This document shows, in pieces, positions 1 through 64,000 of a stretch of DNA of 64,000 nucleotides. Made by a program: the position numbers and the translations under genes. The notes under the pieces were generated by a model that saw only the letters and a program-made list of their open reading frames with translations, did no database searches and was not told where the DNA came from. The stretch is taken from positions 1-64,000 of the forward strand of contig JAFVBH010000064.1 of NCBI GenBank assembly GCA_017480115.1, given 5' to 3'. Positions within the stretch are counted from its first letter, which is position 1, and every line of letters begins with the position of its first letter. The stretch is from Clostridia bacterium. Lineage in GTDB: Bacteria; Bacillota; Clostridia; Oscillospirales; Acutalibacteraceae.

Positions 1-619
1 CCAATCACCGAATTTCTGTTTTATCATAGCCTTTCCGCTATGCTCTTTGATTCAACACATTCAGGTCTGTTTGTTAAGTGTCTGTTAACTTTATGTTCAG
101 CCCCTTGACTGGAGACCTTACATAACAGGGACGGCCATCGGACGTCCGTCGATTTTACGCATAACCCGGCGGATGGCCAATGGCCATCCCTACAAATTTG
201 CGGTAACGGGTAGTCGGAGCGTTAAGAGAATATGCCGGTGGCATATTTTTAGTTCCGACCGAAGCGGCTATGCCGCGAAGGTTTTTTCCCGGAAATCCGC
301 ATATGCCCCGACGGACTTGATGCTATAAGTTCTGATTTATCGACTTTGCCGATAAATCAGAACTTAGGTAGGAGGTAGGAGGAAAGAGGGAGGAGGTTCG
401 GAAATCGCTGCGCGATTTGGATTTATAGACGTAAAGCGGGCACACCCGCTTGTAGTCCGTCAGGTTACGCGCAAAATCGGATGCCCAATGGGCATCCCTA
501 CAAGATTGTGAGCCCATCTTTTTACAAATCCAACCGCGAAGCGGTTCCACAATCATTCATTATTCACCGTTCATTATTCATTAACTTCTGATTTATTGGT
601 GAAGCCGATAAATCAGAAG
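1..619. repeat. Gene-free patchwork of palindromic repeats
   Basis: No convincing gene is visible in these 619 bases. Two stem-loops with nearly the same sequence lie at 327-365 (16-bp perfect arms, core CTGATTTATCG) and 583-621. Two short palindromes of the same design, GGATGSCCAATGGSCATCC followed by CTACAA, lie at 171-189 and 479-497. Further short echoes are a CATTCATTATTCA-type direct repeat near 553-582 and purine-rich GGAGGTAGGAGG stretches near 370-395. The pattern resembles REP/MITE-like non-coding repeats. The second large stem-loop runs into the stop codon of the amidase gene at 620-622 and may serve as its 3' end. Confidence 0.6.
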
Positions 620-1111
620 TTACCCATACTTCCTCGCCTGATCGATCCGCAAGCAGCGGATCCGGTCATAGCGGTAGGCGGAGAGCGGGACATTCCACGC
701 GTTGTTGGTATGGGCGGCGATATGCGGTTCGCCGCCCTGCATGCTGACGACCAGCAGCGTATGGTAAAACCTGCCGCTGTAGCCGCCAAGCTGCAAAATA
801 TCCCCGACCCGTACGTCCTGCAGCGGTATTTGGCTGCCAAACGGCCCGACGCCCTGATTTTGCGTCATAAAGGTATAAAAATATTCCACACCCGTCCATG
901 CGGCGGCACGGTCGTTCTGGGAAATATAATACCAGCCTACGTCGCGGGTCATATTCATGACGGCGTCGCCTGCGTACAGGCACTGCGAAATAAAATTGGT
1001 GCAGTCTCCGCCGATGGGGTCGAAATTATAATAGGCGGGGTTGCGGGACAACGCCCATTTGCGGGCATAGTCAATCGATTTCTGCAAATTCAGGTTATAT
1101 GTAATCAGCAT
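620..1111 (-). CDS. Putative amidase domain protein (Amidase_6 family)
   Basis: A 163-residue protein matching the short amidase_6 domain often found in Clostridia and Bacilli, a papain-like cysteine fold thought to cleave amide bonds in cell-wall or peptide material. The family hallmark GGDCTNFISQC lies near residue 37 (likely nucleophile C37). A histidine in FYHTLLVV and an Asn/His pair in AAHTNNAW are the probable remaining active-site residues. No signal peptide is visible, so it is either cytoplasmic or exported by an unknown route. The start is supported by AAAGGAG eight bases upstream. That start codon lies inside one arm of a perfect 17-bp inverted repeat (1104-1156), which could hide it in mRNA. 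It lies 52 bases after the GDSL hydrolase gene on the same strand and may be co-transcribed. Confidence 0.7.
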   Translation of the reverse strand: MLITYNLNLQKSIDYARKWALSRNPAYYNFDPIGGDCTNFISQCLYAGDAVMNMTRDVGWYYISQNDRAAAWTGVEYFYTFMTQNQGVGPFGSQIPLQDVRVGDILQLGGYSGRFYHTLLVVSMQGGEPHIAAHTNNAWNVPLSAYRYDRIRCLRIDQARKYG

Positions 1112-1156
1112 ATACTGTACTCCTTTCCTTATGGGTTCGGTACAGTATATGCTGAT
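1104..1156 (-). promoter_or_regulatory. 17-bp perfect inverted repeat enclosing a start codon
   Basis: Arms at 1104-1120 and 1140-1156 are perfectly complementary, with a 19-base loop. In minus-strand mRNA the loop carries the AAAGGAG ribosome site and the 3' arm carries the ATG (1109-1111) of the amidase gene. Folding would therefore expose the ribosome site in a loop and bury the start codon in a stem. Either translational control or a simple repeat element could explain it; there is no T-tract to make it a terminator. Confidence 0.55.
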
Positions 1157-1163
1157 AATTTCT

Positions 1164-1886
1164 TTATGCTTCGTCTGCCGTCAACGCTTCGTAAACCGTC
1201 TGCGCGATCAGCTTTGCGCCGTCGGCGTCAGGGTGCAGCCCGTCGCTGAGCAGCGCGCTTTTATCCTCAAACAGGGTGTATAAATCGATGCAGGGCAGAT
1301 CGTATTTATCCGCGAGAAGCTGCGTCATGGGAACGATATGATTTTTTATGACCTCCGGTTGAATATCGTACTTGACCTCGCCGTTATGCGCAAACGCCGG
1401 CGGCGGCAGCATGATATAAATCTTCGGCTGCGAGGTCAGCGATTGATACCGGTTCAGCAGGTTTTCATAATGCGCGGGAAACGTCTCCCGATCCCAGTTG
1501 TAGGGCTTTGAGTCATTAGAGCCAAGCATCAGAATGATAATATCCGGTTGAAACTCAATGCTTTGCTGATATAAGGCTTCTTCGATATACGGGCGATCGC
1601 CGTCGGGCGATACCGTTCTGCCGGAGTAGCCGAAGTTGTTGACGCAATAGCCGTCGCCCAGCAGTTTATTTAACACGGCGGGATAGTTGTTTTTTGTACG
1701 GTTATGAATACCGAAGCCGTAAGTGACGCTGTCGCCGACGCAGGCGACTTTGATCTGTCCCTCCGTTGCCGTTTGCATCGGGTGAATAAAGGACAACCTC
1801 CCTATGTAATACAGCCGGCCGATGGCGCCGAGCGCCGCAGCCAAAAGTATTGCGAGTACGATGGCAATGATTTTGGATACTTTCAT
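1164..1886 (-). CDS. SGNH/GDSL-family hydrolase, membrane-anchored or secreted
   Basis: A 240-residue lipase/esterase-type hydrolase. The N-terminus has one hydrophobic segment (about residues 5-27), a signal anchor or uncleaved signal peptide, so the catalytic domain should lie outside the membrane. Family blocks are in order: block I GDSVTYG with the Ser nucleophile near residue 53, the block II Gly in FGYSGRT, block III GSNDS, and block V SDGLHPD with catalytic Asp 215 and His 218. Such enzymes deacetylate cell-wall or capsule sugars or cleave small esters; the substrate here is unknown. It sits between pyruvate kinase upstream and the amidase downstream on the same strand, with a strong AAAGGAG ribosome site. 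Confidence 0.85.
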   Translation of the reverse strand: MKVSKIIAIVLAILLAAALGAIGRLYYIGRLSFIHPMQTATEGQIKVACVGDSVTYGFGIHNRTKNNYPAVLNKLLGDGYCVNNFGYSGRTVSPDGDRPYIEEALYQQSIEFQPDIIILMLGSNDSKPYNWDRETFPAHYENLLNRYQSLTSQPKIYIMLPPPAFAHNGEVKYDIQPEVIKNHIVPMTQLLADKYDLPCIDLYTLFEDKSALLSDGLHPDADGAKLIAQTVYEALTADEA

Positions 1887-1924
1887 GCAAATCTCCTTTC
1901 AGTGGCAGAAAAGCATTTTAAGCT

Positions 1925-3343
1925 TTATATGCGTTCTACCTTCATCAGATTGGTCGTGCCCGATACGCCCAGCGGTACGCCCGCCGTGATGGCGACAATA
2001 TCGTCCTTTTCCGCCAGTCCGTTTTGCGTGGCGACCTGTACCGCGGCGGCAAACAGCTCGTCGGTGCTGGTTTTTTCATCGATGATATAGGGAAGTACGC
2101 CCCAGCTCAGATTCATCTGTCGACAGACCGTTTCACTCAGCGTGCAGCTGATGATCGGGCAGGCGGGGCGGTATTTCGAGATCAGGCGCGCCGTCTGCCC
2201 CCGCAGCGATACGGTGATGATCGCCTTGGCGTTCAGGTCGTGGGCAGTTGTCACGGTGGCGTGGGCGATGGCTTCCGCCACGCTGTTGTTGATCGCCGCG
2301 CGGCGGGCGGAGAAGTTCCCTTTATAATCGATATTATTTTCAGTTGTTTGGGCGATCAGCGCCATGGTATGCACTGCCTCCACGGGGTACATACCCGCCG
2401 CCGTTTCGCCGGAGAGCATGATCGCGCTGGTGCCGTCATAGATGGCGTTGGCAACGTCGGTGATCTCGGCGCGGGTGGGGCGGTGGTTGCTGATCATGGA
2501 TTCCAGCATCTGGGTGGCGGTGATGACCTGCTTGCCGGCAAGGTAGCTCTTACGAATGATCTGCTTTTGAATCGCCGGAATCTCCTCAAAGGGGATTTCC
2601 ACGCCCAAATCGCCGCGCGCGATCATGATGCCGTCCGCCGCATCGATGATCTCATCAATATTTTCCACGCCGTCGGTGTTTTCGATCTTTGCGATAATGC
2701 GTACGTCCGCCCAGCCGAGGCTGCGGGTAAATTTGCGCAGATAATTTATATCTGCCGCGCTGCGCACAAAACTGGCGGCAATGAAATCAAAGCCTGTTTT
2801 CGCGCCGAATTCCAAATCGTTCATGTCCTTTTCGCTCAGATAGGGCATAGAGAGCATCACGCCGGGCACATTGATGCCCTTATTGTTGGAAAGCGTGCCG
2901 CCGCTTACGACGGTGCAGACGATCTCGGGGTCATGCACCTTGTCCACAACCATTTCTATGGCGCCGTCGTTGATCAATATCCGCGTGCCCTGGCGGACGT
3001 CCTTCGGCAGATTTTCAAAGCTGATGCTGCCGATCTTGTCCGTGCAGAGAATGTCGCGGGTGGTGAGCGTGTAGGTATCGCCGTCGTGCAGTTCCACCGG
3101 TTTGTTATCCTCGAATTTCCCCAACCGAATCTCGGGGCCCTTGGTGTCCAGCATGGTTGCAATGGGCAGCCCCAACTCTTCCCGCAGGCGTTTGATCTGT
3201 TCAAAACGCTGCTGATGCGTGGCATAATCCCCGTGGGAGAAATTAAATCTTGCCACATTCATACCCGAGCGGATCAACTCGCGCATGACAGCGTCGCTGT
3301 CCGTAGACGGTCCGACGGTGCATACGATCTTTGTTTTTCGCAT
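1925..3343 (-). CDS. pyk: Pyruvate kinase
   Basis: Glycolytic enzyme converting phosphoenolpyruvate and ADP to pyruvate and ATP in the cytoplasm. The 472-residue length fits the short form without the extra C-terminal PEP-utiliser-like domain found in Bacillus. Visible hallmarks are the N-terminal RKTKIVCTVGPS, the substrate lysine signature KIENTDGVENID, the metal-binding MIARGDLGVE and ATQMLESM. The ATG at 3343 is preferred over upstream in-frame codons because AAGGGAAGGAG precedes it and the family consensus begins exactly there. Only 38 bases separate it from the GDSL hydrolase gene downstream, so read-through is likely. Confidence 0.97.
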   Translation of the reverse strand: MRKTKIVCTVGPSTDSDAVMRELIRSGMNVARFNFSHGDYATHQQRFEQIKRLREELGLPIATMLDTKGPEIRLGKFEDNKPVELHDGDTYTLTTRDILCTDKIGSISFENLPKDVRQGTRILINDGAIEMVVDKVHDPEIVCTVVSGGTLSNNKGINVPGVMLSMPYLSEKDMNDLEFGAKTGFDFIAASFVRSAADINYLRKFTRSLGWADVRIIAKIENTDGVENIDEIIDAADGIMIARGDLGVEIPFEEIPAIQKQIIRKSYLAGKQVITATQMLESMISNHRPTRAEITDVANAIYDGTSAIMLSGETAAGMYPVEAVHTMALIAQTTENNIDYKGNFSARRAAINNSVAEAIAHATVTTAHDLNAKAIITVSLRGQTARLISKYRPACPIISCTLSETVCRQMNLSWGVLPYIIDEKTSTDELFAAAVQVATQNGLAEKDDIVAITAGVPLGVSGTTNLMKVERI

Positions 3344-3503
3344 GAAAATCTCCTTCCCTTCGGCATGCAAAAGTACCGCAGATATTATAAACGGTTTCAT
3401 ATATAAAAACAAGATGAAAACTGTGTTAATTTTACTTTTTCCTAATGTATTTTCTTTGAATATGTGTTATACTGGCAGTAAATAACAAAAAGGAAGTGTT
3501 GTT

Positions 3504-4181
3504 ATGCGCTATGAAATTAAGGGCGGCGACTTGCCCGTTGTCGTTTGTCAATTGGAAACCGGCGAGCAGATGCAATGCGAGGCGGGCTCCATGTCATGGA
3601 TGGACGATGGGATTGAGATGCAGACCCAGGGCGGCGGCATCGGTAAGATGTTCGGCAGAATGTTTACCAATGAAAGTCTTTTTTTGAACCATTATACCGC
3701 CCGCCGTCCCGGCGAGATCGCTTTTGCGTCCTCGTTTCCCGGGTCCATTAAAGTGGTGGAGGTCACACCAGCAAGACCGATTATCGCACAAAAAGGAGCA
3801 TTCCTTGCTTCCTGCGGTAATATCGAGATGTCGGTATTTTTCCATCGTAAGTTCAGCAGCGGTCTGTTCGGCGGCGAGGGGTTCCTGATGCAGAAGTTCA
3901 GCGGCAGCGGGCTTGTATTTTTGGAGATTGACGGTTCCGCTGTTGAATATGATATTCCCGCCGGCAGCCGAAAGATCATCGATACCGGGTATCTCGCCAT
4001 GATGGACGCGTCCTGCTCTATGGATATTCAGACCATAAAGGGCGTTAAAAATGTCCTCTTCGGCGGCGAGGGGCTGTTTAACACGGTCGTCTCCGGCCCC
4101 GGACATATTATTTTGCAGACCATGCCTGTTTCTAAAACCGCGGCCGTGATCCGCAAATATATTCCCACGCAGTCAAATTAA
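3504..4181 (+). CDS. AIM24 / TIGR00266 family protein
   Basis: A 225-residue protein of the AIM24 (DUF124) family, a widespread beta-rich fold with no assigned enzymatic role in bacteria. Typical sequence is visible: an early CEAGSMSWMD segment, GGGIGKMFGRMF, a central FLQKFSG-like stretch (FLMQKFSGSGLVFLEIDG) and a closing VSGPGHIILQTMP. No signal peptide or membrane segment is seen. It is monocistronic, with TATACT as a -10 box at 3468-3473 and AAAAAGGAAG before the ATG. It converges on the redox operon. No neighbour hints at a function. Confidence 0.85.
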   Translation: MRYEIKGGDLPVVVCQLETGEQMQCEAGSMSWMDDGIEMQTQGGGIGKMFGRMFTNESLFLNHYTARRPGEIAFASSFPGSIKVVEVTPARPIIAQKGAFLASCGNIEMSVFFHRKFSSGLFGGEGFLMQKFSGSGLVFLEIDGSAVEYDIPAGSRKIIDTGYLAMMDASCSMDIQTIKGVKNVLFGGEGLFNTVVSGPGHIILQTMPVSKTAAVIRKYIPTQSN

Positions 4182-4249
4182 ACAACGCGCGCAAGAAAGC
4201 GACTTCTTTCATAGGAACCGTAGAAGTTTCCGATGAAACAAAAAACAGC

Positions 4250-4275
4250 CCCGCATATCTTTTGCGATATGCGGG
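4250..4275 (-). terminator. Rho-independent terminator of the redox operon
   Basis: A perfect 10-bp stem (CCCGCATATC/GATATGCGGG) with a 6-base loop, followed on the minus strand by GCTG and a run of six T. It lies 18 bases past the stop codon of the AspT-type transporter gene and closes the minus-strand operon. It may also stop plus-strand transcription from the AIM24 gene. Confidence 0.85.
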
Positions 4276-4292
4276 ACTTCTTCATGTTATTT

Positions 4293-5507
4293 TTACGCAA
4301 ACATAATAATCAGCTTGGACGCGATGACAATCGTGATCAGGGCGATGGGATAGGTTGCCGCGTAAGCGGAGGCAACATCCTCTGTGCCTGCGGTGCCGAT
4401 CAGTGTGCCCAGCGCCGGGGTGCTGGTCATACCGCCGGTGATAGAACCGAGATTGTTCAGCAGCGGCAGCTTCAGCACGAACTTTGCGAAGATATAGCCG
4501 ATGATCATGGGAATGATCGTCATCAGAATACCGTATACAAAGTAGATCGGCTGGAAGTACTTTACAAAGCTTGCGCCGCCTGCGACGCCCGCGCCGATGA
4601 GGAACAGCATCAGTCCCAGCTCGCGGAACACGCGCAGCGTGGAGGTTTTCGGCATAATGCTGATCTTGCCGACTTTTCCGAAGTGACCGAAGATCAGCGC
4701 CGCCAGAATGCAGCCGCCGGTGGTGGTCAGGGAGAAGCCCTTATAGTTCAGCGAGCCGATGATAATGCCGAGGATCGCTGCGATGGAGAACGCGCAGAAG
4801 CCGAACTCGTCCAGCTCGACAAGCTTCTTGCCGTCGGATTTCTTTGCTTCTGCTGCGGAAATGGTAATCAGCTTGCGCTCCTCCTCCATATTCGCCTTGG
4901 CGATCTTGGGCATGATCTGTACAAACAGGACAACGCCCACAACGCCGAAGAGGTACGCAATACCGTGCCCGACAGCGACAAGATCTTCAAGATCCGCGCT
5001 GCCGACAGCTTCTTTTGCGGCGGAAAACGCGGGGGTGCTGGTAAGCGCGCCGGAAAGAATACCGACGACCATTGCCTTAAACTGCTCGTGATCCAGCGCG
5101 GTGGCGTTCCCGCCGATAAAGATGATCGCGACGGTAACAACGACAGAGGTCAGGATAATCAGCAGTCCCAGCAGTACGTAGGACTTAAAATTCTTCTTCA
5201 TATTGCGGAAGAAATTCGGACCGGCGATAAAGCCGACTGCCGTAACGAACAGCACAAGCCCGATGTTTTCCACGATCTTTAACGCGCTGGAAACATAGGA
5301 CGCGTCGCCCAGCTTGAGCTGCGCCGCCAGCGGATCATACAGGAACACGCCATAGACCAGCGCGATGATGAACACGCCCGCAGTGCCGAGGTTGACGCCT
5401 TTAATGGTGATCTTGCCCAGCAGATAACCGACCGCTGCGATGGCAAAGACCGAAAAGGTCAAAAATGTAATTGTTTTTATACTTAAAATTCCGCCGAAAA
5501 GTACCAT
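4293..5507 (-). CDS. AspT/YidE-type transporter (probable dicarboxylate carrier)
   Basis: A 404-residue integral membrane protein of the aspartate:alanine antiporter superfamily (TC 2.A.81). Two homologous membrane halves are visible, each with a GGMTSTPAL- or SGALTSTPAF-type motif (near residues 360 and 155). The cytosolic RCK/TrkA-C domains that separate the halves in AspT and YidE are absent, so this is a short form. Known family members exchange aspartate for alanine or export succinate (SucE of Corynebacterium). Last gene of the fumarase/Hdr/fumarate-reductase operon, 11 bases after the flavoprotein gene with its own AAGGAGG site, so I infer fumarate, malate, aspartate or succinate transport. 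The exact substrate cannot be read from sequence. Confidence 0.8.
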   Translation of the reverse strand: MVLFGGILSIKTITFLTFSVFAIAAVGYLLGKITIKGVNLGTAGVFIIALVYGVFLYDPLAAQLKLGDASYVSSALKIVENIGLVLFVTAVGFIAGPNFFRNMKKNFKSYVLLGLLIILTSVVVTVAIIFIGGNATALDHEQFKAMVVGILSGALTSTPAFSAAKEAVGSADLEDLVAVGHGIAYLFGVVGVVLFVQIMPKIAKANMEEERKLITISAAEAKKSDGKKLVELDEFGFCAFSIAAILGIIIGSLNYKGFSLTTTGGCILAALIFGHFGKVGKISIMPKTSTLRVFRELGLMLFLIGAGVAGGASFVKYFQPIYFVYGILMTIIPMIIGYIFAKFVLKLPLLNNLGSITGGMTSTPALGTLIGTAGTEDVASAYAATYPIALITIVIASKLIIMFA

Positions 5508-5518
5508 GCGCTGCCTCC

Positions 5519-7132
5519 TTATTTCGCTTCAAAACGGGGATTCCCGTGCGTGTAGGTGGGCAGCAGCTTGGGAGAGACGGTCTGTGTCTCGATGCCCGCC
5601 GCCTGAATCTCCGCTTCAAACGCGTCGATGTGCTTAAGGGTCAGCGGCGCAAGCTCCACGCGCTTGGACTTTGCGGACGCCTCTTTACCGGCGTTTCTGC
5701 CGAATACGATGATGTCCAGCAGGGAATTGCCCATCAGACGGTTTCTGCCGTGGATACCGCCGACAGCCTCACCGGCAACATACAGGTTCTCCACATTGGT
5801 CATACCGTCGGCACTGATTTCCAGCCCGCCGTTCTGATAGTGCAGCGTGGGGTAGACAAGGATCGGCTCCTTACGAATGTCGATGCCGTATTTTGCAAAC
5901 ATGCGCATCATCGCGGGGATACGCTTTTCAATGGTGCCCTCGCCGCCCTTGATCTCGATCATCGGGGTATCCAGCCATACGCCGACGCCGTCGTCGGTAT
6001 GTACGCCGTTGCCGCGGTCGGAGCATTCACGAATGATGGACGCTGCGGAAACGTCGCGGGTCTCCAGCGGGTGCATAAAGACCTCGCCGTTGACGTTGAC
6101 GAGCTTTGCGCCCAAGGAACGTACCTTTTCGGTGACCAGCGCGCCGAAGATCTGCTCAGGATATGCCGCGCCGGTGGGGTGATACTGGAGCGTATCCGCA
6201 TACAGCAGCTTTGCGCCCACGCGGTAGCCGAGGATCAGACCGTCCGCCGTTGCGCCGTAATGGTTGGAGGTGGGGAAGCCCTGATAATGCAGTCTGCCCG
6301 CGCCGCCGGTGGCGATGATTACGGTCTTTGCTTTGGCAACCAGCAGCTCGCCGGTCTCCATATTCATCAGAACCGCGCCTGCAATCTTGCCTTCTTCGTC
6401 CTTGATCAGTTCGATCGCCGCCGTAAAATCAACAACGGGGATATTTCTGTTGAGAACCTCGTCGCGCAGGGTACGCATGATTTCCGCGCCGGAATAGTCC
6501 TTTGCCGCGTGCATACGCTTGCGGGACGTGCCGCCGCCGTGGGTGGTCACCATGGTGCCGTCGGGCAGTTTGTCAAATTCCACGCCCAGCTCGCTCAGCC
6601 ACTGGATCGCCTCGGGGGCTTCGTTTACAAGCTTATAGAGCAGCTCCGGCTTTGCCGCAAAGTGACCGCCGCCGAATGCGTCCACATAGTGGATCGCGGG
6701 GGAGTCGTTGGGCTTATCGGCAGCCTGAATGCCGCCCTCCGCCATCATGGTGTTGGCGTCGCCCATACGAAGCTTGGTAACGATCATCACGCTGGCGCCG
6801 TTGTTATCCGCTTCGATCGCCGCGGAAGCGCCCGCGCCGCCGCCGCCGATGACCAGCACGTCAACGTCATAGTCAATCCGGCTAAGATCCACAGCGTCGG
6901 CGGTGATCCGGCTGTGCGCCTGCAAAAGCGCCGCCAGCTCCGTGGGGACCTTGCCGCCCTTGTTGGGCCCGATCTGCAGTACGCGGAACTCGTCCTGTTT
7001 GTAATCGGGGTGATAGGTCGCAAGGAGGGTGTCCTTTTCCTCCGCCGTCATACGGCGAGGCTCAAAGGTCGTGTTCTCCGCTCTGGCGGCCTCCACCTTT
7101 TTGATGGATTCTGTCATTTCTTTGTTATACAT
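5519..7132 (-). CDS. Fumarate reductase-type flavoprotein subunit (FrdA/TfrA-like)
   Basis: A 537-residue FAD protein of the fumarate reductase/succinate dehydrogenase catalytic family. After an unusual ~90-residue N-terminal extension comes the dinucleotide fold (VIGGGGAGASAA, residues 95-105). The substrate-site residues of true fumarate reductases are all present: QYHPTG (316-321), the arginine of ETRD (R359), the histidine of HYQNGG (H431) and the arginine of GRNRLMGNSLL (R465). This argues for real fumarate/succinate chemistry rather than L-aspartate oxidase or a generic flavoprotein. No membrane anchor subunit is encoded nearby, so the enzyme should be soluble like the thiol:fumarate reductase TfrAB of methanogens. 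It follows the Fe-S subunit by 13 bases, with AAGGAGG before the ATG. Confidence 0.88.
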   Translation of the reverse strand: MYNKEMTESIKKVEAARAENTTFEPRRMTAEEKDTLLATYHPDYKQDEFRVLQIGPNKGGKVPTELAALLQAHSRITADAVDLSRIDYDVDVLVIGGGGAGASAAIEADNNGASVMIVTKLRMGDANTMMAEGGIQAADKPNDSPAIHYVDAFGGGHFAAKPELLYKLVNEAPEAIQWLSELGVEFDKLPDGTMVTTHGGGTSRKRMHAAKDYSGAEIMRTLRDEVLNRNIPVVDFTAAIELIKDEEGKIAGAVLMNMETGELLVAKAKTVIIATGGAGRLHYQGFPTSNHYGATADGLILGYRVGAKLLYADTLQYHPTGAAYPEQIFGALVTEKVRSLGAKLVNVNGEVFMHPLETRDVSAASIIRECSDRGNGVHTDDGVGVWLDTPMIEIKGGEGTIEKRIPAMMRMFAKYGIDIRKEPILVYPTLHYQNGGLEISADGMTNVENLYVAGEAVGGIHGRNRLMGNSLLDIIVFGRNAGKEASAKSKRVELAPLTLKHIDAFEAEIQAAGIETQTVSPKLLPTYTHGNPRFEAK

Positions 7133-7145
7133 GCGCGCCGCCTCC

Positions 7146-7838
7146 TTACTTCTCGATCTCTCTGTTGTTGTAAAGCTCTTTCATCTCTTCGATGGGCTTC
7201 TGCATCAGGTTCTGCAGCAGCTCTTCAAAGGTGCCGTCCTTGATCTCCCGGACGCGGTCGTTCAGATGGCCGCAGGCAGGGGCAAGATATTTGCCGTTCA
7301 GCCGTCTTGCCAGCATGGCGACCTGCGGGTGAGAGATACCGGCAGGGCAGCGGGAGGAGCAAACGCCGCACATGACGCAGTCAAAGGATTCCTCGGCGCA
7401 CTTTTCGTATTCGCCGCGCTGCGCGTAAGCGATGTACTGCATGACGTTCAGCTCCTGCGTGCAGGAATTGGTGCAGGCGTTACAGCCGATGCAGGCGTAA
7501 ATTTCGGGATACAGCTGCATCATGATCTGCTCGGTGGGCTTCACTTCTTCAATGTTATACGGCTGCTTGATCAGCGGGAAGAAGGGCAGCGTGGCGATAT
7601 ACATATCGTTTTCCACCTTGGTCTGGCATGCGAGACAGACCTTCAGCTCTCTGTCGCCCTTGACCCTGTAGATCGTCGCGCAGGCGCCGCAGAAACCGTT
7701 GCGGCAGCCGCAGCCGCGCTTGAGCTGGTAGCCCGCATATTCCATCGCGCCCATGATGGTGAGATTGGACGGCACTTCGTATTTTTTGCCGTACAAAAAT
7801 ATGTTAACTAAATTTTGTTCCATGTTACGAACCCCCAT
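7146..7838 (-). CDS. Fe-S subunit of fumarate reductase (FrdB/TfrB-like)
   Basis: A 230-residue electron-transfer protein. An N-terminal plant-type [2Fe-2S] domain has cysteines near 45, 50, 53 and 68 (CRNGFCGAC). A C-terminal dicluster domain has two CxxCxxCxxxC motifs near 116-126 and 154-164. Classical FrdB has one 4Fe and one 3Fe centre after the 2Fe centre; here both C-terminal motifs keep all four cysteines. TfrB of methanogens carries CCG domains at its C-terminus; this protein lacks them, but HdrB in the same operon has them. The start at 7838 overlaps the FlxA stop (TAATG); a second ATG at 7823, preceded by GGGGG, is also possible. Confidence 0.85.
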   Translation of the reverse strand: MGVRNMEQNLVNIFLYGKKYEVPSNLTIMGAMEYAGYQLKRGCGCRNGFCGACATIYRVKGDRELKVCLACQTKVENDMYIATLPFFPLIKQPYNIEEVKPTEQIMMQLYPEIYACIGCNACTNSCTQELNVMQYIAYAQRGEYEKCAEESFDCVMCGVCSSRCPAGISHPQVAMLARRLNGKYLAPACGHLNDRVREIKDGTFEELLQNLMQKPIEEMKELYNNREIEK

Positions 7839-8665
7839 TAATATTCGTCCGGCATTTCAGCCAACTGGTCACAGCGGAACACAGGCCCGTCCTTGCAGAC
7901 GTACTTGTCGCCGATGTTGCACCTGCCGCATTTGCCTACGCCGCATTTCATGCGCAGCTCCATCGTCGTATACACCTGCGTCTTGTCGAAGCCCAGCTCC
8001 ACAAGCCCCGCAAGCGTAAACTTTATCATGATCGGAGGCCCGCAGATCACAGCGGTTTTATTGGTGTCGAAGCCCAGCTCCTTGACATAGTTGGGCACAA
8101 AGCCGACATGGCCGTCCCAGCCCTCCTGCGCGCGGTCGATGGTGAGGTATACGTCAATGCCGTCCTCGGCGCACCATTCGTCGATGATCTCTTTATAGTC
8201 CACCAGATCGTCCATGCTGCGCGAACCGTAAACGATGTCGATCTTGCCGTACTTGTCGCGGTTGTCGCGGCAGTAGTTGATGACGGAGTGTAGCGGCGCA
8301 AGACCGATACCGCCGGCAATGAACAGCAGATCCTTGCCCTGAAATTCGGTATCGACCGGGAAGCCGTTGCCGTAGGGACCGCGGATCGCGATCTCCTGCC
8401 CGACCTCCATCTGGTGCAGCCACGAGGTCAGCTTGCCGCACTTTTTGATGCTGAACTCCATAAATTCCTTGTTGGTGGGGGAGGAGGTGATGGAGAACAT
8501 GCCCTCGCCCGCGCCGGGAATGGAAAGCATGGCGCACTGACCGGGAATATGCTCAAACACCTTGCCGCCGTTCGGCGCCTCCACGCGGAAAGTCTTAACG
8601 TCGGGCGTGTCTGCGCGAATATCGGTGACGACGCCCAGCAAGGGGATCAAAGTTTCTTTTGTCAT
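7838..8665 (-). CDS. flxA: FlxA-like NAD(P)H:FAD oxidoreductase subunit
   Basis: A 275-residue ferredoxin-reductase-like protein, similar to sulfhydrogenase gamma/AsrB and to FlxA of the FlxABCD-HdrABC complex. The N-terminal FAD barrel has the FSITSSPT motif near residue 57. The NAD-binding half has AGGIGLAP near 117. A C-terminal four-cysteine cluster (KCGVGKCGRCNIG, then C near 257) binds a [2Fe-2S] centre as in dihydroorotate dehydrogenase B. Its inferred job is to take electrons from NADH and pass them to the Fe-S subunits. It overlaps FlxB by four bases (ATGA), showing tight translational coupling. Confidence 0.87.
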   Translation of the reverse strand: MTKETLIPLLGVVTDIRADTPDVKTFRVEAPNGGKVFEHIPGQCAMLSIPGAGEGMFSITSSPTNKEFMEFSIKKCGKLTSWLHQMEVGQEIAIRGPYGNGFPVDTEFQGKDLLFIAGGIGLAPLHSVINYCRDNRDKYGKIDIVYGSRSMDDLVDYKEIIDEWCAEDGIDVYLTIDRAQEGWDGHVGFVPNYVKELGFDTNKTAVICGPPIMIKFTLAGLVELGFDKTQVYTTMELRMKCGVGKCGRCNIGDKYVCKDGPVFRCDQLAEMPDEY

Positions 8666-9684
8666 GCGTCCTGCACCTCCAATGCTTTTTCAACCTTCAC
8701 GATATTCATGGATATGGGGCATTTGGCAAGGCATCTGCCGCAGCCGACGCAGCCGAATACGCCGTCGTTATTATCGGGGAAATACACCAGCTTGTGCATA
8801 AACCGCTGCCGGAACCGCTCCAGCTGCGAATTGCGGGAGTTGCCGTGCGCCATAAGGGTGAAATCGGAATACATGCAGCTGTCCCAGCAGCGGAATTTTT
8901 TCACGCAGCTGCCGGTGTCGAATTCGCGAATGTCGTAGCACTGGCAGGTGGGACAGACAAAGGTGCAGGTGCCGCAGCCGAGACAAGCCTCTGACAGCCC
9001 CGCCCACTTCGGGCTTTTGAAATGCGCCATCAGATCGGTCTTTTTCATGCCCTCAAAGTCGGTATTCGCAAGGGGGAGCTTTGCAAGCAGCTGCCTGGTT
9101 TTCTCCTGCTGCGCGGCAACGGCGCTGCCGTCGCTTTCCGTCAACAGATCGGCGACGTAAGAAAGCAGCGTTTCGCCCTTTTCGGTGTTCGCCTTGATGT
9201 ACAAGCTGCCGTCCGCGATCCAGCAGGCGGCGTCGCCCTCGGGGGCGGCGGCGTCAATGCCGAAGCTTTGGCAGAAGCAGGTCTCTTCGGGTCTTGTGCA
9301 GGCGAGGGAAACCACGGTGCCGTGCTCGCGGCGGTTCTTGTAATAGGAATCCACGGGATCGGCAAGGAATACCTTGTCAAGGATCGCGAAGCTTCTGACG
9401 TCGCAGGCGCGTACGCCGAATACGACAAAGTCCTCGCACGCTTCGCGGGTGTCCTCGATTTCCAGATTCTTGCCGTTCATGCGCAGATCGTAAAGATTCT
9501 CCGTCTGCGGGAAGAAAAAGTCCTTGGCGGAGCGGTTGGTATTGAGCTTCTGCGTCAGCTGCATGCCCTCCGCGTATTCCGCGTAAACGGCGACGTTGTC
9601 CTTATCCGTCGGGATATAGAGCTTTTCATGCGCCGCGATCTGCCGGAAAAAGTTTTGCAAATTGTCAAGAGAAAGCTGATACAT
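8662..9684 (-). CDS. flxB: FlxB-like 4Fe-4S dicluster protein
   Basis: A 340-residue protein related to sulfhydrogenase beta/AsrA and FlxB. The N-terminal two thirds form the family domain of unclear role. Cysteine motifs follow: CLGCGTCTFVCPTCQC near residues 235-250 and CVGCGRCLAKCP near 315-327, expected to bind two [4Fe-4S] clusters. The LACTRPEETCFCQSFG segment near residue 130 is also typical. It is inferred to relay electrons between FlxA and FlxC/HdrA. Its start overlaps the FlxC stop (TAATG), and it overlaps FlxA at its end, so all three should be made in fixed proportion. Confidence 0.85.
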   Translation of the reverse strand: MYQLSLDNLQNFFRQIAAHEKLYIPTDKDNVAVYAEYAEGMQLTQKLNTNRSAKDFFFPQTENLYDLRMNGKNLEIEDTREACEDFVVFGVRACDVRSFAILDKVFLADPVDSYYKNRREHGTVVSLACTRPEETCFCQSFGIDAAAPEGDAACWIADGSLYIKANTEKGETLLSYVADLLTESDGSAVAAQQEKTRQLLAKLPLANTDFEGMKKTDLMAHFKSPKWAGLSEACLGCGTCTFVCPTCQCYDIREFDTGSCVKKFRCWDSCMYSDFTLMAHGNSRNSQLERFRQRFMHKLVYFPDNNDGVFGCVGCGRCLAKCPISMNIVKVEKALEVQDA

Positions 9685-10661
9685 TACGCGTTACCTCCTC
9701 TTTGATAAACAATGGAAGGCTCGCAGTCGTCCATTGAGAAGTTCACAAGGGGCGGGCGGGTCTCGGTATCGGCGCCTGCCTGATATTCGCCGTACAGCTC
9801 GTTCATATCCTTGATGAACTTGCGGTTCAGCAGATGCAGCGGAATGTGCTGCGGGCAGACGCGGGAGCATTCGCCGCAGTCGGTACAGCGTCCCGCTACG
9901 TGATAGGCGCGGATAATGTGGAACAGGCTTTCTTCAAAGCTGTTCGCCGCGACCTTATGCTCGACGCCGGAATTGACGTTGTCAAACACGCACTTTTCAC
10001 AAGTACAGGCGGGGCAGACGTTGCGGCAGGCGTTGCAGCGGATACAGCGGGAAAGCTCGTTCTGCCAAAACGCGAAACGCTCGTCGGGCGTCATGGCCTC
10101 CAGCTTCGCGACCGCGTCGAAGCGGTCGGAATCGACGATCTCGCCGTTTTCACCCAGCATTTCGTCGCAGATCACAACCTTTTTGCTCTTGCAGTTGACG
10201 CATCTTTCAAACAAAACGTCCTGCTTGGCAACGGTAATATCCTCGTCGTATACGGTCTTGACGGTAACGGCGTCGGCAGTCTCTTCTATGGCGGTAATAC
10301 CGCTGATGCCGCGCGCCTTCAGCGCCTCAATATCGACCTTGCCTTCGCAGGGAATGCCGACGATATATACGTTCTCGCGATCAACGCGATGCTCCTTTAT
10401 CAGCTGCTGAAAGCTGTAGGAATCGCAGGGCTTGAGGAAGGCGAGTACCTTGCCCTCTTTCTTGCTCTCCTTGACGAGATATTTGGAAAGGTTGGCGGCG
10501 GTGAATGCGTCAAATACGAAATCCCTGTCAAGCTCCTCGGCGCTTGTAAATACCGCAGGAGTAATGTCATAGACAAATTCGCCGGTTTTCCAACCCAGCA
10601 CCCGGTTGACGGCGCCGTCCCGGAGGAGTTCTTTTGCGCGGGCAATCATTTTGTCTTGCAT
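9684..10661 (-). CDS. flxC: FlxC-like 4Fe-4S protein
   Basis: A 325-residue protein with an N-terminal domain seen in formate dehydrogenase beta/FrhB-type partners (LAFLKPCDSYSFQQLIKEH). C-terminal Fe-S motifs are CIRCNACRNVCPACTCEKC near residue 210 and CTDCGECSRVCPQ near 265. An extra cysteine set (FERCVNCKSKKVVIC near 150) could bind another metal centre. In Desulfovibrio FlxC lies between FlxB and FlxD, and the gene order here is the same. GGAGGATCTGAG precedes the ATG inside the end of the MvhD-like gene, giving a 16-base overlap. It is inferred to be part of the NADH-oxidising arm of the complex. Confidence 0.83.
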   Translation of the reverse strand: MQDKMIARAKELLRDGAVNRVLGWKTGEFVYDITPAVFTSAEELDRDFVFDAFTAANLSKYLVKESKKEGKVLAFLKPCDSYSFQQLIKEHRVDRENVYIVGIPCEGKVDIEALKARGISGITAIEETADAVTVKTVYDEDITVAKQDVLFERCVNCKSKKVVICDEMLGENGEIVDSDRFDAVAKLEAMTPDERFAFWQNELSRCIRCNACRNVCPACTCEKCVFDNVNSGVEHKVAANSFEESLFHIIRAYHVAGRCTDCGECSRVCPQHIPLHLLNRKFIKDMNELYGEYQAGADTETRPPLVNFSMDDCEPSIVYQRGGNA

Positions 10662-11089
10662 CTCAGATCCTCCAATCTCTTGTTTTCACCAAGGGAAATG
10701 ATCGTGGAAACGAAGCTGTTCATCGTCTCCGCGAATCTCTGCCCTTCCGCGGCGGAGACCCACTCGACGCGGGTTCTGCCTTTTTCGATGCCGAGATAAT
10801 CGAGCATGGAGAACAGGGCGGTCATTCGTCTGCGGGCATAATAGTTACCCGTGGTGTAATGGCAGTCGCCGGGGTGGCAGCCGCAAATGATCACGCCGTC
10901 CGCGCCGCGCTGGAACGCGCGCAAAATAAACATCGGGTTGACGCGGCAGGAGCAGGGGACACGGATAATTTTAACGTCGGCGGGGTAGTTCAACCGGTTG
11001 GTGCCTGCCAGATCCGCGCCCGCGTAGGAACACCAGTTACAGCAGAAGGCAACGATGAGCGGCTTAAATTCTTTGTTTTCTACTTGCAT
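10646..11089 (-). CDS. flxD: MvhD/FlxD-like [2Fe-2S] adaptor subunit
   Basis: A 147-residue member of the methyl-viologen-reducing hydrogenase delta family, the adaptor that carries electrons into HdrA. The characteristic cysteines are intact: FCCNWCSYAGADLAG near residue 18, VPCSCRVNPMF near 48, and CGCHPGDCHY near 75. The last two groups normally hold a [2Fe-2S] centre. No hydrogenase is encoded in the window, so its partner should be the FlxABC module. It overlaps the HdrA gene by 10 bases and FlxC by 16 bases. Confidence 0.92.
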   Translation of the reverse strand: MQVENKEFKPLIVAFCCNWCSYAGADLAGTNRLNYPADVKIIRVPCSCRVNPMFILRAFQRGADGVIICGCHPGDCHYTTGNYYARRRMTALFSMLDYLGIEKGRTRVEWVSAAEGQRFAETMNSFVSTIISLGENKRLEDLRCKTK

Positions 11090-13071
11090 ATCGCGTCAAC
11101 CTCCGCCATGATCTGATTATTTGAGAAGCCGAAGAGATCCATTGCGCCGGACGGGCACGCCACCGTACATGCGCCGCAGCCCTGGCAGACCGCGGGATTG
11201 ACGGCAGCCACGCGGCGAAGCGCGGTGGTTCTGTCGGGCATTCTGAATTCTTTATCGGAATAGGTGATCGCGCCGTAGGGACAGACCTTTTCGCAGGAGG
11301 AGCAGCCGTTGCACAGCAGCTCGTCGCTGTGGGCGACGCAGGGATTGCCCACCAGCTTATCCTTCACCAGCAGACCGATGACCTTTGCCGCCGCGGCGGA
11401 CGCCTGGGAGACCGTCTCGGGAATATCCTTGGGACCCTGGCACATGCCGGACAGGAACACGCCGGCGGTGGGGCTTTCCACGGGACGCAGCTTCGGGTGC
11501 GCTTCGGTGAAGAAGTCGTTGGTATCCATAGACGCGGTCAGCTTCGTCGCAAGACTTCTCGCCGAAGGATCGGGCTCGACAGCGGTGGCAAGCACGACCA
11601 TGTCCGCGTCGATATGCAGCTGTTCGTTCGACAGCAGATCCGCCGCCTGTACCTTCAGCTTGCCGTTCTCGGGCACGACCTTGCCGACCATACCTTTAAT
11701 ATAATGGACGTTATATTCCTCGACCGCGCGGCGGTAGAACTCGTCGAAGTTCTTGCCGGGGGTACGGACGTCAATGTAGAAAACATATACGTCGGTGTCG
11801 GGATATTTTTCTCTTGTAAGCATCGCGTGCTTCGCGGTGTACATACAGCAGACCTTGGAGCAGTAGGGCTTGCCCTTTTCCGCGCCGTCGCAGCGGGAAC
11901 CGACGCACTGTACGAATACGATCGTGTGGGGGTGTTTGCCGTCGGAGGGACGCAGCAGCGTGCCGTTGGTGGGGCCCGCCGCGTTCATCAGACGCTCATA
12001 CTCCAAAGATGTAACCACGTCGGGGCTTTGAGAATAGGCGAACTCGTCAAACTTTGCCGGGGAAATGGGATTGAAGCCCGTGGCAACGACGATCGCACCG
12101 TATTTTGCCTCCACGATCTCGTCCTGCTGGGTGTAATCGATGGCTTTCACGCCGCAGATCTTGGAACAAACGCCGCACTTGCCGGTTTTCAGCATGGTGC
12201 AGTAGTTGGGGTCGATGGTCGCGACCTTCGGCACCGCCTGCGCAAAGGGAATATAGATCGCGCGGCGGTTATCCATCCCCATGTTGAACTCGTTGGGGAC
12301 CTTCTTCTGCGGGCATTTTTCCGTACACAGACCGCAGCCGGTGCAGATGTCCTCTTTGACGTAACGCGCCTTTCTGCGAATCTTGACGGAGAAGTTGCCG
12401 ACAAAGCCCTTGACCTCGTCGATCTCGCTGTAGGAATAAATTTTGATCTTTTCTTGCTGGGCAGCCTCCACCATTTTCGGAGTCAGGATACAGGCGGAGC
12501 AGTCCAAGGTGGGGAAAGTTTTATCCAGCTGCGCCATTTTTCCGCCGATGGTGGGGGACTTCTCTACGATGTCCACCTCAAAACCGGCTTCGGCAATGTC
12601 CAGCGCGGTCTGAATGCCCGCGATGCCGCCGCCGATGACGAGGGCGCGCTTTGTGACCGGGCTTTCGCCGGCGATCAACGGCGCGTTAAGATGCACCTTT
12701 GCGATGGCGGCTCTGCCGAGAATAATGGCTTTTTCCGTGCCGGTCGCCTTGTCTTTATGTATCCAGGAGCATTGCTCGCGGATATTGGCGATCTCCACCA
12801 TGTAGGGGTTCAGACCGACGGAGGCGGCTGCTTTACGGAACGTGTTTTCATGCATACGCGGCGAGCAGGAGCAGATGACAACGCCGGTCAGCGCATGCTC
12901 TTTGATCGCGTCTTTGATAAGGTTCTGTCCGGATTCCGAACACATATACTGGTAGTCGGCAGAGAAAACAACACCCGGTTCTTTTTTCAGCTCTTCCGCA
13001 ACGCGCTGAACATCGACCGTCGCTGCAATATTACTGCCGCACCAACATACGAATACGCCGATTCTTTGCAC
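11080..13071 (-). CDS. hdrA: HdrA, bifurcating flavoprotein subunit of heterodisulfide reductase
   Basis: A 663-residue protein of normal HdrA length. The N-terminal cysteine region (GVFVCWCGSNIA, then VICSCSPRMHE near 85) is followed by the FAD-binding fold VIGGGIAGIQTALD near 148 and the HdrA signature TFPTLDCSACILTPKM near 185. A mid-protein cluster motif CTGCGLCTEKCPQKK lies near 245. Two C-terminal ferredoxin motifs (CNGCSSCEKVCP and CQGCGACTVACP) follow near 590 and 632. In characterised HdrABC complexes the FAD splits electron pairs between ferredoxin and the HdrB disulfide site. Translation starts at GTG 13071, with AAGGAGGAAA placed correctly. It is the central gene of the Flx-Hdr operon. 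Confidence 0.95.
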   Translation of the reverse strand: MQRIGVFVCWCGSNIAATVDVQRVAEELKKEPGVVFSADYQYMCSESGQNLIKDAIKEHALTGVVICSCSPRMHENTFRKAAASVGLNPYMVEIANIREQCSWIHKDKATGTEKAIILGRAAIAKVHLNAPLIAGESPVTKRALVIGGGIAGIQTALDIAEAGFEVDIVEKSPTIGGKMAQLDKTFPTLDCSACILTPKMVEAAQQEKIKIYSYSEIDEVKGFVGNFSVKIRRKARYVKEDICTGCGLCTEKCPQKKVPNEFNMGMDNRRAIYIPFAQAVPKVATIDPNYCTMLKTGKCGVCSKICGVKAIDYTQQDEIVEAKYGAIVVATGFNPISPAKFDEFAYSQSPDVVTSLEYERLMNAAGPTNGTLLRPSDGKHPHTIVFVQCVGSRCDGAEKGKPYCSKVCCMYTAKHAMLTREKYPDTDVYVFYIDVRTPGKNFDEFYRRAVEEYNVHYIKGMVGKVVPENGKLKVQAADLLSNEQLHIDADMVVLATAVEPDPSARSLATKLTASMDTNDFFTEAHPKLRPVESPTAGVFLSGMCQGPKDIPETVSQASAAAAKVIGLLVKDKLVGNPCVAHSDELLCNGCSSCEKVCPYGAITYSDKEFRMPDRTTALRRVAAVNPAVCQGCGACTVACPSGAMDLFGFSNNQIMAEVDAICK

Positions 13072-13086
13072 TGTGTGTTTCCTCCT

Positions 13087-13476
13087 TTACTTTGCGTATT
13101 TTCTGAATGCGCTGACGATCGCCTGCTGCGGCAGGTCGGGATCCAGCAGCGCGGGAATATCCTGGGGCTTGAGGTGGTTGGCGCCCTGCTCGCGGATCAC
13201 CGCCAGCCGAACCGCTTCCACCAGCTTCGCGGGCTGCACGTTGCGCGGGCAGCGCTCCACGCAGGCGAAGCAGGTCAGGCAGGTGTACAGGGATTCCGAC
13301 TGCAACAGCGGCTCGATGTTGCCCTTTTCCACCATGTAAACAAATTGATGGGGGTGATACTCCATCTCGTCGTAGGACGGGCAGGTGGCGGAGCATTTCC
13401 CGCAGCGCATGCATTTCAGCGGATTTACGCCGGACGCGGTAAGGATCTGCTCTTTGAGATTTGCTTTATTTTCCAT
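13087..13476 (-). CDS. hdrC: HdrC, Fe-S subunit of heterodisulfide reductase
   Basis: A 129-residue protein with two [4Fe-4S] ferredoxin motifs, KCMRCGKCSATCPS near residue 22 and CLTCFACVERCPRN near 65. This is the usual HdrC layout; it wires HdrA to HdrB. The start at 13476 is chosen because AAGGAGGACGCT precedes that ATG and the upstream in-frame extension has no ribosome site and would overlap HdrB. It follows HdrB by 10 bases and precedes HdrA by 15. Confidence 0.92.
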   Translation of the reverse strand: MENKANLKEQILTASGVNPLKCMRCGKCSATCPSYDEMEYHPHQFVYMVEKGNIEPLLQSESLYTCLTCFACVERCPRNVQPAKLVEAVRLAVIREQGANHLKPQDIPALLDPDLPQQAIVSAFRKYAK

Positions 13477-13486
13477 AGCGTCCTCC

Positions 13487-14269
13487 TTATGCAATGCCCA
13501 GCGCCTCGGCAAGCACTTCCGTGAAATACTTGACAGGGACGTCGTGTTCCGTTGCGTTCTTCTTTAAATTGTATAAGCACAGCGGGCAGGCGGTGATGAC
13601 CATTTCCGCGCCGTTCGCTTCCGCGCTTGCCAGAACCGCGTTGCTCTTCTTCTGTGCGATCTCTTTTTTTTCGAGGGTGGTGTACGCGCCGCAGCATTCG
13701 TTTCGCATGGAATACCTGACCGGCTCCGCGCCCAGCGCGGTGATAAGATCCTCCATAATGGTAGGATTCTCCGGATCGTCAAACGCCATGACGCTGCTGG
13801 GTCTTAACAGCAGGCAGCCGTAATAGGCGGCGATCTTCTTGCCCTTGAGCGGATTGACCGCCTTTTCCCTGATCGTGTCAAAGCCGACCTTATCGCGCAG
13901 CATCTCCAGATAGTGGATCACGTTCGTCTCGCCGCGGTATGGCGCGTCGAGCTTCATGTAATTCGCGACCTTGGCGACGATGTTCTCGTCGGTCTGCATG
14001 TCGTGGTTGACCTGCTTGATCACGTTGTGGCAGGCGGAGCAGACCGTGATCAGATCTCTGCCCAGCTCCTTGGACCGGTTCAGCGCTCTGACCGAGGACA
14101 GCTTTGTGGCGATCTCGTCCTTGGCGATGGGGTAGACGCCGCCGCAGCACTGCCAGTCCGGCAGCTCCTCGAGTGTGACGCCCAACGCCTCGGCGGAGGC
14201 TCTGGCATACTTATCCAGGTCTTTCGCTTTTGTTTTCAGGGTACAACCGGGATAATAACTAAAAACCAT
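13487..14269 (-). CDS. hdrB: HdrB, catalytic CCG-domain subunit of heterodisulfide reductase
   Basis: A 260-residue protein with two complete CCG domains. The first has C9, C41-C42 (WQCCGG) and C77/C80; the second has C152, C192-C193 (ECCGAY) and C228/C231 (CPLC). In methanogens these ligands hold the two noncubane clusters that split the CoM-CoB disulfide. Clostridia lack CoM and CoB, so the electron acceptor must be different: another disulfide, a protein thiol, or direct transfer to the FrdB-like subunit encoded downstream. It is the first Hdr gene, 137 bases after fumarase. That gap contains a stem-loop and may hold a second promoter. Confidence 0.93.
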   Translation of the reverse strand: MVFSYYPGCTLKTKAKDLDKYARASAEALGVTLEELPDWQCCGGVYPIAKDEIATKLSSVRALNRSKELGRDLITVCSACHNVIKQVNHDMQTDENIVAKVANYMKLDAPYRGETNVIHYLEMLRDKVGFDTIREKAVNPLKGKKIAAYYGCLLLRPSSVMAFDDPENPTIMEDLITALGAEPVRYSMRNECCGAYTTLEKKEIAQKKSNAVLASAEANGAEMVITACPLCLYNLKKNATEHDVPVKYFTEVLAEALGIA

Positions 14270-14341
14270 TTTGTAATACTCCCTTTCGGATCTTCGCCCT
14301 TAATATAATGTAATATATATAAGGGGAAAAAGATTTGGGGC

Positions 14342-14371
14342 GCCGCGCAAGGTTTCGCGATCTTGCGCGGC
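14342..14371 (-). terminator. Stem-loop between fumC and hdrB (attenuator or leaky terminator)
   Basis: A perfect 10-bp GC-rich stem (GCCGCGCAAG/CTTGCGCGGC) with a 10-base loop. On the minus strand it is followed by CCCCAAATC and then TTTTT, so the T-run is not directly adjacent. It lies just after the fumarase stop codon and could lower transcription from fumC into the hdr genes. Confidence 0.5.
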
Positions 14372-14406
14372 ATATCTTTCATAAGCTTACGGGAATGATG
14401 ATTGCT

Positions 14407-15783
14407 TTACACCATCTGCTCGGGGTGGAACACCTCGTCGAACCGCTCCGCGGACAGGAAACCGAGGGCGACGCACGCCTCTTTCAGCGAAATATTCTCC
14501 TTGAACGCCTTCTTGACGGTCTTTGCCGCGTTCTCATAGCCGATATAGGGGTTGAGTGCGGTGACCAGCATCAGAGAATTGTGCAGATTGTCGTGCATCT
14601 TCTCCTTATTTGCGGTGATGCCGACAACGCAGTTATCGTTAAATGAGATCATTGCCTCGCTCAAAAGGCGGACGGACTGCGTGAAGTTGTAGATGATAAC
14701 GGGCATGAATACGTTCAGCTCAAAGTTGCCCTGGCTGGCGGCGATGCCGATCGCGGCGTCGTTGCCCATGACCTGTACGGCGACCATGGTGACAGCCTCG
14801 CACTGGGTCGGGTTGACCTTGCCGGGCATAATGGAGGAGCCGGGCTCGTTCTCGGGAATTTTGATCTCGCCCAGACCGAGACGCGGACCGCTTGCCAGCC
14901 AGCGAATGTCGTTGGCGATCTTCATCAGATCGGCGGCGAGGGCTTTCAGCGCGCCGTGGGCGAATACGATCTCGTCCTTGGAGGTCAGCGCGTGGAACTT
15001 GTTGGGCGCGGTAATAAAGGTCTTGCCGGTGATCTCGGAGACAGCTGCAGCGACCGCCGTATCAAAGCCCTTGGGGGCGTTCAGACCGGTGCCGACCGCC
15101 GTGCCGCCGAGCGCCAGCTCTTTCAGCTCGGGCAGCGCGATCTCCAGCAGTCTTCTGTCCTTCTGCAGGCTGGAACGCCAGCCGCTGATCTCCTGGGAGA
15201 AGGTAATGGGGGTTGCGTCCTGCAGGTGTGTTCTGCCGCTCTTGACAACGCCCTCGTTTTCCTTTTCCAGTCTTTCAAAGGTCGCGATCAGCTTGTCGAT
15301 GGCGGGGAATACCTTATCTTCAATGCCCAGAACCGCCGCAATGCTGATGGCGGTGGGGAAGGTATCGTTGGAGCTTTGGCTCATGTTGATGTCGTCGTTG
15401 GGATGCAGCAGCTTTTTGCCTGCGATCTCGTTGCCGCGATTGGCAATGACCTCGTTGGCGTTCATGTTGGACTGCGTGCCGGAACCGGTTTGCCAAACAA
15501 CAAGGGGGAAGTGCTCGTTCAAAGCGCCGCTCATGACCTCGTCGCACGCCTGGCTGATAGCGGCAAGCTTTTCGTCGGTCATCTTCTCGGGCTTCAAGCC
15601 GTGGTTCGCGATGGCGGCTGCCTTTTTCAGTACGCCGAACGCGTGTGTGATCTCGCGGGGCATTGTCTCGATGCCGACGCCGATCTTAAAGTTTTCATGG
15701 CTTCTTTCTGTCTGAGCAGCCCAATATTTATCGGCAGGCACTTTGACCTCGCCCATAGAATCATGCTCAATGCGGTATTCCAT
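14407..15783 (-). CDS. fumC: Fumarate hydratase, class II
   Basis: A 458-residue, iron-free fumarase interconverting malate and fumarate. Recognisable features are TGSGTQSNMNANEV, the HPNDDINMSQSSNDTFPTA segment, SGRTHLQDATPIT, and the superfamily signature GSSIMPGKVNPTQCEA. Length matches the class II enzyme. It is the first gene of the operon; the TTTGGAGGTCAATT leader gives a strong ribosome site. Placement ahead of Hdr-Flx and a fumarate-reductase pair indicates a role in the reductive malate-to-succinate branch, supplying fumarate as electron acceptor. Confidence 0.96.
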   Translation of the reverse strand: MEYRIEHDSMGEVKVPADKYWAAQTERSHENFKIGVGIETMPREITHAFGVLKKAAAIANHGLKPEKMTDEKLAAISQACDEVMSGALNEHFPLVVWQTGSGTQSNMNANEVIANRGNEIAGKKLLHPNDDINMSQSSNDTFPTAISIAAVLGIEDKVFPAIDKLIATFERLEKENEGVVKSGRTHLQDATPITFSQEISGWRSSLQKDRRLLEIALPELKELALGGTAVGTGLNAPKGFDTAVAAAVSEITGKTFITAPNKFHALTSKDEIVFAHGALKALAADLMKIANDIRWLASGPRLGLGEIKIPENEPGSSIMPGKVNPTQCEAVTMVAVQVMGNDAAIGIAASQGNFELNVFMPVIIYNFTQSVRLLSEAMISFNDNCVVGITANKEKMHDNLHNSLMLVTALNPYIGYENAAKTVKKAFKENISLKEACVALGFLSAERFDEVFHPEQMV

Positions 15784-15830
15784 AATTGACCTCCAAAAAA
15801 ATATTATTGATAATATTATATCAAATATAT

Positions 15831-15859
15831 ATTATACAGATTAGTTTTGACTAACACAA
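15831..15859 (-). promoter_or_regulatory. Promoter of the fumC-hdr-flx operon with spacer palindrome
   Basis: On the minus strand TTGTGT (15854-15859) and TATAAT (15831-15836) are separated by exactly 17 bases. The spacer holds the palindrome TTAGT-CAAA-ACTAA (15841-15854), placed where a bound repressor would block RNA polymerase. It does not match the Rex box TTGTTAA-N4-TTAACAA well. The first codon of fumC is about 50 bases downstream. Confidence 0.7.
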
Positions 15860-16063
15860 GTCCTTTCGGCAAAAAACAGCAAAGATTTCGATATTTTTTT
15901 CACGAATGCATAAATATTCTGAATTTTGTTGTTATTTGTTGATTCCAGAATTAAAATATCATATAATGAATTGATTTTCAAATATTAAAAATTGCCGTTT
16001 GTGCGTAAATTTCCCATAGCTGCATATACTGTGAGAAAATAAGAGTAAAATTGAGATGATTAG

Positions 16064-17995
16064 ATGAGTAATCGACTGAGAAACGAGACAAGCCCGTATT
16101 TGTTGCAGCATGCCGAAAATCCCGTGGACTGGTTCCCTTGGGGGGAGGAAGCCTTTGCAAAGGCAAAACGGGAGGATAAACCGATATTTTTAAGCATCGG
16201 CTACAGTACCTGTCATTGGTGTCATGTGATGGCGCACGAGAGCTTTGAGGACGCGGGGATCGCCGCGCTGCTGAACCGGTATTTTGTCGCCGTAAAAGTG
16301 GATAAAGAGGAGCGGCCGGATATTGACAGTATCTATATGACCGTCTGTCAAATGTTCACCGGTTCCGGCGGCTGGCCGACGACGGTGTTTATGACTGCGG
16401 ACAAGCAGCCCTTTTATGCGGGGACATATTTCCCGAAGGACAGCGTCGGCAGGGGCGTCGGGCTGCGGGATCTGCTGGTCTATTTTCATGAGGCATGGGT
16501 GCAGGATCGCGCGTCCCTGCTGGAACAGGCGGAGGACGTGGTAACGCAGCTGCGCGGTGGGACGCGGGCGGCGGGCAGATCCGATGCGCATCTTGCCGAG
16601 AAGGCCGCGGAACTGTTTCAAGACAGATTTGACGACATGAACGGCGGCTTTGGCAGAGCGCCGAAATTCCCGATGCCGCATAATTTGCTTTTTTTGCTGC
16701 GCTATTACCGTCGGTACCGGGACAAAACCGTGTTGGCAATGGCGGAACGGACGCTGACGCAGATGTACTGCGGCGGTCTGTTTGATCATATCGGCGGCGG
16801 CTTTTGCCGGTACTCCACCGATACGAAATTTCTTGTCCCGCATTTTGAAAAAATGCTGTATGATAATGCGCTGCTGATTCTTGCGTATTGCAAGGCATAT
16901 GCGGTGACCAAAAAACAGCTGTATCTGTCCGTTGCAGAACGTACTGCGGCATATGTGTTGCGGGAGATGACAGCACCCGCCGGCGGATTTTACAGCGCGC
17001 AGGACGCCGACAGCGAGGGCGAGGAGGGCAAGTACTACCTGTTCACACCCATGGAGATTCAAGCGATTTTGGGCGATGCGGACGGCGCGCGTTTTAACCG
17101 GTATTTTGATATTACGGAGCAGGGAAATTTTGAGTGAAAGAATATTCCCAATCTGCTGCAGGCAGGGGAGGCGCCGGAGAATCTATATGCATCTGTTGCA
17201 GAAATTTATGCATACAGAAAGCAACGCCATACGCTGCATACAGACGATAAAGTCCTGACCGCATGGAACGGTCTGATGATCGCCGCCCTGTGCGAGCTGT
17301 ACCGTGTCAGCGGGAAAAACGCCTATCTTACCGCCGCACAACAGGCGGATAGATTTGCGGCGGCGCAGCTTTGCGACGGCGATACGCTCTATGTCAGCGT
17401 CAGGGCGGGGCAGCGGGGCGTCAAAGGATTTCTTGATGATTATGCCATGTATATTTATGCGCTTTTATGCATGCATCGCGCCACATGGAATATGCAATAT
17501 CTTGACCGTGCCAAGCGGCTGTGTGAGAAAGTACTGTCGGATTTTTATGATGCTGAGGACGGCGGATTTTTCCTGTACGGCAAGGACGGCGAGCAGCTGA
17601 TCCATCGCCCGAAGGAGATGCGGGACGGCGCCATGCCCGGCGGGAATACGATGATGGCGTGGAATCTGGTGCGCCTGTCGCAGCTGCTGAACGATGATGG
17701 GCTTGACCGTGCGGCAAAGCGGCAGTTGGATCTGCTTGCCGCCTATGCGGATTACTACCCGCCCGAGTATGCGACATTTCTTTGTGCGCTGCTGGAATAC
17801 AGTGAACCGCCGCGTAAGATTCATGCGGTGCTGGCGGCGGACGCGGACAGAGCATCGCTGCCGTTGCATATGGACAGTGATGATCTGATCGTTCTGCATG
17901 AGACGCCCACAGCGGAATATCCGCTGAAAAACGGGAAAACCACCTATTACGTCTGCGAGGGGTACAGCTGCCGCCCGCCTGTCAATGCGCTTTAA
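16064..17995 (+). pseudogene. DUF255 thioredoxin-domain protein (YyaL/SPATA20 family), one in-frame stop
   Basis: Reading through a single TGA at 17135-17137 gives one 643-codon frame covering the usual family length. The N-terminal thioredoxin-like domain has the hallmark [13 protein letters not shown] and STCHWCHVM (a CxxC redox pair), and continues with the GGWPTTVFM and AGTYFP motifs. The C-terminal part is the alpha/alpha-barrel ([31 protein letters not shown], then TAWNGLMIAAL and RPKEMRDGAMPGG after the stop). The family normally has glycine at the stop position (NFEGKNIPN), so GGA to TGA would explain it. Everything downstream is intact. It is either a recent nonsense mutation, a sequencing error or read-through; 16064-17137 alone would lack the end of the barrel. 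Confidence 0.85.
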
Positions 17996-18040
17996 TCCGG
18001 TAATTATAAGGGGAAAAGACGGACGAGAAAACAGAATGAA

Positions 18041-18096
18041 GCCGTGTTTTTGCGCCGAAGCTGTACCAAGGTACCGCACGCAGGCAAAAGCACGGC
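18041..18096. terminator. Hairpin between convergent genes
   Basis: About 14 paired bases (GCCGTGTTTTTGC against GCAAAAGCACGGC, one wobble) with a long loop. It sits between the DUF255 gene and the oppositely oriented kinase gene. There is no strong T-tract on either strand, so termination is plausible but not certain. Confidence 0.4.
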
Positions 18097-18179
18097 AAAT
18101 TTTCTATGAAATAATCCAGACGTCTTTATGATTGATCGAAATGTTATTCTTGTATGCTGACCGCGCGGCTTTCAATGGC

Positions 18180-19496
18180 TTATCGGTTCTGAAACATCGC
18201 AATGGAGGTAAAAACACCGTCCTTGTAAAAATGTTCCAGCTTGCCGTCATATCGGCTGACCGCATCCTGTATGTTTTTAATACCCAACCCGTGCATACTT
18301 TTATCGGTTTTCGTGCTGATCAGTTCGTGCTTTTCGTTAAACGGGTCTTTTTCTGCGGCGTTTACGACTTTGAAAAACAGAAACGCCTGCCGGGTGCGAA
18401 TATCTACAATGATCCTTCGTTTGTCCTCTGCAACACGCGCGCAGGCTTCGATCGCGTTGTCCAACTGATTTGCCAGTACGGCGCACAGATCCGTAGCGGC
18501 GATATGTAATTCCTCCGGCAGGGATATGATGTAATCCAGGGCGATGCCGCTGTTTCTTGCCTCATCCGCTTTACAGTTGACAATCGCGTCGATCACATCG
18601 TTGCCGCTGCGGCACAGTTTCGCGCCGGCGTAAGCGGTTGCCAGCAGATCGCCGATATAGGTCTTTGCCGGCGCCCCCTCTGCAAGCATGCCGTCGATGG
18701 CGCGCAAATGATTCTTAAAGTCATGCATTTGCCGGCGCATACGCTGTTGATTGGATTGTATTTCGCGGAAATTTTTTTCCATCATCGAGTTGATCCGCTG
18801 CATGATCTCGCTGTCTTGTTTCTTTTTCTGATAGCGGGCGGTGACCGCGATCGCAAGGATCGTCGCAATCAGCGTCAGCGCGACAAAAAACACCGCGATG
18901 AGGACTGTCAGCTGCATCATTGCCGTGGAATCGGTCATGATCATTGCCGAGATTACTTGCAATACCGCGCAGGCAGCGGTCGCGGCGGAAAGCAGGATCG
19001 CCTGATAGCGTCGGCTGAGCGTCCGCAGACGGGGATATAACGGCAGCCCCGCAAAAAAGATCGCCGCCTGCAATATTTTATTGATCAGTAAAAACACGAG
19101 CCGTATGACGCCGGGACGAGTGAGCAGACGCATGCCGCCGGACAGTTCCACGGCGCCGCCGACGATCATGATCGCGCCGCAGCCGAGGGTATAGCTTTCG
19201 GTAAAGCACAGCAGAAAATAGGACAGCATACACGCGGTGCTGCGCTGCAATAATTTCCCGTTGGCGGTGATTTTTGTAACCGCGATCACGTAACAGATGC
19301 AAAACACGGGCGCCAGAACCGCAATTGCGCTGCCGCGCAGCAGCGCAGACGCCGCCGTATAAAGACCGGCAAACAGTATCAGCAGCCCGAAATGCTTGCC
19401 GCCGGCATATTTTTTTTCTGCCATGTCTGTGGTTGCCGTCAGCAGGAGCAAGCTCTCGATAAAAGCGGCGAAAAGCTCTGCGATTTGGTAGATCAT
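18180..19496 (-). CDS. GHKL-type sensor histidine kinase (AgrC/LytS-like)
   Basis: A 438-residue membrane kinase. Six or seven hydrophobic segments fill the first ~225 residues and form the sensor, as in peptide-sensing AgrC-type kinases. The cytoplasmic part has a short coiled helix, the phospho-acceptor MHDFKNHLRAI (histidine near 265), the N box LANQLDNAIEAC near 350 and the G box MHGLGIKNIQDAV near 410. Its gene begins one base after the stop of the LytTR response regulator, so the two form a two-component operon. No AgrD-like pheromone gene is visible. Because the partner regulator has an internal stop, the kinase may currently lack a functional target. Confidence 0.9.
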   Translation of the reverse strand: MIYQIAELFAAFIESLLLLTATTDMAEKKYAGGKHFGLLILFAGLYTAASALLRGSAIAVLAPVFCICYVIAVTKITANGKLLQRSTACMLSYFLLCFTESYTLGCGAIMIVGGAVELSGGMRLLTRPGVIRLVFLLINKILQAAIFFAGLPLYPRLRTLSRRYQAILLSAATAACAVLQVISAMIMTDSTAMMQLTVLIAVFFVALTLIATILAIAVTARYQKKKQDSEIMQRINSMMEKNFREIQSNQQRMRRQMHDFKNHLRAIDGMLAEGAPAKTYIGDLLATAYAGAKLCRSGNDVIDAIVNCKADEARNSGIALDYIISLPEELHIAATDLCAVLANQLDNAIEACARVAEDKRRIIVDIRTRQAFLFFKVVNAAEKDPFNEKHELISTKTDKSMHGLGIKNIQDAVSRYDGKLEHFYKDGVFTSIAMFQNR

Positions 19497-19497
19497 A

Positions 19498-20211
19498 TCA
19501 ATTCCCCCAACGTTCGATCACTGCGGATTTGACTGCTTGCAGCGATCTGCGGCTGATCGGCAGCGTCTGCCCGTTCGTCAGGTACAGCTCCTGCCCCGAA
19601 ATCTGCGCGATATAATCGATATTCACGAAACAGCTGCGATCAATGAAAAGAAAGCGGCTATCCTGTAAAAGCGCGTAAAATTCCGCAATCCCGCGGGTAT
19701 CGGTGATCTCGCCCTGCGTTGCGGTTACGATCTTTAACTGCCTTGCTACACGGTTGACATACAGAATGTCCTTGTGCGCAATGCGGCGATGCTCGTTGTA
19801 GCGGTGCAGCAGGACGGTTCTGTCGTCCGCCGCATGAACCTCCTCCACCGCGCGGTCCAGCGCCTCGACGATATCGCGGTGAAGATTCAGCTTTATAATG
19901 TATCGAAGCGCCTTCGCCTTATAACCGTGGATTGCCTGATCCTCATGAGAGGTCAGGAAGATAATGACCGCGTCGGCAGTATAGGATCGAAGCTTCTCTG
20001 CCAGAGAAAAACCGTCCATGCCGGGCATGGAGACGTCCAAAATAAAAATTTCCGCCGGGTCGCCCTCCGACGTGTCATACAGCAGCAGTTCGGGATTATT
20101 GTACGCGGAAATACGGAAACGCAGATTGTGCGCCGCGGCATAGTCTTCCAGCGCTTGTCAGACAGGCGCGAGATCATGCGGGCTGTCATCGCATATCGCT
20201 ATGTGAATCAT
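19498..20211 (-). pseudogene. LytTR-family response regulator with one in-frame stop
   Basis: The true start is ATG 20209-20211, preceded by AAAGGAG, but codon 18 is TGA (20158-20160). Read through, the frame is 237 codons: an N-terminal receiver domain (MIHIAICDDS, phospho-acceptor aspartate in FILDVSMPGMDG, the TSHEDQA block) and a C-terminal LytTR DNA-binding domain (DILYVNRVARQLKIVT, FLFIDRSCFVNIDYI). No other lesion is visible. A shortened protein could start at an internal ATG near 20040 but would miss the phosphorylation site. It should activate its own operon and perhaps the divergent M23 gene, since a LytTR-type operator lies between them. Confidence 0.88.
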
Positions 20212-20265
20212 TGTGATGCTCCTTTATCCCGATCCGCCGGGAATCGAGATGAATACTACGGTATT

Positions 20266-20294
20266 ATTGTACTATATTTTTGCGTCAGTTTCAA
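20266..20294 (-). promoter_or_regulatory. Promoter of the LytTR/kinase operon
   Basis: TTGAAA (20289-20294) and TACAAT (20266-20271) on the minus strand are separated by exactly 17 bases. It lies about 55 bases upstream of the regulator's start codon and just downstream of the LytTR-type direct repeat. Confidence 0.7.
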
Positions 20295-20305
20295 CGTCTC
20301 CGCAA

Positions 20306-20335
20306 ACCGTTTGAACAAGGAAAACGACCGTTTAG
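20306..20335. promoter_or_regulatory. Putative LytTR operator (direct repeat, 21-bp period)
   Basis: ACCGTTTG at 20306 and ACCGTTTAG at 20327 are direct repeats 21 bp apart, the spacing and sequence type bound by AgrA/ComE/LytR regulators. The site sits about 12 bp upstream of the -35 box of the minus-strand kinase operon. It is a similar distance upstream of the weak promoter (TATGAT at 20369-20374) of the divergent M23/dockerin gene, so one site could serve both. Confidence 0.6.
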
Positions 20336-20427
20336 ACAAGATTTGCTCCATTGCGCGGAAAAACATGCTATGATGCCGCTGTGCCTCGGAAAGAGGCAGA
20401 CAATTTTCATTTGGAGGATTGACGGGT

Positions 20428-21126
20428 ATGTATCATACAGCGAAACGATTTTTTGCGATTTTGCTTGCGGTCGCGGTGCTGACCGGCATGTTTGCCGTTG
20501 CCGCTTATGCAGACGCGGGCGTACAGACTTTCGGACGAACGGGCGATCTGAACGGAGACGGCATGGTAAATTCCTCAGACGCAAGATATTTATTGCGCGC
20601 TGTCGCAAGGCTGGAGTCCCTGAACGACGCGCAGCGACGAAACGCGGATATTAACAGAGATGGACGTGTGGATTCCATCGACGCGCGCCTGCTGCTGCGG
20701 ATCTCGGCGCGGCTCGTCTGTTATACGGCGAACGGGGAATTGCCTTCCGACGTGCGTCTGCTGTGGCCGGTGCAGGATGACAGCAGATATACCACCACCG
20801 AGTACGGTCAAAACGGACACGGCGGGTTGGATATTACCTGCAGCGGCGCAAGTCAGATGGATAAACAGATTGTTGCGGCTGCCGACGGCGTCGTCACCGC
20901 TGTCGCGTGGCATTGGAGCTATGGCAATTATGTCGTGATCGATCACGGCAACGGGCTGTCAACGATGTATGCCCACTGCCATAGCGTCGCCGTCGCTGTC
21001 GAGCAAACCGTCGCGCAGGGACAGCCGATCGGCATCATCGGTAATTCCGGATATGCCTTTGGCGCGCACGTCCATTTTGAGGTACATGTCAACGGCGTCA
21101 GACAAAATCCGAGGAATTATCTTTAA
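20428..21126 (+). CDS. Secreted M23 metallopeptidase with type I dockerin
   Basis: A 232-residue exported protein. A signal peptide (KRFFAILLAVAVLTGMFAVAAYA) is followed by a type I dockerin at about residues 40-98 with two calcium-loop repeats (DLNGDGMVNSSDARYLLR and DINRDGRVDSIDARLLLR), then a LytM/M23 peptidase domain. Zinc ligands are visible in HGGLD and in HVHFEV near the end. Such enzymes cut peptidoglycan cross-links. A dockerin on a cell-wall hydrolase suggests docking to a cohesin scaffold on the surface. The ATG at 20428 is chosen over the TTG at 20419 because GGAGG (20413-20417) is correctly spaced only for the ATG. The divergent LytTR operator suggests activation by that system. 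Confidence 0.9.
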   Translation: MYHTAKRFFAILLAVAVLTGMFAVAAYADAGVQTFGRTGDLNGDGMVNSSDARYLLRAVARLESLNDAQRRNADINRDGRVDSIDARLLLRISARLVCYTANGELPSDVRLLWPVQDDSRYTTTEYGQNGHGGLDITCSGASQMDKQIVAAADGVVTAVAWHWSYGNYVVIDHGNGLSTMYAHCHSVAVAVEQTVAQGQPIGIIGNSGYAFGAHVHFEVHVNGVRQNPRNYL

Positions 21127-21140
21127 ATCAAACGAACAAG

Positions 21141-21203
21141 AAGAACGTCTACAGCGTATCCCCCCAATTTCCGGGATTGGGGGGATACGCTGTAGACGTT
21201 CTT
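21141..21203. repeat. 28-bp perfect palindrome
   Basis: Arms at 21141-21168 and 21176-21203 are perfectly complementary, with a 7-base loop, between two convergent genes. It may act as a bidirectional terminator, although T-tracts are weak. One arm recurs almost exactly at 59983-60003 (GATACGCCGTAGACGTTCTT against GATACGCTGTAGACGTTCTT), which points to a dispersed element. Confidence 0.7.
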
Positions 21204-21204
21204 T

Positions 21205-21468
21205 CTATAGGTCTTGACGGTCGGCGGCGGAAAGATCGTTCTCCAGATTATCCCGTGCCAGATCCGTGTCGATCGTCGGGTACACGTCAGCCGGGATCGG
21301 TCGTTCTGTGTGAAATACTTTCAGCGCCGTTCCGTCCGTGCCGCTGATCACGGGGTTCGCCCGCGTTTTTCCGTGCTTTGCCTTGCCCTGCAACTCCGGG
21401 ACGGGAGCGACTGCGTTGCGGGGCTGCGTGTGCGTCCGGTTCGGGCGCTTCATACCTTTTTTCGGCAT
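21205..21468 (-). CDS. Small basic hypothetical protein
   Basis: An 87-residue protein that I do not recognise. The N-terminal half is basic and Pro/Thr-rich (PKKGMKRPNRTHTQPRN, then VPELQGKAKHGKT). The C-terminal half is acidic and ends with an ordered-looking DTDLARDNLENDLSAADRQD. There are no cysteines, signal peptide or membrane segment. GAGGTGATCACA precedes the chosen ATG; an upstream in-frame extension lacks a ribosome site. The composition recalls small nucleic-acid-binding or spore-associated proteins of Clostridia, but that is only an impression. It is alone on its strand between the M23 gene and the candidate RNA. Confidence 0.65.
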   Translation of the reverse strand: MPKKGMKRPNRTHTQPRNAVAPVPELQGKAKHGKTRANPVISGTDGTALKVFHTERPIPADVYPTIDTDLARDNLENDLSAADRQDL

Positions 21469-21568
21469 TGTGATCACCTCGCTACTAGTTTGCGCGCCGC
21501 TTGCTGAAATATGCGGCGGCGCCGAGCTGACGAAATGCAAAGAATTTTCCCGAAAATCATCTTTAGGG

Positions 21569-21597
21569 TTGTATTTTTTGATTCTATATGATAATAT
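21569..21597 (+). promoter_or_regulatory. Promoter of the candidate structured RNA
   Basis: TTGTAT (21569-21574) and TAATAT (21592-21597) are separated by exactly 17 bases. The predicted start, about 21604, coincides with the first arm of a long outer stem. Confidence 0.65.
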
Positions 21598-21600
21598 AGG

Positions 21601-21767
21601 ATTGCGACATAAGTGAATAAAAAAGTTTATGCAGTCAAGTATGTGTTTTTATCTTTCGGTAAAAATACGTGCTCTATGTGGGCATGCTTTTCTGCATGAT
21701 ATTCACTTGTGTCGCAGCAATCAGGGCTATGTATTTTTCGGTGCGTAGCTTTCGGCTGCGCACTTTT
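21601..21767 (+). ncRNA. Candidate structured RNA (orphan leader or small RNA)
   Basis: Between a good promoter and a terminator lies a region with strong pairing potential and no ORF. The outer arm ATTGCGACATAAGTGAAT (21602 on) pairs with ATTCACTTGTGTCGCAGCAAT (near 21701-21722). Inside are a ~13-bp hairpin around 21642-21681 capped by TCTTTCGG and a smaller GCATGC/GCATGA hairpin around 21685-21700. The end is a GC hairpin with a TTTCG-type loop (GTGCGTAGC/GGCTGCGCAC) followed by TTTTTT. A closing stem, internal bubble and apical stem resemble 6S RNA in outline, but the length is short and I see no definite family. Just after the terminator come AGGAGG (21775-21780) and an ATG AAA TAG micro-frame, as though a riboswitch lost its gene. 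Confidence 0.5.
21740..21767 (+). terminator. Intrinsic terminator of the candidate RNA
   Basis: GTGCGTAGC pairs with GGCTGCGCAC around a short TTTC loop, followed directly by a run of six T. This is a textbook rho-independent terminator. Confidence 0.8.
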
Positions 21768-21797
21768 TTAATTTAGGAGGCATTTATATGAAATAGA

Positions 21798-21826
21798 TTG
21801 CTTTGTGACTACGGATAAGATATACT
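21798..21826 (+). promoter_or_regulatory. Promoter of the TPM-dockerin gene
   Basis: TTGCTT (21798-21803) and TATACT (21821-21826) are separated by 17 bases and lie 28 bases before the ATG at 21854. The gene is therefore transcribed separately from the structured RNA upstream. Confidence 0.65.
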
Positions 21827-21853
21827 GTTATAAATTATCAGGAGGGTTAACTT

Positions 21854-23074
21854 ATGAAAAAGACAATTAATAAATCAGTTGCGTTCATTCTGTGTTTACT
21901 TATGCTGATCGGGTTCACTCCCGTTGCGTCAGCGGAGGACGAGCTGCCGAATGTGATTGATCAGGTACAATTATTCAACGATGAAGCATGGATGGCGCTT
22001 GACGAGCTACTGTACACGCTCAGCGCGCAGCTTGGTTATGAGATCATTGCCGTAGTTCCGTATATGGTGTCTCCTGCGGAAGAAAAATCGTTTGTCGATA
22101 CGTTGTATTATCAGAATGGATACGGCTTTGATGAGAATAGAAACGGCGTCGTGCTGGTCGCCAACGACAATGAAATGACATTCAAGGTTTATCCGATGGG
22201 ATATAATAATCAAGTGTTTACTGCCTCCGGGATACAATTTTTGGAATATGTGATCGCTCCGTTTCTTGATACGTCTATCGCGGACATGATCGCTCTGTTT
22301 GCGATGCTGACGGCGGATTATGTTCTGCAGGCGAAAACCGGAACGCCCTATAAGGATGATTTCCTGCCCAACGCCGCAGATTATTTTGACAGATTGATCA
22401 TAGGGTGGAATTCCGGCGTTTCAGACGATGACATCCTGCGGCTGAAACACGCGCTTTTGGAGATGCAGGAGCGGGATCAATTTGACGCTATGGCGATTTA
22501 TTTTCCATCTTTCGCTTCTATCACCCTTGCCAAGACGCTGGAGGAGTTTTATAAAACATACGGATTCGGCGTCGGTGAGTCCAAGGATGGAATCATCCTG
22601 TATTATTCCGAATGGCCGGAAGAAACGGAGCTTTATGTCCACGGTTATGGCAAGATCGCTTTTACGGAAAGCGGACAAGCTTATATCCTCAAAACTCTTC
22701 TGCCGATCCTGAAAAACAGGGAATACCTGCGGGCAACAGAGACGTATATGGCCCTGTGCAGACAATTTCTTGCGCAGGCGCGATCCGGCGATCCTTACGA
22801 CGGCGACTTCATGCCCGGCAACGAAAATCCGTCCCATTTTAAATCAGGCGCAGCATATTCTCTCGGCGATGTGAACGGCGACGGCAAAGTTAATTCCTCA
22901 GACGCAAGACAGGTATTGCGCTGTGCCGCAAAGCTGGTTGATTTTTCCGAAACGCAACGCCGACTTGCGGATATCAACGGCGACGGCAAAGTAAACTCCA
23001 TAGATGCCAGAAAGGTCTTGCGTATCGCCGCAAGGCTGGAACCGCTGCCGGATGAAAAAATTACAGTCGCTTAA
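21854..23074 (+). CDS. Secreted protein with two TPM-like domains and a type I dockerin
   Basis: A 406-residue exported protein with signal peptide (residues 1-27, ending VASAED). Two tandem units of about 140 residues follow (roughly 32-170 and 185-325). Each has the TPM-domain pattern: L.YTLSAQLGYEIIAVVP or MQERDQFDAMAIYF, then YGF.E.++GV+L, then a late YVLQAKTGTPYKDDFLP or FLAQARSGDPYDGDFMP closing segment. TPM domains occur in thylakoid TLP18.3 and bacterial YgcG and are linked to phosphatase or membrane-repair roles. The C-terminus is a dockerin with two repeats (DVNGDGKVNSSDARQVLR, DINGDGKVNSIDARKVLR). This arrangement is unfamiliar to me. GGAGGG precedes the ATG. Confidence 0.8.
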   Translation: MKKTINKSVAFILCLLMLIGFTPVASAEDELPNVIDQVQLFNDEAWMALDELLYTLSAQLGYEIIAVVPYMVSPAEEKSFVDTLYYQNGYGFDENRNGVVLVANDNEMTFKVYPMGYNNQVFTASGIQFLEYVIAPFLDTSIADMIALFAMLTADYVLQAKTGTPYKDDFLPNAADYFDRLIIGWNSGVSDDDILRLKHALLEMQERDQFDAMAIYFPSFASITLAKTLEEFYKTYGFGVGESKDGIILYYSEWPEETELYVHGYGKIAFTESGQAYILKTLLPILKNREYLRATETYMALCRQFLAQARSGDPYDGDFMPGNENPSHFKSGAAYSLGDVNGDGKVNSSDARQVLRCAAKLVDFSETQRRLADINGDGKVNSIDARKVLRIAARLEPLPDEKITVA

Positions 23075-23116
23075 TTGACGTATTGACACCGGGCTGCCAA
23101 AATTCAAAGAATCCTA

Positions 23117-23145
23117 TTGAAATAAGATGACGGATATGCTATACT
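23117..23145 (+). promoter_or_regulatory. Promoter of the radical SAM gene
   Basis: TTGAAA (23117-23122) and TATACT (23140-23145) are separated by 17 bases, 58 bases before the ATG at 23203. Confidence 0.65.
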
Positions 23146-23202
23146 GTGTTTGAAAGAATTTGATGCAATATAATTTTGCAAAATTTTTTTAAGAGGTGCA
23201 GT

Positions 23203-24294
23203 ATGGCTTTGAATATTCAAAGATATATGACAAGAGGCGTTGTGCGGGTCGTAACGGACTCCCTGCGCGCCACAGCCGAAAATTCAAAGGAAAGCGCGTT
23301 CATGCGATCTTTTGCCAAGGCTGCGCGGGCGGCCTCCAAAAAGCGCTATGCCGCGGAAAAGCGAGGAGAGCATATCCCGCCGTTTTTGATCGCCAGTATT
23401 ACAAGCTCCTGTAATCTGCACTGTGCGGGCTGTTATTCCAGAAGTAATAACGCCTGCTGCGACAGTCAGCCCGTCGATCAGCTAAGCGGCGACGAGTGGA
23501 ACAGAATATTTTCCGAGGCGGGCGATTTGGGAATCAGCTTTATTTTGCTGGCAGGCGGAGAGCCGCTGATGCGGTACGACGTCATACAGCAGGCGGCGCA
23601 GCATAAGAATATTATGTTCCCGATTTTTACAAACGGTACTTTTTTGCATGAAAAGTATTTGGATATGCTGGACGAAAATCGCAATCTGGTTCCGATTATC
23701 AGCATTGAAGGTGACGAACATATTACAGACGAACGTCGCGGCAACGGTGTTTACCGGCAGGTCACCACGGCGATGCAGAGCATTCAGAACAGGGGGATGA
23801 TCTTCGGCGCGTCCGTCACGGTCACAACAGAGAATCTGCATGAAGTATATGCCGATCCATTTCTTGATTCGCTGTACGAGCTGGGCTGCAAGGCGGTCAT
23901 TTTTGTCGAATTTGTGCCGGTCACAGCGGAAAGTCAACACCTCGCGCCGGGCGAAGCGGAGCAGCAATATATGCATAAGGCTGTCAAGCGTCTGCGCCGC
24001 AGAAAAAGAGGCATGGTGTTTATCTCTTTCCCGGGGGACGAAAAAAGCTCGGGCGGCTGCGTTGCGGCCGGGCGGGGATTTTTCCATATCAATTCTCATG
24101 GCGGCGCCGAACCTTGTCCGTTTTCGCCCTATTCTGATGTGAATGTGCGCGATACATCACTCAAGGCTGCGCTGCAATCTCCGTTGTTCCGGGCGCTGCA
24201 AACCGAAGGACTGTTGGCGGACGATCACATCGGCGGTTGTACGCTCTATATGAATAAGGATAAGGTGGAAGCGCTTCTCCATGCCGAAGGCTGA
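23203..24294 (+). CDS. Radical SAM protein
   Basis: A 363-residue enzyme with the SAM-cluster motif CNLHCAGC (C70, C74, C77) near the start of the barrel and LLAGGEPL as the SAM-binding GGE motif. A short C-terminal region has further cysteines (SSGGCVAAGRGFFHINSHGGAEPCPFSPYSD and GGCTL near 342), reminiscent of a reduced SPASM region that may hold an auxiliary cluster. The reaction and substrate cannot be inferred; related proteins with this C-terminal GRG.FHIN...PCPFSPY pattern are common in Clostridia and usually uncharacterised. The start at ATG 23203 is supported by AAGAGGTG; an in-frame TTG further upstream lacks a ribosome site. Monocistronic, with terminator hairpins after it. Confidence 0.88.
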   Translation: MALNIQRYMTRGVVRVVTDSLRATAENSKESAFMRSFAKAARAASKKRYAAEKRGEHIPPFLIASITSSCNLHCAGCYSRSNNACCDSQPVDQLSGDEWNRIFSEAGDLGISFILLAGGEPLMRYDVIQQAAQHKNIMFPIFTNGTFLHEKYLDMLDENRNLVPIISIEGDEHITDERRGNGVYRQVTTAMQSIQNRGMIFGASVTVTTENLHEVYADPFLDSLYELGCKAVIFVEFVPVTAESQHLAPGEAEQQYMHKAVKRLRRRKRGMVFISFPGDEKSSGGCVAAGRGFFHINSHGGAEPCPFSPYSDVNVRDTSLKAALQSPLFRALQTEGLLADDHIGGCTLYMNKDKVEALLHAEG

Positions 24295-24300
24295 CAGCCG

Positions 24301-24378
24301 AAAATCGTAAGAACCGTGCAGCGTTCTTGCGATTTTTTGATTTCATAGGCAACTTTTCCGTTTCCTATGAAATCAAAA
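24301..24378 (+). terminator. Terminator hairpin plus adjacent 15-bp palindrome
   Basis: The first stem (24301-24314 with 24323-24336, 14 bp with one wobble) ends in a T-run and terminates the radical SAM gene. A second, perfect 15-bp stem follows (24335-24349 with 24364-24378, core GATTTCATAGG). The sequence from here into TTAACGCCCGCCG (24383-24395) is echoed at 39445-39475. Confidence 0.75.
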
Positions 24379-24462
24379 GATTTTAACGCCCGCCGAACCT
24401 GCCCTTCGGGCAGCGGCGCAGCCGCTTTCCTTCAGGCGATTCGATGGCTGCTGTTGCATGTA

Positions 24463-25293
24463 TCACAGCGAAGCGATGATTCGTTCTTTTGCTTTCTGTA
24501 AGCCTTTCGGCGTACTGCCGAGAAGCCCGCTGCCCTTGAAAATGAAGTACGGTAATAAAACTGCCCATGCAATTATATCTGTTTTTACGACAGTCGCTTC
24601 AATGCCTGCCTGAATAATAGCTGCAATATTCAATGCGAAAAAGAACAGAAGGATCACACACAAAAGTGTCATAACGCCTGTCGGTTTCTGTTTCCTTTTT
24701 TTTGCGGCGCCGGGTCGCTTCTCTTTATTTTGTTTTGCAGGTGTTTCATCCTTTTTTCGATACCCCAAAACAAAACAGAGCATAGCGATCGCATCAAGTG
24801 TCAGGAGTATGCAACCCACGCGACAAATCTGATAAAGCAGTTCTTTCCCGCTGGCTATCGATAAAAATTCTGTATTCTGGATTTTAGTCGCGAATACATA
24901 GATGCCGAAGATAATCGCATTCAGCAGTAAGAGCACGGCGGCTGCAACGTAATATTGACGATGCGGTGCAGATGTTTTTCCCTCCAGAACTTGCAGCAGC
25001 CAAACCGTCAGCGCAATAGGCAGCAGCATAAAGGCGTAATTGATTTGAACGAAACAGCCGACGGCGGAGAAGCCCAGCAGAAACGACAAGCTTCGCCCGT
25101 TGGAGTTATCAGTCCGGCAAATATAAAGACTCAGTAGGAGTACTGCAATCATGATAGAGTCGGATAATTGGAAAAAAAAGAAATCTGAAAAATCCGGGAG
25201 TCTTGCGCCGTCTTGCAATATGGGAATTTTCGGGAGCAGCGCAAACAACGCCGTCAGATAAAGAACGCGCAGATGTTTTTTTGCTTTAGACAT
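24463..25293 (-). CDS. Polytopic membrane protein, likely glycan-related
   Basis: A 276-residue hydrophobic protein with about seven membrane spans and a short basic cytoplasmic stretch (RKKDETPAKQNKEKRPGAAKKRKQK) near residue 190. I recognise no enzyme family. The start at 25293 is chosen because GGAGGGATCACA precedes that ATG; the in-frame extension upstream has none. It is the last of four co-directional genes including a family 2 glycosyltransferase and a sugar-nucleotide-type transferase, so a role in making or flipping a lipid-linked glycan is plausible, or it may be the C-terminal partner of the larger membrane protein encoded 13 bases upstream. Confidence 0.7.
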   Translation of the reverse strand: MSKAKKHLRVLYLTALFALLPKIPILQDGARLPDFSDFFFFQLSDSIMIAVLLLSLYICRTDNSNGRSLSFLLGFSAVGCFVQINYAFMLLPIALTVWLLQVLEGKTSAPHRQYYVAAAVLLLLNAIIFGIYVFATKIQNTEFLSIASGKELLYQICRVGCILLTLDAIAMLCFVLGYRKKDETPAKQNKEKRPGAAKKRKQKPTGVMTLLCVILLFFFALNIAAIIQAGIEATVVKTDIIAWAVLLPYFIFKGSGLLGSTPKGLQKAKERIIASL

Positions 25294-25306
25294 TGTGATC
25301 CCTCCG

Positions 25307-26620
25307 TTAATATGGCGCAATCATAAGCAATGCATACGCCAGGTAATACAAAAAGAGCAAGTGAGGGTTATATTGCTTGATACGGTTTTTTACATAGGGC
25401 ATATCATTCTCTTTTGAGAGAACATACAGAAATATTGTGGAATGTACAAGAAACGCGTGCGTATACCAACGAACAACGTCGTCAGAGAACAAAAAACTAA
25501 CGAACAGCGTAAACGGAAATTGCACCATGGTTAAGAAAAAAACAAGACGCTTGAGAAAGTTTTTTTCTGTTGTTTTTATTTTATGAATCCAAAAACCGTA
25601 AAGGAAGACCAAAATAGGCAGCAGCAAAGCAGAAAGAATCAGAAATTGAATGATTCTTCCGTCCAACAGATTGTTGTCTTCCGTATAAGTGCGAATGGTG
25701 CCGATCTGATCGATCAGTGTGCGTATCGCGTTTGCGAGAAACGCAGGAAGCCTTGCGTCTAACGAAGCGGCGAATTGCTGCGTCTGTTCTGATAACCCGG
25801 ATGGAAAATCTCTGTATAGCGCATAGTTATAATACGCAAAGTAGTTTGCGTTTTCTGATAAGTACCGGCTTCGGTCTTTTATAATACTGTCGAATTCTTC
25901 CATTGTGTAAACAAGGTTGGATTGTTCATGTGTGACAAAATAAACAGAGCAGACGCCGATTGTGAGCAGCGATACGGCAAAAATTGCAAGCAGCTGTATT
26001 CTGCTTGACGTTGTTTTCGCCGCGGAGATCTCATATAGAAGTATGAGCATAAAGAAAACGATATAAGAGGGCAGCGAGCCGAAATGGACAAGAATCGAAA
26101 GTACACAGATGACCGGAACCGTAAATTTAAAATATTTGTTTTTCATTGCGGCAAGAAATACGGCGGCAAGAAAGACCCAATAGGTATCCAGCATGCCCAG
26201 TTCATAGGTAAACGCCGCGAAGGTGCAGGCGCCGGATATGTAAAACATGCAGAGTATCAGCATCGTTTTCCTTGCTTCATAATCCCGGTACGCCGTTACT
26301 TTCCCCGCGAGCGTATAAGCTAAAAAGACAAAAAACAGCAAGAGCAGCGCTGTCTCATATGCAGTTACCTGCCAGTCTATGACCTTGGGAAAAAAGAAAT
26401 TATAGATTGCGCCGGGCAGCAGCTTTGTGCAAAAGCCGAAGCTGAAGTCGACCAAATGATAAGAAATCGTAATAACATCGGCTTGCCAGATATGAAATTT
26501 GTTGACGACAATAAAATTGTAAAGTACAAGAAAGGCAAAGAAAAAAATAAAATATCTTTGCCTGCTGTAATTATGCGGAATATCCCTCGATTGAATTTTG
26601 GTTTTCTTGTTTTTGCTCAC
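25307..26620 (-). CDS. Polytopic membrane protein (GT-C- or polymerase-like)
   Basis: A 437-residue membrane protein with about ten to eleven hydrophobic spans and a larger non-membrane loop near residues 215-290 (rich in Y, N, R: YTMEEFDSIIKDRSRYLSENANYF). Size and topology fit EpsG/Wzy-type polymerases or GT-C transferases, but I see no defining motif. Translation appears to begin at GTG 26620 with AGGGAG upstream. It lies between the glycosyltransferase gene (28 bases upstream) and the smaller membrane protein, and probably belongs to one transcript. Confidence 0.72.
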   Translation of the reverse strand: MSKNKKTKIQSRDIPHNYSRQRYFIFFFAFLVLYNFIVVNKFHIWQADVITISYHLVDFSFGFCTKLLPGAIYNFFFPKVIDWQVTAYETALLLLFFVFLAYTLAGKVTAYRDYEARKTMLILCMFYISGACTFAAFTYELGMLDTYWVFLAAVFLAAMKNKYFKFTVPVICVLSILVHFGSLPSYIVFFMLILLYEISAAKTTSSRIQLLAIFAVSLLTIGVCSVYFVTHEQSNLVYTMEEFDSIIKDRSRYLSENANYFAYYNYALYRDFPSGLSEQTQQFAASLDARLPAFLANAIRTLIDQIGTIRTYTEDNNLLDGRIIQFLILSALLLPILVFLYGFWIHKIKTTEKNFLKRLVFFLTMVQFPFTLFVSFLFSDDVVRWYTHAFLVHSTIFLYVLSKENDMPYVKNRIKQYNPHLLFLYYLAYALLMIAPY

Positions 26621-26648
26621 GAACCAAGCGCTCCCTGTCTGAAAATGC

Positions 26649-27590
26649 TCAATAATTGATCCGTTTTTGCTCGACTACCAGCGGCTTTTGATCCGCACTT
26701 GCGGCGGCGGATATGACATACTCCGCGATCACTGCGTTAAAGATCATGTTGATCTCCAGCACAACAATACCGCCTCTGAGCAATAAATGCGAGGCTATGT
26801 CGGCAATGGCGTGTGCGTGTATTCGCGGAATGCATATGAAAAAAAATTCAACAAGTGAAAGAAGTATGCAGATCAAACCGAAAAGAAGAATTTTTCTCGG
26901 CAGCTTTTTTGACATATTTACAATGCCGCAGACCGCAAAATCATAATATTTGTTTAAATTGAATTTTGATTTTCCCTCTGTTCTTCGATCCTGTGTATAA
27001 TAGATGCAGTCAACCGCGCTGCCGTATTCGGCAATAATTCCCCGCAGAAACGGATTTTTATAGTTGCACTGCTTTAAAATATCGATAAAACTCTTGTCAA
27101 ATAACTCAAAATCGGTTGCATGGGGGATCAGCGACATGCCGAATACCGCATTCATGATCCAATAGAAAACAGAACGCATGAAGTACATGAATTTATTTTC
27201 CCTGCTTTTGTTTTTAATGCCCAGCACAATGGTAGCGCCGGTTTCCCAGCGTTTTATAAACTCCGGGATCAGTTCGGGCGGGTTTTGCAGATCAGCATGC
27301 AGTAAGATCGCGCAATCGCCCTTTGCTTGCTGCATTGCGTAAAAAATGTTTTTGGAATAACCGAAATTTTTACTGTAGAATACAGCTTTTACCTTTTTAT
27401 CCAACACGCACAGCGCAGTGATTTTTTCTCTGGAGCCGTCCGTAGAGCCGTCATCAAAAAATACGAGCTCATAATCATAATCGGTGATCGTTTGCATAAC
27501 AGCGGTCATCCGGCGGTACACCTCATCTAACATCGCGCGCTCATTATAGACCGGGATCACGATCGATATTGTTTTTTTCTCCCTGCACAT
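26649..27590 (-). CDS. Family 2 glycosyltransferase (polyprenyl-phosphate sugar transferase type)
   Basis: A 313-residue membrane-associated glycosyltransferase. The GT-A core opens with ISIVIPVYNE and has FFDDGSTDGS and LHADLQNPPE (nucleotide and metal binding). The later GKSKFNLNKYYDFA segment is typical of dolichol-phosphate-mannose-synthase/GtrB-like enzymes. Two C-terminal membrane helices (about residues 232-255 and 268-290) anchor it. It should move a sugar from a nucleotide donor to a polyprenyl phosphate carrier; the sugar is unknown. It sits downstream of a nucleotidyltransferase, which fits a surface-glycan pathway. Confidence 0.88.
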   Translation of the reverse strand: MCREKKTISIVIPVYNERAMLDEVYRRMTAVMQTITDYDYELVFFDDGSTDGSREKITALCVLDKKVKAVFYSKNFGYSKNIFYAMQQAKGDCAILLHADLQNPPELIPEFIKRWETGATIVLGIKNKSRENKFMYFMRSVFYWIMNAVFGMSLIPHATDFELFDKSFIDILKQCNYKNPFLRGIIAEYGSAVDCIYYTQDRRTEGKSKFNLNKYYDFAVCGIVNMSKKLPRKILLFGLICILLSLVEFFFICIPRIHAHAIADIASHLLLRGGIVVLEINMIFNAVIAEYVISAAASADQKPLVVEQKRINY

Positions 27591-27623
27591 AAACGTCCTT
27601 CTAACAAAAAAGTATTCTTTCGT

Positions 27624-28355
27624 CTATTTTTCCTGTTCCGATATGGTCTTTTGGGCATATTCAAAATCGGCGACAGTATTAATGTTGATCTCCTTATCGG
27701 CAACATAAACACAGCGCCCGGTCTTGCCGCGCTCGGTCAGCGCGTTCATGAAATCGCACAGATCGTAGGGCGCGTTTGCTGTCTCGTTGTAAATTTCCTG
27801 TAGTTCCGACAGACAGGTACGGCTAAAAATGCAAAAGCCGGTTCCCTTGAGATGATTTGTAACCGTATCCGGCTTTTCTACGCAGTGCAGCAAGTGCATT
27901 GCAGCGTCCGTTTTTACGGAATAATTGTTTTTTATGCTGTTCTTATCTGTTTCATATGTAATGCCGCAAAAGAAATCTGCTGCGCCGTTCTTCCATAATT
28001 GCCGTACTTCCCGCGTCCGGCAGCCAAGAAAAATCTCATCGCTTAGCTGTAATGCGACGTCGTCGGAGATATACGGCACTGCCTTGAAAAAGGCGTTCAT
28101 AAGACCGTAAGGGATTTCTTGTGAAACATAATCCACGGGAATATTTTTATAATTGTCGCCGACAAACTCCATAATGTCCGGCTTATACCTGCCGACAACG
28201 ATCAGGATTCTGTCAACATGCAGATGAAAAAGATTTTCCAACGAATACTCAAGAACGACCCTGTTGCTTATTTTTATAAGCGCCTTACATTGCTTGGCGT
28301 TATAACTTTCAATAAAGCGGCTTCCGTTTCCCGCGGCAAGAATAAGTCCGATCAT
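27624..28355 (-). CDS. NTP-transferase family protein (sugar- or choline-phosphate nucleotidyltransferase)
   Basis: A 243-residue cytoplasmic protein with the nucleotide-binding start GLILAAGNGSRF and the following K of AKQCKALIKI. Further family features are LLQLSDEIF-like metal-binding residues (VALQLSDEIF) near 100 and a C-terminal INTVADFEYA. It resembles LicC/RfbA-type enzymes that join CTP, UTP or GTP to a phosphorylated sugar or choline. First gene of the four-gene glycan set. A consensus promoter stands in front of it, but the ribosome site is weak. Confidence 0.82.
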   Translation of the reverse strand: MIGLILAAGNGSRFIESYNAKQCKALIKISNRVVLEYSLENLFHLHVDRILIVVGRYKPDIMEFVGDNYKNIPVDYVSQEIPYGLMNAFFKAVPYISDDVALQLSDEIFLGCRTREVRQLWKNGAADFFCGITYETDKNSIKNNYSVKTDAAMHLLHCVEKPDTVTNHLKGTGFCIFSRTCLSELQEIYNETANAPYDLCDFMNALTERGKTGRCVYVADKEININTVADFEYAQKTISEQEK

Positions 28356-28383
28356 AATAATGTCCCAAAATAAATTTTATTTT

Positions 28384-28412
28384 ATTATATCCCAGAATTT
28401 GCGGCGTGTCAA
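28384..28412 (-). promoter_or_regulatory. Consensus promoter of the glycan gene set
   Basis: TTGACA (28407-28412) and TATAAT (28384-28389) on the minus strand with a 17-base spacer: a perfect sigma-A consensus, the strongest in the window. It drives the nucleotidyltransferase and the three genes behind it. Confidence 0.85.
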
Positions 28413-28435
28413 TTCTTCCGACATGCAAAAAAGTG

Positions 28436-28464
28436 TTGATAAATTTTTTTTGTCATGCTAAGAT
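28436..28464 (+). promoter_or_regulatory. Promoter of the amidohydrolase gene
   Basis: TTGATA (28436-28441) and TAAGAT (28459-28464) with a 17-base spacer, 29 bases before the ATG at 28493. It is divergent from the glycan promoter. Confidence 0.65.
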
Positions 28465-28492
28465 ATTTTGGGAAGAGATTGGAGGCGCCGCA

Positions 28493-29773
28493 ATGAAAAC
28501 GCTTTTTGCAAACGGTTACGTTTTGATAAAAGAAAATGACGGTTTTACAGTGACGGATCATGCCTATTTGGGCGTTGAGAATGATCGGATATGCTTTCTT
28601 TCAACGCAAGCGCCGACAGAGCCCTTTGATTCTGTTATTGATATGCGCGGCAAGCTCTTGATGCCCGGCTTATATAACTGTCATACCCATAGCGCGATGG
28701 TGTTGTTTCGAGGGATCGGCAGCGATCTGCCGTTGGATCGGTGGCTGTATGAAAAAATCTTCCCGTTGGAACAAAAATTAAACTATGAAGCTGTTCTTGC
28801 CGGCTCCTATTTGGCGATCATGGAAATGCTTGCCTGTGGCACGGTCAGCTTTTCGGATATGTATTTTTTCCCGGAAGCAACGGCAGAAGCTGTGCTTCAT
28901 GCCGGTATAAAAGCGAATCTGACAAGGCATATACAATCCGAAAAAAATATCTTTGATCGGCAGGGAATACAAGCGTCGCTCGATTTTTACGAGCGGTACG
29001 ATCATGCGGGAAACGGACGTATTTTTGTTGATTTCTCCCTCCATTCCGAATATGCCTGTGCGGAGCAAACCGCCAGGGAATACAGCAGGCTATGTTACGA
29101 AAAAGGCGGGCGTATGCATATTCACCTCGCGGAAACGACGCGGGAATACGAGGATTGCATACGGCGAAACGGAAAATCTCCGGTGGCTTGGTTTTATGAT
29201 TGCGGCACGTTTGCGTCAAAAACCGCCGCGGCGCACTGTGTTGCCTTAGACGAAAACGATATTCGGATTTTAAAAGAAAATCAGGTAAGCGTTGTGCATA
29301 ACCCGAGCAGCAATTTGAAATTGGGCAGCGGATTTGCGAAGATTCCGGAGATGATCGATCAAGGCGTCACCGTTGCGCTTGGAACCGACGGCGCCGCCAG
29401 TAATAATAACCTGAATATGTTTGAGGAAATGCATTTGGCGGCAATCATTCATAACGGCAGGCAGCAAAACTCCATGGTTATGAATGCCGATACTGTTTTG
29501 AATATGGCAACAGGGATCGGCGCGCGGTTGCAGGGCCGGCAGGATTGCGGAGAATTGAAAGTCGGCAACAAAGCGGATATTATCGCTATTGATCTTTCGG
29601 CGCCGCATCTGTGCCCACGGAATGATTTGAAATCCCTGCTTGTTTATTCGGCGCAGGCAAGCGATGTTTGTATGGTGATGGTTGACGGCAAACTCTTGTA
29701 TCGCAATGGAGAATTCCTGACGATTGATCGGGAAAGGGTTTTATATAATATCGAAAAAACAAGAATCAGATAA
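28493..29773 (+). CDS. Amidohydrolase, SAH/MTA deaminase-like
   Basis: A 426-residue metal-dependent hydrolase of the ATZ/TRZ group that includes S-adenosylhomocysteine and methylthioadenosine deaminases. Metal and catalytic residues are in order: HTHSAM near 64, a glutamate-containing HLAETTREYE near 208, HCVALDE near 247 and GTDGAASNNNLNMFEE near 300. The terminal KVGNKADIIAIDL belongs to the small beta domain. Length and the NLDMFEEMHLA-like block fit MtaD. The likely reaction is hydrolytic deamination of a nucleoside or related base; exact substrate is unproven. GGAGG precedes the chosen ATG by seven bases, and the upstream in-frame extension carries no ribosome site. Confidence 0.87.
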   Translation: MKTLFANGYVLIKENDGFTVTDHAYLGVENDRICFLSTQAPTEPFDSVIDMRGKLLMPGLYNCHTHSAMVLFRGIGSDLPLDRWLYEKIFPLEQKLNYEAVLAGSYLAIMEMLACGTVSFSDMYFFPEATAEAVLHAGIKANLTRHIQSEKNIFDRQGIQASLDFYERYDHAGNGRIFVDFSLHSEYACAEQTAREYSRLCYEKGGRMHIHLAETTREYEDCIRRNGKSPVAWFYDCGTFASKTAAAHCVALDENDIRILKENQVSVVHNPSSNLKLGSGFAKIPEMIDQGVTVALGTDGAASNNNLNMFEEMHLAAIIHNGRQQNSMVMNADTVLNMATGIGARLQGRQDCGELKVGNKADIIAIDLSAPHLCPRNDLKSLLVYSAQASDVCMVMVDGKLLYRNGEFLTIDRERVLYNIEKTRIR

Positions 29774-29790
29774 TGCAGGCATAAAAGTGA

Positions 29791-29827
29791 AACCCGGAAG
29801 CGAGATGCGCTTGCTTCCGGGTTTTTG
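29791..29827 (+). terminator. Terminator after the amidohydrolase gene
   Basis: An 11-bp stem (AACCCGGAAGC/GCTTCCGGGTT) with an 11-base loop followed by TTTT, 17 bases past the stop codon. Confidence 0.85.
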
Positions 29828-29835
29828 CCGCGCAA

Positions 29836-29880
29836 TGTGACAAAATTGTAATAGAACTCCGCGGGCGGATATGGTAAAAT
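29836..29880 (+). promoter_or_regulatory. Regulator site and promoter of the RR/kinase genes
   Basis: TGTGACAAAATTGTAAT (29836-29852) lies directly upstream of a weak -35 region and a TAAAAT -10 (29875-29880). An almost identical TGTGACAGGATTGTAAT occurs at 31565-31581, ahead of the ABC genes. The shared motif is a natural candidate for the operator of the response regulator encoded between them. Confidence 0.55.
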
Positions 29881-29906
29881 GACGGTACTGGATCGGAGGG
29901 ATACGA

Positions 29907-30587
29907 ATGGATATTTTTCTTTTGGAGGACGACGCCGCCATTGGCATGGGGCTGACTTATTCGCTGGAGCAAGAGGGGTACGGCGTGACGTTGGCAAAAA
30001 GCGTGCAGGAGGCGGCGGCAATCATTGATGCGCGGCGGTTTGCGCTGTATATTCTTGATCTGACGTTACCGGACGGAAGCGGCTATGACATTTGTAAACG
30101 GATAAAGGCGCAGGGCGACCTGCCGGTGATCTTTTTGACCGCCTATGACGATGAGGTCAATGTTGTTATGGGGCTGGAGCTGGGCGCGGACGACTATATC
30201 TCCAAGCCGTTTCGGCTCAAGGAGCTGCAGGCACGGATCAAATCGGTGCTGCGTCGGTATCATAAATCCGGTGCCGACGGGGTGCTCGCAGCCGGAAATC
30301 TGTCCGTCAACACGAAGGAGGCAAAGGTCGCCAAGCGCGGACGGGAGATCGTACTGACCGCCATGGAATATCGGCTGTTGCTGACACTGCTGCACAATCG
30401 GGGCGCTGTTCTCATAAGAAATAAACTTTTGGAGGAGATCTGGGACATAGAGGGGGACTTTGTGGGGGACAACACCCTGACGGTCTATATCAAGCGTCTG
30501 CGGGATAAGATTGAGGACGACCCGTCAAATCCGCAGATCATCAAAACAGTCAGAGGAATGGGGTATCGGATCGACAATGAAAAATAA
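29907..30587 (+). CDS. OmpR-family response regulator
   Basis: A 226-residue DNA-binding regulator. The receiver domain has acidic-pocket residues (LLEDDAAI), phospho-acceptor Asp in LYILDLTLPDGSG near 52, the T of FLTAYDD and the K of SKPFRLKEL. The C-terminal winged helix ends VYIKRLRDKIEDDPSNPQIIKTVRGMGYRI. It is followed, with an 11-base overlap, by its histidine kinase and then an ABC exporter, the arrangement seen in antimicrobial-peptide or cell-envelope stress modules (BceRS-AB/VraRS-like). It probably controls both its own promoter and that of the ABC genes through the shared TGTGACA-N2-ATTGTAAT motif. Confidence 0.92.
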   Translation: MDIFLLEDDAAIGMGLTYSLEQEGYGVTLAKSVQEAAAIIDARRFALYILDLTLPDGSGYDICKRIKAQGDLPVIFLTAYDDEVNVVMGLELGADDYISKPFRLKELQARIKSVLRRYHKSGADGVLAAGNLSVNTKEAKVAKRGREIVLTAMEYRLLLTLLHNRGAVLIRNKLLEEIWDIEGDFVGDNTLTVYIKRLRDKIEDDPSNPQIIKTVRGMGYRIDNEK

Positions 30588-31569
30588 GGAATTTTTTATG
30601 CCGCTGGCGCTGGGCGCCTGCCTGACCGTCCTTGCCGCCGGAGCGCTGTTTTTCCTCAATCGGCTTTGTGCGGCGATAAGTCTTGCGCTGGGGGGAGCGC
30701 TGCTTCTCCTGTTCTGGCTGTATACCCGCAAGCGGTATCGGCGGCTGGGGGAATTGAATAATTATCTCTCGCTGGTATGCGCGGGCAACTATGAGCTGGA
30801 GATCGCCGACAATACAGAGGGAGAACTGTCGGTTTTAAAAAACAATCTCTATAAAGTTATCGCCCTGCTGAAAAGCTCCAATGAAGCGCTGGCGCGGGAC
30901 AAGGTCTATCTCGCGGACGCGCTTGCGGATATATCTCACCAGCTGAAAACGCCCTTGACCTAAATGACGGTCATGACGGATCTGCTGAAGGAGGAGCCGC
31001 AGCCGCAGAAGCGCGCGGAATTTATCAATACCATCGACGCGCAGCTGACGAAAATGAATTGGCTGATCCAAACGCTGTTGACGCTGTCGAAAATCGACGC
31101 GGGGACAGTGCCGTTCGTTTCGGAGCCGTTCGCCGTCTCCGAACTGATCGCGTGCAGCGTCCGTCCCTTTTTGATTCCGCTGGAGTTGAAAAATATCAGT
31201 CTGCGGCTTCCTGACGCGGCGTTTACTCTGACGGGGGATAAAAATTGGACGGTCGAGGCGCTGCAAAATATCATAAAAAATTGTATGGAGCATACGCCTG
31301 CGGGCGGGGAAATCCAAATCACCGCCGCGACGACGGCGATCCTGAGCGAGATCGTGATCGCGGATAACGGCAGCGGGATCGACCCGGCGGAACTGCCCCA
31401 TATTTTCGACCGTTTTTATAAAGGAAAAAATTCCGCGTCGGACAGCGTCGGCATCGGGCTTGCCCTCGCAAAATCGATTTTGCAGCGGCAAAACGCTTCC
31501 GTGACCGCCGAAAGCGCGCCGGGACAGGGGACGAAATTTGTCATTCGCTTTTATAAATCGATATTGTGA
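30577..31569 (+). pseudogene. Sensor histidine kinase with one in-frame stop
   Basis: A 330-codon frame interrupted by a single TAA at 30961-30963, immediately after the H box DISHQLKTPLT. Relatives continue with a serine here (TCA to TAA would be one base change). Before the stop are two membrane segments (about residues 9-27 and 30-47) with almost no outside loop, as in intramembrane-sensing BceS-type kinases, then a HAMP-like linker. After it come the dimerisation helix, the N box (IIKNCMEHTPAGG), ADNGSGIDP and GIGLALAKSIL, all intact. The stop separates phospho-acceptor from ATP-binding domain. An ATG follows the stop directly, so a split translation product is conceivable but unlikely to signal normally. 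Confidence 0.88.
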
Positions 31570-31619
31570 CAGGATTGTAATTTAATATTTATCGAATTGT
31601 AAGTTTGATCTGCTATGCT
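31565..31619 (+). promoter_or_regulatory. Regulator site and promoter of the ABC exporter genes
   Basis: TGTGACAGGATTGTAAT (31565-31581) matches the motif before the response regulator gene. TTGTAA recurs 21 bp further at 31597-31602, and TATGCT (31614-31619) could be the -10. The motif overlaps the kinase stop codon region. Confidence 0.5.
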
Positions 31620-31642
31620 TGTCGGCGAAAGGAGACAGAACC

Positions 31643-32326
31643 ATGAAAATACTTGAAACACAAAATTTATGTAAGCTTTACGGCAGGCATGAAACAGAGG
31701 TACACGCGCTGGACGACGTCAGCTTTTCCGTGGAAAGGGGGGAGTTTGTCGCCATTGTAGGCCCCAGCGGCTCAGGCAAATCCACGCTCATGCACATTCT
31801 CGGCGGCGTTGACGTGCCCACCTCCGGGCATGTTATTATCGACGGTACGGATATATCCACGCTGGACGAGACGGCGTTGGCGATCTTTCGCCGCAGGCAG
31901 ATCGGGCTGGTGTATCAGTTCTACAATTTGATCCCGATTTTGACAGTGGAGGAGAATTTGACGCTGCCGCTTTTGCTGGACGGCAGAAAGCCCGACAAGC
32001 GGCAGATCGACGCTATTGTGGAGCGGCTGGGCTTGCAGCACAGGTTAAAGCATTTACCCTCGCAGCTCTCCGGCGGGCAGCAGCAGCGGGTATCCATCGG
32101 CAGGGCGCTCATCAACAATCCCGCGCTGATGCTGGCGGACGAGCCGACGGGCAACCTCGACAGCGAGAACAGCCGCGAAATCATCTCCCTGCTGCGGGAT
32201 TTTAACCGGGAGTACAAGCAGACGGTGCTGGTCATCACTCACGATGAGCGCATTGCGCTGGCGGCGGATCGGGTGATTACTCTGCAGGACGGCAGGATCG
32301 TCAGAGACGAGGTGAACCTGTCGTGA
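31643..32326 (+). CDS. ABC transporter ATP-binding protein (MacB/BceA-type)
   Basis: A 227-residue ATPase with Walker A GPSGSGKST near residue 38, the Q loop in LVYQFYNLIP, signature LSGGQQQR near 142 and Walker B LMLADEPTGNLDS. The last five residues of that block (TGNLD) are characteristic of the MacB/LolD/BceA mechanotransmission class. AAAGGAGACAGAACC supports the ATG at 31643. It overlaps the permease gene by four bases (GTGA). Together they probably remove an antimicrobial peptide or act on envelope lipids or proteins. Confidence 0.93.
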   Translation: MKILETQNLCKLYGRHETEVHALDDVSFSVERGEFVAIVGPSGSGKSTLMHILGGVDVPTSGHVIIDGTDISTLDETALAIFRRRQIGLVYQFYNLIPILTVEENLTLPLLLDGRKPDKRQIDAIVERLGLQHRLKHLPSQLSGGQQQRVSIGRALINNPALMLADEPTGNLDSENSREIISLLRDFNREYKQTVLVITHDERIALAADRVITLQDGRIVRDEVNLS

Positions 32327-34842
32327 ATATCGTCAATAAACTGACCCTGCGCCATATACGGAATCATAAAAAACGTACGGTATTGACCGTGCTGTCGATC
32401 ATTGTTTCCGTCGCCATGGTGACGGCGGTGTTTACCACGGTGCTCTCATTTCTGCACTTTATGCAAAACGCCACGATTGCGACCAACGGCAATTGGCATG
32501 CGAATATGGGCTACGAGACGATGCCCGATTTGTCTTATTTTGAAAATAACGACGAGATCGATAGCTACGCCTGCATGAATCTGCTGTATCAGGTCTCGCT
32601 GAAAGAGGATCAGACGAGCGGACGCAGCGTCGCCTCGCTCGGCGCGGCGCAGGAGACGATCGTCGAGCTCTGGGGGATCCGTCTCTCTGCGGGGCGGTAT
32701 CCGCAAAATCAGCGGGAAATTCTGGTCGGGCAGTATTTTCTGGACCGGAACGAGCTTGACTGGCAGCCCGGCGACAAGATCACCCTCTGGTGCAGATCGC
32801 CCGGTACGGAAGCGGCCGCGCCGGTGGAATTCACGGTTTCCGGCATCGCGGACGTGAACGCCGTGAATTTGCATAACTATTACGAAATGCTGACCGCCTT
32901 TGACGCGGCGGCGGTCGGCGACGCTCGGCCGGACGTGGTCTACCGCTACACCGCGCTGACGAGCAAGGTCTACAGTCAGATCGAAGCAACGGAGCAGGCA
33001 ACCAACCCATACGGCTACACGACCAACCGCGACCTGTTCGCCTATTCCGGCGTGTTCCGGAACAACGAGCTGCTTCACTCGCTGATCGGCTTTGTCGGCG
33101 TGATCCTCGCCATTATCGTGATCGCCTCGGTGTTCATCATCTACGACAGCTTCGCCGTGTCCTATCAGGAGCGGGCGAAATATCTCGGCATGCTGGCGAG
33201 CGTGGGTGCGACGAAAAAACAGAAACGCGCGTCGATCTATTTTGAGGCGTTTCTGCTCGGGATCGTCGGCATTCCGCTGGGCTTTGCCGCGGGCGTCGGC
33301 GGGATCGCTGTCACGTTCCTGTGCATTCAGGACGCGTTCAAGACGACCTTTTATCTGAAAATAGACGAGGTCCTGCGGGTGCATATCGACCCGCTCGTGC
33401 TCCTCGGCTCGGTGGCGATCAGCGCGCTGACGCTTTGGATCTCCGCCTACATTCCCGCGCGACGGGCGTCGAAGACCACGGCGATCAATGCGATCCGCCA
33501 GACGAACGTCTATACCGTAAAACCCCGGAAGCTGAAAACCTCCCGCGCCGCGGAGGAGCTGTTCGGCTTTGAAGGCGCGCTGGCGGTGAAAAACTACAGG
33601 CGCAATGCCAAGCGCAGTCGCAACATCGTCGTTGCGCTGACGATGAGCGCGGTGATGTTCGTCTCGGTGATGAATTTCTCCGCCATGCTGAACAAGCTGC
33701 TGCAACGCGAACACGACGCGAATACCGCCGATTTTACGCTGTTCTTCGGCGAGGAGACCGATATGACCGACGAGCGGCTCGCCGCACTGGAGGATTACCT
33801 CGTCAGCCGCCCGGGGATCGACAATTTCACCGCGCTTTCCGAAATTGTGTATTGCAAGATCGACAACGCCGATGCGCTGATGACCGACGATATGAAACGT
33901 TATTGTGAGGGCGCGGACGCGGCGGAGCTTTGCGTCTGGGCGATGGACAACGCCTCCTTTGACCGCTACCTGGCGCAACTCGGGGAGACCGACGCGGCGA
34001 GCTACCATAACGCCGACGCGCCCAAGGCGGTCCTGTACAATGTGGTCACGCTCCGTGAGGACGGCAAACCCCGCATCTGTACCGCGTTTGCGCCGACGGC
34101 GGCGGGAAAGACCCTGTCGGGCGCGTATCAGACCTATGCCGCATCGACGGAGCAGTCGCAGACCTACGCGCTGTCCGTCGCGGTGGGCGCGATCACGGAG
34201 GATCGATACGACGGCGGCACGTTCCAGCTCGGCGACAGAACCGCGCTCATTCTGCCGATGGACGTGTTCCGCGCGGCGATCACCGCCCCGGAATACCGCA
34301 GCCTTGCCTGCTATATCTATGCCGCGGATTACACGGCGGAGATGAACGCCGCCGAGGACTACCTGGATGACGCGCAGTGGGGCAGATACTATATCAATGA
34401 GCTGCGCGCCAACTACGAGTCCATGAACGCCATCTTCACCATCGCCAAGGTGTTTATCTACGGCTTTATCTCGCTGATGAGCCTGATCGCCGTGCTGAAC
34501 ATCGTCAACACCATCGCAAACTCCATGAACGAACGCCGCAGGGAGTTCGCCATGATCCGCTCCATCGGTATGACGCCGAAGCAGTTCCGGCGGATGATCT
34601 ATCTCGAGAGCCTGCGCTACGGCGCGGTGTCGCTGCTGTGGGCGTTGCCGATCAGCCTTGCGCTGCATTATCTGATGCATATGCTGCTGGCGAAGGGCTT
34701 TGACTTCGTGTTCGCCCTGCACCCGCTGTATTTCCTCTGCGCCGCAGTCGGCGTGTTTGTGATCATCCTGCTTTCGCTGCTGTTTTCGGCGGATAAAATC
34801 AGAGACGACGCGGTTATTGAGGTATTGAGAGAGGACATTTAA
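32323..34842 (+). CDS. FtsX-like ABC transporter permease
   Basis: An 839-residue permease with two FtsX-type units. It opens with a cytoplasmic NKLTLRHIRNHKKRT and one membrane span, an exterior region of ~200 residues, and three spans near 255-370 (with the conserved YLGMLASVGATKKQKR loop). A second unit follows (span near 440-465, an exterior region ~460-690, then spans near 705-825 with MIRSIGMTPKQFRRMI). The start is GTG 32323, coupled to the ATPase stop. Large exterior domains fit a substrate-binding or mechanically driven role as in MacB or BceB. The operon ends at a terminator at 34884. Confidence 0.9.
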   Translation: MNIVNKLTLRHIRNHKKRTVLTVLSIIVSVAMVTAVFTTVLSFLHFMQNATIATNGNWHANMGYETMPDLSYFENNDEIDSYACMNLLYQVSLKEDQTSGRSVASLGAAQETIVELWGIRLSAGRYPQNQREILVGQYFLDRNELDWQPGDKITLWCRSPGTEAAAPVEFTVSGIADVNAVNLHNYYEMLTAFDAAAVGDARPDVVYRYTALTSKVYSQIEATEQATNPYGYTTNRDLFAYSGVFRNNELLHSLIGFVGVILAIIVIASVFIIYDSFAVSYQERAKYLGMLASVGATKKQKRASIYFEAFLLGIVGIPLGFAAGVGGIAVTFLCIQDAFKTTFYLKIDEVLRVHIDPLVLLGSVAISALTLWISAYIPARRASKTTAINAIRQTNVYTVKPRKLKTSRAAEELFGFEGALAVKNYRRNAKRSRNIVVALTMSAVMFVSVMNFSAMLNKLLQREHDANTADFTLFFGEETDMTDERLAALEDYLVSRPGIDNFTALSEIVYCKIDNADALMTDDMKRYCEGADAAELCVWAMDNASFDRYLAQLGETDAASYHNADAPKAVLYNVVTLREDGKPRICTAFAPTAAGKTLSGAYQTYAASTEQSQTYALSVAVGAITEDRYDGGTFQLGDRTALILPMDVFRAAITAPEYRSLACYIYAADYTAEMNAAEDYLDDAQWGRYYINELRANYESMNAIFTIAKVFIYGFISLMSLIAVLNIVNTIANSMNERRREFAMIRSIGMTPKQFRRMIYLESLRYGAVSLLWALPISLALHYLMHMLLAKGFDFVFALHPLYFLCAAVGVFVIILLSLLFSADKIRDDAVIEVLREDI

Positions 34843-34883
34843 CGCGAATCGAAAAATATGTTGTAATATAACAGTCATACAGT

Positions 34884-34926
34884 AAAAGACAATATAGCCT
34901 TGTGCGGGTTATATTGTCTTTTTTTA
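34884..34926 (+). terminator. Terminator after the ABC permease gene
   Basis: A 10-bp stem (AGACAATATA/TATATTGTCT) preceded by AAA and followed by seven T, 42 bases past the stop codon. Confidence 0.88.
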
Positions 34927-35087
34927 ATCGTCAATTTCCGTGGAATTTTATTTTTTTCGTTTTTTTTGTATTATTTTTCGACAGTTTTGTATGCGCGCTT
35001 GATTTTACAGCTTTTCCTGTGATAAATTAGCGTAAATTATGCATGAATGAACCATGTATTAATAGCTTAGAGAAAGGATGCGCTGAT

Positions 35088-35924
35088 ATGGGCAAAAACA
35101 AATCTGTGCAAAAAGTGCTGTATAAGCAAAAAACAAAAATTAAGCTGAAAGTAAAGAGACCGAGAGCATCTCTAAGTTTATGTTCAAAGCTGAAGCTGAG
35201 GTGCCGAGGAAAAAGAGACGGGAAGAATCAGGTCCCGTATATGATCGGCAATGTTTGGCTGTCGCCGACGATCCAGGCGGAGGGCAAAAAAGTAACGGAA
35301 CTGATTTCCAATGTCTATACGTACTTTAACAAAAAGAATTGTGATATTTTTGTTCAATTTGAGACGGCGATTTCCGCGTTTGAAGAACGGGCGATTGAAA
35401 TTGAAACCTTGTACGATTTCCTTAAGGACAGGATAAACGCTTATGACGGTCCGATATATACGGCGTCAGAGCAAAAAAACCTGCAGCCGCAGGAATTAAA
35501 CGATATGCTGAATGCCAAAAGAGAGAGCGAAGAGAATGCGGAGAATATTGGTATTCGTATCCGGCGGTTCCGGGAATATCAGGCGCCGGTCGAGGAGTTG
35601 AGAAAAAGATATTACAACGCCAAAGCTGAGTTGGAGCGCGATTTTATAATTATTACGTCGAATTTCGAGCTGCTGGAAATGATCGACAGGCAGCTGAACG
35701 CTCTGTATCAGGAGCTTTGCTCCCGCGCCAATACGCGGCTGTCCTGGTATTGGCAGGGCGTCATCAAAAAACACCCGAAAAAAACCTCAATACAGATTGA
35801 AGTGCCTGAAGTGGAAAAGGAAGTGTTTGATACGCTGTACAGCTTGAACATTCGGGCATTGGAAGACAAACTCAACGCCGCCCGCGCGGAGCGCGACAGA
35901 GTTTTAGCGTTGTCTATTGTGTAA
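35088..35924 (+). CDS. Hypothetical coiled-coil protein, first gene of an unknown four-gene cluster
   Basis: A 278-residue protein I do not recognise. The first ~45 residues are strongly basic (KQKTKIKLKVKRPRASL, KLKLRCRGKRDGK). The rest is mostly charged helix, with likely coiled coils around 85-130 (FEERAIEIETLYDFLKD) and 145-215 (ESEENAENIGIRIRRFREY, EELRKRYYNAKAELERDF). No signal peptide, membrane span or catalytic motif is visible. The ATG at 35088 has AAAGGA nine bases upstream and is preferred over 35043. Base composition here is noticeably richer in A/T than the flanking ABC and redox genes. Closely followed by three more genes on the same strand. Confidence 0.65.
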   Translation: MGKNKSVQKVLYKQKTKIKLKVKRPRASLSLCSKLKLRCRGKRDGKNQVPYMIGNVWLSPTIQAEGKKVTELISNVYTYFNKKNCDIFVQFETAISAFEERAIEIETLYDFLKDRINAYDGPIYTASEQKNLQPQELNDMLNAKRESEENAENIGIRIRRFREYQAPVEELRKRYYNAKAELERDFIIITSNFELLEMIDRQLNALYQELCSRANTRLSWYWQGVIKKHPKKTSIQIEVPEVEKEVFDTLYSLNIRALEDKLNAARAERDRVLALSIV

Positions 35925-35937
35925 AGGAGGAGCGCAT

Positions 35938-36357
35938 ATGGCACATTATATTGGAAAAAAGCGCAGGAAGTACAAACGCGAGTACTTAAACAGAATGTCG
36001 AGGATCCCTTTCAACAGCGAGGCGGTGGAACCTTATACGATCAAGCCTTCGCCGCTGTCGCTGGAAACCGATCTGCTGAATATGCTGTATAAAATATTCA
36101 CCGCCAGCCCCGACAGCGTTGACGGGCAGAACGGGAATATGTTTGACGCATATATTGACCGCTGGAAAGCGTTGGCACAATCCGATTTATCGGTGCAACA
36201 AGTTGATCACGAAAACAAGATCGCTGATCTTGTAAAAGTCAGATATGCGATCAGAGCAAACGCCGTTGACTGGGTGCAGCGAGATGAAGAAACACTGCAA
36301 GATATTAATTCAAAACTGGCTGAAACCTTGCAAGAATATAAAAACTTTAAGATTTAA
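35938..36357 (+). CDS. Hypothetical protein, second gene of the unknown cluster
   Basis: A 139-residue protein without recognised family. The start is basic (GKKRRKYKREYLNRMSR), followed by a proline-containing linker and a helical C-terminal two thirds. AAAGGAGG precedes the ATG and lies across the end of the previous gene, 13 bases away, so co-translation is expected. The basic N-terminus matches that of the protein before it, hinting that both bind the same partner (membrane surface, nucleic acid or each other). Function unknown. Confidence 0.62.
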   Translation: MAHYIGKKRRKYKREYLNRMSRIPFNSEAVEPYTIKPSPLSLETDLLNMLYKIFTASPDSVDGQNGNMFDAYIDRWKALAQSDLSVQQVDHENKIADLVKVRYAIRANAVDWVQRDEETLQDINSKLAETLQEYKNFKI

Positions 36358-36376
36358 CACGAAAGGGTGACGTTTT

Positions 36377-37303
36377 ATGGCAGCCTCCGGCTCGAACTTG
36401 AATGTCGGTATCGACGAAAATAAAGTCTCCGCAGAATTAGATGAAAATGGGGAGCTGACTTATTTTCAAGTAAAAAGTCAAAGATTCAATACGAAATACA
36501 AGAAAGAAGAAGAAAAAAGGATTCGAGATAAAAAGAAATTCAATATAACAGGAATCCCGCAATTGGGTGTCGACGCTCCGCATCCTTATGATCGGGGCGA
36601 ACTGATCGATAAAGAGTTTTCGACAAAACCGCTGTTGCGTCGGGGATGGTTTTCTCTTTTGGTAACGCTGGGCGCTGTTATTTTGGACACAATTTGTTAT
36701 CTGCAAATATTTGAAGGATTCACAACAGACACAGATGTCGATGTAAATGTGGCAACCACCTTGCTTGCCGCTGTTGCCGCCGCATTTTCTATTGATGTTT
36801 TGCCCGCGTTTTTCGCTCAGATTTTACACAAAATCGTGAGAGATAAAAAACGTGTGTTAAAGAATTTTTTTATCATAAGTCTGGTGTTCGTAATTTTATT
36901 TGTTATCGTGCTGTTTTTGGCACGATCCAACTTTTTTTCAACGCGCTTCCCCCGGCTTTTGGCAAACGATCTTATTTTGGTCCAAGCTTTGATCCCGATC
37001 GCGACAACGCTGGTCTGCTTTATTGTTAATTTCCTGTCTTATGATCCGTATTTCAAAGAGTTGAAAATCCTCCGAAAAGTGAAGCTTGCAAAAGAAGAGG
37101 ATCTGAATGAGCTGCATGCGGTGATTCAGGAAATTGACCGGGATGCCGATTATGCAGACAGGCTGGCGTCGCTTGATCAGAACCTATATAATTCCACGAG
37201 CGCCCGAATCGATGCCATTGGCGAGCATTACAAAGCTTTTGTCAGAACTTCGCTGATCCCGCAAATGCATTCGCCTGCGGATACGTCCGACCTATCGGTA
37301 TAA
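36377..37303 (+). CDS. Membrane protein, third gene of the unknown cluster
   Basis: A 308-residue protein with ~90 charged cytoplasmic residues, then four membrane spans (about 92-112, 126-148, 163-184 and 199-219) and a charged helical C-terminal tail of ~85 residues (KELKILRKVKLAKEEDLNELHAVIQEIDRDADYADRL contains the coiled part). The arrangement (helical tails facing the cytoplasm) would allow contact with the two coiled-coil proteins encoded before it. There is no transporter or enzyme motif I recognise. It is 19 bases after the second gene with AAAGGGTGA upstream. Confidence 0.65.
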   Translation: MAASGSNLNVGIDENKVSAELDENGELTYFQVKSQRFNTKYKKEEEKRIRDKKKFNITGIPQLGVDAPHPYDRGELIDKEFSTKPLLRRGWFSLLVTLGAVILDTICYLQIFEGFTTDTDVDVNVATTLLAAVAAAFSIDVLPAFFAQILHKIVRDKKRVLKNFFIISLVFVILFVIVLFLARSNFFSTRFPRLLANDLILVQALIPIATTLVCFIVNFLSYDPYFKELKILRKVKLAKEEDLNELHAVIQEIDRDADYADRLASLDQNLYNSTSARIDAIGEHYKAFVRTSLIPQMHSPADTSDLSV

Positions 37304-37360
37304 CAGAGTCGCTCGATCAAATTTGTACGCATTATGATGGATAAAAACAGAGGTGACTGA

Positions 37361-38668
37361 ATGATGTGCAAAAAAATAAAAGCGGTAGGCGCAGTTGCGC
37401 TGCTTCTGCTGCTGATTTCTATTGTATTTACAGCGTGTACGGGGGAAACGAAGCCGCCGAAGCCAACAGAACCCAGCGAATACAGTACTGCCGTTACAGA
37501 AAGCGAAAGTACGTCGGCGACAAGTGCGACGGTTGGCGCGGATGGCATTATATCTACGTGTTTTTTAATTGGAAATACAAGAAATGTGCAATCGCCGAAT
37601 CAATCCTTGATTTCGGAGCAGCTTTGGGCGCTTTCCGAAAATAAAGAAGCGTTCAGCGTTGTCGTTTTAGACGGAAAGCCGGACGCCAGCAGCTATTCTG
37701 CCGATGTAAAGCTGCCGTTTCGGTTCTTCGGCAAAAGTGCGAATGATCAAGCCGTTATCGCAAAGCTCACAAAAAATATTTTGAACGTGATGCCCAAGGA
37801 AGATGAAATAGATATTTTGAAAGGACTTGCCAGCGGCGCAAAGGCGTTTAGTAAATCCGCCGAAGAAAAAGAGCTGATCGTCTTTAGCTCCGGTATATCC
37901 ACGGAAGGCGTTTTGAATTTTGCAGAGCATCCTGACTGGATCGAAAAGAAACCGTCGGAAATTGTGGATATGCTTGATCAAACAAAAAGTTTACCCGATT
38001 TGTCCGACGTACATATTACGTGGTACGGCTTCGGTGATGTAGAAGGCGCGCAGAAAGAGTTAAGCGATTTTAATTATTATCGCTTGAAAAATATATGGAA
38101 AGCGATTTTAGAAGCAAGCGGTGTGCGTGATGCAGCGTCAGTGTTTGACGATATGTTGGCGATCGAAGATGAAAGCGCTGAGGCGCCAAAAGAATATCCG
38201 CCCGTTACACCCGTTGATTTTCCTGAAATGATCGTCATTGACGAAAAAGATATTGGCTTTGTGCGGGACTCGGCAAATTTCTCCGATGAGCAAAAAGCAA
38301 TAGACGCGTTGGAATATTATGCGCAGTGTATCAACGATATTGGGCATACGTTTTACATTGTCGGGACCACTGCTACCGCAGATACAATCGAAAACTGTTT
38401 TTTATGCAGTCAGGAACGCGCAGATGCCGTCAAAAAAATACTGTGTGAGAGCTATAATGTCCCGGAAGCGTTGCTGCAAACATATGCCTTGGGGCAAATC
38501 AATCTCGGCGGCGAGTATGCATGGCGGTATGCGGATTTGGACGGCAATAATAAATTAATCCCCGATATTGCGCAAAAAAATCGTAGGGTTATGTTAATCG
38601 ATGCGACGTCTGAAACCGGACAAAAATTTTTACAGGATTGGACATCCGGCGACATCGCAAAGAGTTAA
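37361..38668 (+). CDS. Lipoprotein with vWA-like and OmpA-like domains, fourth gene of the unknown cluster
   Basis: A 435-residue exported protein. A lipobox (IVFTAC, Cys near 26) ends the signal peptide, followed by a Thr/Ser/Pro-rich linker (to ~65). The middle (about 65-265) looks like a von Willebrand A-type fold: alternating strands such as ISTCFLIGNTRN, FSVVVLDGKPD, ELIVFSSGIST and VHITWYGFGDV. The end (about 300-425) looks like an OmpA/MotB peptidoglycan-binding domain: a paired FYIVGTTATAD strand, the helix CSQERADAVKKIL and the closing AQKNRRVMLID. OmpA-like lipoproteins are uncommon in Gram-positive bacteria. It would tie the membrane complex of the cluster to the wall. Confidence 0.72.
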   Translation: MMCKKIKAVGAVALLLLLISIVFTACTGETKPPKPTEPSEYSTAVTESESTSATSATVGADGIISTCFLIGNTRNVQSPNQSLISEQLWALSENKEAFSVVVLDGKPDASSYSADVKLPFRFFGKSANDQAVIAKLTKNILNVMPKEDEIDILKGLASGAKAFSKSAEEKELIVFSSGISTEGVLNFAEHPDWIEKKPSEIVDMLDQTKSLPDLSDVHITWYGFGDVEGAQKELSDFNYYRLKNIWKAILEASGVRDAASVFDDMLAIEDESAEAPKEYPPVTPVDFPEMIVIDEKDIGFVRDSANFSDEQKAIDALEYYAQCINDIGHTFYIVGTTATADTIENCFLCSQERADAVKKILCESYNVPEALLQTYALGQINLGGEYAWRYADLDGNNKLIPDIAQKNRRVMLIDATSETGQKFLQDWTSGDIAKS

Positions 38669-38672
38669 AAAT

Positions 38673-38717
38673 AAAAGCCAACTGAGCAACCGACAGCGGT
38701 TATCAGTTGGCTTTTTT
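38673..38717 (+). terminator. Terminator of the unknown four-gene cluster
   Basis: A 13-bp stem (AAAAGCCAACTGA against TCAGTTGGCTTTT) with a 17-base loop and a six-T tail, immediately after the lipoprotein gene. Confidence 0.88.
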
Positions 38718-38944
38718 CAATTGATTTTGAGCTATTCTTTACGAATTAATGATCGATTTGCTTCTCAATCAATGTTTGGCGACGAGAAAATTGGCCGCGA
38801 GGCAGCGATGGGATAAAAACAATGATTTGTACGGCGCGCGTGTCGTTGATTCTTACATGAACTCGGTCAAAAATGACGTCTGTTCGCCGCTTTACTTTCT
38901 TTGTGGTATTGTGAATTTATAAAACGGAAAAGGAGATTGTCATT

Positions 38945-39340
38945 ATGAAAAAAGGGTTCTTCGTAATCGGCAGATGCTATATGGCTTTGCTTACGCTGTT
39001 CTCCGGTTTGCTGTGTGTCCCGGCGGTCGGATTTATCTTTGCGTTCGTTGCGTCGGAATGTTTCGACGTGGCGCAAGCCGCGTGGATCGTCTACGGGATC
39101 GCCGCAGCTGTCGGGGGAGTACAGTTCTTTCTTTTTCGCAAACTGCCGCTGATCGACCGTTGGCTGACGGTATTGCTGCCACTTGTACTGCCGGGGATCG
39201 CCTTTGCCAACCTGTCGCTGTTGGAATCGTGCCCGATGGTGTGGCTCAGCTATGCGCTTGGCGCAATTCTCTTGGTATGCGCGGTTGCCGTGATCGTGCT
39301 ATGGAGCCGCAATTCCGTGCGGTATCTGAAAAAGAACTGA
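38945..39340 (+). CDS. Small four-span membrane protein (paralogue of 60178-60594)
   Basis: A 131-residue hydrophobic protein with four membrane segments and a basic tail (RNSVRYLKKN). It is clearly paralogous to the protein at 60178: both start MKKG-F-VI-RCY-ALITL/LLTL and share the C-terminal LW-RN---LK. Their upstream regions are also alike: CAAAAATGACGT and a TATTGT/TATACT -10 at equal distance. Function unknown. AAAAGGAGATTGTC precedes the ATG. Its downstream side carries a degenerate copy of a 33-base element found before two other genes. Confidence 0.7.
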   Translation: MKKGFFVIGRCYMALLTLFSGLLCVPAVGFIFAFVASECFDVAQAAWIVYGIAAAVGGVQFFLFRKLPLIDRWLTVLLPLVLPGIAFANLSLLESCPMVWLSYALGAILLVCAVAVIVLWSRNSVRYLKKN

Positions 39341-39600
39341 CACGTATTTTTACAATTTGATGCCATGCCGTTGATTACTTGATAATGCAGAACATGCAGC
39401 GCGCGAAACAGTTTGTGTGCAGCATGTTTTTATGGGAAGCTTCTTCGTTGCCTGTGAAAAAATTAACGCCCGCCGCTGCCCAAAGGCAGCGGCGATGGCG
39501 TAATCAAAGGCTTACAGCTTTGCCGCCGAAGCCGCGTTCTTGCAATGCGACTTGTCTGCCCGACAAGTCTGTTTCAGGATGAATACCGCGTATACGATGC
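39341..39600. repeat. Intergenic repeat-bearing region
   Basis: No gene is visible. 39353-39388 is a decayed copy of the promoter element found at 53963 and 60606. 39445-39475 resembles 24364-24395 (ending TTAACGCCCGCCG). A perfect 10-bp GC hairpin (CGCCGCTGCC/GGCAGCGGCG) follows at 39468-39491. On the minus strand this region lies just past the stop of the large Fe-S flavoprotein gene, and the GC hairpin may help end that operon. Confidence 0.5.
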
Positions 39601-42414
39601 TTATTGCTCTGACGGATATTCTGACTTGCCGGTGATTTTGCGTTTGATGATCTTGCCCATACGTTTGAGCGCATAGGGTCCGACCAGCTTCATCATTTCC
39701 TCCGCCGTATGCATATCGCTGCAGGCGGGCAGATCTCTGGACAGATGGATTGCATCAAATTCGCAGCGCGTGGTGCAAAGACCGCAGCCGACGCACATAT
39801 TGAAGTCCACCGTCGTTGCGCCGCACTTGAGACAGCGGGCAGCTTCCGTCTTGACCTGCGCTTCCGTCAGCGGGAGGCGAAGATCTTTAAATGTTTCTCT
39901 GGGGTTCCCGGGCTTCAGACCGGGCGCCTGACGGCTCGCATTGTCATAGGAGTCGATACGAATATCGTCTTTGTCCAGCTCTATGAAATTGCGCAGGTCG
40001 CGGCCGATGGTCAACGATTGTCCTTCATGGACGAAACGGTTCAGCGAGACCATACCCTCCCGTCCGTCGGCAATGGCGTCGATGGCAAAGCGCGCGCCGC
40101 GGTGAATATCGCCGCCGACAAAGATGTCGGGTTCTGCGGTTTGCAGCGTGATGGGATCGGCTTCCGCAGTCCCGTTGCGACGGAGCTTGACTTTGCTTCC
40201 CTTGAGCAAATCACCCCATTCCGCGCTCTGACCGATCGCCATCAGGACATTCGTGCAGGGGATCGTAATGGTGTCGTTTTCGTCATACTGCGGGGCAAAG
40301 CGATGCTCCGCGTCAAAGACGCTGACACATTTTTTGAACACGATACCGGTAACCTTGCCGTCTGTGACGAGGATCTCTTTGGGACCCCAGCCGTTTTTGA
40401 TCTCGATATTTTCTTCAAGAATTTCTGCGACCTCGTCCTTTGCTGCGGGCATTTCGTCCCGTTGCTCCAAGCAGAGCATTGTGACCTTGCCGTTCGTGCA
40501 TCTGAGCGCTGTTCTCGCCACGTCTGCCGCGACGTTACCGCCGCCGACCACCACGACGTCGCCGTCGAGATGGGAATTTCCGCCGAGATTGACGTCTTTC
40601 AGGAACGCCACGCCGGACCGGACGCCTGCGGCGTCCTCGCCGGGTACGCCGGCAAGACGACCGCCCTGCAAGCCGATGGCGATGAAAAAGCCCTTGTAGC
40701 CCTGTGCGCGCAGCTCGTCAAGGGTAACGTCCTTGCCGACCTCTACGCCGCAGCGAATCTCCGCGCCCATGCTCTCGATCAGGTCGATCTCTTTTTGAAG
40801 CACCTCTTTTTCCAGCCGGAAATTGGGAATGCCGTTCATCAGCATGCCGCCGGGACGCTTTTCTTTTTCAAAAACAGTGACCGGATAGCCTTCGGTGCGC
40901 AGATACCATGCTGCGGACAGACCTGCCGGACCTGCGCCGATCACGGCAATCTTGTAGTTATCCCACTGATCGCCCTCGCCGTTTTCGCTGATGACTTTGA
41001 AATCCTGGGGATTTTCCAGCTCCCACTGGGCAAGGAACTTTTTGATCTCATCGATGGCGACGGGCTTGTCGATCTTGCCGCGGGTGCAGGCGTCCTCACA
41101 ACGCCGGTTGCAGACCGCGCCGCAGACTGCGGGGAACGGGTTATCCTGCCGGATCAGCTTGACCGCTTCCGCGTATCTGCCTTCGCCCGCCATCTTGACG
41201 TAGCCCTGTACGGCAATGTGGGCAGGGCAGGCTGTCTTGCAGGGAGACGTGCCGCTGTCATAGCAGCTGATCTTGTTGTTGTCGCGATAATTTTTATCCC
41301 AGCGATCTTCTCCCCAAACATGATCGTCGGGGAGGTCGTGTACGGGGTACTTGACCTTGGAGCCGTCCTTACGGCAGAGCTTTTGCCCCAGCTTCGCCGC
41401 GCCGGCAGGACAGACCTCGACGCACTTGCCGCAGGCAACGCACTTTTCGGCGTCCACATGGGCGCGATAGGCGCTGCGGGACATGTTGGGCGTGTTGAAC
41501 AGCTGGCTGGTACGCAGACCGTAGCAGCTGCCGGCAGAGCAGTTGCAGATGCCGACAATACGGTTGGGGCCGTCAAGGTTGGTGATCTGGTGGACGTAAC
41601 CCTTGCGCTCGCCGCGTTCGATGATCTCCAACGCTTCCTCTCTGGTGATGTAAACTGCGTCCTTGCCGCTTTCTACGAGAAATTCCGCAATATCGCCGAC
41701 GCCGATGCACATTTTGCCCTCGATGTCGCCCACGCCTTCGCCGCGTACGCGCTGCGCTTTTCGGCAGGCGCAGACCATTTTGCAGAATTTATCGTTCTTA
41801 TTTAACCAGTGGGAAAGATGCTCCACGCTGGCGCTTTCAATTTTCGGATCAATCGCTTTTTCAACGGGAATGACATGCATGCCAATGCCCGCGCCGCCGG
41901 GCGGCACCAGTTTTGCCGCAAGTTCCAGCGGTTCTTGCGGGGCGAGGTTGAACATCGTCGCAACCTCGGGATTCGTATCCGTAAGCGTCGGGTGTTCCAC
42001 CATGTATTCGCCGGAGCCGACCACCCATTTCGGTATCCAGTACTGAATGTGTTGGTCGGCGTTGTCCCTGTTCTGCTCGAGAATACCGATCCACAGAAGA
42101 TGATCTATCATCTTCTGGGTTTCCTCCTCGCTCATGCCGTTGCGTTCGGCAAGCTCCTTCGTGGTGTAACCCACGCGGCGTACCTTGAAGCTGAGCATGA
42201 ACTTGACCTCTTCCTTGGTCAAAAGACGGTCAAGGATCCAGAAGTCCATGTGGTTTTCTTTCATACCGCCGGGCAGTTTTCTGGGAATGGAGTCGGTGAT
42301 CAGTACGGCGAGCTTTTTTACAAGTTTTGCCTTTTCAGGGTCGTCACAATGATGTCCGTCAACCGGATAATCTCTTTCGTTGACATGAATATTCGGATTT
42401 ACTTCTTTTACCAT
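39601..42414 (-). CDS. Large Fe-S flavoprotein oxidoreductase (GltD/NfnB-like core), copy 1
   Basis: A 937-residue multidomain redox protein. In order: a winged-helix-like segment (about 64-115, EEVKFMLSFKV...TTKELAERNGMSEEETQKMIDHL); a cysteine-rich region (C211, C215, C217, C236, C290, C292, C297); a ferredoxin motif CVACGKCVEVCP (325-336). Next comes the GltD-type cluster domain (CKTACPAHIAVQGY and CGAVCNRRCEDAC, 392-443), an FAD fold (VIGAGPAGLSAA, 491-502), an NAD(P) fold (VVGGGNVAADVAR, 622-634), the GGD closing motif near 768, and a C-terminal dicluster (CLKCGA and CVGCGLCTTRCEF, 861-885). The core should move electrons between NAD(P)H and Fe-S partners. Last gene of the leftward operon, 12 bases after the reductase; about 65% similar by eye to copy 2 at 50657. 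Confidence 0.87.
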   Translation of the reverse strand: MVKEVNPNIHVNERDYPVDGHHCDDPEKAKLVKKLAVLITDSIPRKLPGGMKENHMDFWILDRLLTKEEVKFMLSFKVRRVGYTTKELAERNGMSEEETQKMIDHLLWIGILEQNRDNADQHIQYWIPKWVVGSGEYMVEHPTLTDTNPEVATMFNLAPQEPLELAAKLVPPGGAGIGMHVIPVEKAIDPKIESASVEHLSHWLNKNDKFCKMVCACRKAQRVRGEGVGDIEGKMCIGVGDIAEFLVESGKDAVYITREEALEIIERGERKGYVHQITNLDGPNRIVGICNCSAGSCYGLRTSQLFNTPNMSRSAYRAHVDAEKCVACGKCVEVCPAGAAKLGQKLCRKDGSKVKYPVHDLPDDHVWGEDRWDKNYRDNNKISCYDSGTSPCKTACPAHIAVQGYVKMAGEGRYAEAVKLIRQDNPFPAVCGAVCNRRCEDACTRGKIDKPVAIDEIKKFLAQWELENPQDFKVISENGEGDQWDNYKIAVIGAGPAGLSAAWYLRTEGYPVTVFEKEKRPGGMLMNGIPNFRLEKEVLQKEIDLIESMGAEIRCGVEVGKDVTLDELRAQGYKGFFIAIGLQGGRLAGVPGEDAAGVRSGVAFLKDVNLGGNSHLDGDVVVVGGGNVAADVARTALRCTNGKVTMLCLEQRDEMPAAKDEVAEILEENIEIKNGWGPKEILVTDGKVTGIVFKKCVSVFDAEHRFAPQYDENDTITIPCTNVLMAIGQSAEWGDLLKGSKVKLRRNGTAEADPITLQTAEPDIFVGGDIHRGARFAIDAIADGREGMVSLNRFVHEGQSLTIGRDLRNFIELDKDDIRIDSYDNASRQAPGLKPGNPRETFKDLRLPLTEAQVKTEAARCLKCGATTVDFNMCVGCGLCTTRCEFDAIHLSRDLPACSDMHTAEEMMKLVGPYALKRMGKIIKRKITGKSEYPSEQ

Positions 42415-42426
42415 TGGAATCTCCTC

Positions 42427-43611
42427 TTATTCGATCGGAATTTTTATGGTCAGATCGCTTGTGGGATATGCCGCGCAGGCGTGTACGTAGTTGAAATCCT
42501 TGTCTGCGGCGCGTCTGCCGTCATTTTCAGGGCAGACGTAAACGCTGCCGGAGAGGATCTTCGTTCTGCAAAAACCGCATTCGCCGCTGCGGCAGCCGGT
42601 GTCGATCCTGATCCCGGCGCGTTCCAGCGCGACAACGAGACTCTCGGTTGCCTTTGCGGGGATCACGTCCTCGTGAATGCCTCTGCGCACGGTGAGCTTG
42701 AACGTTTGATCCTTGACCTCTGCGGGATAACCGGCAAAAGTTGTAATGTCCTTTGCCTGCCCGAATACCTCAAAGCGGATGCGGCGCAGGGGCGCGTTCA
42801 GCTTTTTCAGCTCCTCGCGCAGGAACATATACATTGCCTGCGGTCCGCAAATAAAGTAGGTTGTATCGTCGGCGGAATATTTTTTGATCAGCTCGGCGGT
42901 CAGGAATCCCTTTTCGCCCTGCCAGTCCGCCTCGTCACCGGAAAGTACATGCACGATATGTACCTTGTCACTCCGGATCGCTTCCAGTTCCTCTTTCATA
43001 ATAATGTCGTCGGAGGAAACGGAGCCGTAAAGAATCGTCAGGTCCATATCCAGCGTGCCGCCCGCGATCTCTTTTGCCATGGACGCAAAGGGCGTAATGC
43101 CCACGCCGCCGGCAAGGGCGACCACATGCTTCGCGTCACGCAGCGGCTCATAATAGAACTGACCGCAGCCGATAAGTCCTTTAAATGTATCGCCGACCTT
43201 GACGGTATCGTTGATATAATCCGCGATAAAGCCGTCGCCTCTGGAGCGGCGCACGGTGATCTCTACAAAACCTTTGTCCAGCCTTGCCTGATACGGTGCG
43301 GAGCTGATGGAGTAAGGACGGGAGATAATGGATTCGCCGATCTGAAAATCAAGGACGATAAACTGTCCCGCATAGAAAAACGGGAGCTTGCCGCCGCTGA
43401 CTTTTTCAAAGCGAATGGTTTTCGCGGTCTTGCTGACGGCGCGAACCTCGGAAACGATCAAGTCCAGTTTGCCGGGGTGCCACTGCTTGACAACCTCCGC
43501 AATGGGATCGACAGTCTCGGGCGTTGCGGACGCCGATTCAAAAGCGTTCAATCTTGCTTTGGTTACACGGGAAGCGCCCGTAACGTCTTTTAAAAAACCT
43601 TTGACTTTCAT
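42427..43611 (-). CDS. NAD(P)H-flavin reductase with C-terminal [2Fe-2S] ferredoxin domain
   Basis: A 394-residue flavin reductase. After a ~45-residue lead, the FAD barrel (RPYSISSAPYQ near 118) and NAD(P) half (LAGGVGITPFASM near 165, FICGPQAMYMF near 255) form a ferredoxin-NADP-reductase core. The C-terminal plant-type ferredoxin domain has CRSGECGFC near 340-350 and a fourth Cys in VYVCPEN. This is the layout of single-protein electron suppliers such as the reductases of oxygenases or Nqr-type enzymes. In this anaerobe it probably feeds the flavoenzymes encoded upstream. It overlaps the preceding gene by four bases (ATGA). Confidence 0.87.
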   Translation of the reverse strand: MKVKGFLKDVTGASRVTKARLNAFESASATPETVDPIAEVVKQWHPGKLDLIVSEVRAVSKTAKTIRFEKVSGGKLPFFYAGQFIVLDFQIGESIISRPYSISSAPYQARLDKGFVEITVRRSRGDGFIADYINDTVKVGDTFKGLIGCGQFYYEPLRDAKHVVALAGGVGITPFASMAKEIAGGTLDMDLTILYGSVSSDDIIMKEELEAIRSDKVHIVHVLSGDEADWQGEKGFLTAELIKKYSADDTTYFICGPQAMYMFLREELKKLNAPLRRIRFEVFGQAKDITTFAGYPAEVKDQTFKLTVRRGIHEDVIPAKATESLVVALERAGIRIDTGCRSGECGFCRTKILSGSVYVCPENDGRRAADKDFNYVHACAAYPTSDLTIKIPIE

Positions 43612-45140
43612 TTTCTCGCCTCCTCTGCAGCCATCGCGTCAAGTACGTTTTTTGCCGCCTTTCTGCCGTTTGTGACCTGCGGTCCCATGCCGTCGCCGGA
43701 GATTGCGTGCGCGCCGGAGAACTCCAGATGTTTGATGATGCTCTCTTCTTCGGCGGTCTGCAATCTGGCGACAATGTGATCTTCCATCGTATGCGCATAG
43801 CCGTAGATGCAGCCGTTCCACGCGTTGGTGTAGCGGGATACGGTCATGGGCGTTTCGATTACGATCTCCAGCACATGGTCGAGCAGATTGGCGCCGAAGT
43901 AATCGGACATATCGTCAATGACTTGCTTTGCCACCCTGTGCTTTACTGCGTCATATTCCTCGGCGGTGACTGTTTTCCAACCGTTGACCTGCGGCAGCAC
44001 TGTCACGGAGAAGGAGCAGGTGCCCTCCGGCGTGCAGGTGGGATTGCCGTAGTTGTGGCATATGCAGGTCAAATAGCGATAGGGTCCCAGACCTGCCAGA
44101 TTATTATACAGAATATCGGTATTCATTGTCTCACCGCGGAAGATGCTGTAATCGTTGATATTCAGCGCCGCTGCGGGTTGGTCGAGAATCATGATAACTG
44201 AGAACGCCGTCAGGCTCATGCGGCGGGCGTTAACCATCTTAATCGCCTTTTGCGGTACTTCGCTTGCCGGCTCGATCATGGAGGTATAAACCTTGTTGGG
44301 GTAGGAGGATGAGATCACATAATCCGCGTAGATCTCGTCGCCCCTCGCGGTACGGACGCCGTAGGCTTTTCCGTCCCTGACAAGGATTTTGTCAACATGC
44401 TGCCGATATTCGATCTGCACACCCATGGCTTCTGCGCGTTCTGCCATTTTCAGACTCATTTCATGGCTGAACTTGCGGGGAATATAGGAGCCGTAACCGA
44501 TGTAATCCGCCATCAGCACAGCAAAGATCGTAAACGGCAGTTCGGAAAAGCCGCTGCCGACGTAGATCCAGTAGGGGGCAAGCAGTTCCTGCGCTTTTTT
44601 CGGCAGATCAAAGGTATCGATGACCTCCTGCGTGCTGTACCCGGCGGTTTTAACAAAGGCTTCATGCTTTACAAGCATTTTCGCCTTGCTCATCGGGTGA
44701 ATCGACAACTCGTTGACGCTGTCGAACACAGTGTGGCAGAGGTTGAGCAGTTTCAGCACCTTCTCATAGGTGCCGGGAACGACTCCGTCCACTTCTTTTG
44801 CAAAACGCTCAAGTCCCGGGTGCAGTGTGACCTCTACACCGGGGAAAGAGGCATGATACGCCTCGGGCACCTTTAACCACTCGATGTCGACGCCCATGTC
44901 GTCGAAGAATTTGCCGACTTTAAGCCGGTTGTCTTTTGCGCCGATGCTCATCATCTCATGCAGCGCCGCCTCGATCTCGATGCCGCCCCGTACAAAGCTG
45001 GAAGCGATACCGCCGGGGAGATTGTGCCGCTCAAGTACCAGCACGTCTTTGCCTTTATCCGCCAGCATTAAAGCGGAGGAAAGGCCGGCAAGCGCGCCGC
45101 CGATGACGATCACATCATAATGATCTTTATAAAATTTCAT
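43608..45140 (-). CDS. Phytoene-desaturase/retinol-saturase-like flavoprotein
   Basis: A 510-residue FAD enzyme of the CrtI/RetSat amine-oxidase-like family. The N-terminal dinucleotide motif VIGGALAGLSSALMLADKGKDVLVLER and the following NLPGGIASSF are typical; the C-terminal SGAHAISGDGMGPQVTNGRKAA closes the FAD site. Relatives desaturate, isomerise or saturate carbon-carbon double bonds in lipophilic polyenes (carotenoids, retinol). No carotenoid genes are present, so a fatty-acyl substrate is likelier given the neighbouring linoleate-isomerase homologue and ACP genes. The start at 45140 has GAGAGGAAAG upstream; an in-frame extension to 45200 has none. It is the second gene of the leftward operon. 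Confidence 0.82.
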   Translation of the reverse strand: MKFYKDHYDVIVIGGALAGLSSALMLADKGKDVLVLERHNLPGGIASSFVRGGIEIEAALHEMMSIGAKDNRLKVGKFFDDMGVDIEWLKVPEAYHASFPGVEVTLHPGLERFAKEVDGVVPGTYEKVLKLLNLCHTVFDSVNELSIHPMSKAKMLVKHEAFVKTAGYSTQEVIDTFDLPKKAQELLAPYWIYVGSGFSELPFTIFAVLMADYIGYGSYIPRKFSHEMSLKMAERAEAMGVQIEYRQHVDKILVRDGKAYGVRTARGDEIYADYVISSSYPNKVYTSMIEPASEVPQKAIKMVNARRMSLTAFSVIMILDQPAAALNINDYSIFRGETMNTDILYNNLAGLGPYRYLTCICHNYGNPTCTPEGTCSFSVTVLPQVNGWKTVTAEEYDAVKHRVAKQVIDDMSDYFGANLLDHVLEIVIETPMTVSRYTNAWNGCIYGYAHTMEDHIVARLQTAEEESIIKHLEFSGAHAISGDGMGPQVTNGRKAAKNVLDAMAAEEARK

Positions 45141-45240
45141 AGATTCTTTCCTCTCAATGCGCCTGCAATGCAGGCACGAAGCTTTCTTGGATTTTCGCAA
45201 AAAAGAGGGGCAAAGCAGTTGCCCCTCTCGGTGTTTTAAA

Positions 45241-46629
45241 TTAGAAGAAACGCTCGACCAACTCGCGGGAATACTCTGCGGTCTCGTCCATATCGCCGAA
45301 GCTCATGACCTCACCGGCATAGTAAGTGTCATACTTACCCTGCATGGCTTCTACTTTCTCGTACCAGCCTGCGGCATAGTCCTCAGAGAAAACATGGGGG
45401 AAGTAATAAACGCTCCATTCATTTACAACGTTGGAAGCGGGGTTCTTCATGGTCTTGAGGTCATTCAGCACCATCTTCTTGCAGACGTCGTAATCGATCT
45501 CGTTTCTGTCCTTATGTTTACGAAGGGCATATGTGGTGATGACCTGATCCTTGGTATCTTTCCAGCGGCGATAGTAAACCATCAAACGACCAAGCTTCTG
45601 CGGTACCATGTTGTCGAATACATAGTAGGAGATCTCCGGGTGATCCTCGGGCTTGGTCTCGCAGGCAAGAACGTCATAGCGCTCGTAGTCGATTTTGGAG
45701 AACAGGGATTTTTCGTCCTCGCGGGCGTCGAAATAATCCACCATGCCGATCTGTCCGTCGTCGCGCTTGTTGGGAATGTACAGCGGCGCGGTGACAATGA
45801 TCTTGTCATACTCCTCGACTTCGCCGTTGACGGTCACGTAGACCTTGCCGTCCTTACGCTCAACCTTTTCAATATGGCTGTTCAGACGGGCGGGATTCTT
45901 CAGATGGTCGTTCAGGCTTTCCCAAATGGACTGGGTGCCGTCCTTCCATGTCCAAAGGTTGATCTTCACGAAGTTCATGCAGGTCTGGAAATCCAGATAT
46001 TTCAGCACGTACGCCGCGGGGATCTCATCAAAATAACCGTAACCGAAAGAAGTGAAGGGTCCAATCCAGATGTCCTGAATCAGCTCAACGCCGTTTAACT
46101 TGCAGAACTCGCTGAACGGCAGCGCAAGATCCTTCAGGTTGGGGTTGACGCCGCTGACCGGCTCACGCTTTGCGCTGGTCTGAGAGAAGCCTTCATAACG
46201 TCCCTCGGAAACGCCGCGGTGTCCGTTGAGGTCATAGCCCTTGTACTTTGTCTCAAGCAGCTCGCCCAACTTCTTGACTTGCTTTTTCATTTTCAGCAGG
46301 CGGGGGATTTTGAGAATGTTCTTCTTCGGCTCAAACGGCTCAATGACGTTGCCTGCCGCGTCTTTGTAGTTACGGTTCAGCTTCGGACCGTCGTGTGTGA
46401 TGCCGCAGAACTCTTCAACGTCATGTACCGCATAGTACGAGGGAACGCCCATGATCGCGCCCATCTCATAGCGTCTGCCGTTGTAGTAAGGCGACCAGCA
46501 TTTGCCGCCGACACGATCCAGTCTTTCAAGAATGGTGTAGTTGGTGTAGCCCTTTTTCTCAAGGTACATACCCGCCGAAAGACCGGCAGGACCGCCGCCT
46601 ACGATGCAGATGCGGATATTTTTGTCCAT
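45241..46629 (-). CDS. Polyunsaturated fatty acid double-bond isomerase-like flavoprotein
   Basis: A 462-residue FAD protein closely resembling the linoleate isomerase PAI of Propionibacterium (Cutibacterium) acnes as I remember it. Shared stretches include GPAGL-AGMYLE, the YTILER-D-VGGKC block, the GRRYEMGAIMGVPSY segment near 52-66, PAAYVLKYLDF near 215, LWTW-DGTQ, the MVYY-RW block near 335, YYFPHV-SEDY-AGWYEKVE-MQG near 415 and YAGE-MSFG near the end. PAI uses FAD as a catalyst, without net redox change, to turn linoleate into trans-10,cis-12 conjugated linoleate. All regions around its fatty-acid channel appear represented. First gene of the leftward operon, with AACTGGAGGATGTATT before the ATG and a strong promoter upstream. 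Confidence 0.87.
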   Translation of the reverse strand: MDKNIRICIVGGGPAGLSAGMYLEKKGYTNYTILERLDRVGGKCWSPYYNGRRYEMGAIMGVPSYYAVHDVEEFCGITHDGPKLNRNYKDAAGNVIEPFEPKKNILKIPRLLKMKKQVKKLGELLETKYKGYDLNGHRGVSEGRYEGFSQTSAKREPVSGVNPNLKDLALPFSEFCKLNGVELIQDIWIGPFTSFGYGYFDEIPAAYVLKYLDFQTCMNFVKINLWTWKDGTQSIWESLNDHLKNPARLNSHIEKVERKDGKVYVTVNGEVEEYDKIIVTAPLYIPNKRDDGQIGMVDYFDAREDEKSLFSKIDYERYDVLACETKPEDHPEISYYVFDNMVPQKLGRLMVYYRRWKDTKDQVITTYALRKHKDRNEIDYDVCKKMVLNDLKTMKNPASNVVNEWSVYYFPHVFSEDYAAGWYEKVEAMQGKYDTYYAGEVMSFGDMDETAEYSRELVERFF

Positions 46630-46684
46630 AATACATCCTCCAGTTACATTGATAGAATTTTTCGCTTTTTTAGTGAAAAGCGTT

Positions 46685-46726
46685 TGAAAACATTTTCATT
46701 ATACTATTGCCCGGGAAAAAAATCAA
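46685..46726 (-). promoter_or_regulatory. Promoter of the fatty-acid isomerase operon with operator palindrome
   Basis: TTGATT (46721-46726) and TATAAT (46698-46703) on the minus strand, spacer 17. The palindrome TGAAAA-CA-TTTTCA (46685-46698) touches the -10 box and covers the start-site region, a typical repressor position. A further 8-bp inverted repeat (AATTATTT/AAATAATT, 46737-46758) lies just upstream. Confidence 0.72.
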
Positions 46727-46862
46727 CTGAAATCGAAATTATTTGTTCCGAAATAATTAATATTCGGTCGAAGCGTACAAGTTCTCGCCGGCTTGGGGCT
46801 GCATACAAGAGGGTTAGATGCGGCTAATTTTTTTGATTTGTCGAATTTCCCGGGGATAAGGC

Positions 46863-46917
46863 TTTATTTTTTGTTTTACTTGTGTTAAAATTAACATATC
46901 TGTAGGTTAAACAGATA
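46863..46917 (+). promoter_or_regulatory. Promoter and inverted repeats before the acyl-activating enzyme gene
   Basis: TTTATT (46863-46868) and TAAAAT (46886-46891) with a 17-base spacer. GTTAA-AA-TTAAC (46884-46895) overlaps the -10. A 7-bp stem TATCTGT/ACAGATA (46897-46917) ends two bases before the GGGAGG ribosome site and could affect translation. Confidence 0.5.
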
Positions 46918-46930
46918 GGGAGGATCGGAA

Positions 46931-48274
46931 ATGCGCTTTGCAAGCTTCGAGGAAATGCTGCGGTATCACGCGGTGCGTACGCCGCAAGCCCCCGCGCTGA
47001 AAGTCGGGCGGGGCGATACGGTGCAGACGGTCAGCTATGCTGCGCTTTGCGCCCTCATAGAGGAAAGAGCTGTTGCGCTGCATGCGACGGGAAAAACCTG
47101 TCTGGGCGTTTTGTGCGACGGAACGCTCGCCTGTGTGATTGAGATTTTTGCCGCGGTTCGCGCGGGGCTGCAGCTTGTTTTATTAAATGAAAATGTCGAT
47201 CCGGCGCAGATCGCGTATACGGATATTGATCTGCTTTGGGGAGATGCGGAGCTTATCGAGGCGCTGGCTCCCGCGCTGACGGGCGGCGTTGCCGACGGTA
47301 AGGGAAAAATATTGTTTTTTACTTCCGGTACAACGGCAAAAACAAAGGCGGTTGTTCTTACGGAACAAAGTCTGTGCGCCAGTGCGTTCAACGGCGGTTC
47401 ACTGCTGCCGCTGGAACAGCGTGATGTGCTGATGTGTATGCTGCCGCTGGATCACGTGTTCGGTTTTGTATGCGCGTTGTTGTGGGGGCTGTCTTGCGGC
47501 GCGTGTGTCGCGCTGGGCAGGGGGCCGCGTCATTATTTTGACGATTGCGCGTTTTTCCGCCCCACCGTGTTGTCCGCGGTGCCGATGCTGCTGGGGTTTC
47601 TGTTGCAAAAACAGCTGCTCAGCGCAAGTCTGCGGCTGGTGCTGATTGGCGCGGGAGACTGTGCCCCGCAGATCCCTGCCGCACTGCGTGCCAAGGGCAT
47701 ACGCGTCAGCTTCGGCTATGGCTTGACGGAAACCTCTTCCGGCGTGGCGCTGTCCCTGGGCGACGATCCCTATGCAATGACGGTTTGCCCTGACGATACG
47801 GTCACGCTTGCGCCGGACGGAGAAATTCTCATAGACAGTCCCACCTGCATGATGACCGGTTATTATAAGGATCCGAAGGCGACATGCGCAGTCCTCAAAG
47901 ACGGGATCCTCTCGACCGGAGATCTCGGCGTGTTCGACGCGAACGGGTTGTTACACGTCACCGGCAGAAAAAAGGAAATTTTGGTGCTGTCCGACGGCAC
48001 AAAGATCTTTTTGCCCGAGTATGAACGGGCGCTTGCCGCGGTATTGCGGGACAGGGATTTTGCGGTGGTCGAAAGCGGCGGGTTCCCCGTACTTGTCCTG
48101 CAGGGGGCGGAAACAGAGCGGGAGGCGTTGACCGCGCAGCTGGAGACAGTGATGAAAACGCTGCCCATCGGCAGACGGCTGAAAGCCATGTATATCGTTC
48201 ATGATCCGCTGCCGAGAACGGCAACGGGAAAAATAAAGCGTTGGGCACTCCAACAGAAAGTGGGAAGGCAATGA
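46931..48274 (+). CDS. AMP-dependent acyl-activating enzyme (acyl-ACP or acyl-CoA ligase)
   Basis: A 447-residue ANL-family adenylating enzyme. Visible core motifs are the P-loop FFTSGTTAKTKAVVLT near 135, the adenine-binding FGYGLTETSSG near 260, the STGDLG segment near 325 with the hinge VTGRKKEI, and the C-terminal catalytic lysine in PRTATGKIKRW. It is shorter than usual (family ~500-550), with a reduced N-terminal half. The next gene, overlapping by four bases, encodes an acyl carrier protein, so I infer that it loads a fatty or other carboxylic acid onto that carrier. First gene of the rightward operon, divergent from the isomerase. Confidence 0.88.
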   Translation: MRFASFEEMLRYHAVRTPQAPALKVGRGDTVQTVSYAALCALIEERAVALHATGKTCLGVLCDGTLACVIEIFAAVRAGLQLVLLNENVDPAQIAYTDIDLLWGDAELIEALAPALTGGVADGKGKILFFTSGTTAKTKAVVLTEQSLCASAFNGGSLLPLEQRDVLMCMLPLDHVFGFVCALLWGLSCGACVALGRGPRHYFDDCAFFRPTVLSAVPMLLGFLLQKQLLSASLRLVLIGAGDCAPQIPAALRAKGIRVSFGYGLTETSSGVALSLGDDPYAMTVCPDDTVTLAPDGEILIDSPTCMMTGYYKDPKATCAVLKDGILSTGDLGVFDANGLLHVTGRKKEILVLSDGTKIFLPEYERALAAVLRDRDFAVVESGGFPVLVLQGAETEREALTAQLETVMKTLPIGRRLKAMYIVHDPLPRTATGKIKRWALQQKVGRQ

Positions 48275-48516
48275 CAAGACAGGAAATTTTCGAGAAAACA
48301 CTTGAAATCGTTCATGAATGCGTGCCGGAGACGGAGGCGCAGACATTGACGGAAGCGACCGTGATCAATACCGATACGGCAATCGATTCCATGGGCTTTA
48401 CGCTCATTATCTGCCGGCTGGAGGCGACCTTTGACGTCAAGATTCCGGATCGGCAGTGGCAAAAGCTGTATACCGTCGGCGATGTGGTTTCCGCGATTGA
48501 AAAGCGACTGAAATAA
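48271..48516 (+). CDS. Acyl carrier protein
   Basis: An 81-residue four-helix carrier. The serine in IDSMGF near residue 38 is the expected phosphopantetheine site; DSMGF replaces the DSL of fatty-acid-synthesis ACP, so this is a specialised carrier rather than AcpP. The later IPDRQWQKLYTVGDVVSAIEKRL is typical of helix III/IV. The ATG overlaps the ligase stop (ATGA), so the two should be made together. Thioesterase follows six bases later. Confidence 0.88.
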   Translation: MTRQEIFEKTLEIVHECVPETEAQTLTEATVINTDTAIDSMGFTLIICRLEATFDVKIPDRQWQKLYTVGDVVSAIEKRLK

Positions 48517-48522
48517 CACAAT

Positions 48523-49236
48523 ATGGACAGCTATAAAAAAGAATATAAAATTCTGTCCTCCGATACCGATCTTCACCAAAGGCTGCGGTTGAGCCGATTG
48601 TTTACCTTTTTACAGGAGGCTGCGATCGCGCATACCGAGCAGCTCGGCGCGGGCAGGGAAAAGACGCTTGACAGAGGTCTGCTTTGGGTCGTCACGCTCC
48701 AGCAGGCAAAAATCAACCGTCTGCCGGTCTATGACGAGACGATCCGGTTGGAAAGCCTGCCGGGAGATATAATGCATACCTTTTTTCCGCGGTATTACCG
48801 CGTGTCAGACGCAGCGGGACACACGCTGGTAACCGCTGCGGCGCTCTGGGCGCTGATGGACGGCGAGACCCGCGTCATGGTGTTCCCGGAAAAGGCGCAG
48901 ATCCATATCGACGGCGGCAGACCCGATTGGGAAATTTTTCTTCCCCGTCCGCCGAAACTGCCCGACGGCGCGCGCGCACAGACCTTTGTTGTGCCGTACA
49001 GCTATGTTGATCTGAACGGGCATATGAACAATACGCGGTACTTCGATCTTGCGGAGGATATGATGCCTGCCGCCCTGCGGGACGCGTCGGTGCGGGAGGT
49101 TTTGACCGAGTATACCGGAGAAGCGCGCCTGAACGACGCGGTCACGCTGAAAAGCAGCAGCGGCGACGGGGAATTTCGGCTGTCCGGTACGGCGGAAAAA
49201 CGACTGTTTCGGATCGGTATCCGATATGAGATTTAA
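48523..49236 (+). CDS. Acyl-ACP thioesterase (double hotdog)
   Basis: A 237-residue protein of the FatA/FatB-like acyl-ACP thioesterase family. The N-terminal hotdog carries LFTFLQEAAIAHTEQLG and LWVVTLQQAKINRLP; the C-terminal hotdog carries the family's YSYVDLNGHMNNTRYFDLAEDM with the catalytic Asn/His/Asp-type residues. It should release free fatty acid from the carrier protein encoded just before it. With ligase and ACP it makes a closed load-modify-release set, which fits handling of exogenous fatty acids rather than de novo synthesis. Confidence 0.88.
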   Translation: MDSYKKEYKILSSDTDLHQRLRLSRLFTFLQEAAIAHTEQLGAGREKTLDRGLLWVVTLQQAKINRLPVYDETIRLESLPGDIMHTFFPRYYRVSDAAGHTLVTAAALWALMDGETRVMVFPEKAQIHIDGGRPDWEIFLPRPPKLPDGARAQTFVVPYSYVDLNGHMNNTRYFDLAEDMMPAALRDASVREVLTEYTGEARLNDAVTLKSSSGDGEFRLSGTAEKRLFRIGIRYEI

Positions 49237-49247
49237 GGGGGAGCACC

Positions 49248-49919
49248 TTGGATTATCAAATTTTTGAAACAAAGGAACGGCTGCTTGCCGACAATGCAGC
49301 GGCTGCCGCGCAAACAAGAGCGCGAACAAGACAAAGCGGCGCGCTTCTGGTCAATCTGATGGGATCGCCCGGCGCGGGCAAGACTTCGACGCTGCTGCAG
49401 CTGATCCGGTTGCTGGGCGATAAATATACCGTCGGCGTCATGGAGGCCGATGTGGATTCCGACGTGGACGCGAAAACAATTGCCCATACCGGCACCCGCG
49501 TGATCCAGCTGCATACGGCGGGACTTTGCCATATGGACGCGGATATGACCGCCCGGGGGCTGGACGCCATGGGCATTGAGGGGCTGGATATTATTTTCCT
49601 TGAGAATATCGGCAATCTTGTTTGTCCTGCGGAATTTGAAGTCGGCGCGGATATTCGCATGATGCTGCTTTCCGTACCGGAGGGGGACGACAAGCCGCTG
49701 AAATATCCGCTGATGTTTACTGTCAGCGACGTTCTGCTCATCAACAAAATCGATACCGTACCCATTTTTGATTTTGATTTGGATAAGGCGCGGGCGCGGG
49801 TAAAGGCGTTGAATGAATCGATGGAGATATTTCCCGTTTCTGCCAAGACCGGCGAAGGCTTTGCCGCAGTGGCGGCGCTGCTGCGCGAGAAGATCGAGCA
49901 AAGGAGGGCGCTGAGATGA
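49248..49919 (+). CDS. hypB: HypB-like nickel-insertion GTPase, copy 1
   Basis: A 223-residue SIMIBI-class GTPase. P-loop GSPGAGKTS near 41, EADVDSDVDA near 66, the metal-binding LCHMDADM near 89 and CPAE near 125, and NKID near 163 are visible. The His-rich or CxxCGC nickel-storing N-terminus of some HypB proteins is absent. HypB with HypA inserts nickel into [NiFe] hydrogenase. The start is TTG 49248, with GGGGGAG upstream; no other start precedes the conserved region. It overlaps the second HypB gene by four bases. No hydrogenase or HypCDEF gene is in the window. Confidence 0.9.
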   Translation: MDYQIFETKERLLADNAAAAAQTRARTRQSGALLVNLMGSPGAGKTSTLLQLIRLLGDKYTVGVMEADVDSDVDAKTIAHTGTRVIQLHTAGLCHMDADMTARGLDAMGIEGLDIIFLENIGNLVCPAEFEVGADIRMMLLSVPEGDDKPLKYPLMFTVSDVLLINKIDTVPIFDFDLDKARARVKALNESMEIFPVSAKTGEGFAAVAALLREKIEQRRALR

Positions 49920-50572
49920 AGGTGATTCAGTTGGGCGCTTCGGTCACCGCGTCGAACGAAAAAGACGCGGAACGGCTGCGGGCAAAAATGAAAGCCGGCG
50001 GTACGCTGCTGATCAACGTCATGAGCAGCGCGGGCGCCGGTAAAACAACGCTGTTGTCGCGGATCATTCGGGATATGCCGCATACGTCCATCGCCGTCAT
50101 GGAGGCGGATATTGAATCCGACGTTGATGCGGTGCGGATTGAATCTCTGGGCGCAAAGGCAATTCAGGTACATACCGGCGGCATGTGCCACATGGACGCG
50201 GGCATGACCGCCGCCGCCGTGGAGGCAATGGACGCAAATGCGGATCTCATTTTTCTGGAAAACGTGGGAAATCTCATTTGCCCTGCGGAATACGACACCG
50301 GCGCGGGAAAAAATCTGATGATTCTGTCTGTGCCGGAGGGGGACGACAAGCCGCTGAAATACCCGTTGATGTTCGGTAAAAGCGATGCGCTCGTGATTTC
50401 AAAGCTTGACGCTTTGCCTTATTTTACGTTTGATGTGCAGCGCTGTATTGCGCGCGTCAAAAAACTGAACGCCGATATAAAAATATTCCCGGTCTCTGCA
50501 AAAACAGGAGAGGGTATGCAGGCGCTGGAAGACTGGCTCTGCGAGCGCATGGCGGAATGGCAACAGTCATAA
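49916..50572 (+). CDS. hypB: HypB-like GTPase, copy 2
   Basis: A 218-residue tandem paralogue of the preceding GTPase. Motifs: SSAGAGKTT near 38, EADIESDVDA near 64, MCHMDAGM near 87, CPAE near 123. The base-recognition motif reads SKLD instead of NKxD, so nucleotide specificity or affinity may differ from copy 1. The two could act as a heterodimer, since HypB dimerises through its metal-site region. Start ATG overlaps the stop of copy 1; the large Fe-S flavoprotein follows 84 bases later. Confidence 0.88.
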   Translation: MKVIQLGASVTASNEKDAERLRAKMKAGGTLLINVMSSAGAGKTTLLSRIIRDMPHTSIAVMEADIESDVDAVRIESLGAKAIQVHTGGMCHMDAGMTAAAVEAMDANADLIFLENVGNLICPAEYDTGAGKNLMILSVPEGDDKPLKYPLMFGKSDALVISKLDALPYFTFDVQRCIARVKKLNADIKIFPVSAKTGEGMQALEDWLCERMAEWQQS

Positions 50573-50656
50573 ATTACATGGTTCACAACGGGCAGTCGCC
50601 GCTTGGCGCGGCGACCCGTAAAATACATACGAGGAAAATTCAAAGGAGAAAAGCTT

Positions 50657-53437
50657 ATGAAGCCGCAGAAAAACCGTATGGTCAACGACTGGGATTTCCG
50701 GCAGGACCCGAACTATGTTGCGCCTGATAAGGAGAAGGAAAAACTCGTTCTGAAGCTGGGAACGATGATTACCGACCGTTACCTTGTCAAGTATACGCAC
50801 ACGATGAAAACCGACGATCCCGAGTATTGGGCGTTGGACGAGGTGCTGACCAAGGACGAGGTCAAGTTCCTGCTGAACTTTAAAAAGACCCGCGTGCCCT
50901 ATGATACTCCCACACTGGCAAAGATGAATAACATGAGCGAGGAAGAATGCCAGAAAATGATCGACCATCTTTGCTGGGTCGGTCTTGTGGAAATGACCCG
51001 CGAAGGTCCAGACAAGCGCAAGCACTATAATTTGCCGATTTTCGTTCCCGGCTCCGCGGAGTTCATGATGATGAACGATGAACTGACAAAGCAGCACCCG
51101 AATCTTGCCACGTTCTTCAATCTGATGACGCAGATGCCTCTGGAGGGCGTTACCCCGATGATCCCGCCCGGAGGCGCAGGCGTGGGCATGCACGTCATTC
51201 CGGTGGAAAAGGCAATCGAGCATGAAAATCATTCTGTGCCGGTGGAGCATATCTCCCACTGGCTGAAAAAATACGATAAGTACTCCGTCGGCATCTGCAC
51301 CTGCCGCAAGCAGCAGGCGATGCGCGGCGAAGGCAGCGGCGAGATCAACGGCGAGTTCTGCATGGGCGTGGGCGATATGGCGGAATACAGCGTTGACCGC
51401 GGCATGGGGCGATACATCTCTTATGACGAAGCGTTAGAGATACTCGAACGCGCTGAGCGTCACGGCTTTGTGCATCAGGTTACGAATATTGACGGCGAGG
51501 AAAAGATCGTCGCGATTTGTAACTGCGCGCCCGGCGTATGTAACGCGCTGAGAACCAGCCAGTTATACAATACGCCGAATATGTCCCGCTCGGCATACCG
51601 CGCCCATGTGGAAAAATCCAAGTGCGTGGCATGCGGCAAGTGCGTGGAGGTTTGTCCCGTCGGCGCGGCGAAGCTGGGACAAAAGCTTTGCACCAAGCAC
51701 GGCGAGGTGACCTATCCGCTTACCGAACTGCCAGACAACAAGAAGTGGACGGCGGATAACTGGAATCCTCATTTCCGTGAGGACGCGAAAATCAACTGCT
51801 ACGATACGGGCACCGCGCCCTGTAAGACCGCCTGTCCGGCGCATCTTGCCGTACAGGGATATGTAAAGATGGCGGCAGAGGGCAGATATCTTGACGCTCT
51901 CAAGCTCATTAAGCAGGATAACCCGTTTCCCGCCGTTTGCGGCGCGGTCTGCAACCGCCGCTGCGAGGACGCCTGCACCAGAGGTACGATCGATCAACCC
52001 ATCGCCATTGATGAAATCAAAAAATTCATCGCCGCGCAGGAGCTGAATGCCGAAAACCGGTTTGTTCCCGTCTGTGAAAAGGACGACGGCGGTATGTGGG
52101 GCGCCGACTATAAGATGGCAGTCATCGGCGGCGGTCCGGCGGGTCTTTCCTGCGCCTATTATCTGCGTACCCGCGGCTACGATGTGACCGTGTTTGAAAA
52201 AGAGGAACGTCTCGGCGGTATGCTGGTCTACGGTATTCCCAACTTCCGGCTGGAAAAAGAAGTGATCGACGCCGAGATCGACGTACTGCGGCAGATGGGC
52301 GTCGAATTTAAATGCGGCGTAGAAGTCGGCAAGGACGTAACCATTCAATCGCTGCGTGCGGACGGCTACAAGGCGTTTTATCTTGCCATCGGTATGCAGG
52401 GCGGCAGAAAAGCCGGTGTGCCCGGCGAGGACGCGGCGGGTGTGGAGTCCGGCGTTTCGTTCCTGCGCAGGATCAATGCCGACAGCAGCCTGAAGCTGGA
52501 GGGCGACGTGGTCGTGATCGGCGGCGGCAATGTTGCCGTTGACGTTGCGAGAAGCGCTGTCCGCGCGGCAAGCGGAAAGGTCACGATGCTTTGTCTGGAG
52601 GGCGAAAACGAAATGCCCGCCGCAAGAGACGAGGTAGACGAGGCAATCGCGGAAAATATTACCGTTTGCAACGGCTGGGGTCCCAAAGAGATTTTGACTG
52701 AAAATGGCAAGGTCACCGGCGTTGTATTTAAGAAATGCGTCAGCGTCTTTGATGAGAATCATCGCTTTGCGCCGAAATATGATGAGAACGAGACGATCAC
52801 GATCCCGTGCTCCACTGTTTTGCAGGCGATCGGGCAGAGCGCCGTATGGGGCGACCTGCTGAAAGACACGAAGGTTGAGCTGCGTCCCAACGGCACAGTC
52901 GTACATGATCCTGTCACCTTTGAGACCGGCGAGAAGGATATTTTTGTCGGCGGCGACATCGGGCACGGCGCGCGCTTCGCCATTGACGCGATCGCGGACG
53001 GCAAGCTCGGCTGCGAGAGCATGCACCGCAGCGTACACGCCGGACAGTCCCAGACGATAGCCCGCGACCTTCGGCAGTTTGTTGAACTGAATAAGGACGA
53101 TGTGGTACTGGAAAGCTTTGACAATGCTAAGCGGCAGGTGCCCGGGCACAAGCAGGGCAACGCCACGGAGACCTTTAAGGATCTTCGGCTGCCGTTGACT
53201 GAGGCGCAGGTCAAGATCGAGGCTGCGCGTTGTCTCGGCTGCGGCGCGACGGTGGTGGACCTCAACCGCTGTGTCGGCTGCGGGCTGTGCACCACGCGCT
53301 GCGAATTTGACGCGATTCATCTTTCCCGTGATCTTCCGGAATGTTCCAACATGGTGCGCGCCGAGGATAAGTTCCTGAAGGTCGGCCCTTATGCGATCAA
53401 GCGCATGGCAAAAACCGTGTTCGGAGGCAAAAAGTGA
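50657..53437 (+). CDS. Large Fe-S flavoprotein oxidoreductase (GltD/NfnB-like core), copy 2
   Basis: A 926-residue paralogue of the protein at 39601-42414 with the same order of parts: winged-helix-like segment, cysteine-rich CTCRKQQ region, CVACGKCVEVCP, GltD-type cluster domain (CKTACPAHLAVQGY, CNRRCEDACTRG), FAD fold (VIGGGPAGLSCA), NAD(P) fold (VIGGGNVAVDVAR) and a C-terminal CLGCGA/CVGCGLCTTRCEF dicluster. All cysteines match copy 1, so it should be active. AAAGGAG precedes ATG 50657. It lies between HypB and HypA genes, and HypA begins three bases after its stop, so its synthesis is tied to nickel chaperones. The two copies end the two arms of one divergent locus and may be partners or substrate-specific variants. 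Confidence 0.87.
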   Translation: MKPQKNRMVNDWDFRQDPNYVAPDKEKEKLVLKLGTMITDRYLVKYTHTMKTDDPEYWALDEVLTKDEVKFLLNFKKTRVPYDTPTLAKMNNMSEEECQKMIDHLCWVGLVEMTREGPDKRKHYNLPIFVPGSAEFMMMNDELTKQHPNLATFFNLMTQMPLEGVTPMIPPGGAGVGMHVIPVEKAIEHENHSVPVEHISHWLKKYDKYSVGICTCRKQQAMRGEGSGEINGEFCMGVGDMAEYSVDRGMGRYISYDEALEILERAERHGFVHQVTNIDGEEKIVAICNCAPGVCNALRTSQLYNTPNMSRSAYRAHVEKSKCVACGKCVEVCPVGAAKLGQKLCTKHGEVTYPLTELPDNKKWTADNWNPHFREDAKINCYDTGTAPCKTACPAHLAVQGYVKMAAEGRYLDALKLIKQDNPFPAVCGAVCNRRCEDACTRGTIDQPIAIDEIKKFIAAQELNAENRFVPVCEKDDGGMWGADYKMAVIGGGPAGLSCAYYLRTRGYDVTVFEKEERLGGMLVYGIPNFRLEKEVIDAEIDVLRQMGVEFKCGVEVGKDVTIQSLRADGYKAFYLAIGMQGGRKAGVPGEDAAGVESGVSFLRRINADSSLKLEGDVVVIGGGNVAVDVARSAVRAASGKVTMLCLEGENEMPAARDEVDEAIAENITVCNGWGPKEILTENGKVTGVVFKKCVSVFDENHRFAPKYDENETITIPCSTVLQAIGQSAVWGDLLKDTKVELRPNGTVVHDPVTFETGEKDIFVGGDIGHGARFAIDAIADGKLGCESMHRSVHAGQSQTIARDLRQFVELNKDDVVLESFDNAKRQVPGHKQGNATETFKDLRLPLTEAQVKIEAARCLGCGATVVDLNRCVGCGLCTTRCEFDAIHLSRDLPECSNMVRAEDKFLKVGPYAIKRMAKTVFGGKK

Positions 53438-53440
53438 TCT

Positions 53441-53785
53441 ATGCATGAAATGGGGATCGTTTTGCATCTTGCCAAAACGCTGGACGAAACGGCGGCAACA
53501 GAGCATCTGACTGCCATCGGAAAGGTTGTTTTGCAGGTAGGTGAGGTTTCCGGTATCATGACGGATCTGTTTACGGATTGCTGGGATTATTTTAAAGGCA
53601 GGCACGCGGTGCTGAAAAACAGTACGCTGGTGATCGAACAGATCCCCGCGGTGACCTATTGTGATAATTGCAAGGGCACCTATGCGACCGTAAAATACGG
53701 GAAGGAATGCCCCTACTGCCATTCCGGCGAAACCTGGCTGCTCAAGGGCAACGAGTGCATTATCAAGGAAATCGAAGCTGAATAA
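53441..53785 (+). CDS. hypA: HypA-like nickel metallochaperone
   Basis: A 114-residue protein starting MHEMGIV, with the N-terminal Met-His-Glu that binds nickel in HypA. A zinc site is formed by CDNC near 73 and CPYC near 90. Family length and order are normal. It should deliver nickel to a target enzyme together with HypB. It ends the rightward operon and is followed by a terminator. Confidence 0.92.
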   Translation: MHEMGIVLHLAKTLDETAATEHLTAIGKVVLQVGEVSGIMTDLFTDCWDYFKGRHAVLKNSTLVIEQIPAVTYCDNCKGTYATVKYGKECPYCHSGETWLLKGNECIIKEIEAE

Positions 53786-53790
53786 CACAG

Positions 53791-53844
53791 CAACACCATT
53801 GCGTGTCGCCCTCCTTGGGGGAAGACCGCAGTGGTGTTGTTTTT
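53791..53844 (+). terminator. Terminator of the rightward lipid-redox operon
   Basis: A 13-bp stem with one wobble (CAACACCATTGCG against CGCAGTGGTGTTG) and a following TTTTTATT, six bases past the hypA stop codon. Confidence 0.87.
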
Positions 53845-53962
53845 ATTGTCTAAGAAACGAATAGCTTCCTCTGCAGTAAAGGAAATATAACGCATGGCGG
53901 AAATGCCTTTGCCGGGGACGACGTCAGCGAACGCAAAAGCGGGAATTTTTCATGCGGTTTTG

Positions 53963-54013
53963 CAACTTGTTTACATTTCGATGCATACTTGATGCCGCGT
54001 CCCGTGGTACAAT
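53963..54013 (+). promoter_or_regulatory. Promoter with shared 33-base element (copy A)
   Basis: The element 53963-53995 (containing TTTACATTTCGATGC and ATACTTGATGC) matches 60606-60638 at 28 of 33 positions, and a decayed copy lies at 39353-39388. In both intact copies ATACTT occupies the -35 position and a TACAAT/TACACT -10 follows after the same 17 bases (here 54008-54013). A common regulator is likely; the response regulator encoded at 55825 is the nearest candidate. Confidence 0.65.
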
Positions 54014-54043
54014 AAAGACAAATACAGTCGGAGGAAGATATAC

Positions 54044-55609
54044 ATGAAATATACAATCAAACGAATCGGCTGCGGGGTGCTGTGCGCGGGGCTGCTGTTC
54101 AGCTTCGCCGCGTGTCAGAAAAATCCCGACGCGTCCATTGTTAAAAACAAGAATCTCGACAATCTGATCGAGCAGGCGAACGGCGGCGACGGCGCGGACG
54201 TTCTGTCGCAGAAATACGACACCTACAAGACCACGATTCAGGACGACGCGCTGCATGTGACGGTCAACGTGGACGCGCAGGTGGATATCCCGCAGACGGA
54301 TAAACTGTCCGTGTTTCGCGTCAAGCAAAAACCGATCACCGACGAGCTTCTCGCCAGGGTCAAATCGGCCCTGATCGGCGATATCCCGCTCTACGACGGG
54401 GATTTTCTGCGCATTCAAACAAAAGCGGATATCGAGCCGAGTCTTGCGTCCTACCGTCAGATGATCGAGCGGCTGCATGCTGAGAGCCCGGATCTCGCCG
54501 CATACCGATATGAACTGGACGCTCTCCTTGCGGATTACGAAGCTGCGCCCGATAAAGTGGAATTTCCGTCCGCGCCGAACGACGGCAAACTGAAAAGCGT
54601 TGCCGATTGCTATAACCGAAACCCCGACAATACTTTTTATAAGTGGTTGTACAATCTGAATCCGGACGGCACGTTCTATTACGGCGTGAGCGGGGAGGAT
54701 GCGCAGACATACGCCTCAGTGTTTGTTTACAATAATAAGGACAGAGACAATATTCTGCGTGTCAGGCTGAACCCATACGGCTATGAGGAGGGTGTTACCG
54801 CCGCTGTCGCGTCCCAAACAATGCTGCGGGACAGCCGCGCGCAAGACGGATTTCTGCTGAGCGGCGCATTGCGCGCGGAGGAAATCGAAAATATCCTTGA
54901 AGAGTACAGCGAGTATGACAGAAATCGTACGCCGATCACTGTTTATCCGGAGGAAACGTGCGCGCTCTCAAAGGATGACGCCGTCGCGCGGGCAAACGCT
55001 TTTCTAACTGAAATCGGGATTTCGGGCTACGGTCTGGCAGAGGGCGATCTGTTTACGGAGGATTGCGTAACGAAGGAGAACGCGTGGATTTACCGTCCGT
55101 ATTACATCCTGAAATACAAACGGAATCCGGGCGGCGTATTTGTCAATAATGCGGGGGGAAAGTTTGCGGAGGACTGGCAGAGCGAGACCTACTCCAAAAA
55201 GGAATGGAACGAGGAGTGTATTGAATTTCGTATCAACGACAGCGGCATTGTGGGGTTTGACTGGTATTCGCCGCTGGAAATCACGGAAACCGTCGAGGAA
55301 AACGCCGCGCTGCGTTCATTTGACGATGTAAAAGCGACCTTTGAAAAAATGGTTGCGGTCTCCAATGCCAGCGAATACAACGCCGTTGAGATTGATATTG
55401 ACCGTGTGCGTCTTGGCTATTCCCGCATCAGTGAAAAAGACAGTTGGGACACGGGGCTGCTCGTGCCGGTGTGGGATTTCTTCGGAACGGTCAATGAAAT
55501 TACCGAGGACGGCGACTATTATAACCTTTACGCGGGCGACAGCGAGTTCAGCGTCATGACCGTTAACGCCATTGACGGGTCGATCATTAACAGCGAATTA
55601 GGATATTAA
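54044..55609 (+). CDS. Lipoprotein of unknown function (DUF6034-like)
   Basis: A 521-residue surface lipoprotein. The signal peptide ends at the lipobox FAAC (Cys near 25). The body is mixed alpha/beta without an enzyme motif that I recognise; it resembles a group of long clostridial lipoproteins often placed beside two-component systems. It precedes a response regulator and a kinase, so it may be a sensor partner or a target of the system. Its promoter shares the 33-base element seen ahead of the ABC-2 exporter. Confidence 0.7.
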   Translation: MKYTIKRIGCGVLCAGLLFSFAACQKNPDASIVKNKNLDNLIEQANGGDGADVLSQKYDTYKTTIQDDALHVTVNVDAQVDIPQTDKLSVFRVKQKPITDELLARVKSALIGDIPLYDGDFLRIQTKADIEPSLASYRQMIERLHAESPDLAAYRYELDALLADYEAAPDKVEFPSAPNDGKLKSVADCYNRNPDNTFYKWLYNLNPDGTFYYGVSGEDAQTYASVFVYNNKDRDNILRVRLNPYGYEEGVTAAVASQTMLRDSRAQDGFLLSGALRAEEIENILEEYSEYDRNRTPITVYPEETCALSKDDAVARANAFLTEIGISGYGLAEGDLFTEDCVTKENAWIYRPYYILKYKRNPGGVFVNNAGGKFAEDWQSETYSKKEWNEECIEFRINDSGIVGFDWYSPLEITETVEENAALRSFDDVKATFEKMVAVSNASEYNAVEIDIDRVRLGYSRISEKDSWDTGLLVPVWDFFGTVNEITEDGDYYNLYAGDSEFSVMTVNAIDGSIINSELGY

Positions 55610-55678
55610 GACATTGCAACGGATATGGTATTATGCTAAAATAATACCGTATCTGTTTGCGGTATATGAGGTGAGAGC

Positions 55679-55843
55679 ATGTCAACAGAAAAATGTGTCA
55701 AAGATGAGATAGAAATAAAATTAGATGAAGCTGAAAATGCTGCAACTTCATCAGATATCAGACTTTCCGTTGCAGACGTTTTTGATCGATTAAAAGCTGA
55801 ATTATCCAATGAGGTAGTAGATTTATGTCAAAACGAATCCTGA
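55679..55843 (+). CDS. Small acidic protein overlapping the response regulator start
   Basis: A 54-residue frame, ATG 55679 to TGA 55843, with GAGGTGAGAGC upstream. The sequence is acidic and helical (KDEIEIKLDEAENAATSS, then VADVFDRLKAELSNE). The style resembles short antitoxin-type or regulator peptides of Clostridia, but no toxin gene is adjacent and the match is only an impression. It overlaps the response regulator gene by 19 bases, so it could also serve as a translation-coupling leader. A promoter-like TATGCTAAAAT precedes it. Confidence 0.5.
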   Translation: MSTEKCVKDEIEIKLDEAENAATSSDIRLSVADVFDRLKAELSNEVVDLCQNES

Positions 55844-56490
55844 TCGTCGAGGACGAGGAGGCCATCGCCAAGATGATCGCCATGAATCTGCGTGTCGCGG
55901 GTATGGAGTCCGTCATTTTTTATGACGGTGACGTAGCGGCGCAGTCCTTATACAAAGATCATAATTATGACCTGGCGCTGCTGGACGTCATGGTGCCGGG
56001 CAAGGACGGCTTTGCGTTGCTGGAAATTCTGAAACCCTATGGCGTGCCCGTGATCTTCCTGACGGCAAAGGATGATATCAATTCCAAGGTCGCGGGGTTG
56101 CAGGGCGGCGCGGAGGACTATATGACCAAGCCCTTCGAGGTGCTGGAGCTGCTTGTGCGTATTGATAAAGTGCTTGCCCGTACACAGCGCACAGAAACTG
56201 TTATGCATTTCGATGATCTTACCATCGATCTCGATGGGCGCACGGTTCGGAAAGCGGGGGAGTTTATCAATCTCAAACCCTTGGAATTCGATCTTTTAGC
56301 GGTGCTGGTGAAGAATAAGAATATCGCGATCTCACGGGACGATCTTCTGCGTCTTGTCTGGGGCGCGGACTACTACGGCGAGACCCGCACCGTGGACGTG
56401 CATATCGGACAGCTGCGCAAAAAGCTCGACCTGTATGACAAGATCGTCACCGTACCCAAAATGGGCTACCGATTGGAGGGCTCCCGTTGA
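55825..56490 (+). CDS. OmpR-family response regulator
   Basis: A 221-residue regulator. Receiver residues: VEDEEA, the phospho-acceptor Asp in LALLDVMVPGKDG near 53, the T of FLTAKDD and K of TKPFEVLEL. The C-terminal winged helix ends VHIGQLRKKLDLYDKIVTVPKMGYRLEG. It overlaps its kinase by four bases (TTGA). The neighbouring lipoprotein and exporter promoters share an element that it could bind. Confidence 0.93.
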   Translation: MSKRILIVEDEEAIAKMIAMNLRVAGMESVIFYDGDVAAQSLYKDHNYDLALLDVMVPGKDGFALLEILKPYGVPVIFLTAKDDINSKVAGLQGGAEDYMTKPFEVLELLVRIDKVLARTQRTETVMHFDDLTIDLDGRTVRKAGEFINLKPLEFDLLAVLVKNKNIAISRDDLLRLVWGADYYGETRTVDVHIGQLRKKLDLYDKIVTVPKMGYRLEGSR

Positions 56491-57869
56491 AGCTGCGGAC
56501 GAAAATCATATTACTGAGCAGTATCGCTGTGCTTTCGGCAATGCTGCTGAGCAATGTTGTCATATGGTTCGTCTGCGCGCGGGTTCTGCGGCGGGACGCG
56601 GTGCAGAACGCCTACTATGAAACTGTCGGCATAGCGCAGGAATTTATGGACTATGCCAAACGCCTGCACGGAGACATGGATGAAAAGACTGCGGAATATT
56701 TTTTCAAGAACCGCAAGGACGATATGACGGTTTGCTCGTTTTATGACGGCGCGTCAAGCGTTTACTATAATATGACGGTGTTTTCCGAGGATGCGCTGAA
56801 AGCCTTTGATTATCAGTATTATAATCCGGACGGCGGCGCGGGCGCGGACGTCTGCGTGTTTCGTTATCAAGGGAGCTATTATACCGTGGTGCGCTGTTCG
56901 CCGCAAAAAAATTCGGGCTACGCGTTCTATCACTTTACGGATAATCGCAATATGACAAACCGTCTGCGGATGCTTGCCGCAGGCATGGCGGGCGTCTCGG
57001 TGGCGGCGGTTCTGGCGGCGGGGCTGTTTCTGCTTTTGACTCTGCGTCATACCTTCAAGCCCTTGCAAAGGCTGTCTGAAACGGCGGGCAGCATTGCGGA
57101 CGGCTCGTATGAAAAGCGGGTGGATATCAAGTCTAAAGACGAGATCGGCGCGCTGGGCGAGGATTTTAACAAAATGGCGGACGCGGTGGAAAAACAGCTC
57201 CGGGCATTGCAGACATCGGAGCAAAAAAAAACCATCTTCATGGGCGATCTGACCCATGAGCTGAAAACCCCGCTGACGGCGATCTCCGGCTACGCCCAGA
57301 CCTTACGGTCTGTTAAACTTAACAAAGAGGACGAAGAAGAAGCCCTCACCTATATTTACGAGGAGTGTAAGCGGCTGGAACGCCTGTCGAAAAAAATGAT
57401 GCGTCTTTTAGAACTGGAAAGCGAGACGGAGCTGACCTTTACCGACATTGAGATTGCGGATCTGTTCTATTCCGCGGTCAAGCTGTGCAGCGTCAAAGCG
57501 GTGGAAAAAGATATCACCTTGAAAATCCTGTCGCAGGACGGTACGATTCACGGCGATTTCGATTTAATGACCGACGTGCTGGTGAATCTGATCGATAACG
57601 CGATCAAAGCCAGCCCGGAGCATTCTGAAGTTCTTCTGTATGCTTCTGATGGCGGTATTACCGTAGAGGATCACGGCTGCGGCATTCCCGCGGAGGAAAA
57701 AGAAAAGATTTTAGAGCCGTTCTATATGATCGATAAATCCCGCTCCCGCAAAAGCGGCGGCGCAGGTCTCGGGCTTGCGCTCACGGCGCTGATATTAAAG
57801 CACCACCATATGACGCTCGACATCGACAGCGCGGTCGGCAGGGGCACAAAAATGCAAATTCAAGCGTAA
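56487..57869 (+). CDS. Membrane sensor histidine kinase
   Basis: A 460-residue kinase starting at TTG 56487, overlapping the regulator stop. Two membrane spans (about 7-30 and 163-188) enclose a ~130-residue outside sensor domain. A HAMP domain follows (FKPLQRLSETAGSIADGSY), then the H box MGDLTHELKTPLTAISGY (His near 255), N box NLIDNAIKASPE, and G boxes VEDHGCGIP and GGAGLGLAL. All catalytic parts are intact. It is paired with the response regulator and followed by a secreted lipase-like protein. Confidence 0.92.
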   Translation: MKLRTKIILLSSIAVLSAMLLSNVVIWFVCARVLRRDAVQNAYYETVGIAQEFMDYAKRLHGDMDEKTAEYFFKNRKDDMTVCSFYDGASSVYYNMTVFSEDALKAFDYQYYNPDGGAGADVCVFRYQGSYYTVVRCSPQKNSGYAFYHFTDNRNMTNRLRMLAAGMAGVSVAAVLAAGLFLLLTLRHTFKPLQRLSETAGSIADGSYEKRVDIKSKDEIGALGEDFNKMADAVEKQLRALQTSEQKKTIFMGDLTHELKTPLTAISGYAQTLRSVKLNKEDEEEALTYIYEECKRLERLSKKMMRLLELESETELTFTDIEIADLFYSAVKLCSVKAVEKDITLKILSQDGTIHGDFDLMTDVLVNLIDNAIKASPEHSEVLLYASDGGITVEDHGCGIPAEEKEKILEPFYMIDKSRSRKSGGAGLGLALTALILKHHHMTLDIDSAVGRGTKMQIQA

Positions 57870-57911
57870 CGATTGTACGAGCAATGATAAGATGTTTTTG
57901 GGAATTGCTCC

Positions 57912-57940
57912 TTGAAAATTCGGAAGATATTTGGTATAAT
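57912..57940 (+). promoter_or_regulatory. Promoter of the secreted lipase-like gene
   Basis: TTGAAA (57912-57917) and TATAAT (57935-57940) with a 17-base spacer, 35 bases before the ATG at 57975. Confidence 0.75.
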
Positions 57941-57974
57941 GTTTATTATCTTTTAAATGGAGCGTTGTTTTGGT

Positions 57975-59810
57975 ATGAAAAAAAATTTTTTGCGCGTGAT
58001 TTCGGTATGTCTTTGTATCGTTCTGATGGCAAGTGTCGGCGCAGTCGGCGTTTTTGCTGCGGATAAACGCACCGCCTGCGGGGCAGACTGTGCGTATTAC
58101 CCGACGATCATTGTCCCCGGGCTGGGACAGTCCAGCGTTGTTGTGCTCGATGACGACGGCGATTTTCTGCTGGATAAGGACGGCAATAAAATATCCGCGT
58201 TTCCCGCGTATATCCAGACCAAGCAACTGGTGAAAAGAGCATTTTTCCCGGCATTGCTTTCTCTTTTAACGCAGCGTGACGCAGGGCTTTCCAATGCGGT
58301 CGCCGACGCGATCGGCATGAGTTTCGGCATCAATGCCAGCGACCTGTATGCGCAGAATACGGGCAACGTGCAGGTGGAAAAATTCCCCTATTCTTATGCC
58401 GAATGCAACGATTATGAACGCGGGATCATTAACTCGCATATTCCGTTTGACCTGTATCCCACCGATCTTCCGTTGGATCATTTGTACTATTTTTCTTATA
58501 ACTCTTTCGGTAATCATATCGACATTGTTAATGAGCTCTATACGTATATTCAAATGGTCAAGGTGCAAACGGGGCACCGCAAGGTCAACCTTGTCCCGCT
58601 CAGTCAGGGCGGTACCGTCGTGAGCGCGATGCTGGACTATTATCCCCAGGTATCGGCGGATTTGCACAAGGTGCTGTTCGTGGTTCCCGCGCTGGACGGC
58701 TCAAAACTTATCGGCGACGTCTTTAACGACAGAATCACCTTCCTTGACAGTGATTACCTTTATCACGGCTTTTTAGAAGATATGCGCCTGCTGGACGAAA
58801 AAACGGCGGGACTTATCGAGGTGTTGCTGCGGCTTTTACCGGATTCTGTTATTATCAACAGCCTGCAAAAGGGTGTAAAATGTTTGGTAGAGGACGTTAT
58901 GATCCGAAGCACGAGCATGTGGGCGCTTTGTCCCTCCGGGGATTATCCCTCCGCGGCGGAACGGTATCTGTCTTCGCCGGAAATGGCGGCGATTCGCAGT
59001 CAGACCGACCGTTACTATCAGGCGCAGTTGCATGCAAGGGATAATATTCAGACGCTGACCGAACGCGGCGTACAGGTCTTTTGCGTCGCGGAGTATGATT
59101 ACGCGTTGATCAATGTCGGTGAAAACTGGAATACGGAAAATGCCGATTTTATTATTCAGCTGGATTCTACGTCTATGGGCGCTTACGCCGCAAATGTCGG
59201 CGAAACGCTGCCGGAGGGATACGAGCAGAAAAACACCCATTGCAGCGACCCGACCCATCATCATATTTCTCCCGACCATGTCGTTGACGCGTCCGCGGGG
59301 CTGCTGCCGGATACCACCTTCTATTTCGATGCGCAGAGGCACGATCTGACCCAATATAACGACGTTATCCTCAAGCTTGCCATGGAGCTGATCGCGCATG
59401 ATGACATTACGGACGTTTATGCCGATCCGGCGTTCCCGCAATTTAACAACGGGCGGAACGTGAAAACGATCCTTCCGCTTTTATCGCAGGCAAAGGATGT
59501 TGATGCTGCGAAGCTTTCCGGCGACAAAGCGAAAGCGCTTACCGACGCTATTGCGCAGAGTGAGGAGGTGCTCAGCCGGACGGTGGGGGCTGCGGGTGAG
59601 ATTGAGGCTGCGGAGCAAGCGCTCACCGACGCGCTTGTAAACGCCGGGGTTGTAAAAGCGAATAAGAAGGGAAAAAATATTTTTACACCCATCAGTGAGT
59701 GGCTGTACGCGCATTACGGCACAAAGAGCTTTTCTGAAATTCCGCGCGCCGCGGTACGCAACGTACTTCAGTCGATTACGGACTTCTTTCGCAAAACAGC
59801 TCACATATAA
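57975..59810 (+). CDS. Secreted alpha/beta-hydrolase (LCAT/lipase-like)
   Basis: A 611-residue exported protein. A signal peptide (VISVCLCIVLMASVGAVGVFAA) precedes an alpha/beta-hydrolase domain. IIVPGLGQSS near 48 fits the oxyanion-hole region. NLVPLSQGGTVVSAMLDY near 210 fits the nucleophile elbow, but the usual GxSxG reads PLSQG. SQGG and the DPTHHHISPDHVVDASAG segment near 430 (possible acid and histidine) recall LCAT- and esterase-like enzymes. The C-terminal ~130 residues form a helical extension. Possible substrates are lipids or esters at the cell surface. The ATG at 57975 follows the promoter and a distant GGAG; an upstream ATG at 57957 has no ribosome site. Confidence 0.72.
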   Translation: MKKNFLRVISVCLCIVLMASVGAVGVFAADKRTACGADCAYYPTIIVPGLGQSSVVVLDDDGDFLLDKDGNKISAFPAYIQTKQLVKRAFFPALLSLLTQRDAGLSNAVADAIGMSFGINASDLYAQNTGNVQVEKFPYSYAECNDYERGIINSHIPFDLYPTDLPLDHLYYFSYNSFGNHIDIVNELYTYIQMVKVQTGHRKVNLVPLSQGGTVVSAMLDYYPQVSADLHKVLFVVPALDGSKLIGDVFNDRITFLDSDYLYHGFLEDMRLLDEKTAGLIEVLLRLLPDSVIINSLQKGVKCLVEDVMIRSTSMWALCPSGDYPSAAERYLSSPEMAAIRSQTDRYYQAQLHARDNIQTLTERGVQVFCVAEYDYALINVGENWNTENADFIIQLDSTSMGAYAANVGETLPEGYEQKNTHCSDPTHHHISPDHVVDASAGLLPDTTFYFDAQRHDLTQYNDVILKLAMELIAHDDITDVYADPAFPQFNNGRNVKTILPLLSQAKDVDAAKLSGDKAKALTDAIAQSEEVLSRTVGAAGEIEAAEQALTDALVNAGVVKANKKGKNIFTPISEWLYAHYGTKSFSEIPRAAVRNVLQSITDFFRKTAHI

Positions 59811-60177
59811 TCCCAACTGATCAACTTTGAAAATCCGGACGGAGGCGCTTGTGAAAAGCGCTTCCGTCCGTTTGATATGCGGGCAGATTTTTGTTTTATT
59901 ATATTAGGAAACTGCTCGCGTTGTGAGCAGTTTTGCATATAACACGAAGCGCCGAGCCGAACGGGCAGGGAGACGTGGGGGTGATACGCCGTAGACGTTC
60001 TTCTTATATATAACTTGTTAAACGTATCAGACTGCGCCGGTTTCTTACGGTGATCATCTTCGGGTATCGTGCTGGTTGCCGATTCTTACAAAAAACCAGC
60101 CAAAAATGACGTGCGCGCCCACTTTTCTGCTCTTTGTGCTATACTAAAGCCACAAAACAGAAAAGGAGATATTCACG
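59811..60177. other. Intergenic region: terminator, palindrome half-copy and conserved upstream region
   Basis: No gene is visible in these 367 bases. A 15-bp terminator-like stem with one wobble lies at 59836-59870 followed by TTT. A half-copy of the 28-bp palindrome at 21141 occurs at 59983-60003. The last ~95 bases (from GATTCTTACA near 60082, then CAAAAATGACGT and TATACT) resemble the region before the paralogous gene at 38945. Confidence 0.6.
59836..59873 (+). terminator. Terminator after the secreted hydrolase gene
   Basis: CGGACGGAGGCGCTT pairs with AAGCGCTTCCGTCCG (one wobble) around a 5-base loop; a short TTT tail follows. Confidence 0.7.
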
Positions 60178-60594
60178 ATGAAAAAAGGTTTATTTGTTAT
60201 CAGTAGATGTTACACGGCTTTGATTACGCTGATCTCCGCGGCGCTCTGTATTCCCGCTGTGGAGACGTTCGTATGGGCGCAGGATAATATTGCGCATCTC
60301 TCAGACCGCGTTTTGTGGATCATTTTCGCTGTTGTTTACGGTATTGCTGTGTTGATCGGCTTTTTCAACCTGATCCGTCTCCGCGGCGCTCTGCCGTTGT
60401 CTGACCGCCTGTCCGCACTGCTTGCGCCGCCGATTTTGGCCGTTGTGATGACGTTTATCAGTATTTACGGGCAGTACGATTCTACCGGTCACGTCATCGC
60501 CTTTACGGTACTGGGCTGTCTGCTGCTTTTGGGATCGCTGGCTGCCGCGGCGCTGTGGGGTCGCAACACACGCCGCGTTTTGAAACAGGGTTGA
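60178..60594 (+). CDS. Small four-span membrane protein (paralogue of 38945-39340)
   Basis: A 138-residue protein with four hydrophobic segments and a basic tail (GRNTRRVLKQG). It shares its N-terminus (MKKG-FVIS/GRCY-AL-TL), overall spacing and C-terminal LW-RN-R with the protein at 38945. AAAAGGAGATATTCACG precedes the ATG. A 33-base regulatory element follows 11 bases after its stop, as in the other copy, so gene and downstream element were probably duplicated together. Function unknown; the nearby ABC-2 exporter may be related. Confidence 0.7.
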   Translation: MKKGLFVISRCYTALITLISAALCIPAVETFVWAQDNIAHLSDRVLWIIFAVVYGIAVLIGFFNLIRLRGALPLSDRLSALLAPPILAVVMTFISIYGQYDSTGHVIAFTVLGCLLLLGSLAAAALWGRNTRRVLKQG

Positions 60595-60605
60595 TCTTCA
60601 TTTTA

Positions 60606-60656
60606 CAATTTGCTGACATTCCGATGAATACTTGATGCACAAAAAAATGCTACACT
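60606..60656 (+). promoter_or_regulatory. Promoter with shared 33-base element (copy B)
   Basis: 60606-60638 matches the element at 53963-53995 at 28 of 33 positions. TACACT (60651-60656) is the -10 at the same spacing. It drives the ABC-2 exporter genes. Confidence 0.65.
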
Positions 60657-60698
60657 CAATGTATCTTGAGTGCGGCATTTTTTTTAGGGGGCGGGAGC

Positions 60699-61325
60699 AT
60701 GAATGCGTTTGAAACAGATTTCAAGCGGGCGTGTTGTTCCGTCCGTTTTCTTGTGAGCCTTGCCGCGGAACTGTTGATATTATTCACAAGCGGTATGGAT
60801 TCCGAATTGTTTCGTATGAGCGTTCCCGTGGTCTGCACGCTGCCTTACGCCTGCGGTTTTTCGGATGAGTACAAAAACGGCTTCGTAAAATTTTCTCTGG
60901 CGAGGAGCAGCTTCTCGGGGTATATCTTCGGCAAGTTCCTTGCCTGCGGCATTGCGGGCGGGCTTTCGGAGACCGTTCCCGCGTTTGTGTATCAGACAAT
61001 CAAAGGGGAAGAGGTCGGAGAGGTCAAGTATCTGTTATTGTTCCTGTCGGCGTTTCTCTGGGCAAGTCTGGCGTCGCTGCTGGCGGCGTTGTCAAACAGT
61101 AAATACGCGGCATACGGCGGCGCATTCGTGCTGTATCACTTTATGATTATTCTACACGACCGCTATTGGGAGGATTTGTACTGTTTATATCCTTATGAAT
61201 GGTTGCAACCGACGCATACATGGATTTTTGATGAAACAGGCGTTGCGGTTTTGCTTGTCATGCTCATTGTTTTGCTTGCCCTGTGTTATGATCTCGTTTT
61301 AAGGAGGCGGCTTGCGCGTGTATAA
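60699..61325 (+). CDS. ABC-2-type transporter permease
   Basis: A 208-residue membrane protein with about six spans, typical of an ABC-2 permease half. An early cytoplasmic stretch (NAFETDFKRACCS) and the FSLARSSFSGYIFGKFLACG segment near 65-85, typical of ABC-2 permeases, are visible. The ATG at 60699 follows AGGGGGCGGGAG. Followed by a second permease and an ATPase, making a complete exporter. Substrate unknown. Confidence 0.82.
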   Translation: MNAFETDFKRACCSVRFLVSLAAELLILFTSGMDSELFRMSVPVVCTLPYACGFSDEYKNGFVKFSLARSSFSGYIFGKFLACGIAGGLSETVPAFVYQTIKGEEVGEVKYLLLFLSAFLWASLASLLAALSNSKYAAYGGAFVLYHFMIILHDRYWEDLYCLYPYEWLQPTHTWIFDETGVAVLLVMLIVLLALCYDLVLRRRLARV

Positions 61326-62211
61326 ATTCCGTCAAATCTTCACCTTGGCGTTTCATAATTTTCGTGGTTGGAAACGCAGCCCACAGATTCTTCTGGCGTT
61401 CGGGCTGGGCTTTACGGCGTGCTTTCTGCTGTCGGACAAAGTCGTGGTATTCGCAACCACCCACAATAGCTCGTTGCAGCTGTTTGAGCCGTTTATCTGG
61501 ACGTTCGGCGACGCAGTCTCTATTTTACTTGTGTCGCTGTGCCTGCTGTTGCTGTTTGCCGACCTGCCGAATCTCGGCAATGAGGTTCCGTTTCTTTTGG
61601 TGCGCACCTCGCGCCTTTGCTGGATGGCGGGGCAGATCGTATACATCATCTTGGCGACAACGGTCTACGTGCTGTTTATTCTTATTTCCACCTGTTTTTT
61701 ATGCAGCGTCAAATCGTACACGGCAAACCTGTGGAGCGACACCGCCGCGATCCTCGGCTATTCGTCCATCGGGGAGGAGATCGCTGTTCCCGCCTTTGTC
61801 AAGGTGCTGGAGCTGTCATTCCCGTACCGCTGCACTTTTCATATTTTCGCTCTGGTGCTGGGGTATTCGCTGACGATGTCAAGCCTGATTTTTCTGTTAA
61901 ATTTGTTTAAGGGAAAACTCGGCATGATCGGCGGGGTGCTGTACAGTGGCTTCGGCTTGTTTTTAACACCCGATCTGATCTCCAAATGGTTTCGTATGGG
62001 ACAGGAAAAACGCCGTATCGCAAATATCCTGTTCGGCTGGCTGTCGCCGCTGAACCATGCGACCTACTATATGCACAATTTCGGCTATGACAATCTGCCG
62101 CGGCTGTGGCAGTCCTATCTGTTTTTCGCCGCGGTCAGTCTGGCGCTGTTTGCGCTGGCTTTTTGGCGGGTAAAATCCTATCCATTTAACTTTACGGGAA
62201 CGGAGAAATGA
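61318..62211 (+). CDS. ABC-2-type transporter permease
   Basis: A 297-residue protein with about six membrane spans and a large loop in the middle; second permease of the exporter. GTG 61318 is preferred over TTG 61312 since AAGGAGG lies at a normal distance only from the GTG. It overlaps the previous gene by eight bases and the ATPase gene by four. No substrate-indicating motif is visible. Confidence 0.8.
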   Translation: MYKFRQIFTLAFHNFRGWKRSPQILLAFGLGFTACFLLSDKVVVFATTHNSSLQLFEPFIWTFGDAVSILLVSLCLLLLFADLPNLGNEVPFLLVRTSRLCWMAGQIVYIILATTVYVLFILISTCFLCSVKSYTANLWSDTAAILGYSSIGEEIAVPAFVKVLELSFPYRCTFHIFALVLGYSLTMSSLIFLLNLFKGKLGMIGGVLYSGFGLFLTPDLISKWFRMGQEKRRIANILFGWLSPLNHATYYMHNFGYDNLPRLWQSYLFFAAVSLALFALAFWRVKSYPFNFTGTEK

Positions 62212-62840
62212 ATATGAACGGCATTGAGGTTCGCGGTCTGTATAAATCCTTCAAAAAGGAAACCGTTTTGCAGGATATGAACCTGTCCGTGCCTTACGGG
62301 CAGATCGTGGGAATCGTCGGCAACAACGGCTGCGGCAAGACGGTGTTGATGAAATGTATCTGCGGCTTTCTGAAACCGGACAGCGGAACGGTCCACGTAA
62401 ACGGCAAGCGGGTAGGCAAGGACTGCGATTTCCCGGACAGTCTCGGTATCATCATCGAAACGCCCGGCTTTATCCCCAATATGAGCGGTTACAGAAATTT
62501 GAAAATATTGGCGTCGCTGAAGGGGAAAATCGGCAAACGGGAAATTCTTTCTGCCATGGAAAAAGTCGGTCTGACTGCAAATATGCACAAGTCGGTGACA
62601 AAATACTCTCTCGGTATGCGGCAAAGGCTGGGGATCGAGCAGGCCATTATGGAAGATCCGAGCGTACTGATCCTTGACGAGCCGTTTAACGGTCTTGATA
62701 AAACGGCGGTCTTCGATATGCGGGAACTGCTGAAAAATTTAAGAGCGCAGGGAAAAGCGATTTTGCTCGCCAGCCACAACGCCGCCGATATCAGCGAGCT
62801 ATGCGATACCGTGTACGAAATGGAGGTTCATAAAAAATGA
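62208..62840 (+). CDS. ABC transporter ATP-binding protein
   Basis: A 210-residue ATPase with Walker A GNNGCGKT near 38 (GxxGxGKT), signature YSLGMRQRLGIEQ near 130 and Walker B VLILDEPFNGLDK near 150. The LGMRQR form of the signature is characteristic of ABC-2 exporters of antibiotics, bacteriocins and lipids. Two starts are possible: 62208 (ATGA overlap) or 62214, which is better placed behind CGGAG. It ends overlapping the next gene's ATG (62837). Confidence 0.92.
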   Translation: MNMNGIEVRGLYKSFKKETVLQDMNLSVPYGQIVGIVGNNGCGKTVLMKCICGFLKPDSGTVHVNGKRVGKDCDFPDSLGIIIETPGFIPNMSGYRNLKILASLKGKIGKREILSAMEKVGLTANMHKSVTKYSLGMRQRLGIEQAIMEDPSVLILDEPFNGLDKTAVFDMRELLKNLRAQGKAILLASHNAADISELCDTVYEMEVHKK

Positions 62841-64000
62841 AAAAGACGTCGTTATTTCTTGTTGTTTTTCTGTTGTTTGTGATATTGCCGTTTCCGGTGG
62901 TTGCCGCGGAGGAGGGCAGGACAGAACTGCAGCGGACCGCCCTGTTTCTGGACAGTCAAAAGACATATGATAATATGCAAAAATCTTATGCCGAGGGCTA
63001 TGTGCCGACGGTCAAAAACGGGGTTGCCTATATCGTTGTGCCGCTGCTTTGCGACGGAAAGTTAAAAAACGACACCCTCCGCGCAAGCGTTCAACTGGGG
63101 GACGCCATGAGCTCGCCGTTTGTTTATAAGAACTATCAGAAAGACGTAAAACTCTTCGGCGGGGTGTATCTGATCTCGTTTCCGCTGGAATTATCAAAGG
63201 ATCGGATCAACGGCAATTACCCGGTGTCGGTTTCTGCAAACGGCGCCGATCTGAACGGCGAGTCCGTGACCTTTGAAACCACAGTGTACGTCGTGATCTC
63301 CGACGGTAAGGCTGCCACGGAAGAGCAGAAAGAAGAACCCGTCGTATTACAGCCGAAAGTTCTGGTGGAATCCTACCGATTTGCAACGGATGACGAAACG
63401 GCGGTGACGGCGGGTGCAAAGTTCCGTCTGACGGCGTTACTGGTCAATAAAAGCAGCACGGAATCGGTCAGCAATATGACCGTGACGGTCGCCGTGCCGA
63501 ATGAGAATTTCACGCTGCTGAGCGCATCCGATACACAATTTATTGACCATATCGGCGCGGGAAAAACGAAAGAAATCAACTTTGACGTTCAGTCAAGCGT
63601 CGCCGTTGCGCCGGGACAATATGACTTTAATTTGAGTTATGATTTTGCCTATAACAAGGGTATGACCGGCGCGGGCTCAGGCACGGCAAAGCTCACGATC
63701 GGACAAGCACTGCACATGCAATTCGACCCGCCGGTGCTCCCGCAGGAGATCATTGTCGCCGACACCGTGGAAGTTGATATGCAGGCGATGAATCTCGGCC
63801 GCGTCAAGGTCTATAACGTCCGTGCGCAAATTGACGCGGACGGATTGATCCCGCAAGGCACGGTGTTCTTCGGCGACATCGAACCGGGCAGCGCTGCCAC
63901 CGTGTCAACGCAGGTCACCGCCACAGGATTGACCGTCGGTAATTCTCTTTACGGTAAGACCACCGGCACGGTCACATACTATTACGAGGATGCCGAGGGA
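62837..64000 (+). CDS. Secreted multidomain beta-sandwich protein (incomplete at window end)
   Basis: The frame opens at ATG 62837, overlapping the ATPase stop (ATGA), and stays open to the last base (388 codons), so the 3' end is missing. A signal peptide (KTSLFLVVFLLFVILPFPVVAAEE) is followed by repeated Ig/CARDB-like regions, visible in FRLTALLVNKSSTESVSNMTVTVAVP and in VDMQAMNLGRVKVYNVRAQI with the NxTVxxVxV pattern of COG1361 S-layer-type proteins. Such proteins are commonly encoded beside ABC-2 or MacB-type exporters and may be a membrane-anchored partner with a C-terminal span beyond this window. Confidence 0.75.
   Translation, partial: MKKTSLFLVVFLLFVILPFPVVAAEEGRTELQRTALFLDSQKTYDNMQKSYAEGYVPTVKNGVAYIVVPLLCDGKLKNDTLRASVQLGDAMSSPFVYKNYQKDVKLFGGVYLISFPLELSKDRINGNYPVSVSANGADLNGESVTFETTVYVVISDGKAATEEQKEEPVVLQPKVLVESYRFATDDETAVTAGAKFRLTALLVNKSSTESVSNMTVTVAVPNENFTLLSASDTQFIDHIGAGKTKEINFDVQSSVAVAPGQYDFNLSYDFAYNKGMTGAGSGTAKLTIGQALHMQFDPPVLPQEIIVADTVEVDMQAMNLGRVKVYNVRAQIDADGLIPQGTVFFGDIEPGSAATVSTQVTATGLTVGNSLYGKTTGTVTYYYEDAEG

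Follow-up and report, generated by a model that had tools for sequence, protein, structure and literature searches.

A co-conserved four-gene set of Bacillota ending in a vWA/OmpA-like lipoprotein, possibly encoding a mobile envelope-spanning sensor-relay complex

What is the function of four closely ordered genes that resemble no described system, and why should a bacterium with a single membrane carry among them a lipoprotein with an OmpA-like domain? The question is raised by a 64,000-nucleotide stretch of contig JAFVBH010000064.1 of a Clostridia bacterium (the window), in which a sequence-only reading had picked out four closely ordered genes as a membrane complex of unfamiliar type. The genes, named A to D here, are same-strand ORFs at window positions 35088-38668, flanked by two strong terminators and separated by 13 nt (A-B), 19 nt (B-C) and 57 nt (C-D), which agrees with the proposed close order; in relatives the genes often overlap. 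The main features are as follows (terminator z scores compare the fold energy with that of shuffled sequences).

34884..34922, + strand: left-border terminator hairpin, belonging to the upstream FtsX-type ABC gene (RNA fold -20.1 kcal/mol, z -7.0)
35088..35924, + strand: gene A, ORF with Shine-Dalgarno sequence; A homologues in order at 12 other Bacillota loci
35938..36357, + strand: gene B, ORF for a 139-aa basic, helical cytoplasmic protein
36377..37303, + strand: gene C, 308-aa protein with four transmembrane (TM) helices and a long C-terminal helix
37361..38668, + strand: gene D, 435-aa lipoprotein with putative degenerate vWA and OmpA domains
37436..37438, + strand: lipobox Cys26 of D (FTAC), a Cys in 12 of 13 Bacillota members and in four actinobacterial homologues
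37544..38140, + strand: putative degenerate vWA domain of D, about residues 62-260, from alignment to a Streptomyces homologue
38258..38602, + strand: OmpA-like domain of D, residues 300-414, from Pfam, PDB profile and Foldseek
38673..38715, + strand: operon terminator hairpin (RNA fold -25.8 kcal/mol over the 66-nt stretch 38660-38725, z -7.0)

Ribosome-binding sites are visible before each gene: AGAAAGGA before A, AAAGGAGG before B, GAAAGGG before C and AGAGGTGA before D. With an alternative start, the ATG at 35043, A would be 15 residues longer. Sigma-70 promoter matches are no commoner than in shuffled sequence, and the window holds no Rfam family. The GC content of the four genes is 0.43-0.45 (44% overall), against 0.53 +/- 0.04 in the 47 other ORFs of the window, i.e., 2.0 to 2.6 standard deviations low, and the A/T-richness from which transfer had been proposed is thus confirmed. 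Composition alone is nevertheless weak evidence of transfer, because the region at 24.4-29.8 kb is also AT-rich; this second stretch (24463-29773) carries glycosyltransferase, nucleotidyltransferase and membrane genes. The proposal of transfer finds its support in the C and D trees and in plasmid-borne copies.

Seventeen Bacillota loci with a full or partly decayed D were found. C lies immediately 5' of D at 15 of them, the gene-neighbourhood conservation by which the sequence-only reading could be checked, and A-B-C-D is complete and in order at 13, with only about 15-30% identity; at one of these 13 (G1270) B and C are apparently fused. Since the order is co-conserved in other genomes it is not due to chance, and chance adjacency of the four genes is ruled out. 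At one of the 15 (G1128) C is cut by a contig end, and at G310 A lies past the end of the contig; the exceptions are G170, with a D that stands without A-C, and G1375, whose shortened D has lost its signal sequence. The D of G310 (L026 16366-17283) is decaying, its lipobox Cys being lost and its OmpA part removed by a stop.

Profiles made from the first sets and applied to loci outside those sets recognise A with E of 3e-13 to 4e-51, C with 1e-23 to 5e-95 and B with 2.5e-6 and 5e-18; B of G1333 was assigned by eye. The C query gave three good matches in the class sample, each with the same neighbours, and the weaker, low-scoring matches below these were rejected as chance. Further relatives were found with D profiles; L071, L072, L078 and the weaker D-profile matches are OmpA-only proteins and were not retained as family members. 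A scan of genome contigs returned only three already known loci.

The trees of C and D contain the same supported subclades, and on both of them the host families are as dispersed as they are when labels are shuffled. Because the trees agree where supported and ignore host family, the four-gene set is horizontally mobile and moves as a unit. D with its front domain occurs in 5 of 283 genomes of an even class sample, own genome included, and the C query finds no copy beyond the own genome in 60 close relatives and none in six genomes of the same genus. D is also present on plasmids of Nocardia, Rhodococcus and Streptomyces. The Nocardia plasmid has, in order, an A-like gene, a short gene in the B position, a four-TM C-like gene, an ORF of 163 aa bearing an HExxH-type motif, and D. 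On the Rhodococcus plasmids (L138, L140), D homologues lie among several large, related tetratricopeptide proteins. No match was obtained for the window D in viral contigs, for the window C in plasmids and phages, or for a C relative in viral sequences, and no D was found in phage records.

In G002, a genome of the same genus, the FtsX gene has a homologue (43% identity), downstream of which lie first an SGNH-hydrolase gene and then a counterpart of the 131-aa window ORF 38945-39340 (homologous, 27% identity). The operon thus occupies a variable site, because the G002 flanks hold the SGNH-hydrolase gene instead; no empty site proper was found. Window positions 39425-39543 contain a dispersed repeat, about 120 nt long, that has more than 20 copies of 74-88% identity across the own genome.

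Protein D combines an export signal with two domains. The hydrophobic stretch ends at the lipobox Cys (FTAC, Cys26 in the window protein) in 12 of 13 aligned Bacillota members. The OmpA domain matches PF00691 at E = 8.9e-6 in the window D, just below the curated cut-off, and in 12 of 13 family members, with a best E of 2.6e-12. The AlphaFold model (weak, mean pLDDT 61) has an alpha/beta domain followed by an OmpA fold, which Foldseek recovers with E down to 2.8e-6. The canonical OmpA wall-binding site consists of the Asp of GHTD and two Arg. In the D family Arg353 (LSxxRA) and Arg408 (NRxV) are nearly invariant, and the Asp is mostly replaced by Ala, Ser or Thr.

The front domain of D has the motifs DGxP and SGxST-G, and the MIDAS residues DxSxS and TDG are absent at the expected site in clostridial D; OmpA is the only Pfam match of the window protein, with no VWA. 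The homologue on the Streptomyces plasmid aligns over this domain (56.7 bits), its DDSAS and LTDG, which we take to be the vWA MIDAS pair, facing GNTRN and SSG of the window D. Because the Streptomyces protein keeps DxSxS/TDG at the same positions, the clostridial protein seems to carry a degenerate vWA domain, one that has lost its metal site. Direct profile comparisons with vWA gave no significant match: one D member weakly matches PF13519 (E 0.047), hhalign pairs the two late strands without significance, and its comparison of the front domain with two vWA sequences gave no informative alignment. An exported lipoprotein with vWA-like and OmpA-like domains had been predicted; lipobox and OmpA domain stand, but the vWA part holds only as a degenerate relative lacking MIDAS.

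Four TM helices make up the membrane part of protein C; TM2 and TM3 are joined by a basic cytoplasmic loop, and the C-terminal part is predicted to form a 73-residue helix (225-297). Asp104 in TM1 is invariant, Arg183 at the end of TM3 and P207..T210 in TM4 are conserved, and one position in TM2 is mostly acidic among relatives; the charged ones among these would suit a relay or the path of an ion. Neither a PDB profile search with C nor a Foldseek search with its weak AlphaFold model (mean pLDDT 55) gave a match. A MotA/ExbB domain is not matched in Pfam, PADLOC or PDB, and so poor a model would be compatible with a MotA-like fold. Protein A (278 aa) and protein B (139 aa) are basic, helical and cytoplasmic; A carries an N-terminal motif G..D.(K/R)....W.SP....E and a C-terminal RxxxYWxG. 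The earlier description of two basic helical proteins beside a four-span protein with a helical tail is thus accurate. For A, B and C of the window, no family of Pfam, NCBIfam or PADLOC scores meaningfully, and relatives of A and C have no Pfam family in common; the genes are hence neither scattered nor assignable to unrelated known families.

The neighbourhoods of the set in other genomes suggest a possible role in conflict. TIR genes are found close to 5 of 16 Bacillota loci and to the D of the Streptomyces plasmid, where a TIR protein adjoins it, vs. none in 14 control stretches taken in the same genomes, as judged with a profile built from the neighbours' own TIRs and a small control set. 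The loci are G372 (two), G253 (three), G027, G170 (three by profile) and G318 (weak); a TIR-Sel1 protein is common to G372 and G253 (43% identity). Type III CRISPR is near two loci, with Cas10 beside G1021 and a Cas10 homologue beside G1270, and AbiE and a C5 DNA methylase are encoded near G318. VirD4/TrwB-like ATPases occur near G372, G1320 and G1196; the last two loci also have a ClpP-like protease close by, and G253 has another pair of P-loop proteins, assigned by eye. G372 and G170 each encode a large protein that combines a Card1-like nuclease part with a kinase part, the latter found by Pfam in G372 and by eye in G170. In G372 (L025 15014-19252) this protein is 1412 aa long, its nuclease part is of the Card1-like endonuclease type, and its gene lies upstream of the ABCD set. 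In G1196 (L074 10939-12057), the gene immediately after D encodes a vWA protein that has TM helices and an intact DxSxS. PADLOC gave 184 profiles matched by 110 neighbours vs. 56 by 149 control proteins, a comparison in which profiles overlap and which indicates direction only.

The window itself is no defence island. Its operon has no defence genes near and stands alone among ordinary chromosomal genes, as does the G1089 copy in having no defence gene near, and G1028 has only a PP2C gene. The check for defence islands named in the sequence-only reading thus gives recurrent TIR, CRISPR and AbiE neighbours in a small sample of other genomes, but none in the window. Elsewhere in the window, exported proteins with dockerin-like repeats (20419-21126, 21854-23074) lie beside M23-peptidase-like and TPM-like domains (by eye).

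At G170, a 399-aa protein encoded in the same direction directly upstream of D has an inner TIR domain, the motif RRRRRMM, one TM helix and an outer domain, and reads as a receptor-like TIR protein paired with D in place of C. Because this protein stands where C would, D may work on the outside as partner to a signalling protein in the membrane; this single case is the best hint in that direction. The cluster around this D (L048 1988-19973) also encodes a PP2C protein, several TIR proteins, a DNA pol III alpha-like protein, a 1507-aa protein with a Card1/NERD nuclease part and a 262-aa FtsZ/tubulin-like protein.

Taken together, we propose, with a probability of roughly 45%, that A-D form a mobile sensor-relay complex that spans the envelope and is most likely of conflict type, directed against phages or rivals. 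As predicted from sequence, D would be exported and lipid-anchored to the outer face of the membrane, with the OmpA domain contacting the wall and the degenerate vWA domain serving as an outside sensor or docking face. C would relay the state of D through its TM helices (Asp104, the acidic position of TM2, Arg183) to the long cytoplasmic helix, and from there the signal may pass to A and B. Any output is conjectural because no enzyme is recognisable in A-D; it could be C itself, causing depolarisation or a leak of ions, or an effector that A and B recruit, candidates being the TIR proteins, VirD4-like ATPases and ClpP-like protease that adjoin larger versions. A more specific form of the proposal is doubtful: the set would be a surface-sensing, receptor-like immune device of single-membrane bacteria, whose wall-contacting, vWA-derived lipoprotein switches a four-TM partner with helical arms in the cytoplasm and whose inner output module can be exchanged, also for a one-span TIR receptor.

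The predicted wall-contacting lipoprotein with a TM relay, and the copies found alone among chromosomal genes (window, G1089, G1028), would equally suit a device for envelope integrity or stress without a conflict role, in which D checks wall distance or damage and C, A and B adjust growth or membrane state. Such a device appears unlikely, since the set is rare, patchy, horizontally moved, carried on plasmids and placed beside TIR and CRISPR genes, unlike a housekeeping system. A gated channel or secretion-like apparatus, with C as pore, the VirD4-like ATPases as motor and D as wall collar, could account for the ATPases at G372, G1320 and G1196, the P-loop pair at G253 and the resemblance of the D OmpA domain to T6SS TagL and Dot/Icm OmpA proteins. 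It is distinctly improbable, however, as most copies, including that of the window, have no adjoining ATPase, VirB-type parts or recognisable substrate. A Zorya-type ion-driven motor, with C like ZorA/MotA and D like ZorB/MotB, is very improbable even with a polytopic protein, a long cytoplasmic helix, an OmpA-domain partner and weak ZorB3 profile matches in 6 of 13 D members (best E 0.003), because D, as a lipoprotein, lacks a TM helix bearing the motor Asp, C has no MotA/ExbB match, and no ZorC, ZorD or ZorE lies beside the set.

The window A-D match no PADLOC defence-system profile, D relatives giving weak matches, mostly to ZorB, and no published description of the set was found in open-licence papers, in line with the earlier statement that no described system is recognised. 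A recent description could be missed by open-licence papers and the 2023 version of PADLOC. The set brings three unassigned gene families and an unusual vWA-OmpA lipoprotein into one context.

Among known systems, Zorya is similar in joining a membrane protein with a long cytoplasmic helical part to an outer OmpA-type wall-binding domain. ZorB, however, has a TM helix with the ion-path Asp D24 (PMC11890865), whereas D is a lipoprotein, and A and B occupy the place where ZorC, ZorD or ZorE would stand; membership was rejected on the lipoprotein anchor and the missing MotA match of C. The vWA-MoxR and iSTAND ternary systems, predicted conflict operons, contain vWA and OmpA-type peptidoglycan-associating domains (PMC7159879), but the present set has no MoxR ATPase or STAND NTPase, and its vWA-like domain would be extracellular, degenerate and part of the lipoprotein itself. 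Pal and YiaD share the lipid anchor and OmpA fold, but D differs in its vWA-derived domain, the lack of the canonical Asp, its fixed partners A-C and a host class without outer membrane. In TagL of T6SS and in Dot/Icm OmpA proteins, the OmpA domain ties a trans-envelope machine to the wall, as proposed for D, although most copies of the set have no secretion core genes nearby. Many of the immune systems known from bacteria sense invasion from within the cell; a unit of wall-contacting lipoprotein, membrane protein and inner helical proteins that is mobile and, in one relative, TIR-linked would make the sensing of attack at the Gram-positive surface testable.
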